The position numbers and the translations under genes were made by a program. A stretch of 64,000 nucleotides of DNA, taken from NCBI RefSeq assembly GCF_000482385.1, contig NZ_AXVD01000001.1, positions 310,001-374,000 of the forward strand. The letters are read 5' to 3'. Each line of letters starts with the position of its first letter. The stretch's first letter is position 1. The notes under the pieces are model-generated. The model was not told the origin of the DNA, did not search any database, and was given only the letters and a program-made list of their open reading frames with translations. Origin of the DNA: Nocardia sp. CNY236 (GTDB lineage: Bacteria; Actinomycetota; Actinomycetes; Mycobacteriales; Mycobacteriaceae). This document shows, one piece after another, positions 1-64,000 of the stretch.

Positions 1-610
1 ACCACAGCACCAGCCCGACGGCAGCGGCCACGGCCAGGAAGCCGATCGCATACGGTTTGAACGCTTCCCAGCCCTCCATACCGAGCACATTCGCCACCCG
101 GCCGCCGATCCAGAACCAGCCGGCCGGGTAGGCCGGCGGTAGGTCGGCGTAGGTCATATCGCGCAGCGCGGCGGAGTCGGTGAGTCGGGTGAGGAATTCG
201 GTACGAAATTCCTGGTCCACCGAGATGCCGAACAGATACAGCTTGGTCGCCGCGAGCGGCATACCGAGCGTTACGGTCACGAAGGTCGAAATCCCCGTCC
301 ACGACAAGAGTTTCGCCACCCAGGGCCATCGGTGTAGCCGCAGCAGTGCGGTCGCCGCAATCAGTAGCACCGCCGCCGCGACCTGACCGACAGTGGTCAT
401 GGCCTTCGTGACGTTCGAGGAGTTGAACGCGGGCCACTGCACTGTGGAAAACGCGACGAGCCCCATGGCTGCCACGACAGCGGCGACAACGGCCGCGAGC
501 ACGGCCTCCCCGAGTCCGGAGACGACCTGCCGCACCAGTAGCGGCGCTCGCCCGGGCACCGGATCGGTCGCCCGCGACGGCACATCCCCGATCGCGGTCG
601 CGGTACTCAC
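1..610 (-). CDS. aftA: AftA-type galactan arabinofuranosyltransferase, N-terminal part
   Basis: This is a partial gene running off the left edge; about 203 codons are visible. It reads from a GTG at 610 with a GGAG ribosome site 7 bases upstream. The N-terminal half has hydrophobic stretches near residues 27-50 and 66-85, followed by the conserved segment YLFGISVDQEFRTEFLTRL and then DLPPAYPAGWFW, as expected for the membrane transferase that puts the first arabinose on galactan using decaprenyl-phospho-arabinose. Its neighbours dprE2 and dprE1 make that donor, and the gene order matches the mycobacterial dprE1-dprE2-aftA cluster. The 163 bases between dprE2 and this gene hold a strong hairpin. 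An ATG at 631 lies in another frame and stops at once. Confidence 0.85.
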   Translation of the reverse strand, partial: MSTATAIGDVPSRATDPVPGRAPLLVRQVVSGLGEAVLAAVVAAVVAAMGLVAFSTVQWPAFNSSNVTKAMTTVGQVAAAVLLIAATALLRLHRWPWVAKLLSWTGISTFVTVTLGMPLAATKLYLFGISVDQEFRTEFLTRLTDSAALRDMTYADLPPAYPAGWFWIGGRVANVLGMEGWEAFKPYAIGFLAVAAAVGLVLW

Positions 611-717
611 GAGATCGCTCCGTGTCGGGTGCTCATCGGACCACGCCGCGGCGGGTGCACGTGGGCTGCTCGCATGGGCCCTCCGGGTTGACTGGTGTCG
701 GCTGCGTCAGACGATAG

Positions 718-750
718 ATGCCCGCGCGACCAGAACGATCGCGCGGGCAT
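718..750 (-). terminator. Perfect hairpin between dprE2 and aftA
   Basis: A 12-bp perfect inverted repeat (ATGCCCGCGCGA / TCGCGCGGGCAT) with a 9-base loop lies 24 bases past the dprE2 stop. There is no T-run, so it may be a weak intrinsic terminator, an attenuator, or a stabiliser of the dprE2 transcript end that separates aftA expression from the dprE genes. Confidence 0.5.
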
Positions 751-774
751 CGGTCTCGATCCCTACTGCCGGTC

Positions 775-1536
775 TCAGAGAGGCAGTTTGCGGAAGATTG
801 TTCGGGGAATGTGCCGCAGCACCATCATCACGTAGCGGAACGCGCCCGGCGCCCAGACCAGCTCTTTGCCCTTCTGGGAGGCCGAAACAGCCAGCGACGC
901 AACGTCTTCCTTGTCGACGGTGAGCGGGGCTTCCTGAATGTGCGCCGACATTCGGGTACGGACCTGGCCGGGGCGAATCACCAGTACCCGCGGGCCGTGG
1001 GGGCGCAGTGCCTCCCCGAGGCCGAGGTAGAAGCCGTCGACACCGGCTTTGGTCGAACCGTAGACGAAGTTCGACCGCCGCACCCGCTCGCCAGCCACCG
1101 AAGACATGGCAATGATCCGGCCGTAGCCTTGAGCCTTCATCTTTTCCCCGACCAGCACACCGACCGATACCGCCGCGGTGTAGTTGATCTCGGCGATCTG
1201 CACCGCTTTGCGCTGATCGCGCCATAGCTGCTCGGCATCGCCGAGCATGCCGAAGGCGACAATGGCGACGTCCACGTCGCCGGCGTCCCAGGCCGCGTCG
1301 ATCACCTTGGGGTGGCCTTCGGGGTCGAGAGCGTCGAAGTCGATGACATCGACGTGCTGTGCGCCTGCGGCCTTCATCTGGGCAACCGCGTCGGACCGCA
1401 ACGGATCGTCGGGCAACGCTGCGAGGATGATGCGTGCGGGCGCCTTTTTCAGGTACTCCGCGCAGATTGCCAGGCCGATCTCCGACGTGCCGCCCAGCAG
1501 CAGAATCGACTGCGGGTTACCAACGGCATTGATCAT
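775..1536 (-). CDS. dprE2: DprE2, decaprenylphosphoryl-2-keto-ribose reductase
   Basis: A 253-residue short-chain dehydrogenase. It reduces decaprenylphosphoryl-2-keto-erythro-pentofuranose to decaprenylphosphoryl-arabinose with NADH, the second half of the DprE1/DprE2 epimerisation. It shows the nucleotide-binding motif [10 protein letters not shown] near the N-terminus, the catalytic Ser in [14 protein letters not shown] and the YGSTKAG Tyr-Lys pair. The ATG at 1536 lies 16 bases after the dprE1 stop, so the two are co-transcribed. The product supplies AftA, encoded just downstream. Confidence 0.95.
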
Positions 1537-1552
1537 TTCGTAGAACCTACTG

Positions 1553-3034
1553 TCACTGAAGTTCCAGCCTTCTCGCCATATCGGACATGAAAACGCCTGT
1601 AGGATCGACATTTCTGCGGACTTTGATCCATTCGTCGATCCGGGGATACATCTGGTGAAACGTCTCCGCGGTGGTCCGGGAGTCCTTCGCGGTATATAGT
1701 CGCCCGCCGAACTCGAGCACTCGCCGATCCAGTTCGCTGACCAGTTCATTGAGACCGGGCTTGATCGGGAAGTCGACGCAGATGTTCCAGCCCGGCATCG
1801 GGAAGCTCAGCGGAGCCTGATTGCCCGGCCCGAACAGCTTGAACACATTCAGCGCAGAATAATGCCCCGATGCCTGGATATCGATGATGATCCGCTTGAA
1901 TTCCTCGACCGCCGCGATCGGCACCACGAACTGATACTGCAGGAAACCGTTGGAGCCGTAGCCGCGGTTCCACTCCGCGATCATGTCCAACGGGTGATAG
2001 AACTGCGTCAGATTCTGCACTTTGCCGGTATAGGTTCCGCCCATCCGGTAATAGGCTTCGCCGACCGACATCAGCGTCAGCTTGTTCATCGTCCAGTTCG
2101 GAAAGATATCGGGAACGGTCATCAGCTGCGGAGCGTCGAACTTCAGCGGCTTGCGCTGCAGTCGTTTGGGAAGTTCGTCGACCGTCGCCAGCCTTCCGCG
2201 GGTGATCGTGGCCCGGCCGAGCTTCGGTGGAGGGTTGATCACGTCGAACCACGCGCTCGAATAGGTGTAGTTCGCTTCGCTGCCGTCGCTGTGCGCGGCG
2301 ATCGTCTCATCGAGGGTCGTGGTCTTGACACCGTCGTTGAGAAAATAGGCGGTCTCGGTCGGCGTCATCTCGATGGTCGCGCGCAGGATGATGCCGGTGA
2401 GCCCATTGCCGCCGACGGTCGCCCAGAACAGCTTGGTATTGCGCTTGGGCGTCAGGTGCATGATCTGCCCGTCGGCGGTGAGCAACTCCATCGAGCGCAC
2501 ATGGTTGCCGAAGCTGCCTTCGCTGTGATGGTTCTTGCCGTGGATATCGGAGGCGATGGCGCCTCCGATGGTCACTTGGCGGGTACCGGGCAGCACGGGG
2601 ACCCAGAGACCGAACGGCAGCGCGGCCCGCATGAGCTGGTCCAGGCTGACCCCGCCGTCCACGTCCACGAGCCGGGAGTCGCGGTCGATGCGATGGATGG
2701 CGTTCAGTGCGGTCATGTCGATGACCAGGCCGCCCGCGTTCTGGGCGTGGTCACCATAGGATCGGCCCAGGCCGCGCGCGATCACGCCGCGACGTAGGTG
2801 GGCGGGCTTGCTGTCGTTGTCCTCGGCGACCATGGCAACAGCCTTGGCGATCAGCTCGGGATCGCTGGTCGAGAGCACTTCGGAAGAGGTAGGTGCGGTG
2901 CGACCCCACCCGGTCAACGTGCGGGTGCGGGTGGGGAGTGCAAACGCATTCCCCGTGGCCGGGTCCTCGGTCGTGACGCCGGTCCGGTTGTCGTTCCCGG
3001 TTGTCGTGGTGGCGGTCGGAGCTTTCGTGGACAT
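1553..3034 (-). CDS. dprE1: DprE1, decaprenylphosphoryl-ribose 2'-oxidase
   Basis: This FAD-dependent oxidase of the VAO/FAD-binding-4 family (about 493 residues) acts on decaprenylphosphoryl-ribose in the essential arabinan-donor pathway. The FAD segment [17 protein letters not shown], then [11 protein letters not shown] and [16 protein letters not shown], are all present. The Cys in [12 protein letters not shown] lies 74 residues from the C-terminus, as Cys387 does in the M. tuberculosis enzyme, so the residue attacked by benzothiazinones is kept. The N-terminus is Thr/Asn rich and about 30 residues longer than the mycobacterial protein. The start is uncertain: in-frame ATGs at 3040 and upstream are possible, and none has a clear ribosome site. 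Confidence 0.95.
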
Positions 3035-3157
3035 CGGCATAGAGGCTACAGGCATGACGCCGAATTCGGCTGTGGTCATTGTGCCCATTCGGTCGGGACA
3101 ACCGTCGGTGCGGAACCGAATCGGTGTCCGGGCCGCCACGCGGTTACGCTCGTCGGC

Positions 3158-3610
3158 GTGCAAGCCGAACCGCACCTGCCGCTGCCGGTCGAGTTGCCGC
3201 TGGTCGACGAGCCCGGCGGCACCGATGTCGGCCTCAAGACACAGATCGTCCGGTTCACTCTCACCGGCGGATTCTCGGCGATCGTCGACTACGGGCTCTA
3301 CAGCCTGTTGCTCGGCGTGGTCGGCCTCCCGGTCGGTGTCGCCAAATCGATCGGCTTCGTGGCGGGCACCACAACCGCCTACCTGATCAACCGCCGCTGG
3401 ACCTTCCAGGCCCCACCCAGCCGAGTTCGCTTCCTCGCGGTGGTCGCGCTCTATCTGGTCACCTTCGCGGTGCAGGTCGGCATCAACCAGGTGCTGTACC
3501 ACACCTTCGACGAGTCGTGGTGGCGCCAGCCACTGGCCTTCGTGGTTGCCCAGGGCACGGCAACGGTGATCAACTTCGTCGTCCAGCGCACGGTGATCTT
3601 CAGGCTCTGA
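3158..3610 (+). CDS. GtrA-family membrane protein
   Basis: A 150-residue four-helix membrane protein of the GtrA/DPMS family. The core starts at [19 protein letters not shown] and ends with [22 protein letters not shown] in the middle is the family signature. The mycobacterial relative next to dprE1 has been proposed as a decaprenyl-phosphoryl-arabinose translocase or as an anchor for AftA. Here the gene is divergent from dprE1 with about 120 bases between the starts, rather than co-directional. The GTG at 3158 gives a short hydrophilic leader of about 27 residues. It converges on the molybdopterin oxidoreductase with a 9-base gap. Confidence 0.85.
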
Positions 3611-3619
3611 GGCAGGCGC

Positions 3620-5806
3620 TCATGCCGGGACCAGCGTGATCGGGACACCATTGAACACCGCGTTGCCGGATGGCACGTCGAGCACCGAATCATCGGTCAG
3701 CACATTGGCATTGACGCCGGCATGGGCACGGGCCACCGTGTGCGTCAGCTGGGAATGACCCCATCCGTGCGGGAGACTCACGACTCCGGGCATGATCGTC
3801 TCGGTTGGTTCCAGCGCTACGGTCAGCGTCCCGGCCGCGGACTTGACCACAGCCCGGTCACCGAGTCCCAGCCGCGCCACATCGGCGGGATTGATCTGCA
3901 GGGTGCAGCGGTTGGACCCACCCATCAGCGGCTCGATATTGTGCATCCAGCTGTTGTTGGACCGTAGTTGCCGTCGCCCGATCAACACCATCTCCGGCGC
4001 CACTGTGGTGAGTTGGCTACGCAACCGCGACACATCGTCGAGGAGCTGCTGCGGCGCCAGGTCCACCCGCGCGCTCGTGGTCAGCAGCACGTCGGGCAGG
4101 CGCGGCTGTAGGGGGCCGAGGTCGATGCCGTGCGGATTGTCCAGCAGCGTGCGCAGATTGAGCGTGCCGCCGTTCCAGTCACCGTAGGGTCCGATCCGCA
4201 GCATGAGGTCGATGCGCTGCTCGGTGGTGTCCTCACCGAGGAGTTCGTCACGCCGATCGGCGAGCTGCATCTTCTGCAGTAGTCCCATGATGACGAGTTC
4301 GTCCGCGGCGGCCATCGGGTCCGCGCCGTCGGCGGCGCTGTGCGGGGCGCCGGTCAGTGCCGCGGCCAGGCGAGCCACGACGGCCGCCTCCGAGGGCCGA
4401 TCCCCCAGCGGCACGAGTGGACGAGAATAGCGGGCGTAGTTGCGTACGGCGAACCGCAGCAGCGCGAAATCGTAGTGCGGTGACTGCGTCGGTCGCGGCG
4501 GCGGCAGGATCACATCGGCGTGCCTGGTCGTTTCGTTTACATAGCGGTCCACGCTCACCATGAAGTCGAGTTGGGCGAGCGCGGTGTCCAGGCGGGCGCC
4601 GCTGGGTGCGGACAGCACCGGGTTCCCGGCAACGGTCACCAGCGCACGAATCCGGCCCTCCCCCGGTGTGAGGATCTCATCGGCCAATGTTGCCACCGGC
4701 AGTTCGCCCATGGCCTCCGGCAATGCACGCACCCGGCTGGTCCACCGCCCGGTGCGGAATGGTTTCGTACGCACGATCCCGAGCGCGGCCGCGGTGGCGA
4801 ACATGGCCCCACCAGGTGAATCGAGGTTGCCGGTCAATGCGTTGATCGCATCGACGAGCCATTGCGTGATCGTGCCGAATTCTGCTGTGCAGGTGCCGAT
4901 TCTGGCATAGACTGCCGCGGTCGGCGCGGCGGCCAGTTCTCGAGCCAGCCGCTCGATCGTCGATGCGGGTATTCCGGTGCGCGCCGCCACCGTCGGCGGA
5001 TCGAAGGGCGCTGCGGCCGCACGCAATTCGTCCAGGCCGGTCGCCTCGATGCGCAGATCGAGCAGGTGCTCGGCGAATAGCGTGTGCACGATGCCGAACA
5101 GCAGATACGCATCGCTACCTGGCTGGATGAACAGGTGCTCGTCGGCGATCTTCGCGGTGCGCGTCACTCGTGGATCGACCACGACCAATCGGCCGCCTCT
5201 GCGCCGCAGCGCCTTCAGCCTGCCCGGGAAATTCGGTGCAGTGCACAGCGAGCCATTGGATTCCAGCGGGTTCGCTCCGAGCATCAACAGATAGTCGGTG
5301 CGGTCCAGGTCGGGAACGGGCACGGCCATCGGGTCGCCGAACATCAACCCACTGGCCACCTGCTTGGGCATTTGGTCGGCGGTGGTGGCCGAAAAGATGT
5401 TCTTCGTGCCCAGTGCCCGCAGCAACATCGGCACGTAGAGCATGCCCGCCACGGTGTGTGCGTTCGGATTGCCCAGATAGGCCCCGGCGGATTGTTTCCC
5501 GTATTCGGCGACGACAGCCGGAAACTGCTCCGCGATGTAGTCGAAGGCATCGTCCCAGGACACTCTGCGCCAGGTGTCGGTCGCGCGGTCACGGACCAAC
5601 GGTTCGGTCACCCGGTCCGGGTCTTCGTCGAGCTGTCCGAAGCTGGCCCCTTTGGGGCACAGGAAACCATTGCTGAACGGATCGTTCTGATCGCCGCGAA
5701 CCGCGACCACGTGGTCGTCGGCATCCAGAGTGAGCTCAAGTCCGCAGACTGCCTCGCAGAGCGGGCAGGTTCGCAGGTGAGTGCGGGATTGTGTGATCGG
5801 GGCCAT
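3620..5806 (-). CDS. Molybdopterin-dependent oxidoreductase with one 4Fe-4S cluster
   Basis: A 728-residue enzyme of the DMSO-reductase superfamily. The N-terminus carries Cys14-x2-Cys17-x3-Cys21-x28-Cys50 for one [4Fe-4S] cluster, followed by the molybdopterin-binding body (LMLGANPLESNGS, then VVVDPRVTRTAKIAD) and the C-terminal cap domain (PHGWGHSQLTH). No twin-arginine signal precedes the Cys motif, so a cytoplasmic location is expected. No partner electron-transfer subunit is encoded nearby. The substrate cannot be read from sequence; mycobacterial relatives are annotated only as formate-dehydrogenase/BisC-like. The ATG at 5806 is the first start upstream of the cluster motif. Confidence 0.85.
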   Translation of the reverse strand: MAPITQSRTHLRTCPLCEAVCGLELTLDADDHVVAVRGDQNDPFSNGFLCPKGASFGQLDEDPDRVTEPLVRDRATDTWRRVSWDDAFDYIAEQFPAVVAEYGKQSAGAYLGNPNAHTVAGMLYVPMLLRALGTKNIFSATTADQMPKQVASGLMFGDPMAVPVPDLDRTDYLLMLGANPLESNGSLCTAPNFPGRLKALRRRGGRLVVVDPRVTRTAKIADEHLFIQPGSDAYLLFGIVHTLFAEHLLDLRIEATGLDELRAAAAPFDPPTVAARTGIPASTIERLARELAAAPTAAVYARIGTCTAEFGTITQWLVDAINALTGNLDSPGGAMFATAAALGIVRTKPFRTGRWTSRVRALPEAMGELPVATLADEILTPGEGRIRALVTVAGNPVLSAPSGARLDTALAQLDFMVSVDRYVNETTRHADVILPPPRPTQSPHYDFALLRFAVRNYARYSRPLVPLGDRPSEAAVVARLAAALTGAPHSAADGADPMAAADELVIMGLLQKMQLADRRDELLGEDTTEQRIDLMLRIGPYGDWNGGTLNLRTLLDNPHGIDLGPLQPRLPDVLLTTSARVDLAPQQLLDDVSRLRSQLTTVAPEMVLIGRRQLRSNNSWMHNIEPLMGGSNRCTLQINPADVARLGLGDRAVVKSAAGTLTVALEPTETIMPGVVSLPHGWGHSQLTHTVARAHAGVNANVLTDDSVLDVPSGNAVFNGVPITLVPA

Positions 5807-5963
5807 AACCCATTCTGGCGTCCGGCGGTGGAACTGAAAAGACAACCCGCCGTGATCCGACCATCGGGGGTGATCGGTCTGTGTCCGGACCGGCGACGCC
5901 GGAGGGGCGCCCACGCCCCTCGTCGGCCCGGCCGGCGGGGCCGGACCCCAACGGAGGCTGCGG

Positions 5964-6479
5964 TCAGCAGGCGATTGTCAGCTTCGTGCGATGTGCGGCA
6001 GAGCGTACGGCTGCCGAAATCGCCACGACCGGCGGCACCCAGCGAGCCTCGGCGGGCGAGATGCCCCACGCAGCCGAACCGGCCGACAGGTATGTGGGGG
6101 GCAGCGGAATGCCCGCGCCCTCGGTGTACACGGTGGCGCCTGCCTCGCGCAGGGCCTGCAGCGCCATCGCCGCTTTGCGGGTGCCGGTGACCAAGTGGAT
6201 CTCGCGGCGCGCTGCGCCCGGTATCTCGATCACCGGGCCGGACAGATCGTTCGCGTGCAGGAACCGGCGCACCTCGCCGGCTAGTTCGCCGGTGACCTCG
6301 ATACCGGACACGCCGTCATCGGTGATCAGGCTGAGACCGTTGGCCGTTTCGGCGACCGTCCATCCGCGCTGGGCATAGTCCCGCGCGGCGGCGGTCATGT
6401 CGGCCGCCGGGACGGAAGTCGGAAACGTGGTGCGCACTGTGTTCTCCATTCCCCGAAGATCCTTGGATCCTGCATTCAT
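5964..6479 (-). CDS. Hypothetical protein, possible primase-polymerase-like fold
   Basis: A protein of about 171 residues that I do not recognise with certainty. The order AARDYAQRGWTV, then SGIEVTGELAGEVRRFL, then REIHLVTGTRKAAMALQALREAG recalls short actinobacterial proteins annotated as bifunctional DNA primase/polymerase N-terminal-like, but no catalytic motif can be named. It stands alone between the molybdoenzyme and a divergent membrane protein. The start is uncertain: ATGs at 6554, 6479 and 6449 are all in frame and none has a strong ribosome site. The region after about residue 140 is low in recognisable features. Confidence 0.55.
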   Translation of the reverse strand: MNAGSKDLRGMENTVRTTFPTSVPAADMTAAARDYAQRGWTVAETANGLSLITDDGVSGIEVTGELAGEVRRFLHANDLSGPVIEIPGAARREIHLVTGTRKAAMALQALREAGATVYTEGAGIPLPPTYLSAGSAAWGISPAEARWVPPVVAISAAVRSAAHRTKLTIAC

Positions 6480-6644
6480 GGTCGTATCGCCGGGGGGCTC
6501 GGCGAGCGTTACGCATTCGCCGTACCAATCTTCGAACTGTTGCCTACATCTCACTTTTCGGCCCCGGGTGCTCGTGGGACAACCACCCGTTGTCCGCAGG
6601 CTTCCAGGTAGAAGCGAATGGTGCGAGCAGGGAGGATTCCCGGC

Positions 6645-7121
6645 ATGAGCGATGAATCCAACGGCGCGGGCGCTTCGACCTCTGATGGGCCGGCGGATAC
6701 GAAGGGCGGTCAGACGCGTACGTGGTGGATCGCCGCCGTGGCGGACGCCTTGCTGGATGTGCAGTTCCGTCGTCCGGTCACGCGTACGTTGTTGCCGTTG
6801 GCCTACATACTCGGCCTCGTATTCGCCTGCGTCGCGCCGATCGTGTCGACCGTTTCGATGTGGCGTGTGTCGGTCCCGCTCGGCGTGCTCGCCGCCCTAC
6901 TCGCGGTGCCCCTCGGTGTGTGCATTGCCGCGGTGGTTCGTCTGACGCTCGAGTTTCTGGTGAACGTCTCGCGGCTGGCGAATCGGGTACAGCACATCAG
7001 CGAGCTGGCAGATGATTTGTTTCAAGCGCTGTCGGATGTTGCCGAACCGGTCAACCAGCTCTCCGAAGACGTTCGGGCGGTACAATTCTGGCGCTTCCGT
7101 AGAGGGAACTCACGCAGGTAG
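6645..7121 (+). CDS. DUF4282-type membrane protein
   Basis: A 158-residue protein with a hydrophilic N-terminus of about 30 residues, then two membrane helices (about residues 48-68 and 75-97), then a soluble tail with heptad-like leucines. The layout and the segment LLDVQFRRPVTRTLLPLAY fit the DUF4282 family, which has no assigned function. The ATG at 6645 has GGGAGG about 10 bases upstream, better than the ATG at 6618. It is monocistronic; the next gene starts about 200 bases on. Confidence 0.7.
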   Translation: MSDESNGAGASTSDGPADTKGGQTRTWWIAAVADALLDVQFRRPVTRTLLPLAYILGLVFACVAPIVSTVSMWRVSVPLGVLAALLAVPLGVCIAAVVRLTLEFLVNVSRLANRVQHISELADDLFQALSDVAEPVNQLSEDVRAVQFWRFRRGNSRR

Positions 7122-7324
7122 GGAACGAAAACCCATCGTGTCGTCGCAATCTGGCATGTAGGCGACAGTGGCATCACTGAGCCGTGCGTAGTTGCCGGCG
7201 TCGGTTTCGCTGTGAACAATGCTGTTCGGACGCCCGAAATATACATCGTGGTGTCCGAAACAGGCTGGCCGTATCGCCGACTGGACGCAGTCGGCCCGGC
7301 CGGGTATGGCAATGAGGGGGAAGC

Positions 7325-8200
7325 ATGGCTTTACCGCAAGGAACGACCGGATCGACCATGCCGCGGCGGCAGCTCGGCCGGTGGTTGCGTGATCTTCGTA
7401 ACCGGGCCGAGATGACGACGCGGGTGGCTGCGCGGAAACTGGAGTGGTCGGAGGCGAAGATCTGGCGAATCGAGACCGGTCAGACTTCGCTGCGCACTCT
7501 CGATGTCGAGGCGATGTGCAAGATCTACGGTGCGCCGAAGGATCTGTTCGAACCGCTCGCGGCGTTGGCGCGCGACACCAAGGCCAAGGGGTGGTGGACC
7601 ACCTACAGCGATGTGATTCCGGAGGGATTCGACGTCTATATCGGACTGGAGGAGGCGGCCAACCGGCTGTCCGGCTACGAGAACGAACTCGTGCCCGATC
7701 TCCTACGGACCGAGAGCTATGCCCGCGTGGTGCTCGCCGAGATGAATCCGAAGCTCTCCGAGGCCGAGGTGGAGCGCAGCGTCCGGCTGGGGCAGGCCAG
7801 ACAGTCTCGCGTCACGCGGGCCGATGTGCCGCTGCAGGTGGACCTGCTAATCAGTGAGGCAGCGTTGCGGCGGTGTATCGGAGCCCCGGCGGTGGCCGCC
7901 GAGCAGCTCGACCACCTGCACCGCATGTGTCAGCTACCGAACGTTCGTATTCGGTTGTTGCCCACCGATTGCGGCTACCACGACGGCATGAGTTCGGGTC
8001 GTTTCGTGCTGCTGGAGTTCCCCACGGTGTACTCCGGCACGCTGCCCGAACCCCCGGTCGTGTACCTGGAGTCGTTCACCGGTCCGATCTACCTGGACAA
8101 AGACAATGACGTCGCGCGCTTCCGCGCAGCGTTGGACAATATCGAAGCGGCCGCCGTCGACGCACGCGCCGGCATCGAGGACGCGCGTCGAGCGCTCTGA
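7325..8200 (+). CDS. XRE-type HTH regulator with DUF5753 domain
   Basis: A 291-residue regulator. An N-terminal helix-turn-helix (about residues 16-70: LGRWLRDLRNRAEMTTR, then EWSEAKIWRIETGQTS) is followed by a DUF5753 domain (QVDLLISEAALRR, then RIRLLPTDCGYHDGM). Such actinobacterial proteins often pair with a small DUF397 protein, but none is visible on either side here. The start is an ATG preceded by GAGGGGGA. A second member of this family lies in the island at 27.1 kb. The target genes are unknown. Confidence 0.85.
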   Translation: MALPQGTTGSTMPRRQLGRWLRDLRNRAEMTTRVAARKLEWSEAKIWRIETGQTSLRTLDVEAMCKIYGAPKDLFEPLAALARDTKAKGWWTTYSDVIPEGFDVYIGLEEAANRLSGYENELVPDLLRTESYARVVLAEMNPKLSEAEVERSVRLGQARQSRVTRADVPLQVDLLISEAALRRCIGAPAVAAEQLDHLHRMCQLPNVRIRLLPTDCGYHDGMSSGRFVLLEFPTVYSGTLPEPPVVYLESFTGPIYLDKDNDVARFRAALDNIEAAAVDARAGIEDARRAL

Positions 8201-8230
8201 GTCGATGTGCACGAGGCCGCGAGGTGTGAG

Positions 8231-8659
8231 TCAGCAATACGGCTGACTCGGTAGCTCCCAGGTATCGCTGAGGATTGCTCGGTGGGTCGGCTGGGCCTGG
8301 GCGTGGACCTCGCGGCCTCTATCGGTGGCGCATACCGTGATGGCGCGGCGGTCTTCGGGGCACATGATTCGCCGCACCAAACCGTCGCGCTCGAGCCGCG
8401 CTACCGCCCGTGACAAGGCGCTTTGGCTCAGATGGATGTCCGCGGCCAGTTCGCTCATGCGGTAGTCGTCACAGTCCGCGTCCATCAGCCGATCCAGTGT
8501 TTCGAATTCGCTGAGCCCGATCTGGTGCTGCTCCTGCAGCGCTTTCTCCAACGCAGAACTCACCACGGCGTGCCGATCGAGCAAGGCGCGCCATTCTCCG
8601 ACCAGTCTGCCGGGTTCAGCGCTGCGTTGCGCGGGGTACTCGGCGGACTGCTTCGGCAT
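8231..8659 (-). CDS. MarR-family regulator of the divergent efflux pump
   Basis: A 142-residue winged-helix regulator of the MarR family: GLSEFETLDRL, then the recognition region MSELAADIHLSQSALSRAV and the wing DGLVRRIMCPEDRRA. It is divergent from the DHA2 pump that starts 86 bases away, and a palindrome lies between the two (8701-8718). This is the usual layout for an autoregulated repressor that releases its pump gene when a lipophilic ligand binds. The ligand is unknown. The C-terminus has a lone Cys as its last residue. Confidence 0.85.
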   Translation of the reverse strand: MPKQSAEYPAQRSAEPGRLVGEWRALLDRHAVVSSALEKALQEQHQIGLSEFETLDRLMDADCDDYRMSELAADIHLSQSALSRAVARLERDGLVRRIMCPEDRRAITVCATDRGREVHAQAQPTHRAILSDTWELPSQPYC

Positions 8660-8700
8660 GGCCTCATCCTAGCGACCGCCCAACTCTCATGCCAACACAT

Positions 8701-8718
8701 TTAATGCAGTTGCATTTA
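8701..8718. promoter_or_regulatory. Palindromic operator between marR and MFS pump
   Basis: The core AATGCA-GT-TGCATT (8703-8716) is a perfect 6+6 palindrome, extended on each side with one mismatch. CATTTAATG occurs twice here (8698-8706 and 8712-8720), and GCATG-type half sites recur up to the pump ATG at 8746. The size and site suit a MarR dimer controlling both divergent genes. Confidence 0.6.
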
Positions 8719-8745
8719 ATGCCAGCGCATGTAATTGTCATTCGC

Positions 8746-10209
8746 ATGACATCACCAGCGCCGAGTACCGCCACTCGGATCACCGATTCGACGAGATGGC
8801 CCATCCGCCTGTGGGGCATGCTGATCACCCTGTGCGTCGTCCTGTTTCTCGATGGCCTGGACGTGTCGATGATCGGCGTCGCGTTGCCCTCGATCGGGGC
8901 GGAGCTCGATCTGTCCACGTCCACGTTGCAGTGGCTGGTCAGTGGTTACGTGCTCGGATACGGCGGGCTGCTCCTGCTGGGTGGACGCACCGCTGATCTG
9001 CTCGGGCGGCGCAAGGTCTTCCTGATTGCGCTGGCCGTCTTCGCGCTGGCCTCGTTGGCCGGCGCCATGGTCAGCTCCGGGCCGCTGTTGATCCTCACCC
9101 GCTTTCTCAAGGGTGTCGCCGCCGCGTTCACTGCGCCGACGGGCTTGTCCATCATCACCACCAACTTCGCCGAGGGTCCGGCACGGAACAAGGCACTATC
9201 CATCTATGTGGTGTTCGGTGCAGGCGGATACTCCTCGGGGCTTTTGTTCGGCGGCCTGATGACGAGTATCGGTTGGCGGTGGACCTTCCTGCTCCCGGTG
9301 CCGATCGCGCTCGCTGCGCTGGCAGCGGCCATCGTGCTCGTGCCCCGAGACGAGCACACCGAGGAAGGCGGCCACGACCTGCTCGGCGCTGTGCTGTCCA
9401 CCGCGGCCATGTTGCTGCTGGTCTACACCGTGGTCGCCGCGCCGGACGAGGGATGGGCCTCGGTTCGCACGATCGGCTCCTTCCTCGCCGTCACGGTCCT
9501 GTTCGGCGCATTCGTCGCGGTGCAACAGCGAACACCGTTCCCCTTGGTCCGGCTGAGCATCCTGCGCAAATCCTCGCTGGTGCGCGCATGCCTGGCGATC
9601 GTTGCGTTGGCGGGCTCTTACTTCAGCTGGCAATTCGTCGTGACGCTGTACCTGCAGGACACCCTGGGGTGGTCACCGCTGAAGCTGGCGTTGGCGCTGC
9701 TGCCGGTGGGTCTGCTGGTCGTGCTGTCGGCCTTCTTCTCCGACAGATTGGTCGACCGGTTCGGTACCGGACCGGTCATCGCTACCACGCTGACGACAAT
9801 GGGCGTCGGGTACCTGCTGTTTCTCCGACTGGACACCAGCCCGTCCTACCTGACGATGCTGTTGCCGGCCGTGCTGCTCATCGGGGTCGGCTGGGTCGGC
9901 TTCGGAGCGATCAACATCCAGGCGACCAGTGGCATCGACGACGACGAACAAGGTTTGGCTGCCGGCGTGTTGCAGACTGCGACGCAAGTCGGCGCGGCCA
10001 TCGTGCTCGCAGTGACCACCGCGATCATTTCCTCCGGTATCCACGACGACACCTCTGCGGGCGGGATGCTCGACGCGTATCGCCCCGGCCTGCGGTTCGC
10101 TGCGGGTGTGGCCATCGTCGGCGCGCTCGTGGCTCTGTTGGCCCTGCTACCCAGGCGTCGCAACGAGGAGCGGCGTTCGGTCGAAAAGGATCTCGAACTC
10201 GTCAGCTGA
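8746..10209 (+). CDS. DHA2-family MFS drug efflux transporter
   Basis: A 487-residue major-facilitator exporter of the 14-helix DHA2 type, probably a proton antiporter for drugs or lipophilic compounds. Motif A appears as GGRTADLLGRRKVF after helix 2. The N-terminal helix carries LDGLDVSMIGVALPSI, close to the DHA2 signature LDxTIVNVALP, and PTGLSIITTNF lies in the helix-4/5 region. The ATG at 8746 gives the expected N-terminus; ATGs farther up fall inside the repeat-rich operator. It is controlled by the divergent MarR gene, and a strong terminator follows it. Confidence 0.9.
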   Translation: MTSPAPSTATRITDSTRWPIRLWGMLITLCVVLFLDGLDVSMIGVALPSIGAELDLSTSTLQWLVSGYVLGYGGLLLLGGRTADLLGRRKVFLIALAVFALASLAGAMVSSGPLLILTRFLKGVAAAFTAPTGLSIITTNFAEGPARNKALSIYVVFGAGGYSSGLLFGGLMTSIGWRWTFLLPVPIALAALAAAIVLVPRDEHTEEGGHDLLGAVLSTAAMLLLVYTVVAAPDEGWASVRTIGSFLAVTVLFGAFVAVQQRTPFPLVRLSILRKSSLVRACLAIVALAGSYFSWQFVVTLYLQDTLGWSPLKLALALLPVGLLVVLSAFFSDRLVDRFGTGPVIATTLTTMGVGYLLFLRLDTSPSYLTMLLPAVLLIGVGWVGFGAINIQATSGIDDDEQGLAAGVLQTATQVGAAIVLAVTTAIISSGIHDDTSAGGMLDAYRPGLRFAAGVAIVGALVALLALLPRRRNEERRSVEKDLELVS

Positions 10210-10228
10210 GTCGCGTTCGACCCCTTTG

Positions 10229-10273
10229 CGCGGTACGTCCGGCAGCGCATGCTGCCGGACGTACCGCGTTTTT
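10229..10273 (+). terminator. Intrinsic terminator after the MFS pump
   Basis: An 18-bp perfect stem (10229-10246 with 10251-10268), a GCAT loop and a T5 run start 20 bases after the pump stop. It is one of the clearest rho-independent terminators in the window. Confidence 0.9.
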
Positions 10274-10613
10274 CGGGCGCCCCACGCACCGCGGTCGGTC
10301 GCGCCATCCGGTGGATCACGTGGGGCCTACCGTGCAAAGACCACTGCGCGCCGAGTGGAACCAGCGCCGGGTTCGGCGGGACACTGTGAGTCGGGCACGA
10401 TAAGGTCACAGCACAACCAGAACGCGCGCAGAGAGATTTCTATTGTCGTGACTCGACCTTGCTAAGGCCTCGGCAGTCGAATATCGTCCAGCGAGCGGAC
10501 TATCGGCATGGTGTGCTTCCGTTTCGTGCCGGAAGTCGGGTTCGGTACGGCGGTGGGCTCACCTGCACAACCACCAGCGCGATAGAGCGAGCAGCAGAAA
10601 GAGAGCAGTATTC
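10274..10613. other. Intergenic region upstream of the esterase gene
   Basis: These 340 bases hold no gene I can support. They separate the pump terminator from the exported esterase and presumably carry its promoter. I could not pick a convincing -35/-10 pair. Confidence 0.4.
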
Positions 10614-11648
10614 ATGCGTTTCGGCAGGGCGGCTGCGCCGAGAGGAACGGGACCGGTACGACGAAACAGCCAGCGCGGCTGGCGTACTCGTGTCCTAGCC
10701 CTGGGTGCTGCCGCATTCGCATTACCGCTCGCAGCCAATGCGGCATACCCCGCAGTCACGTCCGCCGCCCCCATTCACAGCCCGGTCCACCGCGCGCCCG
10801 CGGCCGGATTCGAGGAACTGATGGTTCCTTCCTCGATGGGCCCGGTGAAGGTGCAGGCGCAGTGGGCGAAAAATGGTGGTAGCGCCGCAATTTACCTGCT
10901 CGACGGGCTACGGGCGCTCGATGATCGCAATGCGTGGTCGTTCGAGACCAATGCCGGGGAGATGTTCGCCAACGACAATGTCAACCTCATCATGCCGGTT
11001 GGCGGTCAGTCCAGCTGGTACGCCGATTGGGTCAAGGCCAGCAACACCAATGGTCAGAAATACACCTACAAGTGGGAAACCTTCTTGACCGACGAACTTC
11101 CGCGGTTCCTGGAGGGTTACGGCGTTTCACGGACGAACAACGCAGCTGTCGGGTTGTCCATGAGCGCCCCGGCCGCACTACGGATGGCCGCGCTGCACCG
11201 CGATCAGTTCAAACATGCCTCCGCATTCTCCGGGCCACTGAACTGGGGCGCACCTGGTATGCGTGAGGCCATGCGGGCCATGATGCTCTCCGCAGGCCGC
11301 TACAACGTCGATTCGATGGCCGCGCCGTGGAGTCCGCAGTGGCTGCGGATGGATCCGTATGTGTTCGCACCCGAGTTGCGTGGTGTGCCGCTCTACATTT
11401 CGGCCGCCAGTGGCCTGCCCGGCGAGTTCGATCGACCGAACTCGGCGGTGGGAGCGTTCCACACGTCGACGGCCATGGGTATCGAAGCGATCGCATTGGT
11501 GACCACCCGCTCGTTCCAGCGTCGTCTCAACTCGCTCGGCATTCCCGCCGTCTACGACTTCCCCGCCCGGGGAACACACACCTGGAAGTACTGGGAAGAA
11601 CAGCTCGGTAAGGCCAGGCCGCACATCTTGAACGCTCTGCACGGCTGA
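10614..11648 (+). CDS. Secreted antigen-85-like mycolyltransferase/esterase
   Basis: A 344-residue exported alpha/beta hydrolase of the esterase family that includes antigen 85. An Arg-rich n-region, a hydrophobic core (about residues 26-45) and an Ala-rich cleavage region make a signal peptide. The nucleophile is Ser182 in GLSMSAPAAL, MPVGGQSSWYADW forms the oxyanion side, and the catalytic His is in GTHTWKYWEEQL. Antigen-85 enzymes transfer mycolic acids between trehalose monomycolate molecules or to arabinogalactan in the cell envelope. It is monocistronic with a terminator just after. Ester hydrolase activity without mycolyl transfer remains possible. Confidence 0.85.
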   Translation: MRFGRAAAPRGTGPVRRNSQRGWRTRVLALGAAAFALPLAANAAYPAVTSAAPIHSPVHRAPAAGFEELMVPSSMGPVKVQAQWAKNGGSAAIYLLDGLRALDDRNAWSFETNAGEMFANDNVNLIMPVGGQSSWYADWVKASNTNGQKYTYKWETFLTDELPRFLEGYGVSRTNNAAVGLSMSAPAALRMAALHRDQFKHASAFSGPLNWGAPGMREAMRAMMLSAGRYNVDSMAAPWSPQWLRMDPYVFAPELRGVPLYISAASGLPGEFDRPNSAVGAFHTSTAMGIEAIALVTTRSFQRRLNSLGIPAVYDFPARGTHTWKYWEEQLGKARPHILNALHG

Positions 11649-11685
11649 GCAATCAGCCGCTGCGGACGCCCGCACCTCTGCCGAG

Positions 11686-11716
11686 AAACCGGCCGCCCGT
11701 ACGGGCGGCCGGTTTC
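11686..11716. terminator. Bidirectional terminator between esterase and rmlC
   Basis: A perfect palindrome (15+15 bases, 11686-11715) of the form AAACCGGCCGCCCG / CGGGCGGCCGGTTT, with A- and T-tracts at its ends, lies between the convergent esterase and rmlC genes. It can end transcription from both sides. Confidence 0.85.
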
Positions 11717-11730
11717 GTGTCATGTGTGAG

Positions 11731-12288
11731 TCATGCCTTCCACGGCGGAGCCGCGGCGTCCTTGGCGGAGCGAATGAACTCCAGTGGCCGTCCATCGCGA
11801 CCCACGGTAGGCCAGTCGATCGCCAAATCACTGTCGAAGGCATCGATTTCGCGGTCGAACTCCGGCGAATACTCCAGGGAGCACAGGTACATCACGGTCG
11901 AGTCGTCTTCGAGTGAGAGGATCGCGTGCCCGAGCCCAGGAGAAAGATAGACCGAACGTCGATCGATATCGTCGAGTACGACGCTGTCCCAGCGGCCATA
12001 GGTCGGAGAGCCGGGCCGCAGATCGACGACGACATCCAGTAGTGCACCGCGCACGCAGGTCACGTACTTCGCTTGGCCCGGCGGGTCTTCTGTGTAGTGA
12101 ATCCCTCGCAGCACGCCTGCGGCTGAAACCGAGCAGTTGATCTGGTGTAGATCGAACGGCTGGCCGACCACCTTTTCGAATTCGGTGGATTTGAACGACT
12201 CGACGAATACGCCGCGTCGATCTTCGAACTGTATCGGTGTGAACTCCCAGGCGCCGGGAACAGCCAATTCGCGTACCCGCAGTGTCAT
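11731..12288 (-). CDS. rmlC: RmlC, dTDP-4-dehydrorhamnose 3,5-epimerase
   Basis: A 185-residue cupin epimerase for the third step of dTDP-L-rhamnose synthesis, the sugar of the arabinogalactan linkage unit. It contains the family segments [36 protein letters not shown] with the catalytic His, and [21 protein letters not shown]. The ATG overlaps the rmlA stop by four bases (ATGA), so the two genes are translationally coupled. RmlD, the final reductase, is not in the window. Confidence 0.95.
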
Positions 12289-13187
12289 GGAATCAGGTCC
12301 CCTGTGCCTCTATGAGTCGGTGGGTCGGTTTCCCCGAGCAGGCCGAGCAGGTAACTGCCGTAGCCGGACTTGATCAACGGCTTGGCCAGTGCACGCAGTT
12401 GCTCGTCGTCGATGAAGCCCTGCAGCCACGCGATCTCCTCGGGGACGTTGATCTTCAAGCCTTGGCGTTGTTCGATGGTACGCACGTAGTTCGCGGCATC
12501 CAGCAACGAGTCGAAGAAGCCGGTATCCAGCCACGCGGTACCGCGCGGCATCACCTCGACCTGCAGCTTTCCCTGTTCCAGGTAGGCGCGGTTGATATCG
12601 GTGATCTCGTATTCGCCGCGTGCGGACGGCTGCAGTCGTCGAGCGATCTCGACGACTTCGTTGTCGTAGAAATACAAGCCCGGAATCGCATAGTTCGATC
12701 GCGGTTGCGCTGGCTTCTCCTCGATGGAAATGGCTCTCCCGTCTGCGAATTCGATGACCCCGTACGCGCTGGGGTCGGCTACTTGGTAGGCGAACACCGC
12801 CCCGCCCTCGACATCGTGGAAGCGATACAGGCTGGTGCCCAGGCCAGGGCCATGAAAAATATTGTCGCCCAGGATCAACGCGACATTGTCGGTTCCGATG
12901 TGGTCGGCTCCGAGGACGAAGGCTTGTGCGAGGCCGTTCGGCTCCGGTTGCGCAGCATAGTCGATAGAGATGCCGAACTGCGATCCGTCGCCCAACAATC
13001 GACGGAACGCCGCGGCGTCTTCGACGGTCGTGACAACCAGTATTTCTCGTATTCCTGCTAGCATCAGTGTGGACAGCGGATAATAGACCATGGGCTTGTC
13101 GTAGACCGGGACCAGCTGTTTGCTCACCCCGCGGGTAATCGGATGGAGCCTCGATCCGGTACCCCCAGCCAAGATGATTCCTCGCAC
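12285..13187 (-). CDS. rmlA: RmlA, glucose-1-phosphate thymidylyltransferase
   Basis: A 300-residue nucleotidyltransferase that makes dTDP-glucose, the first step of dTDP-rhamnose synthesis. It has the signature [18 protein letters not shown], followed by [28 protein letters not shown] and [16 protein letters not shown]. The GTG at 13187 places the canonical VRGIILAGG at the N-terminus. It is divergent from rmlB, with 122 bases between them, and coupled to rmlC. Confidence 0.95.
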
Positions 13188-13300
13188 GAGCCCCAGTCTC
13201 GCAGGAGCGACCCGGATCGACTGCATAGGGGTCGCTGCGTGGTGACCAGCACATGTGCGGCGTCGCCGCACGCCCAATCGAATGGTCGATTCCCACGTAG

Positions 13301-14326
<1,026 letters not shown>

Positions 14327-14458
14327 AGGCCGCGACGCCACTGGGGGCGTGGTCACACAGCAGGCATGGACATGGGTGGGTTGGTATCCTCGGCCCCGCC
14401 GAAAGGCATCCAGGGGCGTGTCTGTCCCGTCCGGAACACCGAGAACTTCGAGGATTTC

Positions 14459-16372
14459 ATGGATCCGTCGGCTACCGAGGCCGCTATCGAAACACACGAT
14501 CATCCCACAGCCGGCGATGCGCCCGCCGCATTGCGCGTCGACCACAGAGCGCCCGACCGGCTCGTGCTGCAGCGCGGTATCTTCACCGGACCGTCGGCTC
14601 GAGTGAGTGACGAACTCTACGTCGTCGTCGAGGGTGGTGCTCACCGGCAACGGTCGACTCTGCGAATGGACGAGGGGTCGACCGGGCACACCAACACCTA
14701 CTTCGGTCGGTTCGCCGCCAGCTACTGGCAGCGCTGGACCACGGTGACCGAGGTGCGCGCCACCATGGTGCTCGATGTCGCCGCGACTGCGAACATCCGA
14801 CTGGTCGCCTCCGATATCGCTGGTCACCGCCGGATCATCGACAGCGCCCGGGTCGAGGGCAGCGGGCCGGTGACGCTGTCCACCGCACTCGACCAGTATG
14901 TCGACGGTGGCGCATTGTGGCTGGAATTCGATGCCGTGGGCGGCGCGCTCACCGTCGGGGAGCTGACCTGGAGCGCTGACGCCCCGAAACGGGTGCGCCC
15001 GGTCGCAATCGCCATCTGCACCTTCAACCGCGCGGACGACTGCGCCGCGACCGTCGCCGCACTCTCGTCCGACCCGACCGTTCTCGCGGCGATCGACGCG
15101 GTGTACGTCATCGACCAGGGCACCGATGTGGTCGAGAATCGGCCGCGTTACCAGCACGTGGCGCCGATCTTCGGGGACAAGCTGCGCTACATACGCCAAC
15201 CCAACCTGGGCGGCGCGGGTGGTTTCACTCGTGGGCTCTACGAAGTGTCCGCGGTCACCGAGCATGCCGACGTCATCTTGATGGACGACGACATTCTGTG
15301 CGAGCCGGAGACCGTGCTGCGGCTGAACGCCTTCGCCAACCTCACGGTCGAGCCGACGTTGGTCGGCGCGCAGATGCTGTTCCTGCTCAATCCCGACTAT
15401 CTCAACGTCGGCGCGGAGGAAGTACACCTGCACCGGTTACGCCACGGGCAGCGCGTGCCGAAGGCCCTGCGCAATACCAGCATGGTAACCAAGAACCAGG
15501 AGCGCCGAGTCGACGCCGGCTACAACGCTTGGTGGACCTGTCTGATCCCGGCCGAGGTCGTCGCGAAGATCGGCCTGCCGATTCCGATCTTCTTCCAATG
15601 GGACGATGTCGAATACGGTATCCGGGCGCGCGAGCACGGCTTCGCCACGGTCACGCTGCCCAATGCGGCGGTATGGCACGCGGACTTCTACTGGAAGGAC
15701 TACGACGACTGGGCGCGCTACTTCAGCACCCGCAACTCGCTGATCGTCGGCTCACTGCATTCGGACCTGGATGCTTCGCGGATCGCTCGCTTCGTGTTTC
15801 GAGAGTTGGCCGAACACTTGGTCGCGATGCAGTACGGCTTGGTACACACCATCCTGCAGGGAATCGAGGACTTCCTCGAAGGACCGAAAGTCCTGCACGA
15901 CGGCGGCGTCGCCGCGCTGAAGGCCGCACGCACCAGCCGAGACGACTACCCTGAGACGATCAAGCATCCGGCCGCGTCGCCACCGGTCCGATCGGCCGAT
16001 ATCCACGTCCGGCGTGCCGGTGGCGAACCCAGCCGGACGACGCTGGTGTTGCTCAAGCGTGTGATTGCGCAATGGTTGGGCCGAACGCAACCCGGCCTCG
16101 TCGGCATCACGCGCGAAGACGCACATTGGTGGCACGTGTCGCTGTTCGACCATGTGGTGGTAACCGATGCCTCGCAGTCTGGCGTGCGGGTGCGCACCCG
16201 TGACAAGGCTCGCGCCCGTCGACTGCTGTGGCGCACGGTGCGTGTGCTGCGCCGCCTGCGCCGGGAACTGCCCACCGTGCAGGCACAGTACCGTGCTGCG
16301 ATGCCGGACCTGTCGAGCCGCGCGAACTGGGAGCGGCTCTACGGCCTCACCGAAACCCGGACGAATCGGTAG
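14459..16372 (+). CDS. glfT2: GlfT2, bifunctional galactofuranosyltransferase
   Basis: A 637-residue GT2-family polymerase, the same length as the M. tuberculosis protein. It extends the lipid-linked galactan with alternating beta-1,5 and beta-1,6 galactofuranose from UDP-Galf on the cytoplasmic face. An N-terminal beta-sandwich (to about residue 170) precedes the GT-A domain: AIAICTFNRADDC, the metal-binding DDD at about 276-278 (ILMDDDI), and FFQWDDVEYGIRAREHG. A helical C-terminal region follows. The ATG at 14459 has GAGG 6 bases upstream; an in-frame ATG at 14366 adds 31 unconserved residues. The UDP-galactopyranose mutase gene often found beside it is absent from this window. Confidence 0.95.
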   Translation: MDPSATEAAIETHDHPTAGDAPAALRVDHRAPDRLVLQRGIFTGPSARVSDELYVVVEGGAHRQRSTLRMDEGSTGHTNTYFGRFAASYWQRWTTVTEVRATMVLDVAATANIRLVASDIAGHRRIIDSARVEGSGPVTLSTALDQYVDGGALWLEFDAVGGALTVGELTWSADAPKRVRPVAIAICTFNRADDCAATVAALSSDPTVLAAIDAVYVIDQGTDVVENRPRYQHVAPIFGDKLRYIRQPNLGGAGGFTRGLYEVSAVTEHADVILMDDDILCEPETVLRLNAFANLTVEPTLVGAQMLFLLNPDYLNVGAEEVHLHRLRHGQRVPKALRNTSMVTKNQERRVDAGYNAWWTCLIPAEVVAKIGLPIPIFFQWDDVEYGIRAREHGFATVTLPNAAVWHADFYWKDYDDWARYFSTRNSLIVGSLHSDLDASRIARFVFRELAEHLVAMQYGLVHTILQGIEDFLEGPKVLHDGGVAALKAARTSRDDYPETIKHPAASPPVRSADIHVRRAGGEPSRTTLVLLKRVIAQWLGRTQPGLVGITREDAHWWHVSLFDHVVVTDASQSGVRVRTRDKARARRLLWRTVRVLRRLRRELPTVQAQYRAAMPDLSSRANWERLYGLTETRTNR

Positions 16373-16403
16373 CTGCTCACGTCCTGTTCCTCGAACTCAC
16401 GCG

Positions 16404-16431
16404 ATGGCCGCACGCCCGGGCGTGCGGCCAT
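16404..16431. terminator. Hairpin between glfT2 and the SDR gene
   Basis: A 28-base perfect palindrome (ATGGCCGCACGCCC / GGGCGTGCGGCCAT) lies between convergent glfT2 and the SDR gene. There is no T-run; it probably serves as a bidirectional terminator. Confidence 0.65.
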
Positions 16432-16436
16432 CCGGT

Positions 16437-17288
16437 TCAGAGGAACAAGTCGGGGGTGAGTTCGCCGTCGCCCGGAGTCACTCGGTATTTGTCCAGGTCG
16501 GTGATGCCGTGGGCAGCCAAGACGTCGTCATCGATGAAGAAGTTGCCGCTGGTTTCCTTGCCGGGGGCGGTGATCACCAGGTAGGCCGCGTCGGCGTAGA
16601 TGTCGGGTGTCCGCGAGGTAGAGACCATATGCTCCCCGCCGAGCAGGTTCTGCACCGCGGCCGTTGCGATCGTGGTGCGTGGCCACAGCGAATTGACGCC
16701 GATCCCGTCGCCTTTGAGTTCCTCTGCCAGCCCCAGTGTGGTCAGCGACATTCCGTACTTGGCGATGGTGTACCCCAACGACGCGCCCGCCCATTTGGGA
16801 TCCAGGTTCAGTGGCGGGGACAGGGTCAGAATGTGGGGGTTGCGGCCGGTCCGGGCCGATTCGCGCAGATGCGGGATGCTCAGCTTGGACAGCAGGAAGC
16901 TGCCTCGGCAGTTGATGTCCTGCATCAAGTCGTATTTCTTCATCGGCAGCATCTCGGTGGGCGACAAGTCGATCGCAGAGGCATTGTTCACCACGATGTC
17001 GATGCCGCCGAAGCGTTCGACCGTCCGGCGCACCGCTTCGGCCACCGATTCGTCGTTGCGGACATCGCCGACGAAGGGCAGCACCTGCCCGCCCGCTGCT
17101 TCGAGCTCCGCGGCGGCGGTGTGGATGGTGCCGGGAAGCTTGGGGTGCGGCTGGTCGGTCTTCGCGATCAGGGTGATGTTGGCGCCGTCGGCTGCAGCGC
17201 GTTTGGCAATCTCCAAACCGATGCCGCGGCTGCCGCCGGACATGATCATCGTCCGTCCGGCGAGCGTCGTGGATCCCGGTTCCGTCAT
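16437..17288 (-). CDS. SDR-family oxidoreductase (HSDL2-like)
   Basis: A 283-residue short-chain dehydrogenase with MIMSGGSRGIGLEIAKRAA, the NNASAI motif, and a YTIAKYGMS catalytic Tyr-Lys. The long insert after GANITLIAKT (QPHPKLPGTIHTAA) is typical of hydroxysteroid-dehydrogenase-like-2 proteins of unknown substrate. AAGGAG lies 8 bases before the ATG. It follows glfT1 on the same strand, but a hairpin at 17311-17331 and a palindrome at 17366-17383 lie between them, so it is probably transcribed separately. Confidence 0.85.
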   Translation of the reverse strand: MTEPGSTTLAGRTMIMSGGSRGIGLEIAKRAAADGANITLIAKTDQPHPKLPGTIHTAAAELEAAGGQVLPFVGDVRNDESVAEAVRRTVERFGGIDIVVNNASAIDLSPTEMLPMKKYDLMQDINCRGSFLLSKLSIPHLRESARTGRNPHILTLSPPLNLDPKWAGASLGYTIAKYGMSLTTLGLAEELKGDGIGVNSLWPRTTIATAAVQNLLGGEHMVSTSRTPDIYADAAYLVITAPGKETSGNFFIDDDVLAAHGITDLDKYRVTPGDGELTPDLFL

Positions 17289-17310
17289 GTGACCTGCTCC
17301 TTCGTGTATG

Positions 17311-17331
17311 CCGCGGGCAGTATGCCCGCGG
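17311..17331 (-). terminator. Hairpin between glfT1 and the SDR gene
   Basis: A 9-bp stem (CCGCGGGCA / TGCCCGCGG) with a 3-base loop, 23 bases upstream of the SDR ATG. It could end read-through from glfT1 or act in the SDR leader; there is no T-tract. Confidence 0.4.
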
Positions 17332-17365
17332 CTGGGCGCGCTGGTACATCGAGCGCAATCCCTCC

Positions 17366-17383
17366 TATGCAATCAGTTGCATA
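17366..17383. promoter_or_regulatory. Operator-like palindrome upstream of the SDR gene
   Basis: TATGCAA-TCAG-TTGCATA: 7-bp arms around a 4-base centre, about 80 bases upstream of the SDR start. The dyad suggests a dimeric repressor site. The TGCA half-site resembles that of the MarR operator at 8703, but no regulator gene lies next to it. Confidence 0.35.
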
Positions 17384-17452
17384 ACGGTCGCGCAACGGCC
17401 CCTCGCGGCGGACCCGTCGACCCGCCGGCGATGCGTCGACGAGCCACCTGCG

Positions 17453-18466
17453 TCAGTCCGGCTTGCCGAACTGCTCGTTGCGGCCCAGGGAACGCAGGTG
17501 GAACCACTCGCGCAGCCCCGCAGGGTCGCGCCGGGTGACGAGAAAGAACCAGGAGAAGCGGATCCATTCCTGGGGAAGAAGCTTGCGCATTCCGGGTTGG
17601 GACATGAGATACCCACGGTTGCGGTAGGTGAAATACCGTTTCACGGGGTCATCGGGATACTGCGTGTGCATCCGGCCGCCGAGGATCGGCTTGAACTCGG
17701 CGGCGCCGTTCGGATGCAGATACGCCGTCTGGAGGCAGGTACCGAACGGGAGGCCGGAGCGGACCAATCGGCGGTGTACTTCGACCTCGTCGCCACGTAC
17801 GAACAGTCGCAGGTCCGGCACGCCGATGAGGTCGATCGCCTGGGTGGAGATCAGAGCGCCGTTGAACAGCGAGGCAATTCCGGGCAGGAAGTCCTGGTCG
17901 CCGAGTTCGGAGCGCAGTCGCCGCCAGACCACGCCGCGGCGCAGCGGGAACGCGAGACGGTCCGGCTCATCGATGTCGCACACCACCGGGGACACCTCCA
18001 CCAGGCCGTGCCGGTGTGCGCAATCGAGGAGGGCGGACAGCACGTCGGGGCCCTCGGGTCTGCCGTCGTCGTCGGCGAGCCACACCCAGTCGGCGCCCAG
18101 GCTCAGCGCGTGCAGCATGCCGAGCGCGAACCCGCCGGCTCCACCGAGGTTGTGTGCCGAGCCCAGATACGTGGACTCCACCGGCTGATCATCCACCAAC
18201 GCCGCGACCTCGGGCTCGTTGGCGTTGTCGATCACGATCAGGTGATCCACCCGCCGGGACTGAGAGGTGAGCGCTTTCAGCGACCGCGCCAACAGTTCGT
18301 GGCGTTGGTGGGTGACCACGACGGCGACGACGCGGGCATCGGCGCCCGTGGGTGTCGTTACGACGGGATGGCCAACCGGAGCGCCGGAGTGGTCTTCGGC
18401 CCGAGGGTCGACCTGGGCCTGCGCTCCACGGTCGATCGGGGTGTTCTGCCCGGTCGGCTCACTCAT
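17453..18466 (-). CDS. glfT1: GlfT1, initiating galactofuranosyltransferase
   Basis: A 337-residue GT2-family enzyme that adds the first galactofuranose residues to the rhamnose-GlcNAc-PP-decaprenyl linker before GlfT2 takes over. Motifs: VVAVVVTHQRHELLARSL, HNLGGAGGFALGM, the metal site WLADDDGRPEG, and LFVRGDEVEVHRRL. A disordered, polar N-terminus of about 45 residues precedes the domain. The start overlaps the wzt stop by 8 bases, so wzm-wzt-glfT1 form one operon coupling chain initiation with export. Confidence 0.9.
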   Translation of the reverse strand: MSEPTGQNTPIDRGAQAQVDPRAEDHSGAPVGHPVVTTPTGADARVVAVVVTHQRHELLARSLKALTSQSRRVDHLIVIDNANEPEVAALVDDQPVESTYLGSAHNLGGAGGFALGMLHALSLGADWVWLADDDGRPEGPDVLSALLDCAHRHGLVEVSPVVCDIDEPDRLAFPLRRGVVWRRLRSELGDQDFLPGIASLFNGALISTQAIDLIGVPDLRLFVRGDEVEVHRRLVRSGLPFGTCLQTAYLHPNGAAEFKPILGGRMHTQYPDDPVKRYFTYRNRGYLMSQPGMRKLLPQEWIRFSWFFLVTRRDPAGLREWFHLRSLGRNEQFGKPD

Positions 18467-19298
18467 TCCTGATTTCGCTCAATTCTCGTTCGGTTCCCAG
18501 GGTCTGTTCGGCCTGCATTTCGCGTAGCACGGTTGCGACATGGTTTCCGGCTTCGGGTCCCTCATAGGCTCGCACTACTTCTTCGATACCGCCACGCAGC
18601 CGGATCCGCCCGTGATCGATCCACATCGCCGTATCGCACAGTTGTGCGAGGAACTCGTTGGAGTGGCTGGCGAAAACCAGGAGTCCGGACCGTTGTACCA
18701 ATGCCTGCAACCGAAGCCGGGCTTTTTTCATGAATTCCGCGTCCACCGCGCCGATGCCCTCGTCGAGAAGCAAGATTTCCGGATCGATCGAAGTGACCAC
18801 GCCCAATGCGAGGCGAACACGCATTCCGGTGGAGTAGGTGCGCAGTGGCATGGACAAGTACTCGCCGAGTTCGGTGAAGTCGGCGATCTCCTCGATCTTC
18901 GACAGCATTTGTTTGCGCGTCTGACCGAGAAACAGCCCACGGATGATGATGTTCTCGTAGCCGGAGATCTCCGGGTCCATGCCGACACCGAGATCGAAGA
19001 CCGGCGCAACCCGGCCACGGATGCGGGCACTGCCGCGCGAGGGCTCGTATATCCCCGAAAGCAGCCGTAGCAGTGTCGATTTGCCGGCGCCATTGTGCCC
19101 CACCAGGCCGATCCGGTCGCCTTCGCGCAGCGAGAGGGTGATGTCACGTAGTGCTTCGACCACGACGACGTCGGACTCGTTGCGGCCGATGGCGCCACCT
19201 GCCTTGCCGAGGAAAGCCTTCTTCAACGAGCGTGACTTGGCGTCGAAGATCGGAAACTCGACCCACGCGTCCCGGGTTTCGATACTCACTCGACTCAT
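18459..19298 (-). CDS. wzt: Wzt-type ABC exporter ATPase for lipid-linked galactan
   Basis: A 279-residue ATP-binding subunit. Walker A is GLVGHNGAGKSTLLRLLSG, the signature helix YSTGMRVRLALGV, and Walker B PEILLLDEGIGAVDAEF, followed by the switch His in VFASHS. The N-terminal DAKSRSLKKAFLGKAGG extension is typical of polysaccharide exporters. With Wzm it should flip decaprenyl-PP-linked galactan across the membrane for arabinosylation by AftA. The ATG lies 11 bases after the wzm stop. Confidence 0.92.
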   Translation of the reverse strand: MSRVSIETRDAWVEFPIFDAKSRSLKKAFLGKAGGAIGRNESDVVVVEALRDITLSLREGDRIGLVGHNGAGKSTLLRLLSGIYEPSRGSARIRGRVAPVFDLGVGMDPEISGYENIIIRGLFLGQTRKQMLSKIEEIADFTELGEYLSMPLRTYSTGMRVRLALGVVTSIDPEILLLDEGIGAVDAEFMKKARLRLQALVQRSGLLVFASHSNEFLAQLCDTAMWIDHGRIRLRGGIEEVVRAYEGPEAGNHVATVLREMQAEQTLGTERELSEIRNE

Positions 19299-19309
19299 CG
19301 GGGGCGCTC

Positions 19310-20140
19310 CTAAACCCAGTACGGTACGCGCGAACGGTACTGCTTCATGGCGAAGATCGCCACGCTCCAGCCGACCAGGGTGATCGCGCCGACGATCAAC
19401 CAGTGCCGCAATGCCTGCGGCTCGCCGAGCAGGGGCGCCCGGACGATTTCGAGATAATGGAATGTCGGCACGAGTTCTGCGAGCTTGGCGCGGTCTCCGG
19501 CGCCGACCTGTGATTCCAGGGTTTTGGTCGTCCACATCACCGGGGTCAGCACGAACAGCATCAGGGTGGTACTGCTGAGAATCGGCGCGATGTCGCGGTA
19601 GCGGGTGCTGAAGATGCCGAACACGATCGACACCCACATGGAGTTCAGAAAGATCAGCGCGATCGCCGGGATGGCGAGCAGGCTGGCCGGCTCGAGGTGG
19701 CGCCAGACTCCGAACGCGGCGAGCATCACCAGGTAGATGACCATGTTGTGCGCGAAGAACAACAGGTGTCGCCACACCAACCGGTAGACGTGCACGCTCA
19801 GCGCCGAGGGAAGTTGTTTGATCAGGCCTTCGTTGGCGATGAAGACTTCGGAGCCGTCCAGAATGCTGGCGTTGATCACATTCCAGACGATCAGCCCGAC
19901 GGTCACATACGGCAGATATTCCAGCAGCGGCTGGCCGAGCAGCGCCGCGTACAGCACACCCATCGCCGTCGCCTGCAGACCGGTGGCGATGGTGATCCAG
20001 AACGGGCCGAGCACCGAACGTCGGTAGCGCTGCTTGATGTCCTGCCAGCCGAGCGACAGCCACAGCTCGCGTTGGGCGAACCCGCCGGTGAAGTCGTTCA
20101 CGGCACGCTTGAACGTCTGCGAATCCGACACGACCGTCAT
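19310..20140 (-). CDS. wzm: Wzm-type ABC exporter permease for lipid-linked galactan
   Basis: A 276-residue ABC-2 permease with about six membrane helices. It begins FTGGFAQRELWLSLGWQDIK, followed by RSVLGPFWITIATG, the conserved start of polysaccharide-export permeases. It partners Wzt. The start is uncertain: the frame stays open upstream through a Pro/Ser/Asp-rich stretch with an exact 18-bp tandem duplication (20181-20216), but the family length favours the ATG at 20140, preceded by GGGG. It lies 223 bases downstream of bpa. Confidence 0.9.
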   Translation of the reverse strand: MTVVSDSQTFKRAVNDFTGGFAQRELWLSLGWQDIKQRYRRSVLGPFWITIATGLQATAMGVLYAALLGQPLLEYLPYVTVGLIVWNVINASILDGSEVFIANEGLIKQLPSALSVHVYRLVWRHLLFFAHNMVIYLVMLAAFGVWRHLEPASLLAIPAIALIFLNSMWVSIVFGIFSTRYRDIAPILSSTTLMLFVLTPVMWTTKTLESQVGAGDRAKLAELVPTFHYLEIVRAPLLGEPQALRHWLIVGAITLVGWSVAIFAMKQYRSRVPYWV

Positions 20141-20180
20141 CGCGAACGCCCCGGAGTGCGGCGTCTGGGTGTTCGACGGC

Positions 20181-20216
20181 GCGCTGCCATCCGGGGGTGC
20201 GCTGCCATCCGGGGGT
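20181..20216. repeat. 18-bp tandem duplication upstream of wzm
   Basis: Two exact adjacent copies of an 18-base unit (GCGCTGCCATCCGGGGGT), a multiple of three. If the longer wzm frame is translated, they add a repeated PDGSAP hexapeptide; otherwise they lie in the leader. Confidence 0.7.
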
Positions 20217-20363
20217 GCGTGGTCATCGGAACCGACGGGGCTCTCTTCGGGACGCCCCGCACTCGGATCGGGCACCGAGTCGGAACGAGCGGCAGCGGCG
20301 GGCACGGTGCACGAGACTACCCTTGCGGCTTTCGGCGCCTGCGTGCCATGCACATCGCCGGTC

Positions 20364-20981
20364 TCACAAGTACTGGCCGGAGCCGCCGGTGAGTTGACTC
20401 GGATGACCGCCGGCCGCTTCGCCACCGTGGATCCCAGGAGGCAGCGCACCCTGGCGCATCTGTTCGAGTTGGGCGCGTGCGGCCATCTGCTGGGCGAACA
20501 ACGCAGTCTGAATGCCGTGGAACAAGCCCTCCAGCCAGCCGACCAGCTGCGCCTGCGCAATGCGCAGCTCGGCGTCGGATGGGACGGTGTCGTCGGTGAA
20601 AGGCAAGGTCAGCCGCTCGAGTTCCTCACGCAGTTCGGGCGCGAGACCTTGTTCCAACTCGCGCACCGAGGACTTGTGAATCTCCTTGAGCCGATTGCGG
20701 CTGGCGTCGTCGAGCGGAGCCGCGCGTACCTCTTCGAGCAGCTGTTTGATCATGGTGCCGATCCGCATGACCTTCGCCGGTTGTTCGACCATATCGGCCA
20801 GCGATTCGCCCGAATCGTCCTGCTGTTCCGAGTCTTCCCGTTTGTCGCGATCGGCTACGACGCGCGCGGCGTACTGTGCTTCCGATACGGCTGTCGCCGG
20901 GATGGCCAACGGCCTGCCGTCGGGTCCGACGACGACGGTACGGTCCGGTGTCTCGTCCGCGTGGGTCATGGTCCCCATCAT
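20364..20981 (-). CDS. bpa: Bpa, ATP-independent 20S proteasome activator
   Basis: A 205-residue protein ending in GGSGQYL, the C-terminal GQYL motif by which Bpa docks on and opens the actinobacterial 20S proteasome. The middle is a helical bundle (IGTMIKQLLEEVRAAPLDDA to QTALFAQQMAARAQLEQM) that forms the dodecameric ring in M. tuberculosis. It promotes degradation of unfolded proteins without ATP. The first ATG at 20981 has GGA upstream; ATGs at 20978 and 20969 are also possible. It is next to wzm, as in mycobacteria. Confidence 0.92.
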   Translation of the reverse strand: MMGTMTHADETPDRTVVVGPDGRPLAIPATAVSEAQYAARVVADRDKREDSEQQDDSGESLADMVEQPAKVMRIGTMIKQLLEEVRAAPLDDASRNRLKEIHKSSVRELEQGLAPELREELERLTLPFTDDTVPSDAELRIAQAQLVGWLEGLFHGIQTALFAQQMAARAQLEQMRQGALPPGIHGGEAAGGHPSQLTGGSGQYL

Positions 20982-21219
20982 GTCGCGTCCGCCACGAACG
21001 CGCTAAGTCGGTGTCTGCTGCCTGGAACGCAGCGACAACGGCCGGGTCGTGTGGCCGGCGTCGCGGCTCGGAAGCGGCGTTCTATTCTGTTCGGGTCCGT
21101 GTGGTTCGGATTTGTCGAAAGTCGGTCACCATGCTGAGTCTCGAGTTGCTGTGCGCCCGCCCGGCGGCGGAGGGGAACGCGGTTACCCAGGCTCGGCCGC
21201 TGCCCTTAGAGTGGCCAGC

Positions 21220-22422
21220 ATGACTTACGACGTCGCAAGGGTTCGGGGCTTGATACCGTCCCTCGGCGACGGTTGGATTCATCTCGACCCGCTGGCGGGC
21301 ATGCTGGTGCCGGATGCGGTATCCCGTGCCGTGTCAACGGGTTTCCGGACTTCTTCCTTTTCACATATCGGTCGCGATGGCGCAGCTGTGCGCAGCGCAG
21401 CGATTTTGGAAGCGGCGCGCGCTGCGGTGGCCGATCTGGTCGGCGGCGAACCGGCGGGTGTCGTGCTCGGCCCCGATCGTGCAGTGTTGTTGGCATGGCT
21501 TGCCGAATCGCTCAGCTCCCGGCTCGGACTCGGCACCGGCATCGTGTTGTCCCGATTGGACGACGAAGCCAACATTGCGCCCTGGCTGCGCATCGCCAAT
21601 CGCCATGGCGCCCATGTGCGCTGGGCCGAGGTGGAGATCGAGACCTGTGAAATGCCCTCGTGGCAGTTCGAGGAACTGATCGGCCCCACGGCGCGATTGG
21701 TCGCGCTCACCGCCGCCTCGCCGATCGTCGGCTCGGCGCCCGCGGTTCGGGTCGCCGCAGACCGCGTGCACGAGGTGGGTGGCTTGCTCGTAGCCGACGC
21801 GTTCGGCGCCGCACCTTACGCGCTGATCGATATCGATGAGCTGAACGCCGATGTGGTGGCGTTGAGCGCGCCATCGTGGGGTGGACCCCAGGTCGGCGCG
21901 CTGGTCTTCCGCGACCCGGCGTTCCTGGACCGGATTCCGTCGATGTCGTTGAACCCGTATGCCAAGGGCGTCGAACGGTTGGAGGTGGGCGGGCACCAGT
22001 ACGCGCTGCTCGCCGGTCTGACCACCTCGATCGACTTCCTTGCCGGGCTGGACGAGCGGGCGCGCGGCACTCGACGCGAGCGTCTGGAGATGTCGATCAC
22101 TTCGCTGCAGGACTACCACGATCAATTGTTCGAGTACTTGATGGACGTGCTGGATGCGATCCCCGGCCTCACCGTGATCGGACGCGCGTCCACCCGAATC
22201 CCGGCCGTCAGTTTCACGCTCACCGGGATGCAAGCCGAGAAGGTCGCCGCGAAACTGGCCGACAGCCGGATCGGCACGGTGAGCGGGGTGCACGGCGGCG
22301 GCAGACTGTTGGACGCACTCGGGGTCAACGACGAGGGCGGCGCGGTGACGATCGGTCTCGCCCCGTACACCACCAGGTTCGAGATCGATCAGCTCGGCCG
22401 AGCGCTGGTCGGACTGGGCTGA
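21220..22422 (+). CDS. Class-V aminotransferase-fold protein lacking the PLP lysine
   Basis: A 400-residue fold-type-I protein of the cysteine-desulfurase-like group. RLDDEANIAPWLRIANRHGA and GGLLVADAFGAAPY (the PLP-ring Asp) are present. Where NifS/SufS-type enzymes have SxHK-x-GPxG, this one reads SAPSWGGPQVGALVF, so the Schiff-base Lys is replaced. No desulfurase active-site Cys loop is evident. Either it is not a classical PLP enzyme or it has a non-enzymatic role. It is monocistronic and divergent from bpa. Confidence 0.8.
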   Translation: MTYDVARVRGLIPSLGDGWIHLDPLAGMLVPDAVSRAVSTGFRTSSFSHIGRDGAAVRSAAILEAARAAVADLVGGEPAGVVLGPDRAVLLAWLAESLSSRLGLGTGIVLSRLDDEANIAPWLRIANRHGAHVRWAEVEIETCEMPSWQFEELIGPTARLVALTAASPIVGSAPAVRVAADRVHEVGGLLVADAFGAAPYALIDIDELNADVVALSAPSWGGPQVGALVFRDPAFLDRIPSMSLNPYAKGVERLEVGGHQYALLAGLTTSIDFLAGLDERARGTRRERLEMSITSLQDYHDQLFEYLMDVLDAIPGLTVIGRASTRIPAVSFTLTGMQAEKVAAKLADSRIGTVSGVHGGGRLLDALGVNDEGGAVTIGLAPYTTRFEIDQLGRALVGLG

Positions 22423-22461
22423 GTGGCGGTCGGGGAGCAGCGGTGGCGTAGAGCCCCGGAC

Positions 22462-23466
22462 TCAGAGGTCTCGCACGCGCAAGATCACTTTGCCGAACAC
22501 GGTCCCGGAATCCAGCAACCGATGTGCTGCGGCCGCGTCCTCGATGGGCACCTCGGCGCCGATGACCGGATGGATGCTGCCGTTGGCGATCAACGGCCAC
22601 ACGTGCCGGCGTAATTCGGCGATGATCTCGGCTTTACTGCCAACGCCGGTCGGGGGGCGCGATCGGATGGTGGTGGCGTGGACCGTGCCCCATTTACGGA
22701 GCAAGGCAGCCAGATTCAGCTGCGCGCTCACTCCACCCTGCATGCCGATCACCAGGAGTCGCCCGTGGTCGGCCAGAGCGTCGACATTGCGTTGCAGGTA
22801 TGCCGCGCCCATGTTGTCGAGGATGATGTCGGCGCCGGGACCGGCAAAGCCCGATTCCTCGGCGCGTATCGCGGCGACGAAGTCCTCTTCTCGGTAGTCG
22901 ATCAGCACGCTTGCCCCCAACTCCGCGCAGCGCGCCAGCTTCTCTGCGGATCCGGCGGTTACCGCGACTCGCGCGCCGAGTGCGTTCGCGACCTGAATCG
23001 CATGTGTGCCGATCCCGCTGCCACCGCCATGGATGAGCACCAGGTGACCCGCCTGCAGACGCGCGGTCATCACGAGGTTCGACCAGACAGTGGCCGCAAC
23101 TTCGGGCAAACCGGCGGCGGCGCCCAGGTCGACGCCCGCAGGGATGGGCAGCACCTGTGTTGCGGGGACTGCGACTCGTTCGGCGTAACCCCCGCCCGAC
23201 AGCAGCGCACACACCCGATCGCCGACCGCCCAGTCGCGTACGTCGTCGCCGAGCTCGGTGACGACGCCGGAGCATTCGAGGCCGATGATCTGGCTGGCGC
23301 CCGGAGGGGGCGGATAGAACCCGCCGCGCTGGAGCAGATCGGCTCGGTTCACACCGGCCGCGGCCACCTCGATCACCACGTCACCCCGATTGGGCGTCGG
23401 ATCGGGCGCGTGGCGCCAGGACATCACCTCGGGTCCACCGAACCCGTTCGAATCGATGGCATGCAC
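22462..23466 (-). CDS. NAD(P)H-quinone oxidoreductase, zinc-free MDR family
   Basis: A protein of about 334 residues of the medium-chain dehydrogenase superfamily without zinc ligands. GLECSGVVTELGDDV and the Rossmann segment LIHGGGSGIGTHAIQVANALGA mark it as quinone oxidoreductase/enoyl-reductase-like. ADLLQRGGFYPPPPGAS is the usual N-terminal signature. The GTG at 23466 gives the family length; an ATG at 23511 would add 15 residues. It converges with the aminotransferase-fold gene and diverges from a MarR regulator, which may control it. Confidence 0.85.
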   Translation of the reverse strand: MHAIDSNGFGGPEVMSWRHAPDPTPNRGDVVIEVAAAGVNRADLLQRGGFYPPPPGASQIIGLECSGVVTELGDDVRDWAVGDRVCALLSGGGYAERVAVPATQVLPIPAGVDLGAAAGLPEVAATVWSNLVMTARLQAGHLVLIHGGGSGIGTHAIQVANALGARVAVTAGSAEKLARCAELGASVLIDYREEDFVAAIRAEESGFAGPGADIILDNMGAAYLQRNVDALADHGRLLVIGMQGGVSAQLNLAALLRKWGTVHATTIRSRPPTGVGSKAEIIAELRRHVWPLIANGSIHPVIGAEVPIEDAAAAHRLLDSGTVFGKVILRVRDL

Positions 23467-23624
23467 ACCGTGATCATGCTCCGTGGGGACCGCACGCGCC
23501 CGCTCGAGCACCCGACGGCGTGTTGGTGAAGTGCCTGTCGTCCCTCGGCGCTGCCCTCGCTTCCCGCGCAGTCGCGTGCTGACCTGCGGTACTCCACGGT
23601 ACTCCCCATTTGCCGCCGCATAGA

Positions 23625-24119
23625 ATGTCGGGCGTGTATCCCGAACGTCGAGTGGTGACCGAGCCCCAATGGCTCACCCCGGCGCAGCAGTACGCGTGGC
23701 GCGCATTGATGGACGGCCATCAACGCCTGATGGCGGCGTTGAACCGACAGCTTCAGCGCGACAGCGACCTGACCATCGCCGAATACCGGATCCTGGTCTT
23801 GCTCTCCGAGGCCCCTGGACGCTCGCTGCGGATGAGCGAACTCGCTGATGGAGTGCTGTCTTCGCGCAGCAAACTGACCCACCAAATCCAGCGCCTGGAA
23901 TCTCAACAAATGGTGCGCCGCAACACCTGTGTGGAGGACGGCCGCGGCGTGCTCGCCGAACTCACCGACGAAGGCATGCGCCGGCTCGAGGCAGCTGCCC
24001 CCGGCCATGTCGAAGCGGTCCGCCACCACTTCGTCGATTTGCTCGCCCCGGACCAACTCGAGGTGATCGCCGAAGTCTTCGGGAAGGTCGACAAGGAAAT
24101 CGGTCAGCACCCTGGTTGA
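23625..24119 (+). CDS. MarR-family regulator
   Basis: A 164-residue winged-helix regulator: TIAEYRILVLLSEAPGRSLR, then MSELADGVLSSRSKLTHQIQ and the wing MVRRNTCVEDGRGVLAELTDEG. It is divergent from the quinone oxidoreductase 158 bases away and may regulate it; I saw no clear palindrome between them. It ends 24 bases before tRNA-Ser(TGA). The ATG at 23625 was chosen; a GTG 10 codons later is possible. Confidence 0.85.
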   Translation: MSGVYPERRVVTEPQWLTPAQQYAWRALMDGHQRLMAALNRQLQRDSDLTIAEYRILVLLSEAPGRSLRMSELADGVLSSRSKLTHQIQRLESQQMVRRNTCVEDGRGVLAELTDEGMRRLEAAAPGHVEAVRHHFVDLLAPDQLEVIAEVFGKVDKEIGQHPG

Positions 24120-24143
24120 CCGGTCCGTTACGATCATGTGCCT

Positions 24144-24231
24144 GGAGACGTGGCAGAGCGGCCGAATGCACTCGCCTTGAAAGCGAGCGTCGTGAGAGCG
24201 ACCGGGGGTTCGAATCCCCCCGTCTCCGCCA
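24144..24231 (+). tRNA. tRNA-Ser(TGA)
   Basis: Acceptor GGAGACG/CGTCTCC, anticodon loop CTTGAAA with TGA, long serine variable arm, T-loop TTCGAAT, discriminator G and encoded CCA. A degraded tyrosine integrase begins 32 bases downstream on the opposite strand, so this gene was used as an integration site. Confidence 0.95.
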
Positions 24232-24263
24232 TGGGTTCGACGGGAACGCACAGGTCAGAGCCT

Positions 24264-24760
24264 CTATTGTGCGGCAGCTAACTCCGCTAGGCCGTCCGTT
24301 GGACACATTTTGGACACATTAGCCAGTGCGGCCCTGTCCAAGGCCTCGCCGATAGCGTCGAGATCGTCATCGAAGAGATCCGAGTAGGTGTCCAAAGTCA
24401 TAGCCGCCGAAGCATGGCCGAGCATCCGCTGCAACGCCTTCACATTGACCCCCGCCGACACCGCTAGACTCGCCGCTGTGTGCCGGAGATCATGCGGAGT
24501 CACCCTGGGTAGGTCGGCAGCCTCAACGGCTTTGTTGAACCATCCTGAGTGACTGATCGGCCGCTTCAAGTGCTTGCCGTCCCTTCCGGGGAATACGAGA
24601 TCGTCTCGTCGCTTGCCCTCGCACTGTCGGGCCAGCCCTGTCACGACGAACGCAGGAGTCGGCACCGAGCGATCGTCATGCGATTTCGGCGCTCCGATAT
24701 GCACCTCCATATTGACCTGCACGGCGTTCTCGATCACGATCAACCGTTTGCGCAAAAGGT
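24264..24760 (-). pseudogene. Tyrosine integrase, C-terminal fragment
   Basis: About 165 residues of a phage-type tyrosine recombinase: PHDLRHTAASLAVSAGVNV (His-x-x-Arg), MLGHASAAMTLDTYSDLF with the catalytic Tyr, and a tail ending at 24264. The N-terminal half with the first catalytic Arg is missing; the frame ends at the left edge of the IS, and nothing integrase-like continues on its other side, so a deletion accompanied or followed the insertion. The tail resembles that of the intact integrase at 57.0-58.4 kb (both have a TYSDLFD motif), pointing to a related element that also used a tRNA-Ser gene. Confidence 0.85.
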
Positions 24761-24764
24761 CTAG

Positions 24765-26190
24765 TACTCCAGCCGGACTTCGTGATCGATGATGTGGCTG
24801 GTCAGTGGGGTGGGCGGTGGGCGGCCACCGCGTGATTATGTCGTGTTTGTGTGGACTACAACAGAATTGGCGGTGGCCGCGGGTGACAGCGTAGCGCCTG
24901 AGCGGTGGCAGCGGGAGTTCGATCGGTTGACCGGCTGGATCGGTGGACGGTTCGCGCGGGTGGAGACTCGTCGTACCGCTGCCCGGATGCTCGAGGCGCT
25001 GATGTCGGATCTGCCGGTGAAGAATTGTTGGACGTTGGCCGAGTACGCCGGTGACCGGTCGCCGGATGCGATGCAACACCTGCTCGCGGCAGCGGTGATC
25101 GATGAAGACGGGCTGCGGGATGACCTGCGTGATTATGTGGTCTCCCATCTCGGTGACACCGACGCGACCCTTGTGGTGGATGAGACCGGTGACCTGAAGA
25201 AGGTTGTGTGCACCGTCGGTGTCCAGCGTCAATACACGGGCACGGCCGGCCGGATCGACAACAGTCAGGTCGCGGTCTACCTCACCTATGCCACCCGCGC
25301 CGGGCACGCGTTCCTCGACCGCGCCCTCTACCTGCCGAAATCGTGGACGACCGACCCGCAGCGTCGCGTGCACGCCGGGGTACCTGGCCAGACACGGTTC
25401 GCGACCAAGCCGGCGCTGGCGAAGCAGTTGATCCTGCGTGCTCTGGACGCGGGTGTCAGCGCGTCGTGGGTGACCGGTGACGAGGTCTACGGCGCAGATC
25501 CGAAACTACGCTCGGCCCTGGAATACCGGGGGGCTGGTTATGTTTTCGCTGTCGCCACCAATCATCGGGTCACCACCGCGACCGGTCGCGTGCGTGCCGA
25601 TGTGCTCGCTGCCGGTCTGCCGAAGCGGGCGTGGCAGTCTTTGTCTGCCGGTGCCGGCGCGAAAGGACCCCGAGTCTATGACTGGGCGTGGATCGAGATC
25701 AGTGCCGCCACTGACGATGCCGAACCGGGATATCGATGGCTGGTGGTCCGCCGCAACCAGCGCACCGGGGAACTGGCCTATTACCGCTGCTGGGCGCCCG
25801 GACCGGTGACACTGGCCCGGCTGGTGAAAGTCGCCGGCCGCCGCTGGTCGACCGAGGAGAATTTCCAGACCGCGAAAACAATGACCGGGCTGGACCAGCA
25901 TCAAGTCCGCAGGTGGCGCTCCTGGCACCGCTGGACCCTGCTGGTCATGCTCGCCCACGCATTCCTCACTGCCCTGGCCCTCACCCAAACCACCAACACC
26001 CGGACTGATCGCATTGACCCGCAACGAAATCCGACACCTGATCACCACGCTGACACACACACCGATCCGATCCCACGCACACCGGATCCGATGGTCATTA
26101 CGGCGACGCCGGCACCAACACCGAGCCCGACACAGCCACTACCAGCGACGATCCCGACTCACCCCATGATCACAAAGTCCGGCTGGAGTA
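24765..26190 (+). mobile_element. IS701-family insertion sequence
   Basis: Terminal inverted repeats TACTCCAGCCGGACTT.GTGATC match with one mismatch (left from 24765, right to 26190). They are flanked by CTAG at 24761-24764 and 26191-26194, a 4-bp duplication of the YTAR type reported for this family. One transposase gene fills the element. It inserted at the end of the integrase fragment. Confidence 0.9.
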
Positions 26191-26216
26191 CTAGCGGGAC
26201 TATAGGAAGGAACTGA
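24843..26216 (+). CDS. IS701-family transposase with C-terminal frameshift
   Basis: A DDE transposase of about 455 residues from a GTG start (24843 or 24849). Catalytic residues are in TLVVDETGDLKK, WVTGDEVYGAD and RRWSTEENFQTAK. After ALALTQTTNTR the reading frame turns into low-complexity Pro/Thr sequence that runs out of the element to 26216. In the +1 frame, family-like sequence continues (LIALTRNEIRHLITTL, then RIRWSLRRRRHQHRAR) and stops at 26169, inside the right end. One extra C in the CCC near 26000 explains this. The copy may be impaired, because the basic tail is lost. Confidence 0.85.
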   Translation: MFVWTTTELAVAAGDSVAPERWQREFDRLTGWIGGRFARVETRRTAARMLEALMSDLPVKNCWTLAEYAGDRSPDAMQHLLAAAVIDEDGLRDDLRDYVVSHLGDTDATLVVDETGDLKKVVCTVGVQRQYTGTAGRIDNSQVAVYLTYATRAGHAFLDRALYLPKSWTTDPQRRVHAGVPGQTRFATKPALAKQLILRALDAGVSASWVTGDEVYGADPKLRSALEYRGAGYVFAVATNHRVTTATGRVRADVLAAGLPKRAWQSLSAGAGAKGPRVYDWAWIEISAATDDAEPGYRWLVVRRNQRTGELAYYRCWAPGPVTLARLVKVAGRRWSTEENFQTAKTMTGLDQHQVRRWRSWHRWTLLVMLAHAFLTALALTQTTNTRTDRIDPQRNPTPDHHADTHTDPIPRTPDPMVITATPAPTPSPTQPLPATIPTHPMITKSGWSTSGTIGRN

Positions 26217-26254
26217 TGCAAGACCCTGCATAGCACTTCACAGGAGGCGACATC

Positions 26255-26587
26255 ATGGGGTATCGAGTACTCGGCAAGGGCGGATCTGGCAAGGACGGCT
26301 GTCCCGCACTCTGCGCCACCGACGAGGGCAGCTACCTACTGGTTGGTTGGCAGACCGGCCGACCCGAGACGGTAGAGATACCGCATCTCTTGCTTGGCTT
26401 CGCCGAATCTCGGACGTTCATCGGGGCACCGATGACCGATACCGGCCGGGGGACGTTCACCCTGTCCGGTCGACCAGTCACGGACCGTGAAACGCTCGAG
26501 CAACTGAAGATGGAAGACTACGAAACCGCGATCGAGGTTCCGAAGACTGAAAGGACTTATTTCGGTGGAGTTCCGGACGGCAACTGA
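26255..26587 (+). CDS. Small hypothetical protein of a DUF6879/HTH module
   Basis: A 110-residue soluble protein with AGGAGG 8 bases before its ATG. It has a GKGGSGKDGCPALCATDEGS start and a beta-rich middle (GSYLLVGWQTGRPETVEIP). I cannot assign a function. It overlaps the DUF6879 gene by 23 bases and is the first of three coupled genes. Similar small proteins sit in front of DUF6879 genes in other actinobacteria, often on integrative elements. Confidence 0.65.
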   Translation: MGYRVLGKGGSGKDGCPALCATDEGSYLLVGWQTGRPETVEIPHLLLGFAESRTFIGAPMTDTGRGTFTLSGRPVTDRETLEQLKMEDYETAIEVPKTERTYFGGVPDGN

Positions 26588-27086
26588 ACTACTACAGGAA
26601 AGCCGGAACGAGGTATTTCATCTCGAGGTCAGAGACTCGTACGGCGAACCGGGAGAAGACGAGGCGTTTAGATGCTTCGTGAATAATGAGCCATTCGACT
26701 ACCGTGAGTGGTTTCAAGATTGGTACGACTTCGTAAAAGAACTCACGGCGCGCAGTGTCTCGGTAAGTCGGGTTCGTGTAGTCACGGTCCCTCATAGCGA
26801 TTACCAACGTTGGTTACTTACCTTGACGACTCTAAATGTGGAGGCCGGGGAAGACATCCGCTATCTTCCCCGTCATCTTGCCGGTAAACTACCGCGGGAT
26901 GACTGGTGGTTGGTAGACAGCGAAACGGTTGTATTCAACCTTTCAGACAAGGATGGCCGTTCGGTTGGAGGATCAGCAGTAACGACCGATCCGGAGATTG
27001 TCTCATATTGCCGGAACGTCAGAGACCGGCTTTGGTCTTTAGCGATGCCGTACGCTGAATACACACAGGTGATGTCACAGCAGTGA
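26565..27086 (+). CDS. DUF6879-family protein
   Basis: A 173-residue protein recognisable by the order EVFHLEVRDSYG, then FDYREWFQDWYDFVKELT, VSRVRVVTVPHSDYQRWLL, EDIRYLPRH, and DDWWLVDSETVVFNLS. DUF6879 has no known activity; it is usually encoded directly before an HTH-DUF5753 regulator, as here (4-base GTGA overlap). The GTG at 26565 lies inside the preceding gene, so translation is coupled. The gene is less GC-rich than the chromosome around it. Confidence 0.8.
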   Translation: MEFRTATELLQESRNEVFHLEVRDSYGEPGEDEAFRCFVNNEPFDYREWFQDWYDFVKELTARSVSVSRVRVVTVPHSDYQRWLLTLTTLNVEAGEDIRYLPRHLAGKLPRDDWWLVDSETVVFNLSDKDGRSVGGSAVTTDPEIVSYCRNVRDRLWSLAMPYAEYTQVMSQQ

Positions 27087-27916
27087 CTGATTCTGTACAG
27101 GAGGCACGGGAAGCTCTCGGTAAACGACTCCGTGAGTTACGACGCCGTGGAAATCTCACGGGCCGAGAGCTTGCCCGCCGCGCGGGGTGGCATGAGACGA
27201 AGGTCTCGAAGATGGAATACGGAGTTATCCGTCCATCTGATGCGGATATCCGGGCCTACTGTCGGCACGCGGGTGCGGACGATCAACTGGAAGACCTGCT
27301 AGCCACGCAGCACAACATCGACTCCGCGTACATCGAATGGCGGCAAGCGCTCGGTACAGGCATGAAGCGTCGGCAGCAACAGACGTTACGGCTCGAATCG
27401 AGAGCGGAGTTCATTCGCAACTGGGAACCAGCCATTGTCTCGGGCCTGTTGCAGACAGCGGACTACGCTACGGCGATCATGCGAAACATCATCGGCTTCT
27501 ATCGTATCCCCGATGATTTGGACGATGCCGTCTCCAAGAGGATGGAGCGGCAGCGCATTCTATATCAGAATGGGAAGCGATTCCATATCCTTATGGCCGA
27601 GCAAGCGCTCTACACCACCTTTGGCAATGACCAGGTGATGATCGGACAACTTGATAGACTTTATTCAGTCATCGGCATGTCTCGTGTGACTCTGGGGATT
27701 GTCCCCCGCTCCTCTGAGGGTTTGGTCGTGGTTGAGAATTTCTTCATGTTCGACAATCGTATGGTGAAGGTCGAAGGTCACACGGCAGGGATCACCATTA
27801 CCCAGCCTAGAGAGATAGCGCTTTACGGTCGCGCTTTCGATATCCTGGCGAGTCAATCTGTCACAGGTGATGCAGCACGGGCACTGATCCGAGAAGCGAT
27901 AAGCGTTCGGACCTAG
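27083..27916 (+). CDS. XRE-type HTH regulator with DUF5753 domain
   Basis: A 277-residue regulator with an N-terminal helix-turn-helix (LRELRRRGNLTGRELARRAG, then HETKVSKMEYGVIRPSD) and a DUF5753 domain (FIRNWEPAIVSGLLQTADYA, then LGIVPRSSEGLVVVENFFMF). The GTG start overlaps the DUF6879 stop by four bases, so the two are made together. In actinobacteria this pair is treated as a regulatory or possible addiction-type module of unknown output. The gene is less GC-rich than its chromosomal paralogue at 7.3 kb. Confidence 0.85.
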   Translation: MTDSVQEAREALGKRLRELRRRGNLTGRELARRAGWHETKVSKMEYGVIRPSDADIRAYCRHAGADDQLEDLLATQHNIDSAYIEWRQALGTGMKRRQQQTLRLESRAEFIRNWEPAIVSGLLQTADYATAIMRNIIGFYRIPDDLDDAVSKRMERQRILYQNGKRFHILMAEQALYTTFGNDQVMIGQLDRLYSVIGMSRVTLGIVPRSSEGLVVVENFFMFDNRMVKVEGHTAGITITQPREIALYGRAFDILASQSVTGDAARALIREAISVRT

Positions 27917-28000
27917 CCCCAAAGATCACCCACTGCTTAAGCGATTGGACTTGCATACCCATATCCGAGTATGGGTCGGGCTGATTTCGTGGCTTAGAAA

Positions 28001-28030
28001 CGAAAATAGACTCCGGTTTGGCCGGGGTCT
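28001..28030 (-). terminator. Hairpin with T-tract after the recombinase remnant
   Basis: On the minus strand a 9-bp stem (AGACCCCGG / CCGGAGTCT, one mismatch) with a 5-base loop is followed by ATTTTCG, 16 bases past the stop of the serine-recombinase remnant. This is probably its original terminator. Confidence 0.6.
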
Positions 28031-28045
28031 ATGTCATATCCGTAG

Positions 28046-28180
28046 TCAGTTCTCCGACAGATACTGATAAATGGTCGCTCGGGAGCATCCGAGCATCTTC
28101 GCGATATCCGATGCGCTGATCTTCTTAGCTATTAGCTATTAGCTATTAGCTCTTAGCTCTCGGGCCTTAGCGGTGCCTCA
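28046..28180 (-). pseudogene. Serine recombinase, C-terminal HTH remnant
   Basis: The minus-strand frame ending at 28046 encodes SASDIAKMLGCSRATIYQYL-SEN, the DNA-binding helix-turn-helix that ends resolvases and invertases. Upstream it passes through a 7-bp tandem repeat carrying two stops (TAA TAG), then resumes the same frame as KARELRA and meets another stop. No catalytic domain is attached. It is the decayed end of a resolvase/invertase gene. Confidence 0.7.
28125..28159. repeat. Five tandem TTAGCTA/C heptamers
   Basis: Three TTAGCTA and two TTAGCTC units head to tail inside the recombinase remnant. On the coding strand the array contains TAA and TAG. Removing three units (21 bases) would restore an open frame, so the array looks like a slippage expansion. 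Confidence 0.9.
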
Positions 28181-28354
28181 AAATGCTGGATATGCGGCAA
28201 AGGCATAGACAAAGACCTACCCCCGCACCGCAGAGCTTCACTGCTGATCATGTAGAACCACTCTCCACAGGTGGTCACATCATGGGTGAAATATGAGCAT
28301 CAGCGCCAATTGCGCGGGATCGCACACCACCAGCAGCGCGGTTCGTAGCTCGGG

Positions 28355-28752
28355 TTGCCTTCTGGTCCGCAGCTCAAGGAAAGGTTCGGCGTAGCCAAGG
28401 CCACTACCGAGCACGCGATCCGTATCCTGCGCGATGAGGGTTTGGTGGTCTCGCGGAAAGGCAGCGGAGTCTACGTTCGGGGGCGCACGGAACGGCCCGT
28501 CGGCCTGGGGCCACACATCGAGCGTTCTTTTGAAGCGTTCAAGGTGACAATCGATTTCGCTGGGTTCTCAGGAGAGACTCTGCACCACGCTATAGCCGAG
28601 CCGATCGATCGGATACGAGACGGTCTTCTCCGGCCCGAATCGCTATCTGTCAGGAATCCGACCCCGATTCCAACGGTAGCCAGTTCGTGAAGCAGTCGCA
28701 GATGTGGTTCAACAGCATCTGGGACACCGTCGCCCAGGACTTCCACCATTGA
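28355..28752 (+). pseudogene. GntR-family regulator, truncated and frameshifted
   Basis: PSGPQLKERFGVAKATTEHAI followed by RILRDEGLVVSRKGSGVYVR is a GntR winged helix. A stop lies in frame 3 codons before it, so the normal N-terminus is gone. Near 28650 the frame changes: the coherent C-terminal sequence (GSQFVKQSQMWFNSIWDTVA) continues in another frame to the TGA at 28752. A nonfunctional remnant is the best reading. Confidence 0.65.
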
Positions 28753-28759
28753 CCACGCT

Positions 28760-28890
28760 GCCGGAACTCCTTACGGAGCAGGCAACTGGTGCTACTCGAC
28801 TTCGATGGTCCGATATGTGGCGTGTTCGGCTTCGCTGGTTCGACGTCTCAGGTCGCCCGATGCACCCTTTGGTCCCTAGTTTCCGAGCCC
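28760..28890 (+). pseudogene. HAD-hydrolase N-terminal fragment
   Basis: LVLLDFDGPICGVFGFAG carries the DxD-type first motif of HAD hydrolases, and the similarity fades within about 30 residues. GntR-HAD pairs of this sort are common in actinobacteria, so this is probably the broken partner of the preceding GntR remnant. The assignment rests on a short motif. Confidence 0.4.
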
Positions 28891-28954
28891 GTGTGGTTTG
28901 CTGGGGCGGTTTGTAGCGGGATCGGAATGGTTCAGAAGTTCGAAGGGTTTGTAC

Positions 28955-30004
28955 GTGCGCAGTGTCCTCGGGATGGCAGTCGCGGTGGTCACACTCCACC
29001 TGATCGGCTGGGGAACGCTTCTGTTGGTGGCAGCCTCGGGAAACTACGTGATTCAGGGGTCGGTGTTCGGCATCGGTCTCGGGGTGACGGCCTACACGCT
29101 GGGTGTCCGGCATGCGTTCGATGCCGACCATATCGCCGCGATCGACAACACGGTGCGGAAGCTGTTGGGCGACAACGACGACAGGCAGGCCCGGACGGTC
29201 GGTTTCTGGTTCGCACTCGGTCATTCCACTGTGGTTTTCGTACTCGTTGTCCTGCTTGCCGCCGGCATGCAGGCGCTCGCAGCGACATTGGAGAACGAGG
29301 ATTCGTCGCTACTGCGGTGGACCGATCTGTGGGGTGCTGGCGTGTCCGGCCTCTTCCTGATTGCGATCGGCCTGCTGAACTTCGCCTCACTGGTAGGGCT
29401 CTGGCGACTGTTCCGGAAGATGCGTCGCGGTGAATACGACGAGGCCCAATTGCACCGGCAACTGGACAACCGGGGACTGCTCAACCGGGTGCTGCGGCCA
29501 GTACTCGGCCTCGTTCGGAAGCCGCGGCACATGTATCCGGTCGGCGTGTTGTTCGGTCTCGGGTTCGACACCGTCACCGAGGTCGGACTCCTGGTGATCG
29601 CGGGTGGAGCGGTGGCGACCGGATTGCCCTGGTATGCAATCCTCGTTCTTCCCGTGTTGTTCGCCGCGGGTATGACGCTGTTCGATGCGCTGGACGGTGC
29701 GTTGATGAGCCTCGCCTACGACTGGGCCTTCGTGCGACCGGTGCGCAAGATCTACTACAACCTGGTGGTCACCGGGCTGTCGGTGGTGGTTGCGCTGTTG
29801 ATCGGTGGGCAAGGGATTGTTTCGATCGTTGTCGAGCGGCTGGGAATCGAATCGGGTGTCATGGCGTGGGTCGGTGGTCTCGATCTGGGCGAACTCGGGT
29901 ACATCATCGTGGGGCTCTTACTGTTCACCTGGGCGGTTGCTCTGGCGGTGTGGCGTTTCGCCGACGTGGAACGCCGGTGGGAAGATAGGATTGCGGTGCG
30001 CTGA
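28955..30004 (+). CDS. NiCoT-family nickel/cobalt permease
   Basis: A protein of about 349 residues with eight membrane helices. The helix-2 signature RHAFDADHIAAIDNTVRKLL binds the metal, followed by FALGHSTVVF (helix 3), LFGLGFDTVTEVGLL and GMTLFDALDGALM, all NiCoT motifs. It should import Ni2+ or Co2+ with high affinity for urease, hydrogenase or cobalamin enzymes; which metal cannot be told. The GTG at 28955 has GAAGG 8 bases upstream; TTG codons at 28949 and 28898 are alternatives. It borders the island remnants, so the original upstream region may have been replaced. Confidence 0.9.
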   Translation: MRSVLGMAVAVVTLHLIGWGTLLLVAASGNYVIQGSVFGIGLGVTAYTLGVRHAFDADHIAAIDNTVRKLLGDNDDRQARTVGFWFALGHSTVVFVLVVLLAAGMQALAATLENEDSSLLRWTDLWGAGVSGLFLIAIGLLNFASLVGLWRLFRKMRRGEYDEAQLHRQLDNRGLLNRVLRPVLGLVRKPRHMYPVGVLFGLGFDTVTEVGLLVIAGGAVATGLPWYAILVLPVLFAAGMTLFDALDGALMSLAYDWAFVRPVRKIYYNLVVTGLSVVVALLIGGQGIVSIVVERLGIESGVMAWVGGLDLGELGYIIVGLLLFTWAVALAVWRFADVERRWEDRIAVR

Positions 30005-30080
30005 GCGTGCCAGGTCCTCCCGATAGGGGAGATGGTTCGGATCGGCCTCGTGCCGGTGGGTTCTTTGGCAGGATTCCCCT

Positions 30081-31157
30081 ATGCGATCTTGGCGTGGGGT
30101 GCGGCGTTGGGTTTCACACAGCCTTGTCGGCGTCACGCTTGTCGCCGGAGTGCTCGCTTTGGGCGTTCCCCGGGGAACCGCCGTCCCCGATGCGTCACCA
30201 CCGGCGAACACGGGCTCCACGGATGGGCAGCAGAGTCCGGCCGAGCCGACGAGCGCGCAGACTCTGCCGCCGCGGATCATCCGGGTCGAACCGATCGACG
30301 ATCGCCGGTCGCGAGTCTTCGTCGTCTCGCCCGCGATGAGCCGCGAGGTCGAGGTCCAGGTGTTGCTGCCGCTCGACCGAACCCGCGCTCGGCCCACTGT
30401 GTACATGCTCGACGGGCGGGCTGCGAGCTTGGACAGCAACAACTGGATCGATTTCGGGCACGCGGACCGCTTCTACGCCGACAAGCAGGTCAACGTGGTG
30501 TTCACCGTCGGCGGTCCGGCGAGCTTCTATACCGACTGGCAGCGCCCCGACCCCGTCCTAGGAACGAACATGTGGGAAACGTTTCTGACCAAGGAGTTGC
30601 CCCCATTGATCGACGCCGCATTCGACGGCAACGGCAACAACGCGATCATGGGAGTCTCGATGGGCGCAGAGGCCGCGATGATGCTCGCGTTCCGACAGCC
30701 GACCCTCTACACCGCGATCGCGGCCCACAGCGGCTGCTTCTCGACAGGCACCGATATCGGTCAGGCGCAGGCACGCGGTGTGGTGGCCACGTACAACGGG
30801 GATCCGAGCAATATGTTCGGTCAGCGAGACGACCCGGATTGGCTGGCTCACGATGTGACGCTGCACGCGGAGGACTTGCGTGGCAAGACGATGTACCTGT
30901 CGGTCGGCAGTGGTCTGCCCGGGGAGTACGACGTACCCGGCAACCCGGATCTCGACGTGGTCAGCTCGGTCGGGGTCGGCGGCCCGTTGGAGGCCGCGAC
31001 CAACGTTTGTACCCGACGCCTCGCGGAGCGGTTCGCTTCCCTCGGAATCCCGGTCACCACGCACTTTCGGAGCACAGGAACGCACTCGTGGCCGTATTGG
31101 ACCGACGAGCTGGCCAGGTCATGGCCGACGATCGCCACTGCGCTCGGTATTCCTTAG
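30081..31157 (+). CDS. Secreted antigen-85-like esterase
   Basis: A 358-residue exported hydrolase. A signal peptide (hydrophobic residues about 12-29) is followed by a Pro/Ser-rich linker of about 35 residues and the esterase domain. The nucleophile is Ser193 in IMGVSMGAEAAM, FTVGGPASFYTDWQ corresponds to the Ag85 substrate loop, and the catalytic His is in GTHSWPYWTDEL. It is more divergent from antigen 85 than the gene at 10.6 kb and may be an envelope esterase rather than a mycolyltransferase. It is monocistronic and converges with the pat gene. Confidence 0.8.
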   Translation: MRSWRGVRRWVSHSLVGVTLVAGVLALGVPRGTAVPDASPPANTGSTDGQQSPAEPTSAQTLPPRIIRVEPIDDRRSRVFVVSPAMSREVEVQVLLPLDRTRARPTVYMLDGRAASLDSNNWIDFGHADRFYADKQVNVVFTVGGPASFYTDWQRPDPVLGTNMWETFLTKELPPLIDAAFDGNGNNAIMGVSMGAEAAMMLAFRQPTLYTAIAAHSGCFSTGTDIGQAQARGVVATYNGDPSNMFGQRDDPDWLAHDVTLHAEDLRGKTMYLSVGSGLPGEYDVPGNPDLDVVSSVGVGGPLEAATNVCTRRLAERFASLGIPVTTHFRSTGTHSWPYWTDELARSWPTIATALGIP

Positions 31158-31159
31158 CA

Positions 31160-31193
31160 TTCTTGGACGAGAGCTCTTCTTGGACGAGTTCTC
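31160..31193. repeat. 17-bp tandem repeat between esterase and pat
   Basis: Two adjacent 17-base units (TTCTTGGACGAGAGCTC and TTCTTGGACGAGTTCTC) directly after the esterase stop, differing at two positions. No function is evident. Confidence 0.7.
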
Positions 31194-31231
31194 CTCGGAC
31201 GCAGTCGCTTCTCGTGGACAGGGTCAGCGAG

Positions 31232-32305
31232 TCAGTCCTGGAACCGTGCGCATACCGCGCGATCGGTGGCGAAGTGCAGGAACGCATCGTTCTCTGCCGG
31301 GTCGCCGATGGTGACGCGTACCCCGTCGGCGCCGTACGGCCGCACCAGCACGCCGGCCTCCGCGCTCGCCTCGCCGAATTCGGCACTGCGTGCGCCCAGC
31401 GGCAACCAAACGAAGTTCGCCTCGCTCGGCGGCACACGATACCCCGCCGTCACCAGCGCGTCGCGCACTCGTTCGCGTTCGGCGACCAGCAGATCGGTGC
31501 GGTCGAGCAGTTCGTGGCGCGCCTCCAGTGAGGCGATCGCGGCCGCCTGCGCGAGCCGATTGACGCTGAATGGGATGTGCACCTTCAGCAGCGCGCCGAT
31601 CACCGCGGGATCGCCCACCGCATAGCCCACTCGGAGCCCGGCCAATCCATAGGCCTTGGAGAACGTGCGCAAAACCACCACATTGGGTCGGGTTCGGCCG
31701 AGTTCGACGCCGTCGGGGCGGTCGGTGAGTCGAACGTATTCGTAGTAGGCCTCGTCCAGGACGATCAGGATGTGCGGCGGCACCGAGTCCAGGAAGCGGG
31801 TCAATTCGGCAGCACCGACCGCCGTGCCGGTCGGATTGTTCGGGTTGCACACGAAGATCAGCTTGGTGCGGTCGGTGACAGCGGCGGCCAGTGCGTCCAT
31901 ATCGTGCACCGAATCGTGCGTGAGCGGCACCTGGACGGCCGTGGCATTGCCGACCTTGGTCACGATCGGATACGCCTCGAACGAACGCCAGGCGAACAGC
32001 ACTTCATCGGTCACCGAGGAGCAGGTGATCTGCACCAGCTCCTGACACAGCGCCACACTGCCGCAGCCGACCGCGACATTGTCGAACCCCACGTCGAGGA
32101 AGTCGGCCAATGCCGCGCGAAGTTCGACTACCTGGTTGTCCGGATACCGGTTGACGACGTCGACCGCCTCCGAGATGGCCTTGGCGGCGGCAGGCAGCGG
32201 AGCGAGCGTGGTCTCGTTGCTGGCCAACTTGACCGCCCCGGGATAGCTGCGGCCGGGGGTATATGCCGGAATCGAATCGAGGTCCGGCCGGATCTGCGCA
32301 GTCAC
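31232..32305 (-). CDS. pat: Aromatic/histidinol-phosphate-type aminotransferase (Pat)
   Basis: A 357-residue fold-type-I PLP enzyme. The substrate Arg/Asn region is NPNNPTGTAVG, the PLP Asp lies in IVLDEAYYEYV, and the Schiff-base Lys in RTFSKAYGLAGLRVGY. The N-terminus KLASNETTLAPLP is shared by HisC and the actinobacterial aromatic aminotransferase Pat/HisC2. The missing genes for histidine synthesis around it favour a role in phenylalanine/tyrosine formation, which would fit tyrA elsewhere in the window. It is monocistronic. Confidence 0.85.
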   Translation of the reverse strand: MTAQIRPDLDSIPAYTPGRSYPGAVKLASNETTLAPLPAAAKAISEAVDVVNRYPDNQVVELRAALADFLDVGFDNVAVGCGSVALCQELVQITCSSVTDEVLFAWRSFEAYPIVTKVGNATAVQVPLTHDSVHDMDALAAAVTDRTKLIFVCNPNNPTGTAVGAAELTRFLDSVPPHILIVLDEAYYEYVRLTDRPDGVELGRTRPNVVVLRTFSKAYGLAGLRVGYAVGDPAVIGALLKVHIPFSVNRLAQAAAIASLEARHELLDRTDLLVAERERVRDALVTAGYRVPPSEANFVWLPLGARSAEFGEASAEAGVLVRPYGADGVRVTIGDPAENDAFLHFATDRAVCARFQD

Positions 32306-32440
32306 AGCCCAACCCTAATTCACGCACGGGCTTGCGTTCACCCGACGCGAGCCCCGACCAGGTTGCCGAAAATTCTCTGGTAGGCGGGCCCCACCGGACA
32401 ATTTCTACCGAAGAACAGCAACTCGTCCTAGGCTGGTTTC

Positions 32441-33148
32441 ATGTCGGGCACCTATAACGATGTAGCCCCGTTGCGGGCCGACGACCTCGATGACAAGCGG
32501 TCGACAGGTCGCGGGCAGGTGCCCATCATAGTGATCGAGCCGGAGGGCCATGCCCGTGGCGGGATCGTGGTGCTACACGAGGCGCGTGAGTTCACTCGCG
32601 CCCTCCTCGACCTGATGAACGCCTTGGCCGGGGAGGGCTGGGCGGTGGTCGCGCCCGATCTGTTCCATCGGATCAACGGCGAACCGCGCAGCGCGGTGTT
32701 CGGGGACGAATTGTTCGACGACTTCGATGCCTGCTTCGACTGGCTCATTCGCCGCGGTGTGTTTCCGGACACCATCGGTGTGTTGGGTTTCGACTCCGCG
32801 GGCACCGCGGCATTCCTGGTTGCAACCAACCGGCCGGTCGGAGCGGCGGTGAGCGTCGCGGCGCCCGGCATCATCGAACCACTCGATGCCGAGGCCGACG
32901 CGTTGGTGAGCGCAGCACCCGGCCTTCAGGCTCCGTGGCTGGGCCTGTTCGGCACCGACGACCCCTCCACGCCACCGGCTCAGATCGACGAACTCCGCGA
33001 CGCCACTGCACGCGCCGCGGTCGCCAGCCTGGTCGTCACCTATCCGGGCCTGCATCACCGCACGTTTACTCCAGAACTCGGCGATGATTCCGACCTGGTC
33101 GATTCGCTGACCCGCATCTTCGACTGGTTCGACAGCAACCTGCGCTGA
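32441..33148 (+). CDS. Dienelactone-hydrolase-like protein with altered nucleophile
   Basis: A 235-residue alpha/beta hydrolase of the DLH group. GGIVVLHEAREFT, GWAVVAPDLFHR, an Asp in GLFGTDDPSTPP and the His in TYPGLHHRTF are in place. At the nucleophile elbow the sequence is GVLGFDSAGTAAF instead of GFCxGG, so Asp stands where Cys is expected. It may be catalytically changed or non-enzymatic. It is monocistronic; two tRNA genes follow. Confidence 0.75.
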   Translation: MSGTYNDVAPLRADDLDDKRSTGRGQVPIIVIEPEGHARGGIVVLHEAREFTRALLDLMNALAGEGWAVVAPDLFHRINGEPRSAVFGDELFDDFDACFDWLIRRGVFPDTIGVLGFDSAGTAAFLVATNRPVGAAVSVAAPGIIEPLDAEADALVSAAPGLQAPWLGLFGTDDPSTPPAQIDELRDATARAAVASLVVTYPGLHHRTFTPELGDDSDLVDSLTRIFDWFDSNLR

Positions 33149-33236
33149 CCAGTCGTTTTGTGATCTGGACGGTAGCTCCTGTAGCCTTTCTGCTCGGTGG
33201 TTCGAAAGGACCGACGCCCTCGAAAAGAAGGCTCCA

Positions 33237-33326
33237 GGAGGCGTGCCAGAGCGGCCGAATGGGACTCACTGCTAATGAGTTGTCCCTTCACGGGGACCGG
33301 AGGTTCAAATCCTCTCGCCTCCGCCA
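33237..33326 (+). tRNA. tRNA-Ser(GCT)
   Basis: Acceptor GGAGGCG/CGCCTCC, anticodon arm ACTCA-CTGCTAA-TGAGT (GCT), long variable arm, T-loop TTCAAAT, discriminator G and encoded CCA. Confidence 0.95.
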
Positions 33327-33360
33327 GTCCGGGAAACCGGGCATAACTGAATAGGTATAT

Positions 33361-33433
33361 GCGCCCGTAGCTCAACGGATAGAGCATCTGACTACGGATC
33401 AGAAGGTTAGGGGTTCGAATCCCTTCGGGCGCA
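33361..33433 (+). tRNA. tRNA-Arg(ACG)
   Basis: Acceptor GCGCCCG/CGGGCGC, anticodon stem TCTGA/TCAGA around CTACGGA (ACG), T-loop TTCGAAT. CCA is not encoded. A decayed integrase lies directly downstream on the other strand. Confidence 0.95.
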
Positions 33434-33436
33434 CAA

Positions 33437-33478
33437 AGATCGGGCTCTGAACTGCGAAAGCGGATCAGAGCCCGATCT
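33437..33478 (+). terminator. Hairpin after tRNA-Arg
   Basis: A 14-bp perfect stem (AGATCGGGCTCTGA / TCAGAGCCCGATCT) with a 14-base loop starts 4 bases after the tRNA. It ends 5 bases before the stop codon of the opposing integrase remnant. Confidence 0.75.
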
Positions 33479-33482
33479 ACGT

Positions 33483-34500
33483 TCACCGCCGAGACGGCGA
33501 AATCCCGTACTTTGCCCATACATACGAGCCCTTACTTTCCGCCCGCGTACCGGTCGAGCGTGCTCCGGCATCCGGGCCCTGGGTCTGGCGCTGGAAGTAG
33601 TGCTGCTCGGTTGTGGACAGCTTCGAATGCGACAGCTGAGCCTGAGCCTGAGCCGGGCCGAGATCATCGCGAACCACCGTCTCCACCGTCCGCCGGAAGC
33701 TGTACGGCGTCACCCACCGCAACTCATCGGGCAGAGCCGCCCGCAGCGACCGCCGCAGGTTCGCCAGCCTCATCCACCCGCCGTCGCGGTTGGCGAACAC
33801 CGGGCCGTCCGGATCGGTGGCACTGCCGAACAAAGTGGTGAACGCCTCAACCGCCAGCCTGGGGAGAACAGCGTGTGATCCGGGGCATCCCCTTTACGCT
33901 CATCCTGCCGGTGAACTGGCTTCCTGGTCACCTTGCCGTGGTCCAACGCCGTGCCCGAAACAACTATCGTGGGCGGATCCGCCATCAGGTCGACATCGGA
34001 CCAGCGCAGCCCCAGGACCTCGTTCGGCCGGCACTGTCGAACGCACCACCGCGAACTCTTCCGCAGTCAACGCGCGGGCCGGGACCTTCTTTCCGGTCCG
34101 GCGACTCACCTCCCGGATCGGATTGACCGCGAGCACGTCGTACCGCACCGCGGTCGAGAACATCCCGACCAACACCACGCGCAGCATCCGAGCACGCGAC
34201 ACCGGCAGCGAAGCGATATGCCGTTCCGCGCGGCTGGTCGATAGCTCACGTATCCGCAGTGCGCCGAGCTGGGATTCCCCGTGCTTGCTCCACACGCTGC
34301 GGTAGTCGGCCCGGGACTGTGGCTTCAGGCGATCCTTCGTCGCAATCCAGACCTCGAACAACTCCGACAAGTCGAGACTGGCGATGCAATCCGATATCGC
34401 CTCTTCGGTGACGAACCGGCGGCGACCGATCTTCACCGACCGCAGTTCCCCCGAGCCGATCAGCTCGTTTATCCACCCGCGGCAACAGCACCATCTCGGC
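33483..34500 (-). pseudogene. Tyrosine integrase broken by several frameshifts
   Basis: Pieces of one integrase appear in order in different minus-strand frames: an excisionase-like or DNA-binding N-terminus (WINELIGSGELRSVKIGRRR), the core-binding domain (SRADYRSVWSKHGESQLGAL), a catalytic start (LGLRWSDVDLMADPP), and the C-terminus (WVTPYSFRRTVETVV, then STTEQHYFQ with the Tyr). The HxxR His is Ser here. At least three frameshifts separate them. It abuts tRNA-Arg(ACG), its likely integration site. Confidence 0.8.
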
Positions 34501-34728
34501 GAGAGCGTCACCGCGGCGGACGACGAGTTCGACGGTTCCCGGGCCGACGATGCGGGCGTAGGCCTGCCGAATTTTCGAAACCGAGAAGTGTGGGCGCGAC
34601 GAGTGCCGTACCCGACTTGCTCTCCCGCAGTCGCACACGAATCCACCGCACCCGCTCGTGGGGCCTGGCTGTCGTCACCACCACGCCATCACCCGATACC
34701 GCCCACAACGGTCTGCGAACATATCGAG

Positions 34729-35103
34729 ATGATCAACCACCCGGAACGCAGCTCGCCCGAGGGCCGGCCACCGGTCATCAAGCACGTTGCGGATTGCCGT
34801 GACGTTTACGACCTCATCGATCACAACATCCGGCCGCGACCGGGGATGTGGGCGCGGGCTGGCACTTTGCAGGACCTCCAGAGTATTTTCTTCGGCTACT
34901 GGGTGGCGCTACAGGTGCACTCTGTGGCCGAAGAGTTCGATCTTCATTCGAGCGACGGATCGTTCGCGCACTGGTTGAAATCGGAATACGGGTGGTCGTT
35001 GGCTTTGGGGTGGGCAGGCGCTATCGAACACCATGTCAGCGATGGTGAGACAGCATTGGATGCCTTCTTCCGCCTACTCGACGAATTCCGATCCACCCGA
35101 TAG
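34729..35103 (+). CDS. Hypothetical protein
   Basis: A 124-residue soluble protein I do not recognise. It has a polar start, a central region RPRPGMWARAGTLQDLQSIF, and an aromatic helical part (HWLKSEYGWSLALGWAGAIE). The ATG at 34729 follows GAGAT only loosely. It lies between integrase debris and a membrane-protein gene in the tRNA-Arg island. Its length and acidic helical character would suit an immunity-type or accessory protein, but that is a guess. Confidence 0.45.
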   Translation: MINHPERSSPEGRPPVIKHVADCRDVYDLIDHNIRPRPGMWARAGTLQDLQSIFFGYWVALQVHSVAEEFDLHSSDGSFAHWLKSEYGWSLALGWAGAIEHHVSDGETALDAFFRLLDEFRSTR

Positions 35104-35515
35104 TCGCATCCGGCGGTATGAACCTCTGACCGTGGCGCGACCTCCGGCCGCGTGGCTCTGCTGACTGGTGGCCTGCATTGTGTTCCCGCGCCCCTCCACC
35201 CTCGAGGGCGCCTACGGCGTCAGCTCCGCTGATGGCTACGCCACCCTTGACCGCGGAGCCTCTACGCGAGAAAGGCAGGCCCTATGGGGCAGGCGGGGAA
35301 GCCAACCCCTCTATGCGCATACCACCACCCATCAGGGTCATGTGGTTGTGCCTTTGTGTGCCATCCGATTCCTATCGGTCGCGTTATCGGGGACTGGCCA
35401 CGATCGTCTGGAACCGGCCCGTCGATGTCCACAGTGGCTTGGTCGATCCCCTGGTTCCCAACTTTCCAGAGACCGAAAACCTGCCAACTACTTGACGCGG
35501 GACATTCCCGGCGCG
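35104..35515. other. Gap in the tRNA-Arg region, nothing recognised
   Basis: About 410 bases between the hypothetical gene and the membrane-protein gene. Short open frames exist on both strands but none has a ribosome site or family resemblance. I see no repeat or RNA gene here. Confidence 0.4.
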
Positions 35516-36397
35516 TCACACTAGTAGATCACCGTTCCGAATGCGGTCGACGACATCGCTGGATGCCAGTTCCTTCCGGGCTTCGGGGTGTCGCCAGTAG
35601 AAGTTGACCAGGTGATACACGAGTGCCGAGTCCGCGTCGAACTCCAGCGTGTAGATCTCGACGCTCCAGGAGCGCTTGCGGTTACGCGCTAGCCTCGAGA
35701 TGTCGGACACCTTCACCGAACCCGGAACTGTCTGCAGCCGAACAGTCGCGAATCGCGGCTCAGCGCTTGCCTCGACGAGTAGGATCTCATCCCAGTCGAG
35801 TATCTGCCGCATCAGCCCGTTGTTGAGGTGCACACCCGACTGGGTGAGCCGCAACGACTTTCCGCGCTTCAACGAAGTAAGCGTCTGGGCAAACAGCCAG
35901 CTCCCTAAGACCACCGCGAGTGCGAGCCCCCCGAACTCGAAAGAACTTATAGCGGCCCGTATCGGATCCGAAGTTCCCTGCGTTGCGGATGGCAGCATAC
36001 CTATATAAACGACCCCAAACGCGATTGCCGCTATGAGAACCGTAATGAGCACGAGGGAGAACCCGCGCCACGCGGGCACCAAGAGCGCTGTCTCGCCTTC
36101 GATCGTCTGCGCGGAGCGGACCTGAGGCAAAGAGCGCCTGCGGGTGTTGAACACACGGACGCAGATGGGGGTGGCGGCAAATGTAACCAATGCACCGGTG
36201 AATCCGAACGAGGTCTGCGCAGAGTTACCCTGCGCGATGCCGTCCAGTGACATCATCAGGCCGATGATTCCGATGGCGAGAAAGAACGGCAACAACACGA
36301 GAATAGACGACCACCTGCGCCTATTCGGCCCAAACCCTGGAGGCCAAGGCAAAGTAGCCGAGAGATCATGGGTCGGATTTCCACTTGTTGGAGTCAA
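35516..36397 (-). CDS. Hypothetical membrane protein with four helices
   Basis: A protein of about 293 residues. Two membrane helix pairs (SILVLLPFFLAIGIIGLMM and the next; FSLVLITVLIAAIAFGVVY and the next) are followed by a cytoplasmic domain (SGVHLNNGLMRQILDWDEIL) that resembles PH-like membrane-protein tails. The start is uncertain: the TTG at 36397 has AAGG 10 bases upstream, and the frame is open to an ATG at 36472. No function can be named. The gene is somewhat less GC-rich than the chromosome. Confidence 0.55.
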   Translation of the reverse strand: MTPTSGNPTHDLSATLPWPPGFGPNRRRWSSILVLLPFFLAIGIIGLMMSLDGIAQGNSAQTSFGFTGALVTFAATPICVRVFNTRRRSLPQVRSAQTIEGETALLVPAWRGFSLVLITVLIAAIAFGVVYIGMLPSATQGTSDPIRAAISSFEFGGLALAVVLGSWLFAQTLTSLKRGKSLRLTQSGVHLNNGLMRQILDWDEILLVEASAEPRFATVRLQTVPGSVKVSDISRLARNRKRSWSVEIYTLEFDADSALVYHLVNFYWRHPEARKELASSDVVDRIRNGDLLV

Positions 36398-36472
36398 TTT
36401 TTCACTACCTTCACAGTATTCTCCCCAAACCACTACCGAGGCCGCCCGTATCGGCCGATCCTGCGGCGACAT

Positions 36473-36810
36473 CCGGCTCGGCTACTTTCGGCTGCACACC
36501 GGATCCCACACGGTCGACTACCGGATCGACATCGGGGGAATCGTCGAGATGATGCGTATTCCGCACCAGCGGTTCGCCGCCGAGCTTGTCGTTCCACACC
36601 GCTGCCTGCGTCTCACGCAACGCCGCCCGCATATGGCCGCGGTCGGGCTCGGCGGTCGCTCCGGGTCGAACTCGTTCGAGTGGGACCGGTCGAACTCGGA
36701 GTCGACCTCTTCGGCGATGAAGTAACCGGGCGGGAGCATGGATAGATGATGCACCAATAGAGGACCGGACCGCTACGAACCTTCGTACGAAACCATGGAG
36801 GATTAGTTAG
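36473..36810. other. Gap without a supported gene
   Basis: About 340 bases of island DNA. Minus-strand frames (for example LPPGYFIAEEVDSEFD and VWNDKLGGEPLVRNTHHLDD) look like pieces of one decayed gene in two frames, but I cannot name it. Confidence 0.35.
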
Positions 36811-37059
36811 ATGGGAGAAACCCCAGGGTGTCAGATTGGCCTGCACGCCACGCACTTGTACAACTCAGTGTTTCGGTTCGACGCCGAGATGATTGTCACC
36901 CCATATTTGTTCCGTGCCCGCGGGTATCAACACACAGCGCTCTATCTGCGACGACTTTCCTCTCATGGAATATTTGAATCGTTGGCTGATCAGTTCGAAC
37001 AAATCTGGGGCACGGTAACCCCTTACTCGCAAGGAACATCCAATGGGCTCACGGCGTGA
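36811..37059 (+). pseudogene. C-terminal fragment of a DUF5919-type HTH protein
   Basis: An 82-residue frame with SVFRFDAEMIVTPYLFRARG and LRRLSSHGIFESLADQFEQI, which matches the end of actinobacterial HTH proteins carrying a DUF5919-like sensor. The HTH and most of the domain are absent. It overlaps the Nudix gene by 17 bases, the usual arrangement of the complete pair, so this is the truncated upstream partner. It could still be translated from the ATG at 36811 to couple Nudix expression. Confidence 0.6.
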
Positions 37060-37516
37060 CTATTACAACGACCCGGATGCGCCCAAGGCGAACAGCTTGG
37101 TTCCTGGAGGCTCGGCGCTTATCATAGATTCTGAGGGCCGTATCCTGATGCAACGCCGAGGAGATTCTGGCAACTGGTCTCTACCCGGGGGAATCATGGA
37201 GATCGGCGAGACGCTGGAACAATGTGTAGTCCGAGAAACAAAGGAAGAGACCGGCCTGGACATAGAAATTACCGGACTGTTGGGTATATATACGGACCCT
37301 GGGCACGTAATCGAATATTCAGATGGAGAGATTCGGCAAGAGTTCGCCATCACGTATTACGGCAGGGCGATTGGTGGCCATATCGAGGTCAGCAGCGAGT
37401 CGACGTCGGTTCGTTTCCTCGGATTGGAGGAGCTGGAGAAGCTGCCAGTGCATGACACGGTGCGGCTACGGCTCCGGCATCACGCTGAGGAGCGGACCGA
37501 GCCTTATCTGGGGTAG
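37043..37516 (+). CDS. Nudix hydrolase
   Basis: A 157-residue pyrophosphohydrolase with a full Nudix box: GGIMEIGETLEQCVV then RETKEETGLDI, matching Gx5Ex7REUxEExGU. The N-terminus (YYNDPDAPKANSLVPGGSAL) is common to nucleotide-cleaning Nudix proteins encoded after HTH regulators in actinobacteria. The substrate is unknown. The start lies inside the preceding fragment with AAGGA 8 bases upstream. The gene is intact although its surroundings are decayed. Confidence 0.88.
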   Translation: MGSRRDYYNDPDAPKANSLVPGGSALIIDSEGRILMQRRGDSGNWSLPGGIMEIGETLEQCVVRETKEETGLDIEITGLLGIYTDPGHVIEYSDGEIRQEFAITYYGRAIGGHIEVSSESTSVRFLGLEELEKLPVHDTVRLRLRHHAEERTEPYLG

Positions 37517-37618
37517 GTCCGTCGGTGTCGGCCAGTCGGTCAAACCCAGTGGATAGCCGGGGCGCTGATCCGTTCGATCATGGTGTCTCGCTACGAGTTG
37601 GCAAGGCCGTGATCGTCA

Positions 37619-37800
37619 TCATGGGTTTGCCCATTGGCCCAGCGGTGTGCAGTCCTCGGTGACGTTGCGGAAGTCGACACCACGCTCGGTCGACTGTGCG
37701 ATCAGTTCCACATATGGACGGTGTTGCGGCCCAGTCGGTCCAGCTCCGACATCATGAGCACATGACCGGTGCGGAGATGGCCAGGGGATGCCCACTATCT
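37619..37800 (-). pseudogene. Serine recombinase catalytic-domain fragment
   Basis: MMSELDRLGRNTVHMW followed, after a one-base frame change, by ELIAQSTERGVDFRNVTED is the LDRLGR...ERGV.FR..TE block of resolvases and invertases. The Ser-bearing N-terminus and the HTH are missing. It runs on the same strand as the HTH remnant at 28.05 kb. Confidence 0.6.
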
Positions 37801-37859
37801 GTGCCGCATCGACCGACGGCGGGTGTAGCTTCGGTACGGTGCACCAGCCGCCGGGATAG

Positions 37860-37987
37860 ACGCATGTCACGGATACGTTTGGTTTGGAACGTAATTCGGA
37901 CCGAAGCGACTCGGTGAACCCGCGGATTGCGAACGGCTTCTCGCGGCTAGATATCAGAGTTGCCATTACAGAGCGCTGTGGTTTCAT
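37860..37987 (-). pseudogene. Short-chain dehydrogenase fragment
   Basis: KPFAIRGFTESLRSELR and VSVTCVYPGG match the helix after the catalytic Lys and the following strand of SDR enzymes. About 35 residues survive, in frame with unrelated downstream sequence. No Rossmann motif is present. Confidence 0.5.
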
Positions 37988-38037
37988 CCAGCTTCGCAGC
38001 GTCGATATCGGCCAACACGAAACCGCTGGCTTACCGG

Positions 38038-38706
38038 TCAGCCTCCGGCGGCCGCGCCATAGGTCTGTACCGCCTTCCCGGTCGACGGCCTCGCTCGATC
38101 GAGCACCGCGCGCAGCGCCGCAGCCGATTGCACTCCGGAGAACGCGGGACGGCCATCGATGCTCAACGACGGCACCCCCGTGACGCCCAGTGCCGCGGCC
38201 CGCTGCCGGTCGTGGACTACTGTGTTGGCGTAATCATCTGACCTCAGCACCGCGCCTACCTTCGTTGGGTCCAGTCCTGCTGTGACGGCCAGCTCGGTGA
38301 GCGCCCGCGGGTCGGCGATATTTGAGCCCTCGGTGTGGTACGCCCGGTACAACTGCTCTGCCATCGGGCCTGCGCGGCCCTCACGGTCGGCTAGGTGGAT
38401 CACCCGGTGCGCGTCGTAGGTGCTCACCGGGCGAGCCTTCATGAGGTCCAACGTGAGTCCGACTTCGGCGCCTTCCCTCTGGATCAGCGCGACCCGGGCC
38501 GGTACCGCGCCGGGGTCCATCCACTCGGCCATCTCCTCCGCCGCGGTGGGTCCGGGTTCGCGCCCTTCGTCGGGGGCCAGTTCCAGGCTGCGCCAGACGA
38601 TCCGCACCCGGTCACGATGTGCGAAGCCCTCCAACGCGGCATCGAGACGCCGCTTGCCGATGTAGCACCAAGGGCACAGGATGTCGAAGAAGATTTCCAA
38701 CTGCAC
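38038..38706 (-). CDS. DsbA/FrnE-family thiol oxidoreductase
   Basis: A 222-residue cytoplasmic thioredoxin-fold protein with the active site Cys11-Pro-Trp-Cys14 (DILCPWCYIGKRRLDAAL) and the conserved cis-Pro region GVTGVPSLSIDGRPAFSG. FrnE-type proteins act as disulfide isomerases or glutathione/mycothiol-linked reductases in polyketide producers and under oxidative stress. The GTG at 38706 has GGAAGAGG upstream. It follows the MDR oxidoreductase by 32 bases in a SoxR-box-driven operon. Confidence 0.88.
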   Translation of the reverse strand: MQLEIFFDILCPWCYIGKRRLDAALEGFAHRDRVRIVWRSLELAPDEGREPGPTAAEEMAEWMDPGAVPARVALIQREGAEVGLTLDLMKARPVSTYDAHRVIHLADREGRAGPMAEQLYRAYHTEGSNIADPRALTELAVTAGLDPTKVGAVLRSDDYANTVVHDRQRAAALGVTGVPSLSIDGRPAFSGVQSAAALRAVLDRARPSTGKAVQTYGAAAGG

Positions 38707-38738
38707 GAAACGACCTCTTCCGGATCGCAGTGGAGGGC

Positions 38739-39650
38739 TCAGTTCGGGGTGATGACGATCTTGCCGCGGACATGGCCGCCTTCCATCTCGTGATGGGCGT
38801 CGGCCGCGCGGTGTAGCGGATAGCGGCCGGAGACCTCGATGCGCAGCTCGCCTCGGTCGTACAGCTCGGTGAGTTCCGCAAGCCGGTCTCGGGTCCGTTC
38901 ACTGAAGATCGCCCGGACGCCGAGCTGCTCGACCCGGTCGAAGTCGACCAGCGTGCCGATTCGGTCGAGATCGGCGACCAGCTTTACGGAGGCGTCGAGG
39001 GCTTCGCCGCCGATGGCGTCGAGCGCAGCCGTCACCCCGCCGGGCGCCAGCGCTTGCACTCGCGCGACCAGTCCATCGCCGTACTCGGTGGGTACGGCAC
39101 CCAGCGAACGCAGATAGTCGTGGTTACGTGGGCTGGCCGTGCCGATCACCGTGGCGCCCCACAGCCGGGCGAGTTGGACCGCCGCTGTACCGACTCCGCC
39201 GGCCGCCGCGTGGATCAGCACCGTGTCGCCAGCACCCACCCTCAATGCTCGTAGTGCGGTGTGCGCGGTCTGGGCGGACGCCGACAGTGCCCCGGCCGCA
39301 TCCCAGGGCATTCCGGTGGGCTTGGCCACGATCTGGTCGACGGGGACCACGAGCTGTTCGGCGTAGCAGGACAGCAGCGCCCACCCCAGCACCTCGTCCC
39401 CCACGGCGACGCCGGTGACATCGGCGCCGACCTGGTCGACGACCCCGGCGAAGTCGTTACCCACGGTCTGCGGGAAGGTCAGCGCGGCGCCTGGCGGCGT
39501 CCATCCGGCGCGCACCGCGCAGTCGTAGGCCTGCACGCCGGCGGCGGCGACCCGCACCCGCACCTGTCCGGGACCAGCCTGGGGCGTGGCCACCTCCACC
39601 ACCTGGAGCACCTCCGGCCCGCCGAAGGAGTGGAATGCTGCTGTTTTCAT
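38739..39650 (-). CDS. NADP-dependent zinc-free MDR oxidoreductase
   Basis: A 303-residue quinone-reductase-like protein: AAFHSFGGPEVLQVVEV, GNDFAGVVDQVGADV, and the Rossmann segment LIHAAAGGVGTAAVQLARLWG. The ATG at 39650 has GAGAGGGG about 7 bases upstream. The promoter carries a SoxR box (39711-39730), so the enzyme is probably induced by redox-cycling quinones or phenazines. That fits NADPH-dependent reduction of such compounds. It is first in an operon with the FrnE-like gene. Confidence 0.88.
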   Translation of the reverse strand: MKTAAFHSFGGPEVLQVVEVATPQAGPGQVRVRVAAAGVQAYDCAVRAGWTPPGAALTFPQTVGNDFAGVVDQVGADVTGVAVGDEVLGWALLSCYAEQLVVPVDQIVAKPTGMPWDAAGALSASAQTAHTALRALRVGAGDTVLIHAAAGGVGTAAVQLARLWGATVIGTASPRNHDYLRSLGAVPTEYGDGLVARVQALAPGGVTAALDAIGGEALDASVKLVADLDRIGTLVDFDRVEQLGVRAIFSERTRDRLAELTELYDRGELRIEVSGRYPLHRAADAHHEMEGGHVRGKIVITPN

Positions 39651-39710
39651 GAGGTCCCCTCTCTGACTTGCGTGTAGCGGCGGGCGCACCCGCCTCCCGT
39701 CGATCCTCTA

Positions 39711-39730
39711 ACCTCGAGCACAGTTGAGGT
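39711..39730 (-). promoter_or_regulatory. SoxR box 2, promoter of the MDR-dsbA operon
   Basis: On the minus strand, ACCTCAACTGTGCTCGAGGT matches the SoxR consensus dyad (CCTCAA-n6-TTGAGG) with two mismatches. It overlaps a TTGACC -35 (39733-39728); GAGGAT (39708-39703) follows after 19 bases, the long spacer typical of MerR-type promoters. Confidence 0.75.
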
Positions 39731-39822
39731 CAATGTGCCGGTGATCACGTCGAGCTTCCAGCCAGGGCAGCGACGGTCGTGGGAGCTGCTGATCGAACTT
39801 CGCGCGCCATCGCTGCCGCCTG

Positions 39823-41184
39823 TCAGCCGGCCGGCAGCCGTGTCCGCCATGCGATCAGCACACCGAGCAGCGCGAGCGCCTGAGCCGGCGCGAAACCGGC
39901 CAGATAGGCGGTGCTGGCCGAGTGGGAAAGCCAGACCGCGAAGAGCACTCCGGTGCCGGCGAGCGCCGCGGTGACGAACAGTGACTCGCTGAGTTGGAGC
40001 GCCGAGGTGTTGGCGCCCTGCTCGTGCGGGGCCGACAGGGACAGGGTCGCCACCGGCAGCACGGGGTAGATCAGGCCCATTCCGACGCCGAGCAGCACCA
40101 GGCCCGCCACGCAGACCGCGATCGGTATGGCCGGCACGACGGTCGCCGTAATGGTGGCGATTCCCGCTGCCTCGATCGTCATTCCGGTGACCAGCCAGCG
40201 GGTGGGCGGCCACCGTTCCGGGGTACGGCCCTGCACCCAGGAGGCGGCGAACCAGCCGATCGCGCCGGCGGCCAGGACGAGGCCCACTATCGAAGGTGTC
40301 AGACCGCGTTCGCGCACCAGCAGCAACGGTACGAAGATCTCGGTGGCGGCCATCGCCGCGCCGGCCACGCCGCGAAGAGCAATCACACTGGGTAGGCCGG
40401 GTCGGGCGGCGAAGGTACCCGGCGGTAGTAGACGCGGCGCGAATCCGACGAGGCCGGCCGTCCCGACGAGGATCAGCAGCACCGCAACGAGTCCGTCGCG
40501 TTGGCCGCCGTACTGCATCAGCACGGCTGCAGTGGCGGCGCCGATCGCCCACCACAGCCGGTGCCACCGCGGCGCCGGGCGGTCGCGCCGGTCGGGCTCG
40601 CGGTGTCCCCGCACCCGCGGCAGGACCAGCGCCGCGGCCGGAACGGCCAACAAGGCCACCCCGTAGAAGACCCAGCGCCAGCCGGCGTGCTGCACAATGG
40701 CGCCGGTGAATGCCGGGCCGACGATGGAGGGCACCAACCAGGCGCCCGCGAGGAGGGCGAACACCCGCGGCCGCAGCTCCACGGGAACCGCCCGGCCGAC
40801 GACCACGTAGAGCGCCACCGACATCAGGCCACCGCCGAGTCCCTGGATGATCCGGCCCAGCACCAGCAGCCACATGGTGGGCGCCGCGCCGGCGATGAGC
40901 AGGCCCGCCACGAACACCGCCACGCCGGCGCGCAGCGGCGCGGACGGGCCGGCGAGGTCGCACCACCGGCCGGACAGGACCATGCTCACCACGCCCGCCG
41001 CCAACGTCCCACCGAATGCCAGGGGGTACAGCGAGAGGCCGTCGAGTGCGTGCGCCACTGTGGGCATGGCGGTGGTTACCGCGAAGGACTCGAACGCGAC
41101 CAATGCCGTCAACGCAATCATGCCGATCGCCAGTACCCGCAACCGCTCCGCGGATGGGGAGGCAGCGTCGATGGTGGAGAACAT
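39823..41184 (-). CDS. MFS efflux transporter
   Basis: A 453-residue major-facilitator exporter of about 12-14 helices. An FAVTTAMPTVAHALDG helix 1, motif A-like GRWCDLAGPSAPLRAG and GRIIQGLGGGLMSVALYVVVG in helix 4 identify a drug/H+ antiporter. AAGCGAGCC precedes the ATG at 41184. It lies behind a truncated dsbA copy that starts at a SoxR-box promoter, so SoxR probably controls it as an efflux arm of the redox response. Confidence 0.88.
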   Translation of the reverse strand: MFSTIDAASPSAERLRVLAIGMIALTALVAFESFAVTTAMPTVAHALDGLSLYPLAFGGTLAAGVVSMVLSGRWCDLAGPSAPLRAGVAVFVAGLLIAGAAPTMWLLVLGRIIQGLGGGLMSVALYVVVGRAVPVELRPRVFALLAGAWLVPSIVGPAFTGAIVQHAGWRWVFYGVALLAVPAAALVLPRVRGHREPDRRDRPAPRWHRLWWAIGAATAAVLMQYGGQRDGLVAVLLILVGTAGLVGFAPRLLPPGTFAARPGLPSVIALRGVAGAAMAATEIFVPLLLVRERGLTPSIVGLVLAAGAIGWFAASWVQGRTPERWPPTRWLVTGMTIEAAGIATITATVVPAIPIAVCVAGLVLLGVGMGLIYPVLPVATLSLSAPHEQGANTSALQLSESLFVTAALAGTGVLFAVWLSHSASTAYLAGFAPAQALALLGVLIAWRTRLPAG

Positions 41185-41248
41185 GATGGCTCGCTTCCGA
41201 TATATGGGGACGGGAATAGGCGCCAGCTCGGCAGGATGCGTGGAGTCC

Positions 41249-41404
41249 TGGTATCCGGGAGCTGCCCGGAGCCAACACATAGCTGCGCCAAACCACTGCC
41301 GCTGTATTACGCCGGCTCGACCGGCCGGACGTCCGCTGCAACCGACGCTTGTCCCTATAGCTCCACGGACAGTTCAGGTCTGCCCAGACCTCCACCCGGA
41401 CCAT
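41249..41404 (-). pseudogene. Truncated DsbA/FrnE-like fragment
   Basis: VEVWADLNCPWSYRDKRRLQ and VVWRSYVLAPGSS correspond to the first 50 residues of FrnE-type proteins and resemble the intact gene at 38.0-38.7 kb. The active site is CPWS, lacking the second Cys, and similarity ends after about 52 codons; the frame then runs into the pump gene's sequence. Its ATG at 41404 is at the predicted start of the SoxR-box transcript. It may now serve as a leader for the MFS gene. Confidence 0.65.
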
Positions 41405-41419
41405 GGGAAGCAGCGTTTC

Positions 41420-41439
41420 ACCTCAACCGTGGTTGAGGT
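41420..41439 (-). promoter_or_regulatory. SoxR box 1, promoter toward the MFS pump
   Basis: ACCTCAACC-AC-GGTTGAGGT is a perfect 9+9 dyad of the SoxR type. On the minus strand it overlaps TTGACC (41442-41437), and the -10 position (AACGCT, 41417-41412) lies 19 bases on, the same geometry as box 2 and the same first 11 bases TTGACCTCAAC. Transcription would start near the ATG at 41404. Confidence 0.8.
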
Positions 41440-41635
41440 CAAGGCTGCCTGTAGCGGATGTGTCCGGCTCGGCACGGTGACCGGCGAGGTGGATCGTCAT
41501 GGCCGGTCGGGTGACTCGACGCGGCTGGGCTGCTGTTCGAGCGGGTGGCCGTCGTAGTCGATCGTGGTGGTGTGGATCCCGCGTAGCATGGCGATGAGCG
41601 TCGAGCGGCGGCGAGGAGTCCCGGCCGACTCTAGA

Positions 41636-42106
41636 ATGGCCGCCGTGCCGCAAATCCCCTGGTCCACAAAGGAAATCTCTATCGGTCAGTTCGCCGAGCG
41701 CAGCGGCGTCTCTGTGTCTGCGCTGCACTTCTATGAGGCCAAGGGGCTTATCCGCAGCCGGCGTACGCCGGGCAACCAGCGCCGCTACGCCCGAGAAGAG
41801 CTGCGTCGGGTGGCGTTCATCCGGGCGGCACAGCGCCTGGGTATCGCACTGGGCGCCATCAAGGAGATGCTCGACCAGTTGCCCGAGGAGCGCACGCCGA
41901 CCCGCGACGACTGGGCGCGGCTCTCGTCTTCCTGGCAGGCTCTGCTCGATGAGCGGATCCAGCAGATGCAGCGGCTACGCAACGCTCTCACCGAGTGCGT
42001 CGGGTGCGGGTGCCTGTCGATGTCGCGCTGCACCCTCGTCAACCCCGATGACCGGGACGGACTACGCGGCGCGGGGCCGCAGCGCCTGTATCCCGACCGG
42101 GCCTGA
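41636..42106 (+). CDS. soxR: SoxR, redox-sensing MerR-family activator
   Basis: A 156-residue [2Fe-2S] regulator. The N-terminal winged helix (ISIGQFAERSGVSVSALHFY, then GNQRRYAREELRRV) leads to a dimerisation helix and the cluster motif Cys121-VG-Cys124-G-Cys126-LSMSR-Cys132, spaced exactly as in E. coli SoxR. In actinobacteria SoxR responds to redox-active secondary metabolites rather than superoxide. Two matching operators lie close by, in front of an MDR-dsbA operon and the MFS pump, giving a local regulon. The ATG at 41636 or a GTG three codons on may be the start. Confidence 0.95.
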   Translation: MAAVPQIPWSTKEISIGQFAERSGVSVSALHFYEAKGLIRSRRTPGNQRRYAREELRRVAFIRAAQRLGIALGAIKEMLDQLPEERTPTRDDWARLSSSWQALLDERIQQMQRLRNALTECVGCGCLSMSRCTLVNPDDRDGLRGAGPQRLYPDRA

Positions 42107-42120
42107 CGACCGGGCCTGAC
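42095..42120. repeat. 13-bp tandem repeat across the soxR stop
   Basis: Two exact copies of GACCGGGCCTGAC, followed by a partial third. The soxR stop codon lies in the first copy; the second is outside the gene. Confidence 0.75.
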
Positions 42121-42473
42121 GACCGGTCGCAGACCAGCCCCTCGGTCGGCTGCCGACGTCGTTGTCGCGAGAACTTCGATCGAGACCTGCTTGCCGAAGG
42201 CGGAAGACCTGTGCGCGGCCCTGAGACGGGTGGGAAGCAATCCGGTAGTCCGGCGCATTCAAGTCGACGCTGGAGCACTCGCAGTGCGCAGTGCCACGCT
42301 CAGGCCGAACGTGGGGCGCGCCGGCGCTGACGGACTTCATCGCCCGGCGCCGAACGGTCATCGACCCGTCGACGTTCGACCTGACGCCTCTGGCCGACCC
42401 ACCGCGCAGCGACCACCCGGAGGACCGACCACCCAAAGGACTATTTGCCGATCGGCCGTGGTTCGGGCCTGCG
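42121..42473. other. Convergent intergenic region, nothing recognised
   Basis: About 350 bases between soxR and the DHA2 pump, which converge. Open frames on both strands lack ribosome sites and known motifs, and I see no clear terminator hairpin. Confidence 0.35.
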
Positions 42474-44093
42474 TCATGCCGGAGCCGGCCCACCTTCCCG
42501 CGCCGGGTCCGCCGGCGCGTCGGCCAGCGTCCCGCCGGCGTCGTCCATCGGCTCGGGCCCGGCGCCGATCGGCGGGACGTGCCGCAAAATCTTCAGCGCG
42601 ACACACGCCAGTAGCGCGACTGCGACCAGGCTGACCCAGCCAACGACGTTCATGCCGGCTATGAAGGCGTCCCGAGCCGACTCCAGCAGCGCCTCGGCGG
42701 GGCCGGGCGAGAGCCTGGCCGCCTCGCCGTGAGCTGCCACGACGCTTTCTCTTGCTGTGTCGTAAGCCGTTGTCGGCACATTGGCCGGCAAGGACCGGCC
42801 CATCTCGCTGCGGTACACGGTGGTTCCGACCAAGCCGAGCAGGGCCACGCCGAAAGCGATGCCGAACTCCATCGCACTCTCCGACATCGCCGACGCCGAG
42901 CCGGCCTTCTCTGGCGGGGCCGCACCGACAACGAGGTCGGTGCCGAGCACCATGGTCGGACTGGTGCCCGTGTACACCAGGACGAACCCGGCGACGAGCA
43001 GCGGCAGACCCGAGGAGCTGCCGACTTGGCTGATCATCAGATAGCCCAGCCCGGACAGCATCAGCGCCCCAGCGACCACGTAGCCGGGAGATATTCGCCG
43101 GGCGATCAACGGGGTCACCGACGACGCCACGATCAGGGCCAGCGCGGACGGCAATAGCCACAGGCCGGCCGCCATCGGCGACAGTCCTTCGATGAGCTGG
43201 AGGTACTGGGTGACGAACAGGTAGGTCCCGCCCATGATTCCCAGGCCGAGCAGCAGAATGGCCAGCGCAGCGCTGAAGGAACGCTGCCGGAACAGGCTCA
43301 GGTCCAGCAGCGGGTCGGCCAACCGGTTCTGCCGTTGCACGAAAACGACTCCGAGGAGGATCCCGATCACAAGTGCGCTCGCGACCGGCAAACCGAAGCC
43401 ATCGTCGGCGAACTCCTTTACCGCATACACCACCGGCAGGACGGCTCCGAGCGACAACAGCACACTGGCGAAGTCCAGCCGGCCGGTCTGTGGCTGTCGA
43501 TACTCCGGCAGCAGCGTCGGCGCGGTCGCCAATAACACCACCATCACCGGTATGCCGAGCAGGAACACCGACCCCCACCAGAAAGCCTCCAGCAGCAGAC
43601 CGCCCGCGATCGGGCCGATCGCGATACCCACGGAGAAGCAGGCGACCCAGATCCCGATCGCCGTGCCGCGTTGCTGCGGATCACGGAACATGTTGCTGAT
43701 CAGTGCCAGAGTGGACGGCATCAGCGTCGCACCGGCGACACCCAACAGTGCCCTGGCCGCGATCAGAACCTCGGGGCTGGGGGCGTAGGCGGCCACGACG
43801 GACGCCGCGGCGAACGCAGCGGCCCCGATCATGAGAAGTCTGCGCCGACCTATGCGGTCCCCGAGCGCCCCCATGGTCGGTAGGAACCCAGCGATCATGA
43901 AACCGTAGATGTCGACGATCCACAGCTGCTGGTTGCTGTCCGGGCGTAGGTCCGCCCCCAGATGGGGGGTGGCCAGATACAACACGGTGGCATCGAGAGA
44001 CAACAGGATCGTGGGCAGGGCGAGCACGCCCAGACCGATCCACTCCCGAGGTCCGGCACGCTGATTCAACTCGGCCGATGAGCTCGTGGCCAT
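42474..44093 (-). CDS. DHA2-family MFS efflux pump under SARP-type control
   Basis: A 539-residue 14-helix exporter. Signature parts: LLSLDATVLYLATPHLGADL, GALGDRIGRRRLLMIGAAAF (motif A) and ARALLGVAGATLMPSTLALI, close to Streptomyces pumps that export antibiotics (Pur8/ActII-like). The C-terminal tail is Pro/Ala-rich and disordered. The ATG at 44093 follows AAAGG and AGG. It is divergent from the large SARP-type regulator, with heptamer repeats between them, so the regulator probably activates it. Confidence 0.9.
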   Translation of the reverse strand: MATSSSAELNQRAGPREWIGLGVLALPTILLSLDATVLYLATPHLGADLRPDSNQQLWIVDIYGFMIAGFLPTMGALGDRIGRRRLLMIGAAAFAAASVVAAYAPSPEVLIAARALLGVAGATLMPSTLALISNMFRDPQQRGTAIGIWVACFSVGIAIGPIAGGLLLEAFWWGSVFLLGIPVMVVLLATAPTLLPEYRQPQTGRLDFASVLLSLGAVLPVVYAVKEFADDGFGLPVASALVIGILLGVVFVQRQNRLADPLLDLSLFRQRSFSAALAILLLGLGIMGGTYLFVTQYLQLIEGLSPMAAGLWLLPSALALIVASSVTPLIARRISPGYVVAGALMLSGLGYLMISQVGSSSGLPLLVAGFVLVYTGTSPTMVLGTDLVVGAAPPEKAGSASAMSESAMEFGIAFGVALLGLVGTTVYRSEMGRSLPANVPTTAYDTARESVVAAHGEAARLSPGPAEALLESARDAFIAGMNVVGWVSLVAVALLACVALKILRHVPPIGAGPEPMDDAGGTLADAPADPAREGGPAPA

Positions 44094-44121
44094 GGGTCCT
44101 ATCCCTTTCGGTGGGTGGAGC

Positions 44122-44141
44122 GCGCCCGAGTTCCCGGGCGC
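44122..44141 (-). other. Short hairpin in the pump leader
   Basis: GCGCCCG / CGGGCGC, a 7-bp stem with a 6-base loop, about 30 bases upstream of the pump ATG. It would lie in the pump's 5' leader if transcription starts near the heptamer repeats. Confidence 0.35.
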
Positions 44142-44162
44142 CGACGGTCTATGGTCACTTGG

Positions 44163-44191
44163 TCCACAGTCCATCCACTGCCCGTCCACTG
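44163..44191. promoter_or_regulatory. Three heptamer direct repeats with 11-bp period (SARP-type site)
   Basis: TCCACAG (44163-44169), TCCACTG (44174-44180) and TCCACTG (44185-44191) are separated by exactly four bases. Direct heptamers at one helical turn are the known binding signature of SARP regulators. The site lies 70 bases upstream of the pump ATG and 57 bases upstream of the regulator ATG. Confidence 0.75.
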
Positions 44192-44247
44192 ACCACTGCC
44201 GGTCAACGGATCGACCGGTGTTGTGGCAACGAGCTATCGTTGCCGTC

Positions 44248-47200
44248 ATGCGCTTCGAGGTCCTCGGCCCCCTGCGGGTGTGGGCGAAGGATCGGCAGCA
44301 GGTCAGGATCCCGGGTGTCAAGGTCCGCGCCCTCCTCGTAGACCTCCTGTTGCACGAGGGGCGTCCAGTGTCGGTGGATCGTCTCGTGGAGGATCTGTGG
44401 GAGGAGGGATTCCCTGGCGATCCCACCGGCGCACTGCAAAGCAAAGTGTCTCGACTTCGCCGGGCACTGGAGGCCGCCGAACCGGGCAGTCGGTCCCTCG
44501 TCGTGTTGGAGTCCGCCGGCTACCGGCTCGACGTCGATCCGCACGACATCGACATCGGGGCCTTCACCGCCCTGACGATCAGGGCCCGTACCGCCCACGA
44601 TGTCGATGAGCGGGTCGCGCTGTACACCGAGGCTCTGGCCCTGTGGCGCGGTCCCGCCGCAGCCGACTTCGCCGACGCCGCGTTTGCCCGCAGTGCCGTC
44701 AGCCGGCTCGAGCAGCTCCACCTGGCCGTCGTCGAGGAGTGTGCCGAAACTCGGCTCGTACGGGGCGAACACACCCAGGTCGCGGCGGAGCTCGGCAACC
44801 TCGTCGAGCGGCATCCCCTGCGTGAACGGCTGCGAGCGGTCCACATGCGAGCCCTGTACCGCGCCGGGCGGCAGAGCGAAGCCCTCGCCAGCGCCGCCGA
44901 GTTGCGCTTGCGCCTCGGTGACGAGCTCGGCGTGGATCCGAGCCCCGAATCGACCGCTCTGCACGAGGCGATCCTGCGCCAGGACCCCAGCCTGGACACC
45001 GAACCAGATGAGGCCCGGACAGTCCAGGTGCGCACCAACCTGCCCGCGGCCATCACCGACCTGATCGGGCGGGCATCGGCGGTCGAGGAGGTCACCGCCT
45101 TGCTGGAGGCCAATCGACTGGTCACTTTGGTGGGACCCGGCGGCGTCGGCAAGACGCGGCTCGCGATGGAAATCGCCACTCGTCTCCCCAGCCGGTTCGC
45201 CGACGGCGCCTGGCTGGTCGAGTTGGCGGCCTTCGGCCGCCGTGAGCAACCCGATGCCGTCGCGGCCCTCGCCGGGGCCGTCCTGGCCGTGCTGGGAATC
45301 CGAGAGGACGGAGTTGGATTCGGCCGGGCCGGCAGGCCGGTCGATATCGAGGCCCAATTGGCGCAGGCGCTGCACGCGCGCGAGATCCTGCTGGTATTCG
45401 ACAACTGTGAACACATCATCGATGACGTCGCCCGGCTCATCGAACCGTTGTTGCGCGCGGCTCCCCGGTTGCGAATCCTGGCCACCAGCCGGGAGTCGAT
45501 CGGCTTACTCGGGGAGGTGGTGTGGCAGGTGCCTCCGCTGGATCTGCCCGACCTCGCCGCAGTCCCGGACACCGCGGTCCTACGGCGTTCCAGCGCCGTC
45601 GAGCTGTTCGTCCTGCGGACCGTCGCGGCGGCGCCGGGTTTCACCCTGACCGACGCCAACGCACGTGCCGTAGCGGAGCTTTGCAAGCGTCTGGACGGCA
45701 TCCCCTTGGCCTTGGAGCTGGCGGCGACCCGGGTGCGTGCTCTCGGGGTACACGAACTGGTCGCGCGCCTGGACGACCGGTTCCGCCTGCTGGCCACCAG
45801 CCACCGGGGAACTCCGCCCCGGCAGCAGACTCTGCGCGCGATGATCGACTGGAGCTGGGGGTTGCTGCCTGGCGCCGAGCGCGCCCTACTGCGCCGACTC
45901 GCGGTATTCACCGACAGCTGCACGCTCGCTGCGATCGAGAGTGTTTGTGCGGGTGAGGCAGTCCCCTCCGAGGAGGTCCCTGGTCTGCTCGCCCGCCTGG
46001 TCGATCGCTCCCTGGTGTCTGTGATCGACGACTCGGACAGCGTGCGGTATCGGTTGTTGGAGTCGGTCGCTGCCTACTGTATCGAGCGTCTGCGCCAGGC
46101 CAGCGAGGATGGTTCCGTCCGCCGGCGACACCTGCGGTACTACCGCGACGTCGTCGAACAGGCGGACGGTCACCTGCGCGGGCGCAACCAACGAATCTGG
46201 CTGAAGCGTCTCGACCTGGAGAGCGCCAACATCCGCCATGCCTTCGATCGAGCGGTGGAGGATGGCGCAGCCGACCAGACCCTGCGCCTGGCAAATGGGA
46301 TGGCGTGGTACTGGTTTCTGCGAGGCCGGTTGCAGGAAGCGCGCCGGGCCTTTGCCGGCGCGCTGGCCCTCGGCGGGCAGGCGCCCCGTGCCGACCGGGC
46401 TCGCGCTCTTACCTGGCAGGCCGGCGTCGATCTGCTGGCCAGTGAGGTGACCGATCGGGTCGGGCACAGCCGGGCGATCTTGCATGCCTTCGACGGTGTC
46501 GATGACCCGCGAGGCCTGGCCAGCGCCCGCTGGTTCCTCGGTCTCGCTCTCCACCTCGCAGGCGACCTGGTCACCAGCGAGGACCTGATCGACCAGGCCC
46601 TGGCCGGATTCGAAGTCAGCGGTGATCGATGGGGTCTGGCCGCCGCCCTCGGGGAACGCGCCAAACAGGCACTGGTTCGCGGTGATCTCGCCGCCGTGGG
46701 CCGAGATGGCGCCCGGAGCGCCGAACTGTTCTGTGAACTCGGTGACCGGTGGGGCCAGTTGCAGACGGTATATCCGCTGGCGGCCTTGGCCGAGATCACC
46801 GGCGACTACGACCGAGCCGCGCAGTTGCACTGTGACGGCCTGGCCATCGCGGAGGATCTGGGTCTGTGGACCGAGGCCGCCGACCGGCTGTCCGGACTGG
46901 GTCGGATCGCGCTGCTGACAGGGGCATTCGACCGGGCGTGGGACCTGCACGAGCGAGCGCTTCGGTTGTCGACCGAGCAGAGTTTCAAGCCCGGCGAGAT
47001 TTTCGCGCGCATCGGTCTGGCGCTGGGAGCCCGCCGAGCCGGCAAACTCGACCTCGCCGAGGAACACCTACGTGTGGTGCTCGAATGGAACCGCCAGGTC
47101 GAGCTCGAGCCGGGCAACACCCTGGTCTTGGCCGAGCTCGGCTTCATCGCCGAACAGCGTGGTGGCGCCGACACTGCTCGAGCACTGCACCTGGCCGGTT

Positions 47201-47499
47201 TCGCCGCCGCGCGGCACGTCGGGGATCCGCGTGCTGTGGCTCTGGCGCTGGAGGGGCTCGCCGGCGCCGAGGCGCTCGCGGACCGGTACGAGCAGGCGGC
47301 GCGGCTACTCGGCGCAGCCGCCGCGGCCCGAGAGTCGACCGGAGTGCCGTTGCCACCTGCCGAGAGCGGCGACGTCGAACGGATCGACACCGCCATCACT
47401 GCCGCGCTCACCGCCGGTGAGCGCGCCGCCGCGTTCGCCCGCGGCCGGATGCTGCGCCCGGACGAGGCGCAGGGGCTGGTCGCGGACGAGGACCGATAG
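44248..47499 (+). CDS. AfsR/SARP-type regulator: BTAD, NB-ARC and TPR domains
   Basis: A 1083-residue STAND regulator. The N-terminal OmpR-like winged helix (MRFEVLGPLRVWAKDRQQV, then LQSKVSRLRRALE) and the bacterial transcriptional activation domain (to about residue 250) are followed by an NB-ARC ATPase: P-loop LVGPGGVGKTRLAMEIA, Walker B ILLVFDNCEHIID, and ILATSRESIGLLGEVVW. A helical and TPR-like C-terminal half ends at 47499. Such proteins act as ligand- or ATP-gated activators of secondary-metabolite or efflux genes. The heptamer site in its own divergent promoter implies control of the adjacent pump. No biosynthetic cluster is nearby. Confidence 0.92.
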   Translation: MRFEVLGPLRVWAKDRQQVRIPGVKVRALLVDLLLHEGRPVSVDRLVEDLWEEGFPGDPTGALQSKVSRLRRALEAAEPGSRSLVVLESAGYRLDVDPHDIDIGAFTALTIRARTAHDVDERVALYTEALALWRGPAAADFADAAFARSAVSRLEQLHLAVVEECAETRLVRGEHTQVAAELGNLVERHPLRERLRAVHMRALYRAGRQSEALASAAELRLRLGDELGVDPSPESTALHEAILRQDPSLDTEPDEARTVQVRTNLPAAITDLIGRASAVEEVTALLEANRLVTLVGPGGVGKTRLAMEIATRLPSRFADGAWLVELAAFGRREQPDAVAALAGAVLAVLGIREDGVGFGRAGRPVDIEAQLAQALHAREILLVFDNCEHIIDDVARLIEPLLRAAPRLRILATSRESIGLLGEVVWQVPPLDLPDLAAVPDTAVLRRSSAVELFVLRTVAAAPGFTLTDANARAVAELCKRLDGIPLALELAATRVRALGVHELVARLDDRFRLLATSHRGTPPRQQTLRAMIDWSWGLLPGAERALLRRLAVFTDSCTLAAIESVCAGEAVPSEEVPGLLARLVDRSLVSVIDDSDSVRYRLLESVAAYCIERLRQASEDGSVRRRHLRYYRDVVEQADGHLRGRNQRIWLKRLDLESANIRHAFDRAVEDGAADQTLRLANGMAWYWFLRGRLQEARRAFAGALALGGQAPRADRARALTWQAGVDLLASEVTDRVGHSRAILHAFDGVDDPRGLASARWFLGLALHLAGDLVTSEDLIDQALAGFEVSGDRWGLAAALGERAKQALVRGDLAAVGRDGARSAELFCELGDRWGQLQTVYPLAALAEITGDYDRAAQLHCDGLAIAEDLGLWTEAADRLSGLGRIALLTGAFDRAWDLHERALRLSTEQSFKPGEIFARIGLALGARRAGKLDLAEEHLRVVLEWNRQVELEPGNTLVLAELGFIAEQRGGADTARALHLAGFAAARHVGDPRAVALALEGLAGAEALADRYEQAARLLGAAAAARESTGVPLPPAESGDVERIDTAITAALTAGERAAAFARGRMLRPDEAQGLVADEDR

Positions 47500-47579
47500 C
47501 CGACAGCCGGTCGAAAAACCTATCGTCCTCGGTCTGTAACGCCGAGTACGAAATTCATTGTTGCCAGGTGCTTCGTGTG

Positions 47580-48305
47580 TTACTTCCAGGCCGGAAGGGT
47601 GGGGAGTTCACCGGTCAAATCCGAACCGGGGCGGCGGCCGAGTAACCAGGCGGCAAGCGATGCAGCGGGGCCGGTGATGGTGTGAGTAGCGGGCGAGGCG
47701 CCAATGGTGGCGGTGAAGCCGGTATCGGCGGCGTGGATGGCGAAGGACTCCAAGGGGAAGTCAGCGGTCAGGTGGGTCAGATCCTCAGCTGCCCGAGGCA
47801 GAATGCGCGCAACGAAAGGGGCCGGCCAGTCGGAGGGCTGATAGCCCGCATTCAAGTCGACATGGTGGATTTCGACTTCTTGTAGCCGCATCCACGGTAC
47901 TTCGCTCGCGGGTATCGGGCGGCCCTGTCGCGTGCGTACCCGGGCCTGCCAGGTGTCGTCGGTGAGTGATCGTGCGAGGCCCAGCCAGCGTGTTGCGGCT
48001 GCCTCGTTGTCGGCGAGTTGCTCGTTGTGCGGGCGTGCTGCGCCCGCCTCGATGTCGTGGTCGCGCAGGAAGCTGCTGGCATACTGCGGGATTTCGACGC
48101 CGGTGTGTGCCCACAGCAATAGATTCAGCAGGCTGTCGGCATTGCGGGCCAGGTGTGACAGAACATGGCCGCGCGTCCAGCCAGGCAGCAGAGAGGGTTC
48201 GGCAATGGCGCGCTCATCGAGGCCCCGGATGGTGTCGAGCAGGCGGGTGGTCGCCGCGGCGACGCCGTCGAGTTGTCCAGGAATCTGGGAAACAGTAGTC
48301 GTCAC
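47580..48305 (-). CDS. Maleylpyruvate-isomerase-like DinB-fold protein
   Basis: A 241-residue protein of the mycothiol-dependent maleylpyruvate isomerase family. An N-terminal DinB-like bundle (LLPGWTRGHVLSHLARNADSL with the metal-binding His) and a second His in MRLQEVEIHHVDLNAGY are followed by a small SCP-like C-terminal domain (TATIGASPATHTITGPAASL). These enzymes use mycothiol as cofactor or carry out related thiol chemistry; the substrate here is unknown. The GTG at 48305 overlaps the stop of the DUF998 gene by four bases. Confidence 0.85.
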   Translation of the reverse strand: MTTTVSQIPGQLDGVAAATTRLLDTIRGLDERAIAEPSLLPGWTRGHVLSHLARNADSLLNLLLWAHTGVEIPQYASSFLRDHDIEAGAARPHNEQLADNEAAATRWLGLARSLTDDTWQARVRTRQGRPIPASEVPWMRLQEVEIHHVDLNAGYQPSDWPAPFVARILPRAAEDLTHLTADFPLESFAIHAADTGFTATIGASPATHTITGPAASLAAWLLGRRPGSDLTGELPTLPAWK

Positions 48306-48982
48306 ACCCTCGAACCTAGCGTGGTCGGGTCGGTCCAGTCGGAGCCTTCCACGATCATCGTGACGGCAAGGGCGAGCAACCACGATGAGATTGCCCCGAT
48401 CTGGATGCGTTGGGCGATGCCCGGGGAGTAGTTGTCGCCGAAAAGCATCCAGATCGTCGCTATCGATCCGATCACCACCGAGACGAAACCGAACTCACGC
48501 AGAATTCGCCAGCGTCGATACCGGAACGCAGCCACACCGAAGGACAGCGCGGCAACTGCGATCGAGGTGACTGCCAGCGTGCTCGCCATGGCATGTGGCT
48601 GATGCAGCTGGGAAAATGGTGCGCTCGAGGCGTGGTCGCGCAACGGCAGCAGCACGTCCGCAATGGTCGACGCACCGAAACAGCCCAATGCGAGCCAACC
48701 CACCGTCGTGAGCCTATGCCGGGGGAACAGCATGATCGCCGTGACCGACGCCGAGATCAGCAGCACTCCGGCAATCGCATCGGCGGTCGTGAATACCTCC
48801 CGGTACGGCTTGCCCTCCATGGCCAGCTCGCTGAGAAACGAGTGGGCCGGGTCGCCGTGGATCGGCAGTACGAATTCGAGTACCCAGGACGAATAGCACA
48901 CTCCAGCGATGGCGAGCGACGTCGCGATGGTCGCCAGCGCCACCCGCGTGTGTTGTTCAGCGATCTCTGGGCTACCGGTCAC
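48302..48982 (-). CDS. DUF998-family membrane protein
   Basis: A 226-residue integral membrane protein with about six helices, recognisable as DUF998 by the layout VCYSSWVLEFVLPIHGDPAH SFLSELAMEGKPYR, CFGASTIADVLLPL, and LFGDNYSPGIAQRIQ. Its function is unknown. It is translationally coupled (GTGA) to the maleylpyruvate-isomerase-like gene downstream, so the two may act together. The ATG at 48982 is the first in frame. Confidence 0.85.
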   Translation of the reverse strand: MTGSPEIAEQHTRVALATIATSLAIAGVCYSSWVLEFVLPIHGDPAHSFLSELAMEGKPYREVFTTADAIAGVLLISASVTAIMLFPRHRLTTVGWLALGCFGASTIADVLLPLRDHASSAPFSQLHQPHAMASTLAVTSIAVAALSFGVAAFRYRRWRILREFGFVSVVIGSIATIWMLFGDNYSPGIAQRIQIGAISSWLLALAVTMIVEGSDWTDPTTLGSRV

Positions 48983-49020
48983 GATCCCATTGTGCGGCTT
49001 CGGCCACCTCGGGAACTATT

Positions 49021-49437
49021 TCATTGGCCGCAGCTCAGCGCCGCTTGGACGCGGTCGGCCGCGCTGATCGGGTCCTCGTGCTCCCAGACGCGAACGACCA
49101 GCCATCCGGCTGCGAGCAGCGCCGCATCGGTGGCGCGGTCCCTGGCTACGTTTCCCGCCAGCTTGGCCGCCCACCATTCGGCATTGTTCTTCGGCGCGGT
49201 GGCGTGTTGCGGGCAGCGATGCCAAAAACAACCGTCGACATAGACCGCGACTCGGCGGCGTGGAAACACCACATCGGCGCGGCGGCGCTGCCCGCGGATC
49301 GGGGCCCGATCGACGAAATAGCGCAGCCCGCGCCGGTGCAGCTCGCGCCGCAGCGCCAGTTCCGGACCGGTTCCGGTGCGGGGCTGACGCGCCAGTCGCG
49401 CGCTGGTCGCCGCATCGGTGCTGGGCCGCCGCGTCAT
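49021..49437 (-). CDS. vsr: Vsr-type very-short-patch-repair endonuclease
   Basis: A 138-residue nuclease that nicks next to T:G mismatches left by deamination of 5-methylcytosine. The family core is intact: ELALRRELHRRGLRYFVDR, RRADVVFPRRRVAVYVDGCF, WHRCPQHATAPKNNAEWW. The ATG overlaps the stop of the cytosine methyltransferase gene by four bases, so repair is produced together with the methylation that makes it necessary. No restriction endonuclease gene is adjacent. Confidence 0.93.
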   Translation of the reverse strand: MTRRPSTDAATSARLARQPRTGTGPELALRRELHRRGLRYFVDRAPIRGQRRRADVVFPRRRVAVYVDGCFWHRCPQHATAPKNNAEWWAAKLAGNVARDRATDAALLAAGWLVVRVWEHEDPISAADRVQAALSCGQ

Positions 49438-50582
49438 GCCGCCCAACCGCCCATGCGGTCGAGATGACTTTCCACGTCGGCGAGGAACCCTGACGGGAAG
49501 CGTAGGCGTCCCCTGCTGGTTCGGCGCAAGAATCCGGCTGTGGCGCGGGCGGACAGCAGTCGCGCATCGGTGAGGAAATCGGTCAGGTCTTCGTAAGGTT
49601 CGTGCACCGGCCATGTGGACACCGGCACCTGGTAGGCCATGTCGGCACGCCCCCACGCGGCAACCGGCCACGGAGTACCCGGCGCCAGTGGCCGGTCTGC
49701 AGAGATCGGTTCGAGCGGCGCTGCCAGCCGTGCGCCGATCCAGGACGCCATGCGAACGCTCACCGCATTGCCGACCAGTTTCCAACGATGGCCGCTTCGC
49801 ACGCCGGGGACGTCGGTCGCGGGCGCGGTCCAGCCCGGGGCGAATCCTTGCAGGCGCTCGGCGTCGGCGATGCCGGGGGTCACGATTTCACCGGACGGTA
49901 GCCGCACCGCGGGTGGACTCGCGATTCCCAGCGTGGAGCCACCCTTCAGCGTCGGTACGGCGTTCACCGCCCAGCCCAGTCCACGTACGCCTTCGGTCCA
50001 ATAGAAACCGCAGGGATCGAGCGCGGGATCACCGATGGCGCGCGGCCCGGCATCGTCGCCGAACAGCACCTCGCGCGGGTCCTCGGTCCGCGAGGCCAGC
50101 ATCAAGACTCGTTGACGCCGCTGCGGCAGGCCGAACGCACGTGCGTCCACCACTCGGTAGGCCCAGGTGTAGCCCAGCTCGCTGAGCGAGCCGGTGAGAT
50201 GGCGCATCGCCGCGCCGCGATCGAGTCGCAACATGAACGGTACGTTTTCGATCAGTAGCCAACGGGGACCGCGTTTGCGACGCACCAGCCGAAACACTTC
50301 GTCGACCAAGCCCGACCGAGCGCCGGCAATACCCGCGGTGCGGCCGGCTTGCGAGAGGTCTTGACAGGGAAAACCGGCCGCGACCAGCTCCGTCCTCGGT
50401 GGGATGGCGCGCAAGCGGGTGATGTCGGAATGCAGTGCTACGTCGGGAAAGTGGGCTGCCAGCACGCCTTGTGCGCCGGGATCGATTTCACACAGGAGTT
50501 CGGTGCGCCATCCGTGCTGGCGCAGACCGAGCTCGAGTCCACCGATGCCGGCGAACAGCCCGACCATCCGCGCGCCCGTCAA
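49434..50582 (-). CDS. C5-cytosine DNA methyltransferase (Dcm-type)
   Basis: A 382-residue methyltransferase. Motif I is VGLFAGIGGLELGLRQHG, motif IV AAGFPCQDLSQAGRTAG with the catalytic Cys, motif VI LLIENVPFML, motif VIII GLPQRRQRVLML, and motif X near HRWKLVGNAVSVRMASW. The target recognition region (about 190-260) is short. The target sequence cannot be read from the protein. It is coupled to vsr and has no cognate nuclease beside it, so it is an orphan methylase or the remains of a restriction system. Confidence 0.93.
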   Translation of the reverse strand: MTGARMVGLFAGIGGLELGLRQHGWRTELLCEIDPGAQGVLAAHFPDVALHSDITRLRAIPPRTELVAAGFPCQDLSQAGRTAGIAGARSGLVDEVFRLVRRKRGPRWLLIENVPFMLRLDRGAAMRHLTGSLSELGYTWAYRVVDARAFGLPQRRQRVLMLASRTEDPREVLFGDDAGPRAIGDPALDPCGFYWTEGVRGLGWAVNAVPTLKGGSTLGIASPPAVRLPSGEIVTPGIADAERLQGFAPGWTAPATDVPGVRSGHRWKLVGNAVSVRMASWIGARLAAPLEPISADRPLAPGTPWPVAAWGRADMAYQVPVSTWPVHEPYEDLTDFLTDARLLSARATAGFLRRTSRGRLRFPSGFLADVESHLDRMGGWAA

Positions 50583-50897
50583 CGACCGTCCCTTTCTCCT
50601 GTCCCTGCCGGGCGTTGTCCGCGGCCCGTGCCCGGGAGCACGTTACTCGAGTCGCCGACGGTGATCGCCGAACTATGCGACCAACGCCGTCGGTACCTGG
50701 TACCGTCCGCGTGTCACACAGTGCGATCGGCGTGCTTTTCGAATAATGCACAGAGGTGGTCGCACATGGTGATGATCTGCTGACCAGCCTGTGCTCCAGT
50801 GTCATCCGCTCGGGCCGTCCACGATTCCGGTGGCGCGCTCGCGCACGTGCTTTCTGCTCGACAAGTTCCCAGAGCGACGCCGAGAAAGTGAGCAAAC
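50583..50897. other. Divergent intergenic region between dcm and kasA
   Basis: 315 bases with promoters presumed for both directions. I see no inverted repeat strong enough to name an operator and no small gene. Confidence 0.4.
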
Positions 50898-52148
50898 ATG
50901 CAGACTCCTTCCACCAAGAACGGGCAATTCCCACCCGTTGTGGTCACCGGCCTCGCGGCGACCACGTCCATCGCCGGTGACGTGGACTCCACATGGAAGG
51001 GCCTGCTCCATGGTGAAAGCGGAATCGACCACCTGGAAGACGAGTTCATCGACCAGTTCGAGCTGCCCGTGCGGATCGGCGGCCACCTGAAGGTTTCCCC
51101 CGCCGCGGGCCTGACCAAAGGTGAGACCCGCGGACTGTCCTACGTGGAGCAGATGGCTGTCGTGCTCGCTCGTGAAGTCTGGCGTAACGCAGGCAATCCC
51201 GCGGTGGACAGCAACCGCCTCGGCGTCTGTCTCGGCACCGGGCTGGGCGGCGCCGAGGCGATCATCGACGCGCGGGACAAGCTGAACAACGGCGGCCACC
51301 GCAAGGTCTCGCCCTACTCCGTGCGGGCAGCGATGCCGAACGGGTCCGCAGCGTGTGTCGGCCTGGAACTCGGTGCGCGTGCCGGGGTGACCACCGCGGT
51401 GTCGGCTTGTTCGTCGGGTTCGGAAGCGATCGCCAACGCGTGGAAGATGATCGTCCTGGGCGATGCCGACATCGTGGTCACCGGTGGAGTGGAGGGCTCG
51501 ATCCAGGCGGTCGCGATCGCGGCGTTCACGATGATGCGCGCGATGAGTACTCGCAACGACGATCCGAAGAGCGCCTCACGACCGTTCGACGTCGATCGCG
51601 ACGGTTTCGTCTTCGGTGAGGCGGGCGCGATGATGGTGCTCGAGACGGAGCAACACGCGAAGGCGCGCGGCGCCACCGTCCATGCCCGGCTGCTGGGCGC
51701 GGGCGTCACCTCCGACGGCTTCCATCTGGTCGCGCCGGATCCGGACGGTGCCGGCGCAGCGCGCGCAATGACGCGGTCGCTGCAGACGGCGGGTCTGACC
51801 AAAGACGATGTCACGCACGTCAACGCGCACGCGACCGGCACCCCGATCGGTGACACGGCCGAATCGCATGCGATCACCGAGGCGATCGGCAAGCACGCGT
51901 CGGTCTACGCGCCGAAATCGGCGCTCGGCCATTCCATCGGCGCGGTAGGGGCACTCGAATCGGTGATCACCGTACTCAGCGTGCGTGATGGAATCGTGCC
52001 GCCCACACTGAATCTGGACAACCAAGATCCCGAGATCGATCTCGATATCGTGCGCGGCCAAGCGCGGCAGGGCCGCATCGACTACGCGGTGAACAACTCC
52101 TTCGGCTTCGGCGGGCACAATGTTGCGCTCGCTTTCGGCCGGTACTGA
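50898..52148 (+). CDS. kasA: KasA-type beta-ketoacyl-ACP synthase
   Basis: A 416-residue condensing enzyme, the same length as M. tuberculosis KasA and with the same catalytic numbering: Cys171 ([12 protein letters not shown]), His311 ([12 protein letters not shown]), Lys340 and His345 ([10 protein letters not shown]). It extends meromycolate chains on the acyl carrier protein in FAS-II. The usual neighbours fabD, acpM, kasB and accD6 are absent; instead a FadD32-type ligase follows 107 bases downstream, suggesting a pair that makes and activates a fatty acid. KasB cannot be excluded. Confidence 0.88.
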
Positions 52149-52255
52149 CAACGACGTGGCCGGGATACCTTCTGGTCTTCCCGCCGCTTCGGTGCGATCT
52201 GTGTTCGGTGTCATTGCACAGCCGACGTGTCTGTGCGTTGGAAAAGGAAAAGGCG

Positions 52256-54166
52256 ATGATCGACGAAACCTTCGACGACTATCTGGACGATCAGGGCAAT
52301 ATCAAGATTCGCGGGAACAAGACTCTGATCGACTTCGTCGACAAGCACAGCGCGGACAACGGTGACGATCTGGCGTACCGCTACATCGACTATTCCCGCG
52401 AACGTGACGGTGAATACCACGAACTCACCTGGCGTCAGTTCGGTGTGCGGCTGCGTGCGGTGGCCGCCCGGCTGCAACAGGTCACGGTGCCGAACGACCG
52501 GGTCGCAATACTGGCGCCACAGGGGCTCGGTTACGTGGTGTCTCTTTTCGCCGCCGTGTATGCGGGCAATATCGCGGTACCGCTGTTCGACCCAGAGGAA
52601 CAAGGTCACACCGACCGATTGCGCGCCGTACTCGCGGATTGCGCCCCCGCCGCGATCCTCACCGCGGGTTCCGCGGCCACCGGCGTGCGGAAATTCTTCC
52701 GACACCTGCCCGCGGCACAGCGTCCGCGCATCATCGCGGTGGAAGCGATTCCGGACACCGTCGGTGCGTCCTGGGCGCGACCGAACATCGACATCGACAG
52801 CGTCGCCTACCTGCAATACACCTCCGGGTCCACGCGGACACCGGTGGGTGTGGAGATCACCCACCGCGCCGTGGGCACCAACCTGTTGCAGATGATCGAC
52901 GCCATCGGTGTCACCGAACGTTCGCGCGGAGTCACCTGGTTGCCGCTGTATCACGACATGGGTTTGTTGTGCGTGATCCTACCGACCGTCGGTGGCGGCT
53001 TCATCACGATCATGTCGCCGAATGCGTTCGTTCGCCGCCCCTATCGCTGGATCAAGGAGTTGGCTGCGGCGTCCGATGGTGCGGGAACCTTTGCCGCTGC
53101 GCCGAACTTCGCGTTCGAGCACGCCGCAGCGCGCGGTAAGCCGAAGCCGGGGGCGGAATTGGACCTGTCCAATGTGATCGGGTTGATCAATGGCAGCGAG
53201 CCGGTCTCGGTGTCGTCGATGAAGAAGTTCAATGAAGCATTCGTCCCCTACGGGTTGTCGGAGACGGCGATCAAGCCCTGCTATGGCATGGCAGAGGCGA
53301 CATTGTTCGTGTCGGCAACCAGATCGCAGGACAAGGCGAGAGTGATCTACGTCGACCGTGCCGAGCTGAACCTCGGACGCATGGTCGAGGTCCCGGAAGA
53401 CGTCGATCATGCGGTGGCGCAGGTGTCCTGTGGCTATGTCGCGCGGTCGCAGTGGGCGGTGATCGTCGATCCCCAGCAGTGCGTCGAGCGACGCGACGGC
53501 GAGGTCGGCGAGATCTGGCTACACGGCGAGAACATGGGCACCGGATACTGGGGCCGCCCCGAGGAAACCCGTGCCACGTTCCGCGCGCGCTTGGCCGCGC
53601 GGCAGCCGGACGGCAGCCATGCGGAAGGCATTCCCCAGGACGCCAGCTGGATGCGGACCGGCGATTTCGGTGCTTTCGTCGATGGCGAGCTCTATATCAC
53701 CGGTCGAGTCAAGGACCTCGTGATCGTGGATGGTCGTAATCACTATCCACAGGACCTGGAATATTCTGCGCAGGAAGCCAGTACCGCGCTGCGGCCCGGT
53801 TTCGTCGCTGCGTTCTCGGTGCCCGCCAACGAGCTACCCGAGCAGGTCGTCGGGACGTCGGCCGACGCAGAGGACACTTCCGAGCAACTGGTGATCGTCG
53901 CCGAACGCAATACCGGCTCGAGCAAGGTGGAGCCCGCGCCGGTCGCCGACACCGTGCGAGCTGCCATCGCACGGCGGCACGGGGTCACGGTGCGCGACGT
54001 GCTGTTGGTGCCGGCCGGCTCGATTCCACGCACTTCCAGTGGCAAAATCGCTCGCCGCGCGTGCCGGAGCGCCTACCTCGAGGGCACGCTGCGCGGCGGC
54101 TACCAGCAGCAGGCCTTCCCGGACTCGGCGCACGCGTGGGAATCGGAGACGGTGGTCGCCGGCTAG
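52256..54166 (+). CDS. FadD32-type fatty acyl-AMP ligase
   Basis: A 636-residue acyl-adenylate-forming enzyme, near the 637 residues of FadD32. P-loop-like [28 protein letters not shown], the A5 motif [16 protein letters not shown], and the hinge [16 protein letters not shown] are all present. The FAAL-type insertion after YHDMGLL blocks CoA use. In mycolate synthesis FadD32 loads meroacyl-AMP onto Pks13; no pks13 or accD4 is beside it, so this may be a paralogue serving another lipid. AAGGAAAAGG lies just before the ATG. Confidence 0.88.
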
Positions 54167-54305
54167 GACCGGCGTCCGATCGTCGGTAGATTTCCGACCG
54201 TGCGCTTGCGCGGACCCGAGGTCGAGATCACACGGCACGCATTGCCCGCGCGATGCGCGACGGTTGCGGGGGCCGGGCTCGGACGTCGCTTACGGTAGAT
54301 GTGTG

Positions 54306-54917
54306 ATGACCCCAGCCTCCGGCCCAGAGAACCCCGCCGCGAGTCCGCAGGAATCCCGGTGGCCGGCGATTCTCACCTGGCGCGCGCACGATGGGTCACG
54401 GATGGAGTCGGTGCGAGTGACGCTCACCGGCAATCGTATCCGCGCCGCGGGACGCATGATCGGGGCAGCGTGTGCGGATCACCCCGCATTCAGCGCCTCT
54501 TATGACCTGGTCACCGACGAGAGTGGCGTCACCAGGCGGCTCTCGCTGCGCACCACGACGGCTGGTGGTGAGCGCCATGCCTCGATCGCGCGTGACGAGG
54601 AGAACTATTGGCTCGTCGACGCGGGCGGCAGCCATGTGCGCACCACCTTCTCCGGCGCGCTCGACGTGGACGTGGTGCTCAGCCCGTTTTTCAATACCCT
54701 GCCGATCCGTCGTCACGGTTTGCAGCGTGGAGTCGAGGACGTCGAGGTCCCTGTCGTCTATGTCCGTTTGCCCGACCTTCTGGTTCAAGAGGCCACGCTG
54801 GTCTACAGCAGCGCCGCCAATGGCATCAGCGTATTGTCTCCGGTTTCCAGTGCGACCGTGACTGTGGATGCCCAGGGTTTTCTCCTGGACTACCCAGGAC
54901 TGGCGCAGCGGGTCTGA
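54306..54917 (+). CDS. Putative glycolipid-binding family protein
   Basis: A 203-residue beta-rich protein of the putative glycolipid-binding family known from mycobacteria and relatives. LTWRAHDGSRMESVRVTLTG, YDLVTDESGVTRRLSLRTT, DVDVVLSPFFNTLPIRRHGL and VPVVYVRLPDLLVQ follow the family order. No signal peptide is present. A role in lipid binding is inferred from the family name only. It lies 139 bases after the FadD32-type gene on the same strand and converges with tyrA at a 9-base gap. Confidence 0.8.
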   Translation: MTPASGPENPAASPQESRWPAILTWRAHDGSRMESVRVTLTGNRIRAAGRMIGAACADHPAFSASYDLVTDESGVTRRLSLRTTTAGGERHASIARDEENYWLVDAGGSHVRTTFSGALDVDVVLSPFFNTLPIRRHGLQRGVEDVEVPVVYVRLPDLLVQEATLVYSSAANGISVLSPVSSATVTVDAQGFLLDYPGLAQRV

Positions 54918-54926
54918 GCTGCCCGT

Positions 54927-55877
54927 TCAGCTCAGTCGGCTGAGAATGCCGCCCCGCGCTCCGGCGGCGCGCAAGGTCTCGAGCCATCCGTGGTCGCCGG
55001 GCCGGACGCCGGTGATCTCCCACCCGTGGGCCGATTCGTAGCGCTGTCGCGCCTCGTGTCCGGTGTCGGTGAGCTCGCCGAGCGAGGTGTCGGTGGCCAG
55101 GCTATCGCGGGCCGCGCCCAGGACATGAAGCGCTTCGTCCAGAACTTCCAGCAGGGCGCCGGAATTCGGATCGCAGATCGCGCGCACCAGTTCCGGTGCG
55201 GTGCCCGCGACCCGTGTGCCGTCACGGAACGACCCCGCGGCGAGGCCGAGTGCGAGGTCGCCGCCTGCAGCGCCGACCACGGCGAGTGTCTCGGCAAGGA
55301 CATGGGGCAGGTGTGAGACGCGCGCGACGGCGCGATCGTGTTCCGCGGCCACCACCGGGACGACGACGGAGCCGCAATCCACAGCGAGCCGCACCAGCTG
55401 TGTCCAGGGATCGGCGTGGGTTCCCTCGTCCACGCCGACAGCCCACACCGCACCACGGAACAGGTCGGCATCGGTAGCCGACCACCCGGAGGCGGAGGTA
55501 CCGGTCATCGGATGGCCACCGACGTAGCGGCCGGCGAGACCGTATCGCTGTACCGCGGCCATGACCGGGGCCTTCACACTCACCACGTCGGTGAGTGCGC
55601 AGTGTGGCGCGAAGGTCGCGATTGCGGAGAGCATGCTGTCCACCGCGGGCATCGGCACCGCGATCACGATCAGCGCGTCGGTGTTCGCGGCGCGCTGCAG
55701 CGCGGTGGGCAACTCCTCGGTTACATCGAATCCGTCGGCGCGTGCGGCCTGCGCACCTGTGGAGGAACGGTTGTATCCCCAGGCCGTATAACCCGCCGCG
55801 ACGGTTGCGCGCAGCAGCGACCCGCCTATCAAGCCAGTTCCGAGGATACAGACGGGCGTGTTGTTTCCCGAAGTCAC
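54927..55877 (-). CDS. tyrA: TyrA, prephenate dehydrogenase
   Basis: A 316-residue NAD(P)-dependent dehydrogenase of tyrosine synthesis: PVCILGTGLIGGSLLRATVA (nucleotide site), DVVSVKAPVMAAV, YVGGHPMTGTSASGW (catalytic His) and SHLPHVLAETLAVVGAA. No ACT or chorismate-mutase domain is attached. The GTG at 55877 puts the Rossmann motif near residue 10. It is divergent from the TadA-associated gene, matching the order of mycobacteria (tyrA, TadA-associated protein, tadA). Confidence 0.92.
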   Translation of the reverse strand: MTSGNNTPVCILGTGLIGGSLLRATVAAGYTAWGYNRSSTGAQAARADGFDVTEELPTALQRAANTDALIVIAVPMPAVDSMLSAIATFAPHCALTDVVSVKAPVMAAVQRYGLAGRYVGGHPMTGTSASGWSATDADLFRGAVWAVGVDEGTHADPWTQLVRLAVDCGSVVVPVVAAEHDRAVARVSHLPHVLAETLAVVGAAGGDLALGLAAGSFRDGTRVAGTAPELVRAICDPNSGALLEVLDEALHVLGAARDSLATDTSLGELTDTGHEARQRYESAHGWEITGVRPGDHGWLETLRAAGARGGILSRLS

Positions 55878-55935
55878 CGGAACAGATTGGCATACGACTT
55901 CAACATTTCCGCTCGAGCAGACTACCGTTGCGGCC

Positions 55936-56475
55936 ATGGCAGCACAGCGCTCGGGCACCAATAGGGCGGCGTCGGACGATTACGATGACGTAGAAGGGTT
56001 CGCAGTGGCGGTGGTCCGCGAAGACGGCAAATGGCGATGCAGTCCGCTGAGTCGGGCCGCGCTGGCCAATTTGTCTGCCGCGGAAAGCGAACTGAAGGCC
56101 TTGCGCAGCTCTGGAGCGGTGTTCGGATTGCTCGATGTCGATGACGAGTTCTTCATCGTGCTTCGACCCGCGCCGAGTGGAACACGGATGCTGGTCTCGG
56201 ACGCAACCGCAGCGATCGATTACGACATTGCCGCAGATGCATTGGATGCGCTGAATGTCGAAATTCCCGATATCGATCCCGACGACCTCGATGATGTCGA
56301 ACCGTGGGAGGAAGGCGACCTCGGTGTGCTCGCCGATCTCGGTCTGCCCGAGCCCGTGCTGAGTGTCATCGTCGCCGAGTCCGAGCTCTACCCGGACGAG
56401 CAGCTCGGCATGATCGCGCAGCGGCTCGGTTTCGCCGACGAGCTGTCCGCGGTGTTGGACAAACTGCCGCGCTGA
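55936..56475 (+). CDS. TadA-associated protein
   Basis: A 179-residue acidic protein typically encoded directly before tadA in actinobacteria and annotated as tRNA adenosine deaminase-associated. It begins EGFAVAVVREDGKWRCSPL, has a very acidic middle (IDPDDLDDVEPWEEGDLGV) and a helical end (QLGMIAQRLGFADELSAVL). Its molecular role is unknown. The tadA GTG lies 3 bases after its stop, so they share an operon. Confidence 0.88.
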   Translation: MAAQRSGTNRAASDDYDDVEGFAVAVVREDGKWRCSPLSRAALANLSAAESELKALRSSGAVFGLLDVDDEFFIVLRPAPSGTRMLVSDATAAIDYDIAADALDALNVEIPDIDPDDLDDVEPWEEGDLGVLADLGLPEPVLSVIVAESELYPDEQLGMIAQRLGFADELSAVLDKLPR

Positions 56476-56478
56476 CCC

Positions 56479-56955
56479 GTGGGAATCCTGCCGGACGATT
56501 CGGCCTCCTCGGACGCCGACATGGTGCGGGTCGCGTTGGCCGCCGCGGCGACCGCAGGGAAGCACGATGTGCCCGTCGGAGCAGTGGTATTCGATGCCGA
56601 GGGACGCGAGCTGGCACGCGCCGCGAATGCGCGCGAGGCGCTCGGCGACCCGACCGCACACGCGGAGATCCTGGCACTGCGGCGCGCCGCCGCGGTACAC
56701 GGTGACCGATGGCGGCTGGAGGGCGCCACCCTCGCGGTCACATTGGAGCCGTGCACGATGTGCGCCGGCGCGCTGGTGTTGGCCAGGGTGGATCGGCTGG
56801 TCTTCGGTGCGTGGGAGCCGAAGACCGGCGCTGTCGGCTCACTGTGGGACGTGGTGCGTGACCGTCGGCTCAACCACCGGCCCGAGGTACGTGGCGGAGT
56901 GCTCGAGCCGCAGTGCGCAGCGCTGCTCGACCAGTTCTTCCGCACTCGGCGCTGA
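56479..56955 (+). CDS. tadA: TadA, tRNA-specific adenosine-34 deaminase
   Basis: A 158-residue zinc deaminase that converts A34 to inosine in tRNA-Arg(ACG), whose gene is also in this window (33.4 kb). The zinc ligands and catalytic Glu are in TAHAEILALRRA (His61, Glu63) and EPCTMCAGAL (Cys92, Cys95). The GTG start at 56479 follows the preceding stop by three bases. It is an ordinary essential housekeeping gene, just left of a tRNA-Ser integration site. Confidence 0.93.
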   Translation: MGILPDDSASSDADMVRVALAAAATAGKHDVPVGAVVFDAEGRELARAANAREALGDPTAHAEILALRRAAAVHGDRWRLEGATLAVTLEPCTMCAGALVLARVDRLVFGAWEPKTGAVGSLWDVVRDRRLNHRPEVRGGVLEPQCAALLDQFFRTRR

Positions 56956-57018
56956 CACCGTAGCCCCGGCTACGGGCGTGATTTAGTGATCGAGTGCCAG
57001 TCGGGTATGGTTGTGCGC

Positions 57019-57106
57019 GGTGGCGTGTCCGAGCGGCCTAAGGAGCACGCCTCGAAAGCGTGTGAGGGGTAACCCCCCTCCGAGGGTTCAAATCCCTCCG
57101 CCACCG
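57019..57106 (+). tRNA. tRNA-Ser(CGA), attachment site of the downstream element
   Basis: Acceptor GGTGGCG/CGCCACC, anticodon loop CTCGAAA (CGA), long variable arm, T-loop TTCAAAT, discriminator G; CCA is not encoded. The integrase gene on the other strand runs into the tRNA and stops at 57038, so the integration core lies in its 3' part. Confidence 0.95.
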
Positions 57107-58360
57107 CTTCCGCCCATCATCTGTTCGCGCAGGTGATGGGCATTTTTCTTCGCCGCAGAACGCGCGGTCGGGGCTTGTGCCCACATTTTGCCCACATTCG
57201 GGTGTGCCCACATCGTGCCCACGCTCCGGCGGCGCGTATGCCTTGTCCATCGCGCTCGCTACCTTGTCGAGGTCTTCGTCGAACAGATCGGAGTAGGTGT
57301 TGAGCGTCTCCTTGGCGTCCTTGTGGCCGAGCAAGCGCGCCAGCGCCAGCACGTTCGCGCCCGCCGATACCGCCAGTGACGCGCAGGTATGGCGTAGGTC
57401 ATGAGGCGTGATCGGCTGCACCTCTGCCCGCTTCACGGCCCCTGTGAACCAACCATCAACGGTCTTCGGCCGCGGCAAGTACTTGGTCGCGTCGTCCGGA
57501 TGCAGGAACACCAGAGCATCGGGAGCGCGCCCCTTGATGTGCGCGACCAACTCGGTGAGGACGAACCGGGGCACCGGGACGCTACGAATCTCCTTGCCCT
57601 TGGTCGGCCCCTTGGCGTGGTCGACACCAAGTTGTACAGCGTTGTCGGCCACCGTAAGTCGGCCCCGGACGATATCAACGTCACGGACCCGCAATGCGAT
57701 CAGCTCACCCCAGCGCGGACCGCAGTAGGCCAGCATGAGCACCAAAAGGCGATGTTTACCAGCCTCTTTCGCTAGACGGGCCACGTCGTCGGACTTGAGG
57801 TAGACATGCCTCTTCATGGTCTTCGTCGGTAGCACTCGGGAGACGGTCTTGCCGCGTGCGAGATTCTTCGGCAGGAGCTTCTTGGTCTCGACCGCCGTAT
57901 CGAGGATGCTCGCGAGGACGCCGAATGCGCGGATAACCGTGGTCGCCCCGGCATTGATATCAGGCTTGCCTTTGGCCTCGGCGCGTTCCTGAGCGGCCAA
58001 GCGCATGTCAACGATCCAGTCCCGCACCGCATCCTGAGTCACGTCGCCGATGCGGACGCCGCCCCATCGCGGTTCGACATGTGTGCGCCATGCGGAGTCG
58101 AGAGTCCGATAGTTGGAGGGCGCGACGCTGGCCTTCTTCTCCTTCAACCAGTCGGGAGCCAGTTCGGCAACCGTGATGCGGCCCAGTGACGGCGCGATGT
58201 AGTCGCCGGTCATCTTCTTGACCTCGACCGTATTCAAGAACTGCTCGGCATCGCGCTTGCGCTTAAACCCGCGCTTGTCGGTCTGCTTTCCGTTGGGCAT
58301 GCGGTAGCGGACGCGGTACCGAGTGCCCGACTTGGTTTCGTACGACTCGACGCTCGCCAT
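57038..58360 (-). CDS. int: Tyrosine-family phage integrase
   Basis: A 440-residue integrase. An N-terminal arm-binding domain (GTRYRVRYRMPNGKQTDKRG), a core-binding domain (ITVAELAPDWLKEKKASVAP), and the catalytic domain with Arg in YCGPRWGELIALR, HDLRHT (His-x-x-Arg) and GHKDAKETLNTYSDLF (Tyr) are complete. The last 23 or so codons lie inside tRNA-Ser(CGA) on the opposite strand and pass through its terminator hairpin, so the C-terminal tail differs between attP and the integrated state. It overlaps no other phage gene; the repressor stop is 3 bases before its ATG. Confidence 0.93.
   Translation of the reverse strand: MASVESYETKSGTRYRVRYRMPNGKQTDKRGFKRKRDAEQFLNTVEVKKMTGDYIAPSLGRITVAELAPDWLKEKKASVAPSNYRTLDSAWRTHVEPRWGGVRIGDVTQDAVRDWIVDMRLAAQERAEAKGKPDINAGATTVIRAFGVLASILDTAVETKKLLPKNLARGKTVSRVLPTKTMKRHVYLKSDDVARLAKEAGKHRLLVLMLAYCGPRWGELIALRVRDVDIVRGRLTVADNAVQLGVDHAKGPTKGKEIRSVPVPRFVLTELVAHIKGRAPDALVFLHPDDATKYLPRPKTVDGWFTGAVKRAEVQPITPHDLRHTCASLAVSAGANVLALARLLGHKDAKETLNTYSDLFDEDLDKVASAMDKAYAPPERGHDVGTPECGQNVGTSPDRAFCGEEKCPSPARTDDGRKRWRRDLNPRRGVTPHTLSRRAP
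57112..57147 (+). terminator. Terminator of tRNA-Ser(CGA), inside the integrase frame
   Basis: GCCCATCATCTG / CAGGTGATGGGC (12-bp stem with one G-T pair), a 6-base loop, then ATTTTTC, starting 6 bases after the tRNA. It is a good intrinsic terminator for the tRNA, yet is read through antisense by the integrase gene, so the element appears to carry its own terminator for the tRNA. Confidence 0.8.
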
Positions 58361-58363
58361 CAG

Positions 58364-58903
58364 CTATCCCTCAATCGGTGCGTCGGGATCTCCGGCGCGC
58401 AGGTCTCGCAGCATCTTTTGGAACAATTCCGCCGTGTATTCACGGTGCCCTGTGCCGGGTACCTGCCCGAACTTCATGCCTTCGGTAGTCCAGCGGGGTA
58501 GTGCGTCGGCAATGAACTTCATTCCGTCGCGGACGTCGCGTTGATCTTCCGTTTTGCCGACATGCTCGATAGGCACCTCGAGGCTTAGCCACCCGAGGAT
58601 GTCCTGTGCCGGGCCTTCGATGCCGGTCGCGCTGACCGGATCGTCGCGTCGTGCGGCGTCTGGCATCAGCAATGTGGTGGGCGAGACCTCGAGCGCCACA
58701 GCAAGGGCCAAGAGGTCGTCGGCATCAACTCGCCGCTCTCCCGCTTCGATTCGAGAGAGGCCGAGCACTGGGATCTGCCGGTTGATGGAGTCCAGTCTGC
58801 GCGACAGTTCGGCATATGTGAGGTTGAGGCGCTTCCGGTGTCGGGCGACGTTCGCCCGGACGGCTTCACCGGTCGGTCCCAGTGGGTTCATTTTCGGAGC
58901 CAT
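58364..58903 (-). CDS. XRE-type phage repressor
   Basis: A 179-residue protein with an N-terminal helix-turn-helix (VRANVARHRKRLNLTYAELS, then IPVLGLSRIEAGERRVD), a linker, and a C-terminal helical part (WTTEGMKFGQVPGTGHREYT). It is the likely lysogeny repressor: it is divergent from the excisionase-like and replication genes and sits just before the integrase with a 3-base gap. No peptidase motif for RecA-type self-cleavage is seen. Its own promoter (58912-58940) would give an almost leaderless message. Confidence 0.8.
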   Translation of the reverse strand: MAPKMNPLGPTGEAVRANVARHRKRLNLTYAELSRRLDSINRQIPVLGLSRIEAGERRVDADDLLALAVALEVSPTTLLMPDAARRDDPVSATGIEGPAQDILGWLSLEVPIEHVGKTEDQRDVRDGMKFIADALPRWTTEGMKFGQVPGTGHREYTAELFQKMLRDLRAGDPDAPIEG

Positions 58904-58911
58904 GAGCGAAG

Positions 58912-58940
58912 ACTATCAAAATGATCTGACTATGTATCAA
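58912..58940 (-). promoter_or_regulatory. Promoter of the repressor-integrase operon
   Basis: On the minus strand TTGATA (58940-58935), a 17-base spacer and GATAGT (58917-58912) form a good sigma-70-type promoter. The start point would fall near 58905, two bases from the repressor ATG at 58903, implying a leaderless mRNA. Confidence 0.65.
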
Positions 58941-58959
58941 CTTGACTCCGATTCGTTCA

Positions 58960-58998
58960 ATCTGCATCATCGGACTGGAAGATCAAAGCGATGCAGAT
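58960..58998. promoter_or_regulatory. Inverted repeat in the repressor/excisionase intergenic region
   Basis: ATCTGCATC (58960-58968) and GATGCAGAT (58990-58998) are exact inverse copies 21 bases apart, between the divergent repressor and excisionase-like genes. The half site GATGC recurs at 59000-59004 in part. This is a candidate operator pair for the repressor. Confidence 0.5.
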
Positions 58999-59022
58999 AC
59001 GCATCATTTCGATAGGAATCGC

Positions 59023-59223
59023 ATGGCTGACGAACGCTTGACCCCGAAGCAGCTCGCCGGACGTTGGCATGGTCGGCCGAACGAGCGAACGCTCGCGCAG
59101 TGGCGCTATCTGCGGGTCGGCCCTGACTACATCAAGGTTGGCAAGCACGTCTTCTACCCGCTGTCCAGCGTTCTGGAGTTCGAGGAGCGGAACACCGTGA
59201 AGTGCAACGGCGTGGGCGCGTGA
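59023..59223 (+). CDS. Excisionase/AlpA-like helix-turn-helix protein
   Basis: A 66-residue MerR/AlpA-like DNA-binding protein: LTPKQLAGRWHGRPNERTLAQ, then WRYLRVGPDYIKVGKHVFY and PLSSVLEFEERN, the usual layout of small excisionases and AlpA activators. GGAA lies 6 bases before the ATG. It is the first rightward gene of the element and overlaps the primase-helicase gene by four bases (GTGA). It may direct excision or activate the replication operon, as AlpA does in satellites. Confidence 0.8.
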   Translation: MADERLTPKQLAGRWHGRPNERTLAQWRYLRVGPDYIKVGKHVFYPLSSVLEFEERNTVKCNGVGA

Positions 59224-61223
59224 GCGCAACCAGCGCATTCGAGCGCTTCGTCGATGCTTTGGGAGGCGCTGGCTGCAAGGTCACGGTCAAGGGGGACCGT
59301 GGCCGCGCCTCCGCGCCGGGCCACAGCCACGACGACGACGGAATCTCGTTCCGGCGCACCGAAGACGGTGTGATCTTCCACCCCTTCAATGCCGATCCTG
59401 ATGGCGTACTTGATTCTCTCGGGCTGTCCAAGGTCGATCTGTTCGACCGTCCGCGTACTCGCTACGACTACCCGGACGGCCGCCAGGTCATTCGCTTCTA
59501 CACCAGGGGAGGGAACAAGAAGACCTTCGCTCAGGGCGGGAAGAAGGAGGGCAAGGCCCTGTTCGGGTCCGACCGTCTCTCCGCCGACACTGACACGGTC
59601 ATCTATGTGGTGGAGGGTGAAAAGGATGTCGTTGCGGCCCGCGCGGCTGGTATCTACGCGGTAACGCAGAACCAGGGCGCGGACCATCCGCCGGGCAGGG
59701 CAGATTGGTCGCCGCTGGCCGACCGCACTGTGATCGTCGTCGCCGACCGAGACGACAAAGGCCGTGCTCGCGCCGACAAGGTCGCCAAACACCTTGTCGG
59801 ACTAGCGAAGTCGGTGACGGTCGCCGAGGTCAAGGCAGGTAAGGATCTGGCCGACCACATCGCCGCCGGGCATAGTGCGGAAGACCTTGTTGTGCTCGGT
59901 GAGGTGCGGCCCGCACGCAAGCTGAAGGTCACGCGCGGCTCCGAGGTGGCAGCCAAGCGGGTGCGGTGGGTCATGCCCGACTGGATGCCGGCCGGATCTC
60001 TCACCCTGCTCGCCGGGCGTGAAGGTCTCGGTAAGTCCACGATCGCGGCGCAGGTAGCGGCCGAGGTGACGTGCGGCGGACTGGCCGGAGGCGAGTGGTT
60101 CGGGCAGCCGCGCACCGTGATCTACCTGCACACCGAAGACAGCCGCGAACACACAGTCGCGCCCCGGCTCCGCGCCGCGGGTGCGGACATGTCGCGGGTG
60201 CTGTTCCTGGACGTGCAAACCGAGCACTCCGACGCCGGGGTGCTGTCGCTGCCATCGGATATCGCCATGCTCGACGGCGTCATCACCGCCGAGCGGGTGT
60301 CGCTAATCGTGCTGGACGCGGCCACCTCGGCCATGTCGGCGGAACTGTCGGGCAAGGACGACCGACAGGTGCGGCAGTTCCTCGAGCCACTGGCCCAGCT
60401 CGCCGCCCGGCGTGACTGTGTGGTGCTGGGCGTGTGCCACTTCGGCAAGCGCGACGGCAACGACACCGGGAAGTTGATCCTCGGCTCTATCGCATGGTCG
60501 CAGGTGGCCCGGTCGGTGCTCGCGGTCGCCCGCGACGACGAGGGCGGCAACCTGGTCGTGACGAACACCAAGGGCAACCTCGCCCCGCGTACCCGGTCCA
60601 TGGAAGCGGTGATCGAATCGACCACGGTCGCCACCGAGGACGGCCCGGCCGAAGTCGGTGCGATCCGCTGGTTGGGTGAGACCGACCGTGACGCCCGCGA
60701 ACTACTCGCCGGAGCTGCTGGCGCCCACGACGAGGACGAGAAGGCCGAGCGCTCGACGGCCGAGAGGTGGCTGCGGGACTACCTTGAGGCGGCCGGGTCG
60801 GCGAAGTCGGCCGACGCCAAACGCGACGGCGTCAAGGCCGGATTCTCCGACCGGACACTACAGCGGGCGCGCCGGAAACTGGGCGTGGAGATCTCCGACA
60901 GCGGCTATCCCCGCACCACCTATTGGCGCTTGCCTACCAGTGCTGCCACCGACACCGCCGACGCCCTCACACGTGGCACGATTGGCACGACTGGCACAAC
61001 TGAACCCGACCAGGGAAAACAGGGTGGCACGACTGAAGAGAATCCGCAGTCGTGCCAACCGCCCACACATGACACGACTGCGGCACAACCGGCCGACAAG
61101 TGCCCGGTGTGCGCGTACGCGCTCGGCGCCATCGCTGCTCGTGATGGTATCCACGCCGACTGTCGTGACCGAGCGGCCACCACCGATCATCAACTCCGGC
61201 TCGTCGGCGGGGGCGCGGCATGA
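59220..61223 (+). CDS. Primase-helicase replication protein (TOPRIM plus RepA-like ATPase)
   Basis: A 667-residue fusion. The N-terminal part lacks zinc-binding Cys but is primase-like (GISFRRTEDGVIFHPFNADP); a TOPRIM domain follows (VIYVVEGEKDVVAARAAG, then TVIVVADRDDKGRARADK). The second half is a RecA-fold ATPase: Walker A LAGREGLGKSTIAAQVAAEV, Walker B SLIVLDAATSAM, VVLGVCHFGKRDG. A linker with Gly-Thr repeats (residues about 585-640) and a small Cys pair (CPVCAYALG) end it. It should unwind and prime at the element's own origin; decamer repeats lie in its 3' end. GTG start coupled to the gene before. Confidence 0.88.
   Translation: MSATSAFERFVDALGGAGCKVTVKGDRGRASAPGHSHDDDGISFRRTEDGVIFHPFNADPDGVLDSLGLSKVDLFDRPRTRYDYPDGRQVIRFYTRGGNKKTFAQGGKKEGKALFGSDRLSADTDTVIYVVEGEKDVVAARAAGIYAVTQNQGADHPPGRADWSPLADRTVIVVADRDDKGRARADKVAKHLVGLAKSVTVAEVKAGKDLADHIAAGHSAEDLVVLGEVRPARKLKVTRGSEVAAKRVRWVMPDWMPAGSLTLLAGREGLGKSTIAAQVAAEVTCGGLAGGEWFGQPRTVIYLHTEDSREHTVAPRLRAAGADMSRVLFLDVQTEHSDAGVLSLPSDIAMLDGVITAERVSLIVLDAATSAMSAELSGKDDRQVRQFLEPLAQLAARRDCVVLGVCHFGKRDGNDTGKLILGSIAWSQVARSVLAVARDDEGGNLVVTNTKGNLAPRTRSMEAVIESTTVATEDGPAEVGAIRWLGETDRDARELLAGAAGAHDEDEKAERSTAERWLRDYLEAAGSAKSADAKRDGVKAGFSDRTLQRARRKLGVEISDSGYPRTTYWRLPTSAATDTADALTRGTIGTTGTTEPDQGKQGGTTEENPQSCQPPTHDTTAAQPADKCPVCAYALGAIAARDGIHADCRDRAATTDHQLRLVGGGAA
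60975..61080. repeat. Iteron-like GGCACGACTG decamers, candidate replication origin
   Basis: GGCACGATTG (60975), GGCACGACTG (60984), GGCACAACTG (60993), GGCACGACTG (61026), its inverse CAGTCGTGCC (61047-61056) and GACACGACTG (61071): six copies with at most one mismatch in 106 bases. The pair at 61025-61057 forms an 11-bp stem. They lie in the 3' end of the primase-helicase gene. Confidence 0.6.
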
Positions 61224-61597
61224 CCTTGCGCCCCTGCCTGGAATGCGGTGAGCCCAGCGAAGCCGCCCGCTGCCCGGATCACGCACGTACCGATGACCGG
61301 GTGCGTGACCGTGATCATGTGCATTGGAACGGTGCCCGGTGGAAGCGGTTGTCGCGTCGGCTGCGGCAGATCCAGCCGTGGTGCACATCGTGCGGTGCCA
61401 CCGACGAGTTGACCGTCGACCACATCGAACCGGTCTGCGCACGCCCGGACCTGGCCTACGAGCTGGGCAACCTTCAGGTGCTGTGCAAGCGGTGCAACAG
61501 CCGCAAGGGCACCAGGGGGATAGCCCCTGCACGGGTGGGTTCTCCGTCCCCGGGGCAGGCGGAGTTCGCGTTACACACCGTGCGGGGCCGGTCATGA
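61220..61597 (+). CDS. HNH endonuclease
   Basis: A 125-residue HNH nuclease. Zinc Cys pairs are in WCTSCGA and CKRCNSRKG, and the catalytic motif in ELTVDHIEPVCARPDLAYE followed by LGNLQVLCKRCN. An extra N-terminal Cys pair (CLECGEPSEAARCPDH) is present. Phage HNH proteins beside terminase genes stimulate terminase cleavage during DNA packaging. It overlaps the preceding and following genes by four bases each (ATGA). Confidence 0.92.
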   Translation: MTLRPCLECGEPSEAARCPDHARTDDRVRDRDHVHWNGARWKRLSRRLRQIQPWCTSCGATDELTVDHIEPVCARPDLAYELGNLQVLCKRCNSRKGTRGIAPARVGSPSPGQAEFALHTVRGRS

Positions 61598-63060
61598 GGG
61601 CGGGGCCGAAGGGGCAGATCACCGCCGAGCCCCTGGATTTCAAGGGCTGGCCGCGTGACCGGGCCAAGCGCCGCGAGCGGTTCATCAAGACGTATTTGGT
61701 CACCCCGCGCGGGCACGGTGCCGGAAACCCGTTCGTGCTGCGTGGTTTTCAGTCCGAGATCGTGCGGGGCGCGTTCGCTCCCGGTGTCCGTACCGCCTTG
61801 GTGTCGATTCCGCGCGCGAACGGCAAGACCATGCTCGCCGCCGCGCTGGCGCTGGCGGAACTGTTCGTCGGCCCGCCCTCGGCTGAAGTCCTCGTCGTCG
61901 CCTCCGATCAGCGCCAGGCCAACATCACCCTGCGGTACGCGCGCCGGATGGTGGAGCTGAACCCGGTATTGGCGGAGCGGGTGCAGGTTTACGCCGACCG
62001 GCTGTATGTGCCGGAGAACGATGCGACCTTGTTGCCGCTGCCCGCTGAACCGGGTGCGCTGCACGGGCATGACCCGTCGCTACAGATCGTCGACGAGTTG
62101 CATGTGGTCACCGAGCAGGTGTGGGAGGCCGTCACGTCGGTAGCGGGTAAGCGCCCGGAATCGTTGACCCTGGCCATCTCCACTCCGGCGGGTAGCCCGG
62201 ACTCGATCATGTGGCGCCTGGTCGAACACGGCCGTGCCGGGGACGATCCGGCGTTCTACTTCCGCGAGTTCGCCGCCCCGCCCGGGTGCGCGGTCGACGA
62301 CCGGCAGGCGTGGCGGATCGCGAATCCGGCCCTGTCGTGCAAGGACCCGTTCCTGTCCGAGGACGGACTCGAGGCAGCGCGGAAGACGATCCGGGAACCG
62401 GTGTTCCGGCAACTGCGGTTGGGCCAGTGGGTGACCGGTGCCGAAGCGTGGTTGCCGTGGGGAGCGTGGGCCGCGTGCGCTGTCGAACGTGACAGGCTGA
62501 CACTCTCGACGAACAAGGCCCGCGTGGTGCTGGCCTTCGACGGATCGGCGTCGGGGGACTCTACGGCGCTGGTGGGCTGCACCCTGGACGGGCACCTGTG
62601 GGTAGAAGGGTTGTGGGAGAACCAGAACGATCCCCGCTGGCGGGTACCACGCGCCGACGTCGACAACGCTGTCGCGGTCGCATTCGACACCTATGACGTG
62701 GTGGAGCTGGCGTGCGATCCGTGGGGGTGGCGCAGCGAAATCGAGACATGGGCCGCCCGGCACGGGGAGAAGCGGGTGCTGGAGTGGAATACCGCGCACG
62801 CGGCGCGGATGGCACCGGCCACCGACCGGTTCTATCAAGCCGTGGTCACCCGGACCATGACCCATGACGGTGATCCGCGCCTGGCCGCGCATATCGCGCA
62901 CTGCGTCGCCAAACCCACCCCGATGGGAGACCTCGTCTCCAAGGACAAGCGCGGCTCGCCCCGCAAGATCGACGCCGCTGTCGCCGCCATCGTCGCCTTC
63001 GACCGCGCCGCATGGCATTCCACGAAATCCAGCAAGAAACGAGTGAGGAGTTTCCAATGA
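61594..63060 (+). CDS. terL: Phage terminase large subunit
   Basis: A 488-residue packaging motor. The ATPase domain has FQSEIVRGAFAPGVRTALVS leading to the P-loop variant IPRANGKTMLAAALAL, Walker B LQIVDELHVV, and the coupling motif LTLAISTPAGS. The nuclease domain starts at VVLAFDGSASGDSTALVG (metal Asp) and has further acidic residues near DPWGWRSEIETWAARHGEK. The ATG overlaps the HNH stop by four bases. No terminase small subunit is recognised upstream; the HNH gene takes its usual place. Confidence 0.93.
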   Translation: MRAGPKGQITAEPLDFKGWPRDRAKRRERFIKTYLVTPRGHGAGNPFVLRGFQSEIVRGAFAPGVRTALVSIPRANGKTMLAAALALAELFVGPPSAEVLVVASDQRQANITLRYARRMVELNPVLAERVQVYADRLYVPENDATLLPLPAEPGALHGHDPSLQIVDELHVVTEQVWEAVTSVAGKRPESLTLAISTPAGSPDSIMWRLVEHGRAGDDPAFYFREFAAPPGCAVDDRQAWRIANPALSCKDPFLSEDGLEAARKTIREPVFRQLRLGQWVTGAEAWLPWGAWAACAVERDRLTLSTNKARVVLAFDGSASGDSTALVGCTLDGHLWVEGLWENQNDPRWRVPRADVDNAVAVAFDTYDVVELACDPWGWRSEIETWAARHGEKRVLEWNTAHAARMAPATDRFYQAVVTRTMTHDGDPRLAAHIAHCVAKPTPMGDLVSKDKRGSPRKIDAAVAAIVAFDRAAWHSTKSSKKRVRSFQ

Positions 63061-64000
63061 ACGATCTACTGACCCGGCTGCTCCAGCGGCTCGACGAACC
63101 CGCCGCCCGCTATGCGGAATTGGACCGCTACTACACCGGCCGACAACCTCTTGCGTTCCTGTCGCCGGAGGCGAAAACGGCGCTGGGCAACCGGTTCGGC
63201 CGCATGGCCTCCAACATTCCTCGCCTGGCGGTGACCGCGCTGGCCGAACGGCTGCGGGTCACCGGATTCACCGGCGCGCAGGTGTGGGAGGACTGGACTC
63301 GCAACGACCTCGACCAACTGGCCGGAGTCGCCCACCGCGAAGCACTGCTGCTCGGGGACGCCTACGTGATCGTGTGGGCCGACCAGTACGGGCGCCCGAA
63401 GGTGACTGTGGAATCTGCCAAGCAGGTTGCTGCCCTGACCGATCCGGGAACTCGGCGCATCACCCACGCGGTGAAACGGTGGGAGACCGATACCACTACC
63501 GAGGCAGTCCTGTATGGGCCGACTGAGATCCTGCGGCTGCGCGCCGAGCAGACGGGCGCCACCACGGCAGGGTTCCGGGTGGTCGAAACGCTGGCGAACC
63601 CGCTCGGTGTCGTCCCGGTGGTGCGGCTGCGCAACACCGACCGGTTGTTGGAGGAGGGGTGCAGCGAGATCGAGGATCTGAAGCCGTTGGTGGACGCGCT
63701 CAACAAGTCGCTGGCCGACATGATGGTCACTAGTGAGTACGTCGGCCGGCCGCGCCGCTGGGCCACCGGTATCGAGCTGGAGGAAGACGACGCCGGCCGC
63801 GCGGTGAACCCGATCCCCGAAGGCAACCGGGCCATGATCAGCGAATCCGCCGACTCGAAATTCGGGCAGTTGGCCGCTGCGGACCTGTCCGGCTACGAAG
63901 CGTCGGTGCGGGTACTGCTCGGTCAGATCATGGCCGTGTCCGCGCTGCCCGCCCACTACGTCGGCGTGTTCACCGACAACCCTGCCAGCGCCGATGCCCT
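63057..64000 (+). CDS. Phage portal protein, N-terminal part
   Basis: About 315 codons of a portal protein are visible; the gene runs off the right edge. The N-terminus (RYAELDRYYTGRQPLAFLSP) and VEDWTRNDLDQLAGVAHREALLLGD-type segment place it in the SPP1 gp6-like group common in actinophages. The portal forms the ring through which TerL pumps DNA. It starts with an ATG overlapping the terL stop by four bases. Confidence 0.88.
   Translation, partial: MNDLLTRLLQRLDEPAARYAELDRYYTGRQPLAFLSPEAKTALGNRFGRMASNIPRLAVTALAERLRVTGFTGAQVWEDWTRNDLDQLAGVAHREALLLGDAYVIVWADQYGRPKVTVESAKQVAALTDPGTRRITHAVKRWETDTTTEAVLYGPTEILRLRAEQTGATTAGFRVVETLANPLGVVPVVRLRNTDRLLEEGCSEIEDLKPLVDALNKSLADMMVTSEYVGRPRRWATGIELEEDDAGRAVNPIPEGNRAMISESADSKFGQLAAADLSGYEASVRVLLGQIMAVSALPAHYVGVFTDNPASADA

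Follow-up and report, generated by a model that had tools for sequence, protein, structure and literature searches.

The locus lies in a Nocardia genome of 5.3 Mb, assembled in 74 contigs, and the window, that is, the whole stretch of 64,000 nucleotides that was analyzed, corresponds to C1:310001-374000. Towards its right end, the last 22 bp of a tRNA-Ser(CGA) gene form the left boundary of an integrated element, whose features are collected in Table 1. An integrase and a likely repressor are read leftward, the 3' end of the integrase gene overlapping and reading into the tRNA gene, while an excisionase-like ORF and the genes for a primase/helicase, an HNH endonuclease, TerL and a portal follow rightward. 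A preliminary description had proposed both the insertion in tRNA-Ser(CGA) and this series of genes. Both hold: ARAGORN delimits the tRNA, a copy of its 3' end is found at attR, and the genes are confirmed, the excisionase-like ORF by position only, with no Pfam or PHROG family matching it. In classical (SaPI-like) PICIs, an AlpA/Xis-type activator adjoins the repressor. The 4-bp overlaps noticed between the rightward genes are found at all four junctions from the excisionase-like ORF to the portal, given a GTG start at 59220 for the primase and an ATG start at 63057 for the portal; when the longest ORFs are chosen, two of the four overlaps exceed 4 bp.

Table 1. Features of the element integrated in tRNA-Ser(CGA); positions are those of the window unless contig C1 is named
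Feature	Position	Strand	Evidence
tRNA-Ser(CGA), integration target	57019-57107	+	ARAGORN
attL core	57086-57107		last 22 bp of tRNA-Ser(CGA)
Tyrosine integrase	57038-58360	-	PF00589 8.1e-20; phrog_1 2.2e-66
Cro/C1-type HTH protein, likely repressor	58364-58903	-	HTH_3 1.7e-7; phrog_11503 1.2e-24
Small excisionase-like ORF, function from position only	58942-59223	+	34-42% to ORFs at the same place in two relatives
Primase/helicase, Toprim + AAA_25	59220-61223	+	AAA_25 2.8e-37; Toprim_3 2e-4; phrog_10729 5.6e-38
HNH endonuclease	61220-61597	+	PF01844 2.4e-10; phrog_144 7.5e-19
Predicted cos motif CAGGCGGAGTTCGCGTTACACACC, inside HNH 3' end	61556-61579	+	top motif score in element
Terminase large subunit TerL	61594-63060	+	TerL_ATPase 1.6e-15; TerL_nuclease 5.8e-12; phrog_9 9e-89
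Portal, SPP1 gp6 type	from 63057, ends 295 bases past window end	+	PF05133 2.5e-39; phrog_104 5.8e-104
attR	C1:377892-377913, outside window		exact 22-bp copy of tRNA-Ser 3' end

When contig C1 was followed past the window, the portal gene was succeeded by genes for a scaffold, an HK97-type capsid and a head-tail adaptor, then by three small or cargo ORFs and attR, so that the capsid genes anticipated downstream are indeed present. The chance of an exact 22-bp repeat within 20 kb is about 1e-9, assuming equal base use. The element measures 10,828 bp in total, of which 3.9 kb lie beyond the window end; its distal repeat is thus 10.8 kb away, not more than 35 kb, the length from which an ordinary prophage had been envisaged. 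Among the 13 ORFs called up to attR, none matched a tail, lysis or recombination family. As for empty sites, the right-flank sequence of N. transvalensis starts about 0.5 kb past its tRNA in the related Nocardia L145, two other related Nocardia match that flank only farther in, and no usable empty site was obtained with the right flank of the window itself.

The adaptor gene was recognized by predicted structure. No head-closure protein was detected in the element, whereas head-closure families do match in relatives. Neither Pfam nor PHROG revealed a head-maturation protease family in the element, and its called ORFs include no separate TerS gene; a family called terminase small subunit, phrog_4581, does match the HNH ORF (6.6e-7), the match covering the HNH part of that ORF and being much weaker than those of the HNH families. 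Between the adaptor and attR lie two very short ORFs of 50 and 65 aa on the reverse strand, with no family match and no PADLOC match, and one 372-aa HTH regulator, an HTH-TPR protein that weakly matches one PADLOC HTH model (2.9e-5). Purifying selection acts on the head and packaging genes: ten pairwise comparisons gave dN/dS ratios of 0.15-0.26 for HNH, terL, portal and MCP, and the ratio of the HTH-TPR gene was 0.07.

The element belongs to a large actinobacterial family. A search of 150 genomes of the genus, its own included, returned close capsid relatives (53-68% identity) in three other genomes (G122, G137 and G136, the last with two copies), the remaining matching genomes having remote capsids only. 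A scan of named genomes yielded six loci, in Skermania, Gordonia, Mycobacterium, Nocardia, Brevibacterium and Citricoccus. HNH, terL, portal, scaffold, MCP and adaptor are common to all 10 loci compared (nine distinct, L036 and L042 being the same), among which the integrase, the primase and even the terminase vary; the Skermania relative is 83% identical to the element in its capsid and 38% in TerL, and L035 of N. transvalensis 68% and 87%, respectively. At a cut-off of E 1e-30, which more distant members would escape, a capsid profile matched 32 of 401 genomes when run on the taxonomic family, spread over 10 of its 31 genera, and 4 of 396 when run on a phylum sample, the own genome counted in each.

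Eight distinct elements with bounding direct repeats, at different sites, measure 10.3-11.2 kb. A tRNA lies near the integrase in seven loci (six distinct elements), all seven of which show a tRNA 3'-end repeat, 10.5-11.2 kb apart. Of six further loci tried, two have clear bounding repeats: L100 (47 bp) and L035, whose 23-bp repeat lies at the end of a gene judged by eye to be glutamine-synthetase-like. None was found at the likely ends of the other four, L037, L038, L044 and L121, and L037 and L044 have ORFs that look serine-recombinase-like by eye. In IMG/VR, whose provirus boundaries are predictions, a capsid scan gave 48 contigs, 46 of them with the module (L091 and L092 lack it and were left out of the counts), a TerL scan gave 42 loci partly overlapping these, and a third scan, with a second capsid group, gave 152 relatives, from which 79 loci were kept (70 contigs new). 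For the first two scans, the core order HNH-TerL-portal-scaffold-capsid-adaptor is kept by the detected genes in 76 of 77 contigs, all six core genes are present in 65, and the median length available is 10.3 kb. The contig ends at most 2 kb from the adaptor in 59 of the 71 adaptor-bearing contigs, and 12 have more than 2 kb to its right. Flanking ORFs sampled in L050, L100, L121, L217, L250 and L255 (L052, L064, L080, L103, L111, L113 and L114 being left out) were of host-like, transposase or second-element families, some having no match. Unusual gene orders occur in the third scan (L219, L230, L233, L239, L241, L242, L243, L259 and L261).

These comparisons bear on the idea that the element is a decayed prophage, its tail and lysis genes deleted and its mobility gone. 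Decay does occur at the site, as a broken, related relic (a capsid C terminus, an adaptor split over two frames and two tiny ORFs) lies directly right of attR. The element's own called ORFs are open, however, its head and packaging genes have the low dN/dS ratios given above, and the same bounded anatomy is found in the eight distinct elements; since independent deletions would not repeatedly reach the same end point, this recurrence counts against decay, which we hold to be quite improbable.

Expectation-maximization on 31 HNH/terL junctions yielded the motif aAGGCgcAGtttGCGTTACACACC. In a held-out test on the 49 contigs with a usable junction (71 were given, and L042 among them resembles a training junction), the best match of the whole contig fell in the junction for 32, where 0.93 were expected, and the test failed in 17; among clusters without a training member the junction was matched in 26 of 42. 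With the training set included, 98 of 128 elements match the motif: 86 inside HNH, 11 after its stop and one across it. A protein cause, namely a conserved HNH C terminus, was considered and rejected, because the matches inside HNH fall in two main frames and others follow the stop. At the motif, TTA is in the HNH frame in 32 cases and in another frame in 16, and TTA makes up 0.55% of the leucine codons in terL, portal and MCP genes. The element's own motif scores 19.1, against 5.7 for the next place, and the cut is predicted just before the GGC at 61558. We therefore propose the motif at the HNH/terL junction as a predicted cos site, which is new here; among the papers listed in our literature search, none showed a Nocardia case or a mapped cos of an actinobacterial satellite.

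Metagenomic relatives offer a view of what may be excised forms. L120 (9,847 bp) and L219 (10,073 bp) have the order terL...adaptor-integrase-primase-HNH, as expected after circularization, and in each of them a tRNA-3'-end-like sequence occurs once in the entire contig, in the interval from adaptor to integrase; in L123 and L256 one such sequence lies between MCP and integrase. The pattern was present in these 4 of the 11 joined regions searched and absent in the other seven, and the integrase is also right of the adaptor in L059, L060 and L233. A forward terL is present in 141 family contigs; in 23 of them no HNH precedes it, and seven of the 23 start 33-50 bp before terL (L123, L124, L219 and L256 at 33, L248 at 35, L120 at 44 and L259 at 50), the other 16 starting at widely spread positions between 1,897 bp upstream and 1,225 bp downstream of the terL start. 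L120 and L219 begin exactly at the GGC of the motif with clear scores, and L248 begins there with a weak one (5.6 versus 5.4 elsewhere); the starts of L243, L123, L124 and L256 align with the motif by eye only, and L259, about 50 bp before terL, has no clear motif score. At the opposite end, the contig stops 12 bp after the HNH match in L120, 15 in L219, 34 in L233, 90 in L259 and 138 in L243. Since L120 and L219 are related, as are L123, L124 and L256, these contigs amount to about four lineages; those ending at the putative cos belong to a more distant capsid group, the MCP of L120 being 47% identical to that of the window. Comparison by eye with the integrated L121 and L230 suggests that about 10-11 nt are absent from L120 and L219 where the end of the contig would join its start, which would fit the loss of a 3' overhang by trimming when the library was made. 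Contig ends may also arise from assembly. As to a rotation to terL of circular contigs by the database, L120 and L248, which are stored reversed, and L123 and L124, which are partial, argue against it. L239 is probably a circle: its order is permuted, and its two ends share at least 87 bp as a direct repeat. Also new here, then, are relatives in excised gene order, several starting at or near the motif, and one probably circular contig.

The closest parallel is with the cf-PICIs (Alqurainy et al. 2023), described in PMC10690885 as tail-less islands with HNH, TerL, portal, capsid and connectors that are expected to use helper tails; the description also lists a head-maturation protease and TerS. 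Compared with that description only, the element likewise has direct repeats with an integrase, a primase/helicase of presumed activity, HNH, TerL, portal, MCP and a connector, and no tail or lysis genes, but it has a separate scaffold-like gene and neither a detected protease nor a separate TerS gene. It would thus work like a cf-PICI, and is classed as a variant instead of a strict member because these two genes were not detected; the 10.8 kb between its att sites and the lack of any matched tail family set it apart from a complete prophage. The kind is already known, as similar Mycobacterium candidates are in print: PMC10654092 describes PICI candidates and phiRv1/phiRv2 with an integrase and a capsid gene, some with helicase, terminase and scaffold, the integrases being of the tyrosine type at tRNA genes or of the serine type at other sites, and suggests that they can be mobilized. 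The descriptions considered here come without a packaging site or excised forms, phiRv1/phiRv2 are likened to our element by description only, and L041 may already be among those candidates. According to PMC10690885, MulchRoom and MiniFlayer are Streptomyces satellites that, like the element, have terminase, portal, scaffold, capsid, adaptor and HNH, the tails of MulchRoom being thought helper-derived; unlike it, they have virulent helpers, carry TerS and direct terminal repeats, lack an obvious replicase, and are said not to be directly related to predicted Actinomycetota PICIs. Mycobacteriophage Avani (NC_023698.1) has a similar order, HNH-TerS-TerL-portal-protease-scaffold-MCP-adaptor-adaptor, in which TerL, annotated hypothetical, is named by position. 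Unlike the element, Avani is a complete phage that has tail and lysis genes; among 158 family contigs, none matches its MCP or its first adaptor, and nine weakly match its portal.

Altogether, we consider it highly likely that the 10.8-kb element in tRNA-Ser(CGA) is a capsid-forming phage satellite, one that uses its own predicted cos site to package itself and would need a helper for tails and lysis. The preliminary description had favored such a satellite over a complete prophage, and the bounded, tail-less anatomy, also seen in relatives, supports that choice. As it has its own packaging and head proteins and no recognizable tail or lysis genes, it likely depends on tails taken from helper phages for its spread. 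We infer that the element is inducible and helper-dependent. The C1-type repressor likely silences it until a helper signal arrives, whereupon a circular form would be excised by the integrase together with the excisionase-like protein; the joined-end gene order with a single tRNA-3'-end-like sequence in metagenomic relatives speaks for this step. The primase/helicase, judging from its domains, likely replicates the element. HNH and TerL would then cut at the predicted site, which is backed by conservation and by the contig ends of relatives, and fill a small procapsid of scaffold and capsid protein. Finally, the adaptor ring would dock on the portal, and the helper would supply tail, lysis and, as no head-closure protein was detected in the element, head closure.

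A domesticated island, whose heads or packaging proteins serve phage interference and not spread, would fit with the interference of PICIs with their helpers (reported in PMC6092414) and with the homologues of HmaB and HmaC, of the Hma defence system, that flank attR; yet the integrase, repressor and packaging genes are all retained, and relatives occur in several genera with exchanged integrases and, in metagenomes, in excised gene order, which makes domestication highly improbable. Interference and spread are not mutually exclusive. A fully autonomous small phage with unrecognized tail and lysis genes is extremely improbable, for the three non-head ORFs right of the adaptor, two of them without family match, are just the 50-aa and 65-aa ORFs and the HTH regulator, in a stretch too short to encode a tape measure, a tail tube and a tail tip.

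If the element is a satellite of this kind, the family would illustrate how the tails of different helpers can be matched by a satellite that retains a head of its own. Scattered actinobacterial candidates become one recognizable family with a testable packaging site. More tentatively, minimal self-encapsidating satellites may exist throughout the actinobacterial phylum, with monomeric genomes of 9-11 kb, their own conserved cos in or beside HNH, 3' overhangs of about 10 nt, no separate TerS and in some cases no protease, the exchange of the tail-facing connector alone giving access to new helpers, as suggested by a Mycobacterium member with an Avani-like head-closure protein and an unrelated head. 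We hold this phylum-wide reading to be slightly less likely than not, since some contig-start matches were made by eye only. The member in question is L041, whose head-closure protein is 47% identical to Avani gp10, whose other eight proteins tested do not match Avani, and whose gene after the portal has a weak protease or VG15 match. Among the head-closure proteins searched in five relatives, that of L041 is strongly and that of L044 weakly phage-like, and those of L039, L063 and L040 (the latter a relative in Gordonia sihwensis NBRC 108236) have no match; as only L041 is strongly phage-like, connector swapping rests on one clear case. For the element itself, a helper was sought by sequence, and the best phage matches listed reach about 30% (MCP), 37% (portal) and 33-35% (TerL), the adaptor and scaffold having no phage match among those listed. 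Candidate helpers may be found among the many sequenced actinophages. In the same genome, contig C16 holds two tape-measure matches (PF10145), and adjoining one of them, in a prophage whose other genes are named by position only, are matches to TerL (27%) and to the capsid (25-27%).

The 3' end of the integrase gene runs antisense to the tRNA gene, which places the attachment core inside the int ORF, and the C terminus of the integrase may therefore change upon excision. At locus L190 of another Nocardia genome (G124), the tRNA-Ser 3' end is copied 9.9 kb downstream of the tRNA, which suggests another small element at this tRNA-Ser site.

To the right of attR, outside the window, lies a second related element in the form of a relic. 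It retains the capsid C terminus (91%), the adaptor (91-93%, but divided over two frames) and both of the tiny ORFs that lie between adaptor gene and attR in the intact element.

Features at and beyond the ends of the element (L003 and L004, stretches extending past the window end)
Feature	Coordinates	Location
int 3' end, antisense to tRNA	window 57038-57107	
Relic of second element	L003:12274-13128 (window frame 68273-69127)	right of attR
Further HTH-TPR regulator ORF	L003:12944-14560	right of attR
HmaC and HmaB homologues (Hma defence system)	L003:15082-18309 and L003:18039 to L004:1936	attR side, beyond element
tRNA-Ser to 3'-end copy in another Nocardia (L190)	G124:C1:2194536-2204403	

Variants were found among the relatives. 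In L085-L090, the capsid match is about 1.1 kb long versus 0.84 kb, so that these capsid genes seem to encode about 95 additional residues. In L241 and L242, the capsid gene and the HNH-terL-portal block are in opposite orientation, the block being inverted. Two related serine-recombinase elements (L121 and L230) are apparently arranged in tandem on a single 26-kb metagenome contig.
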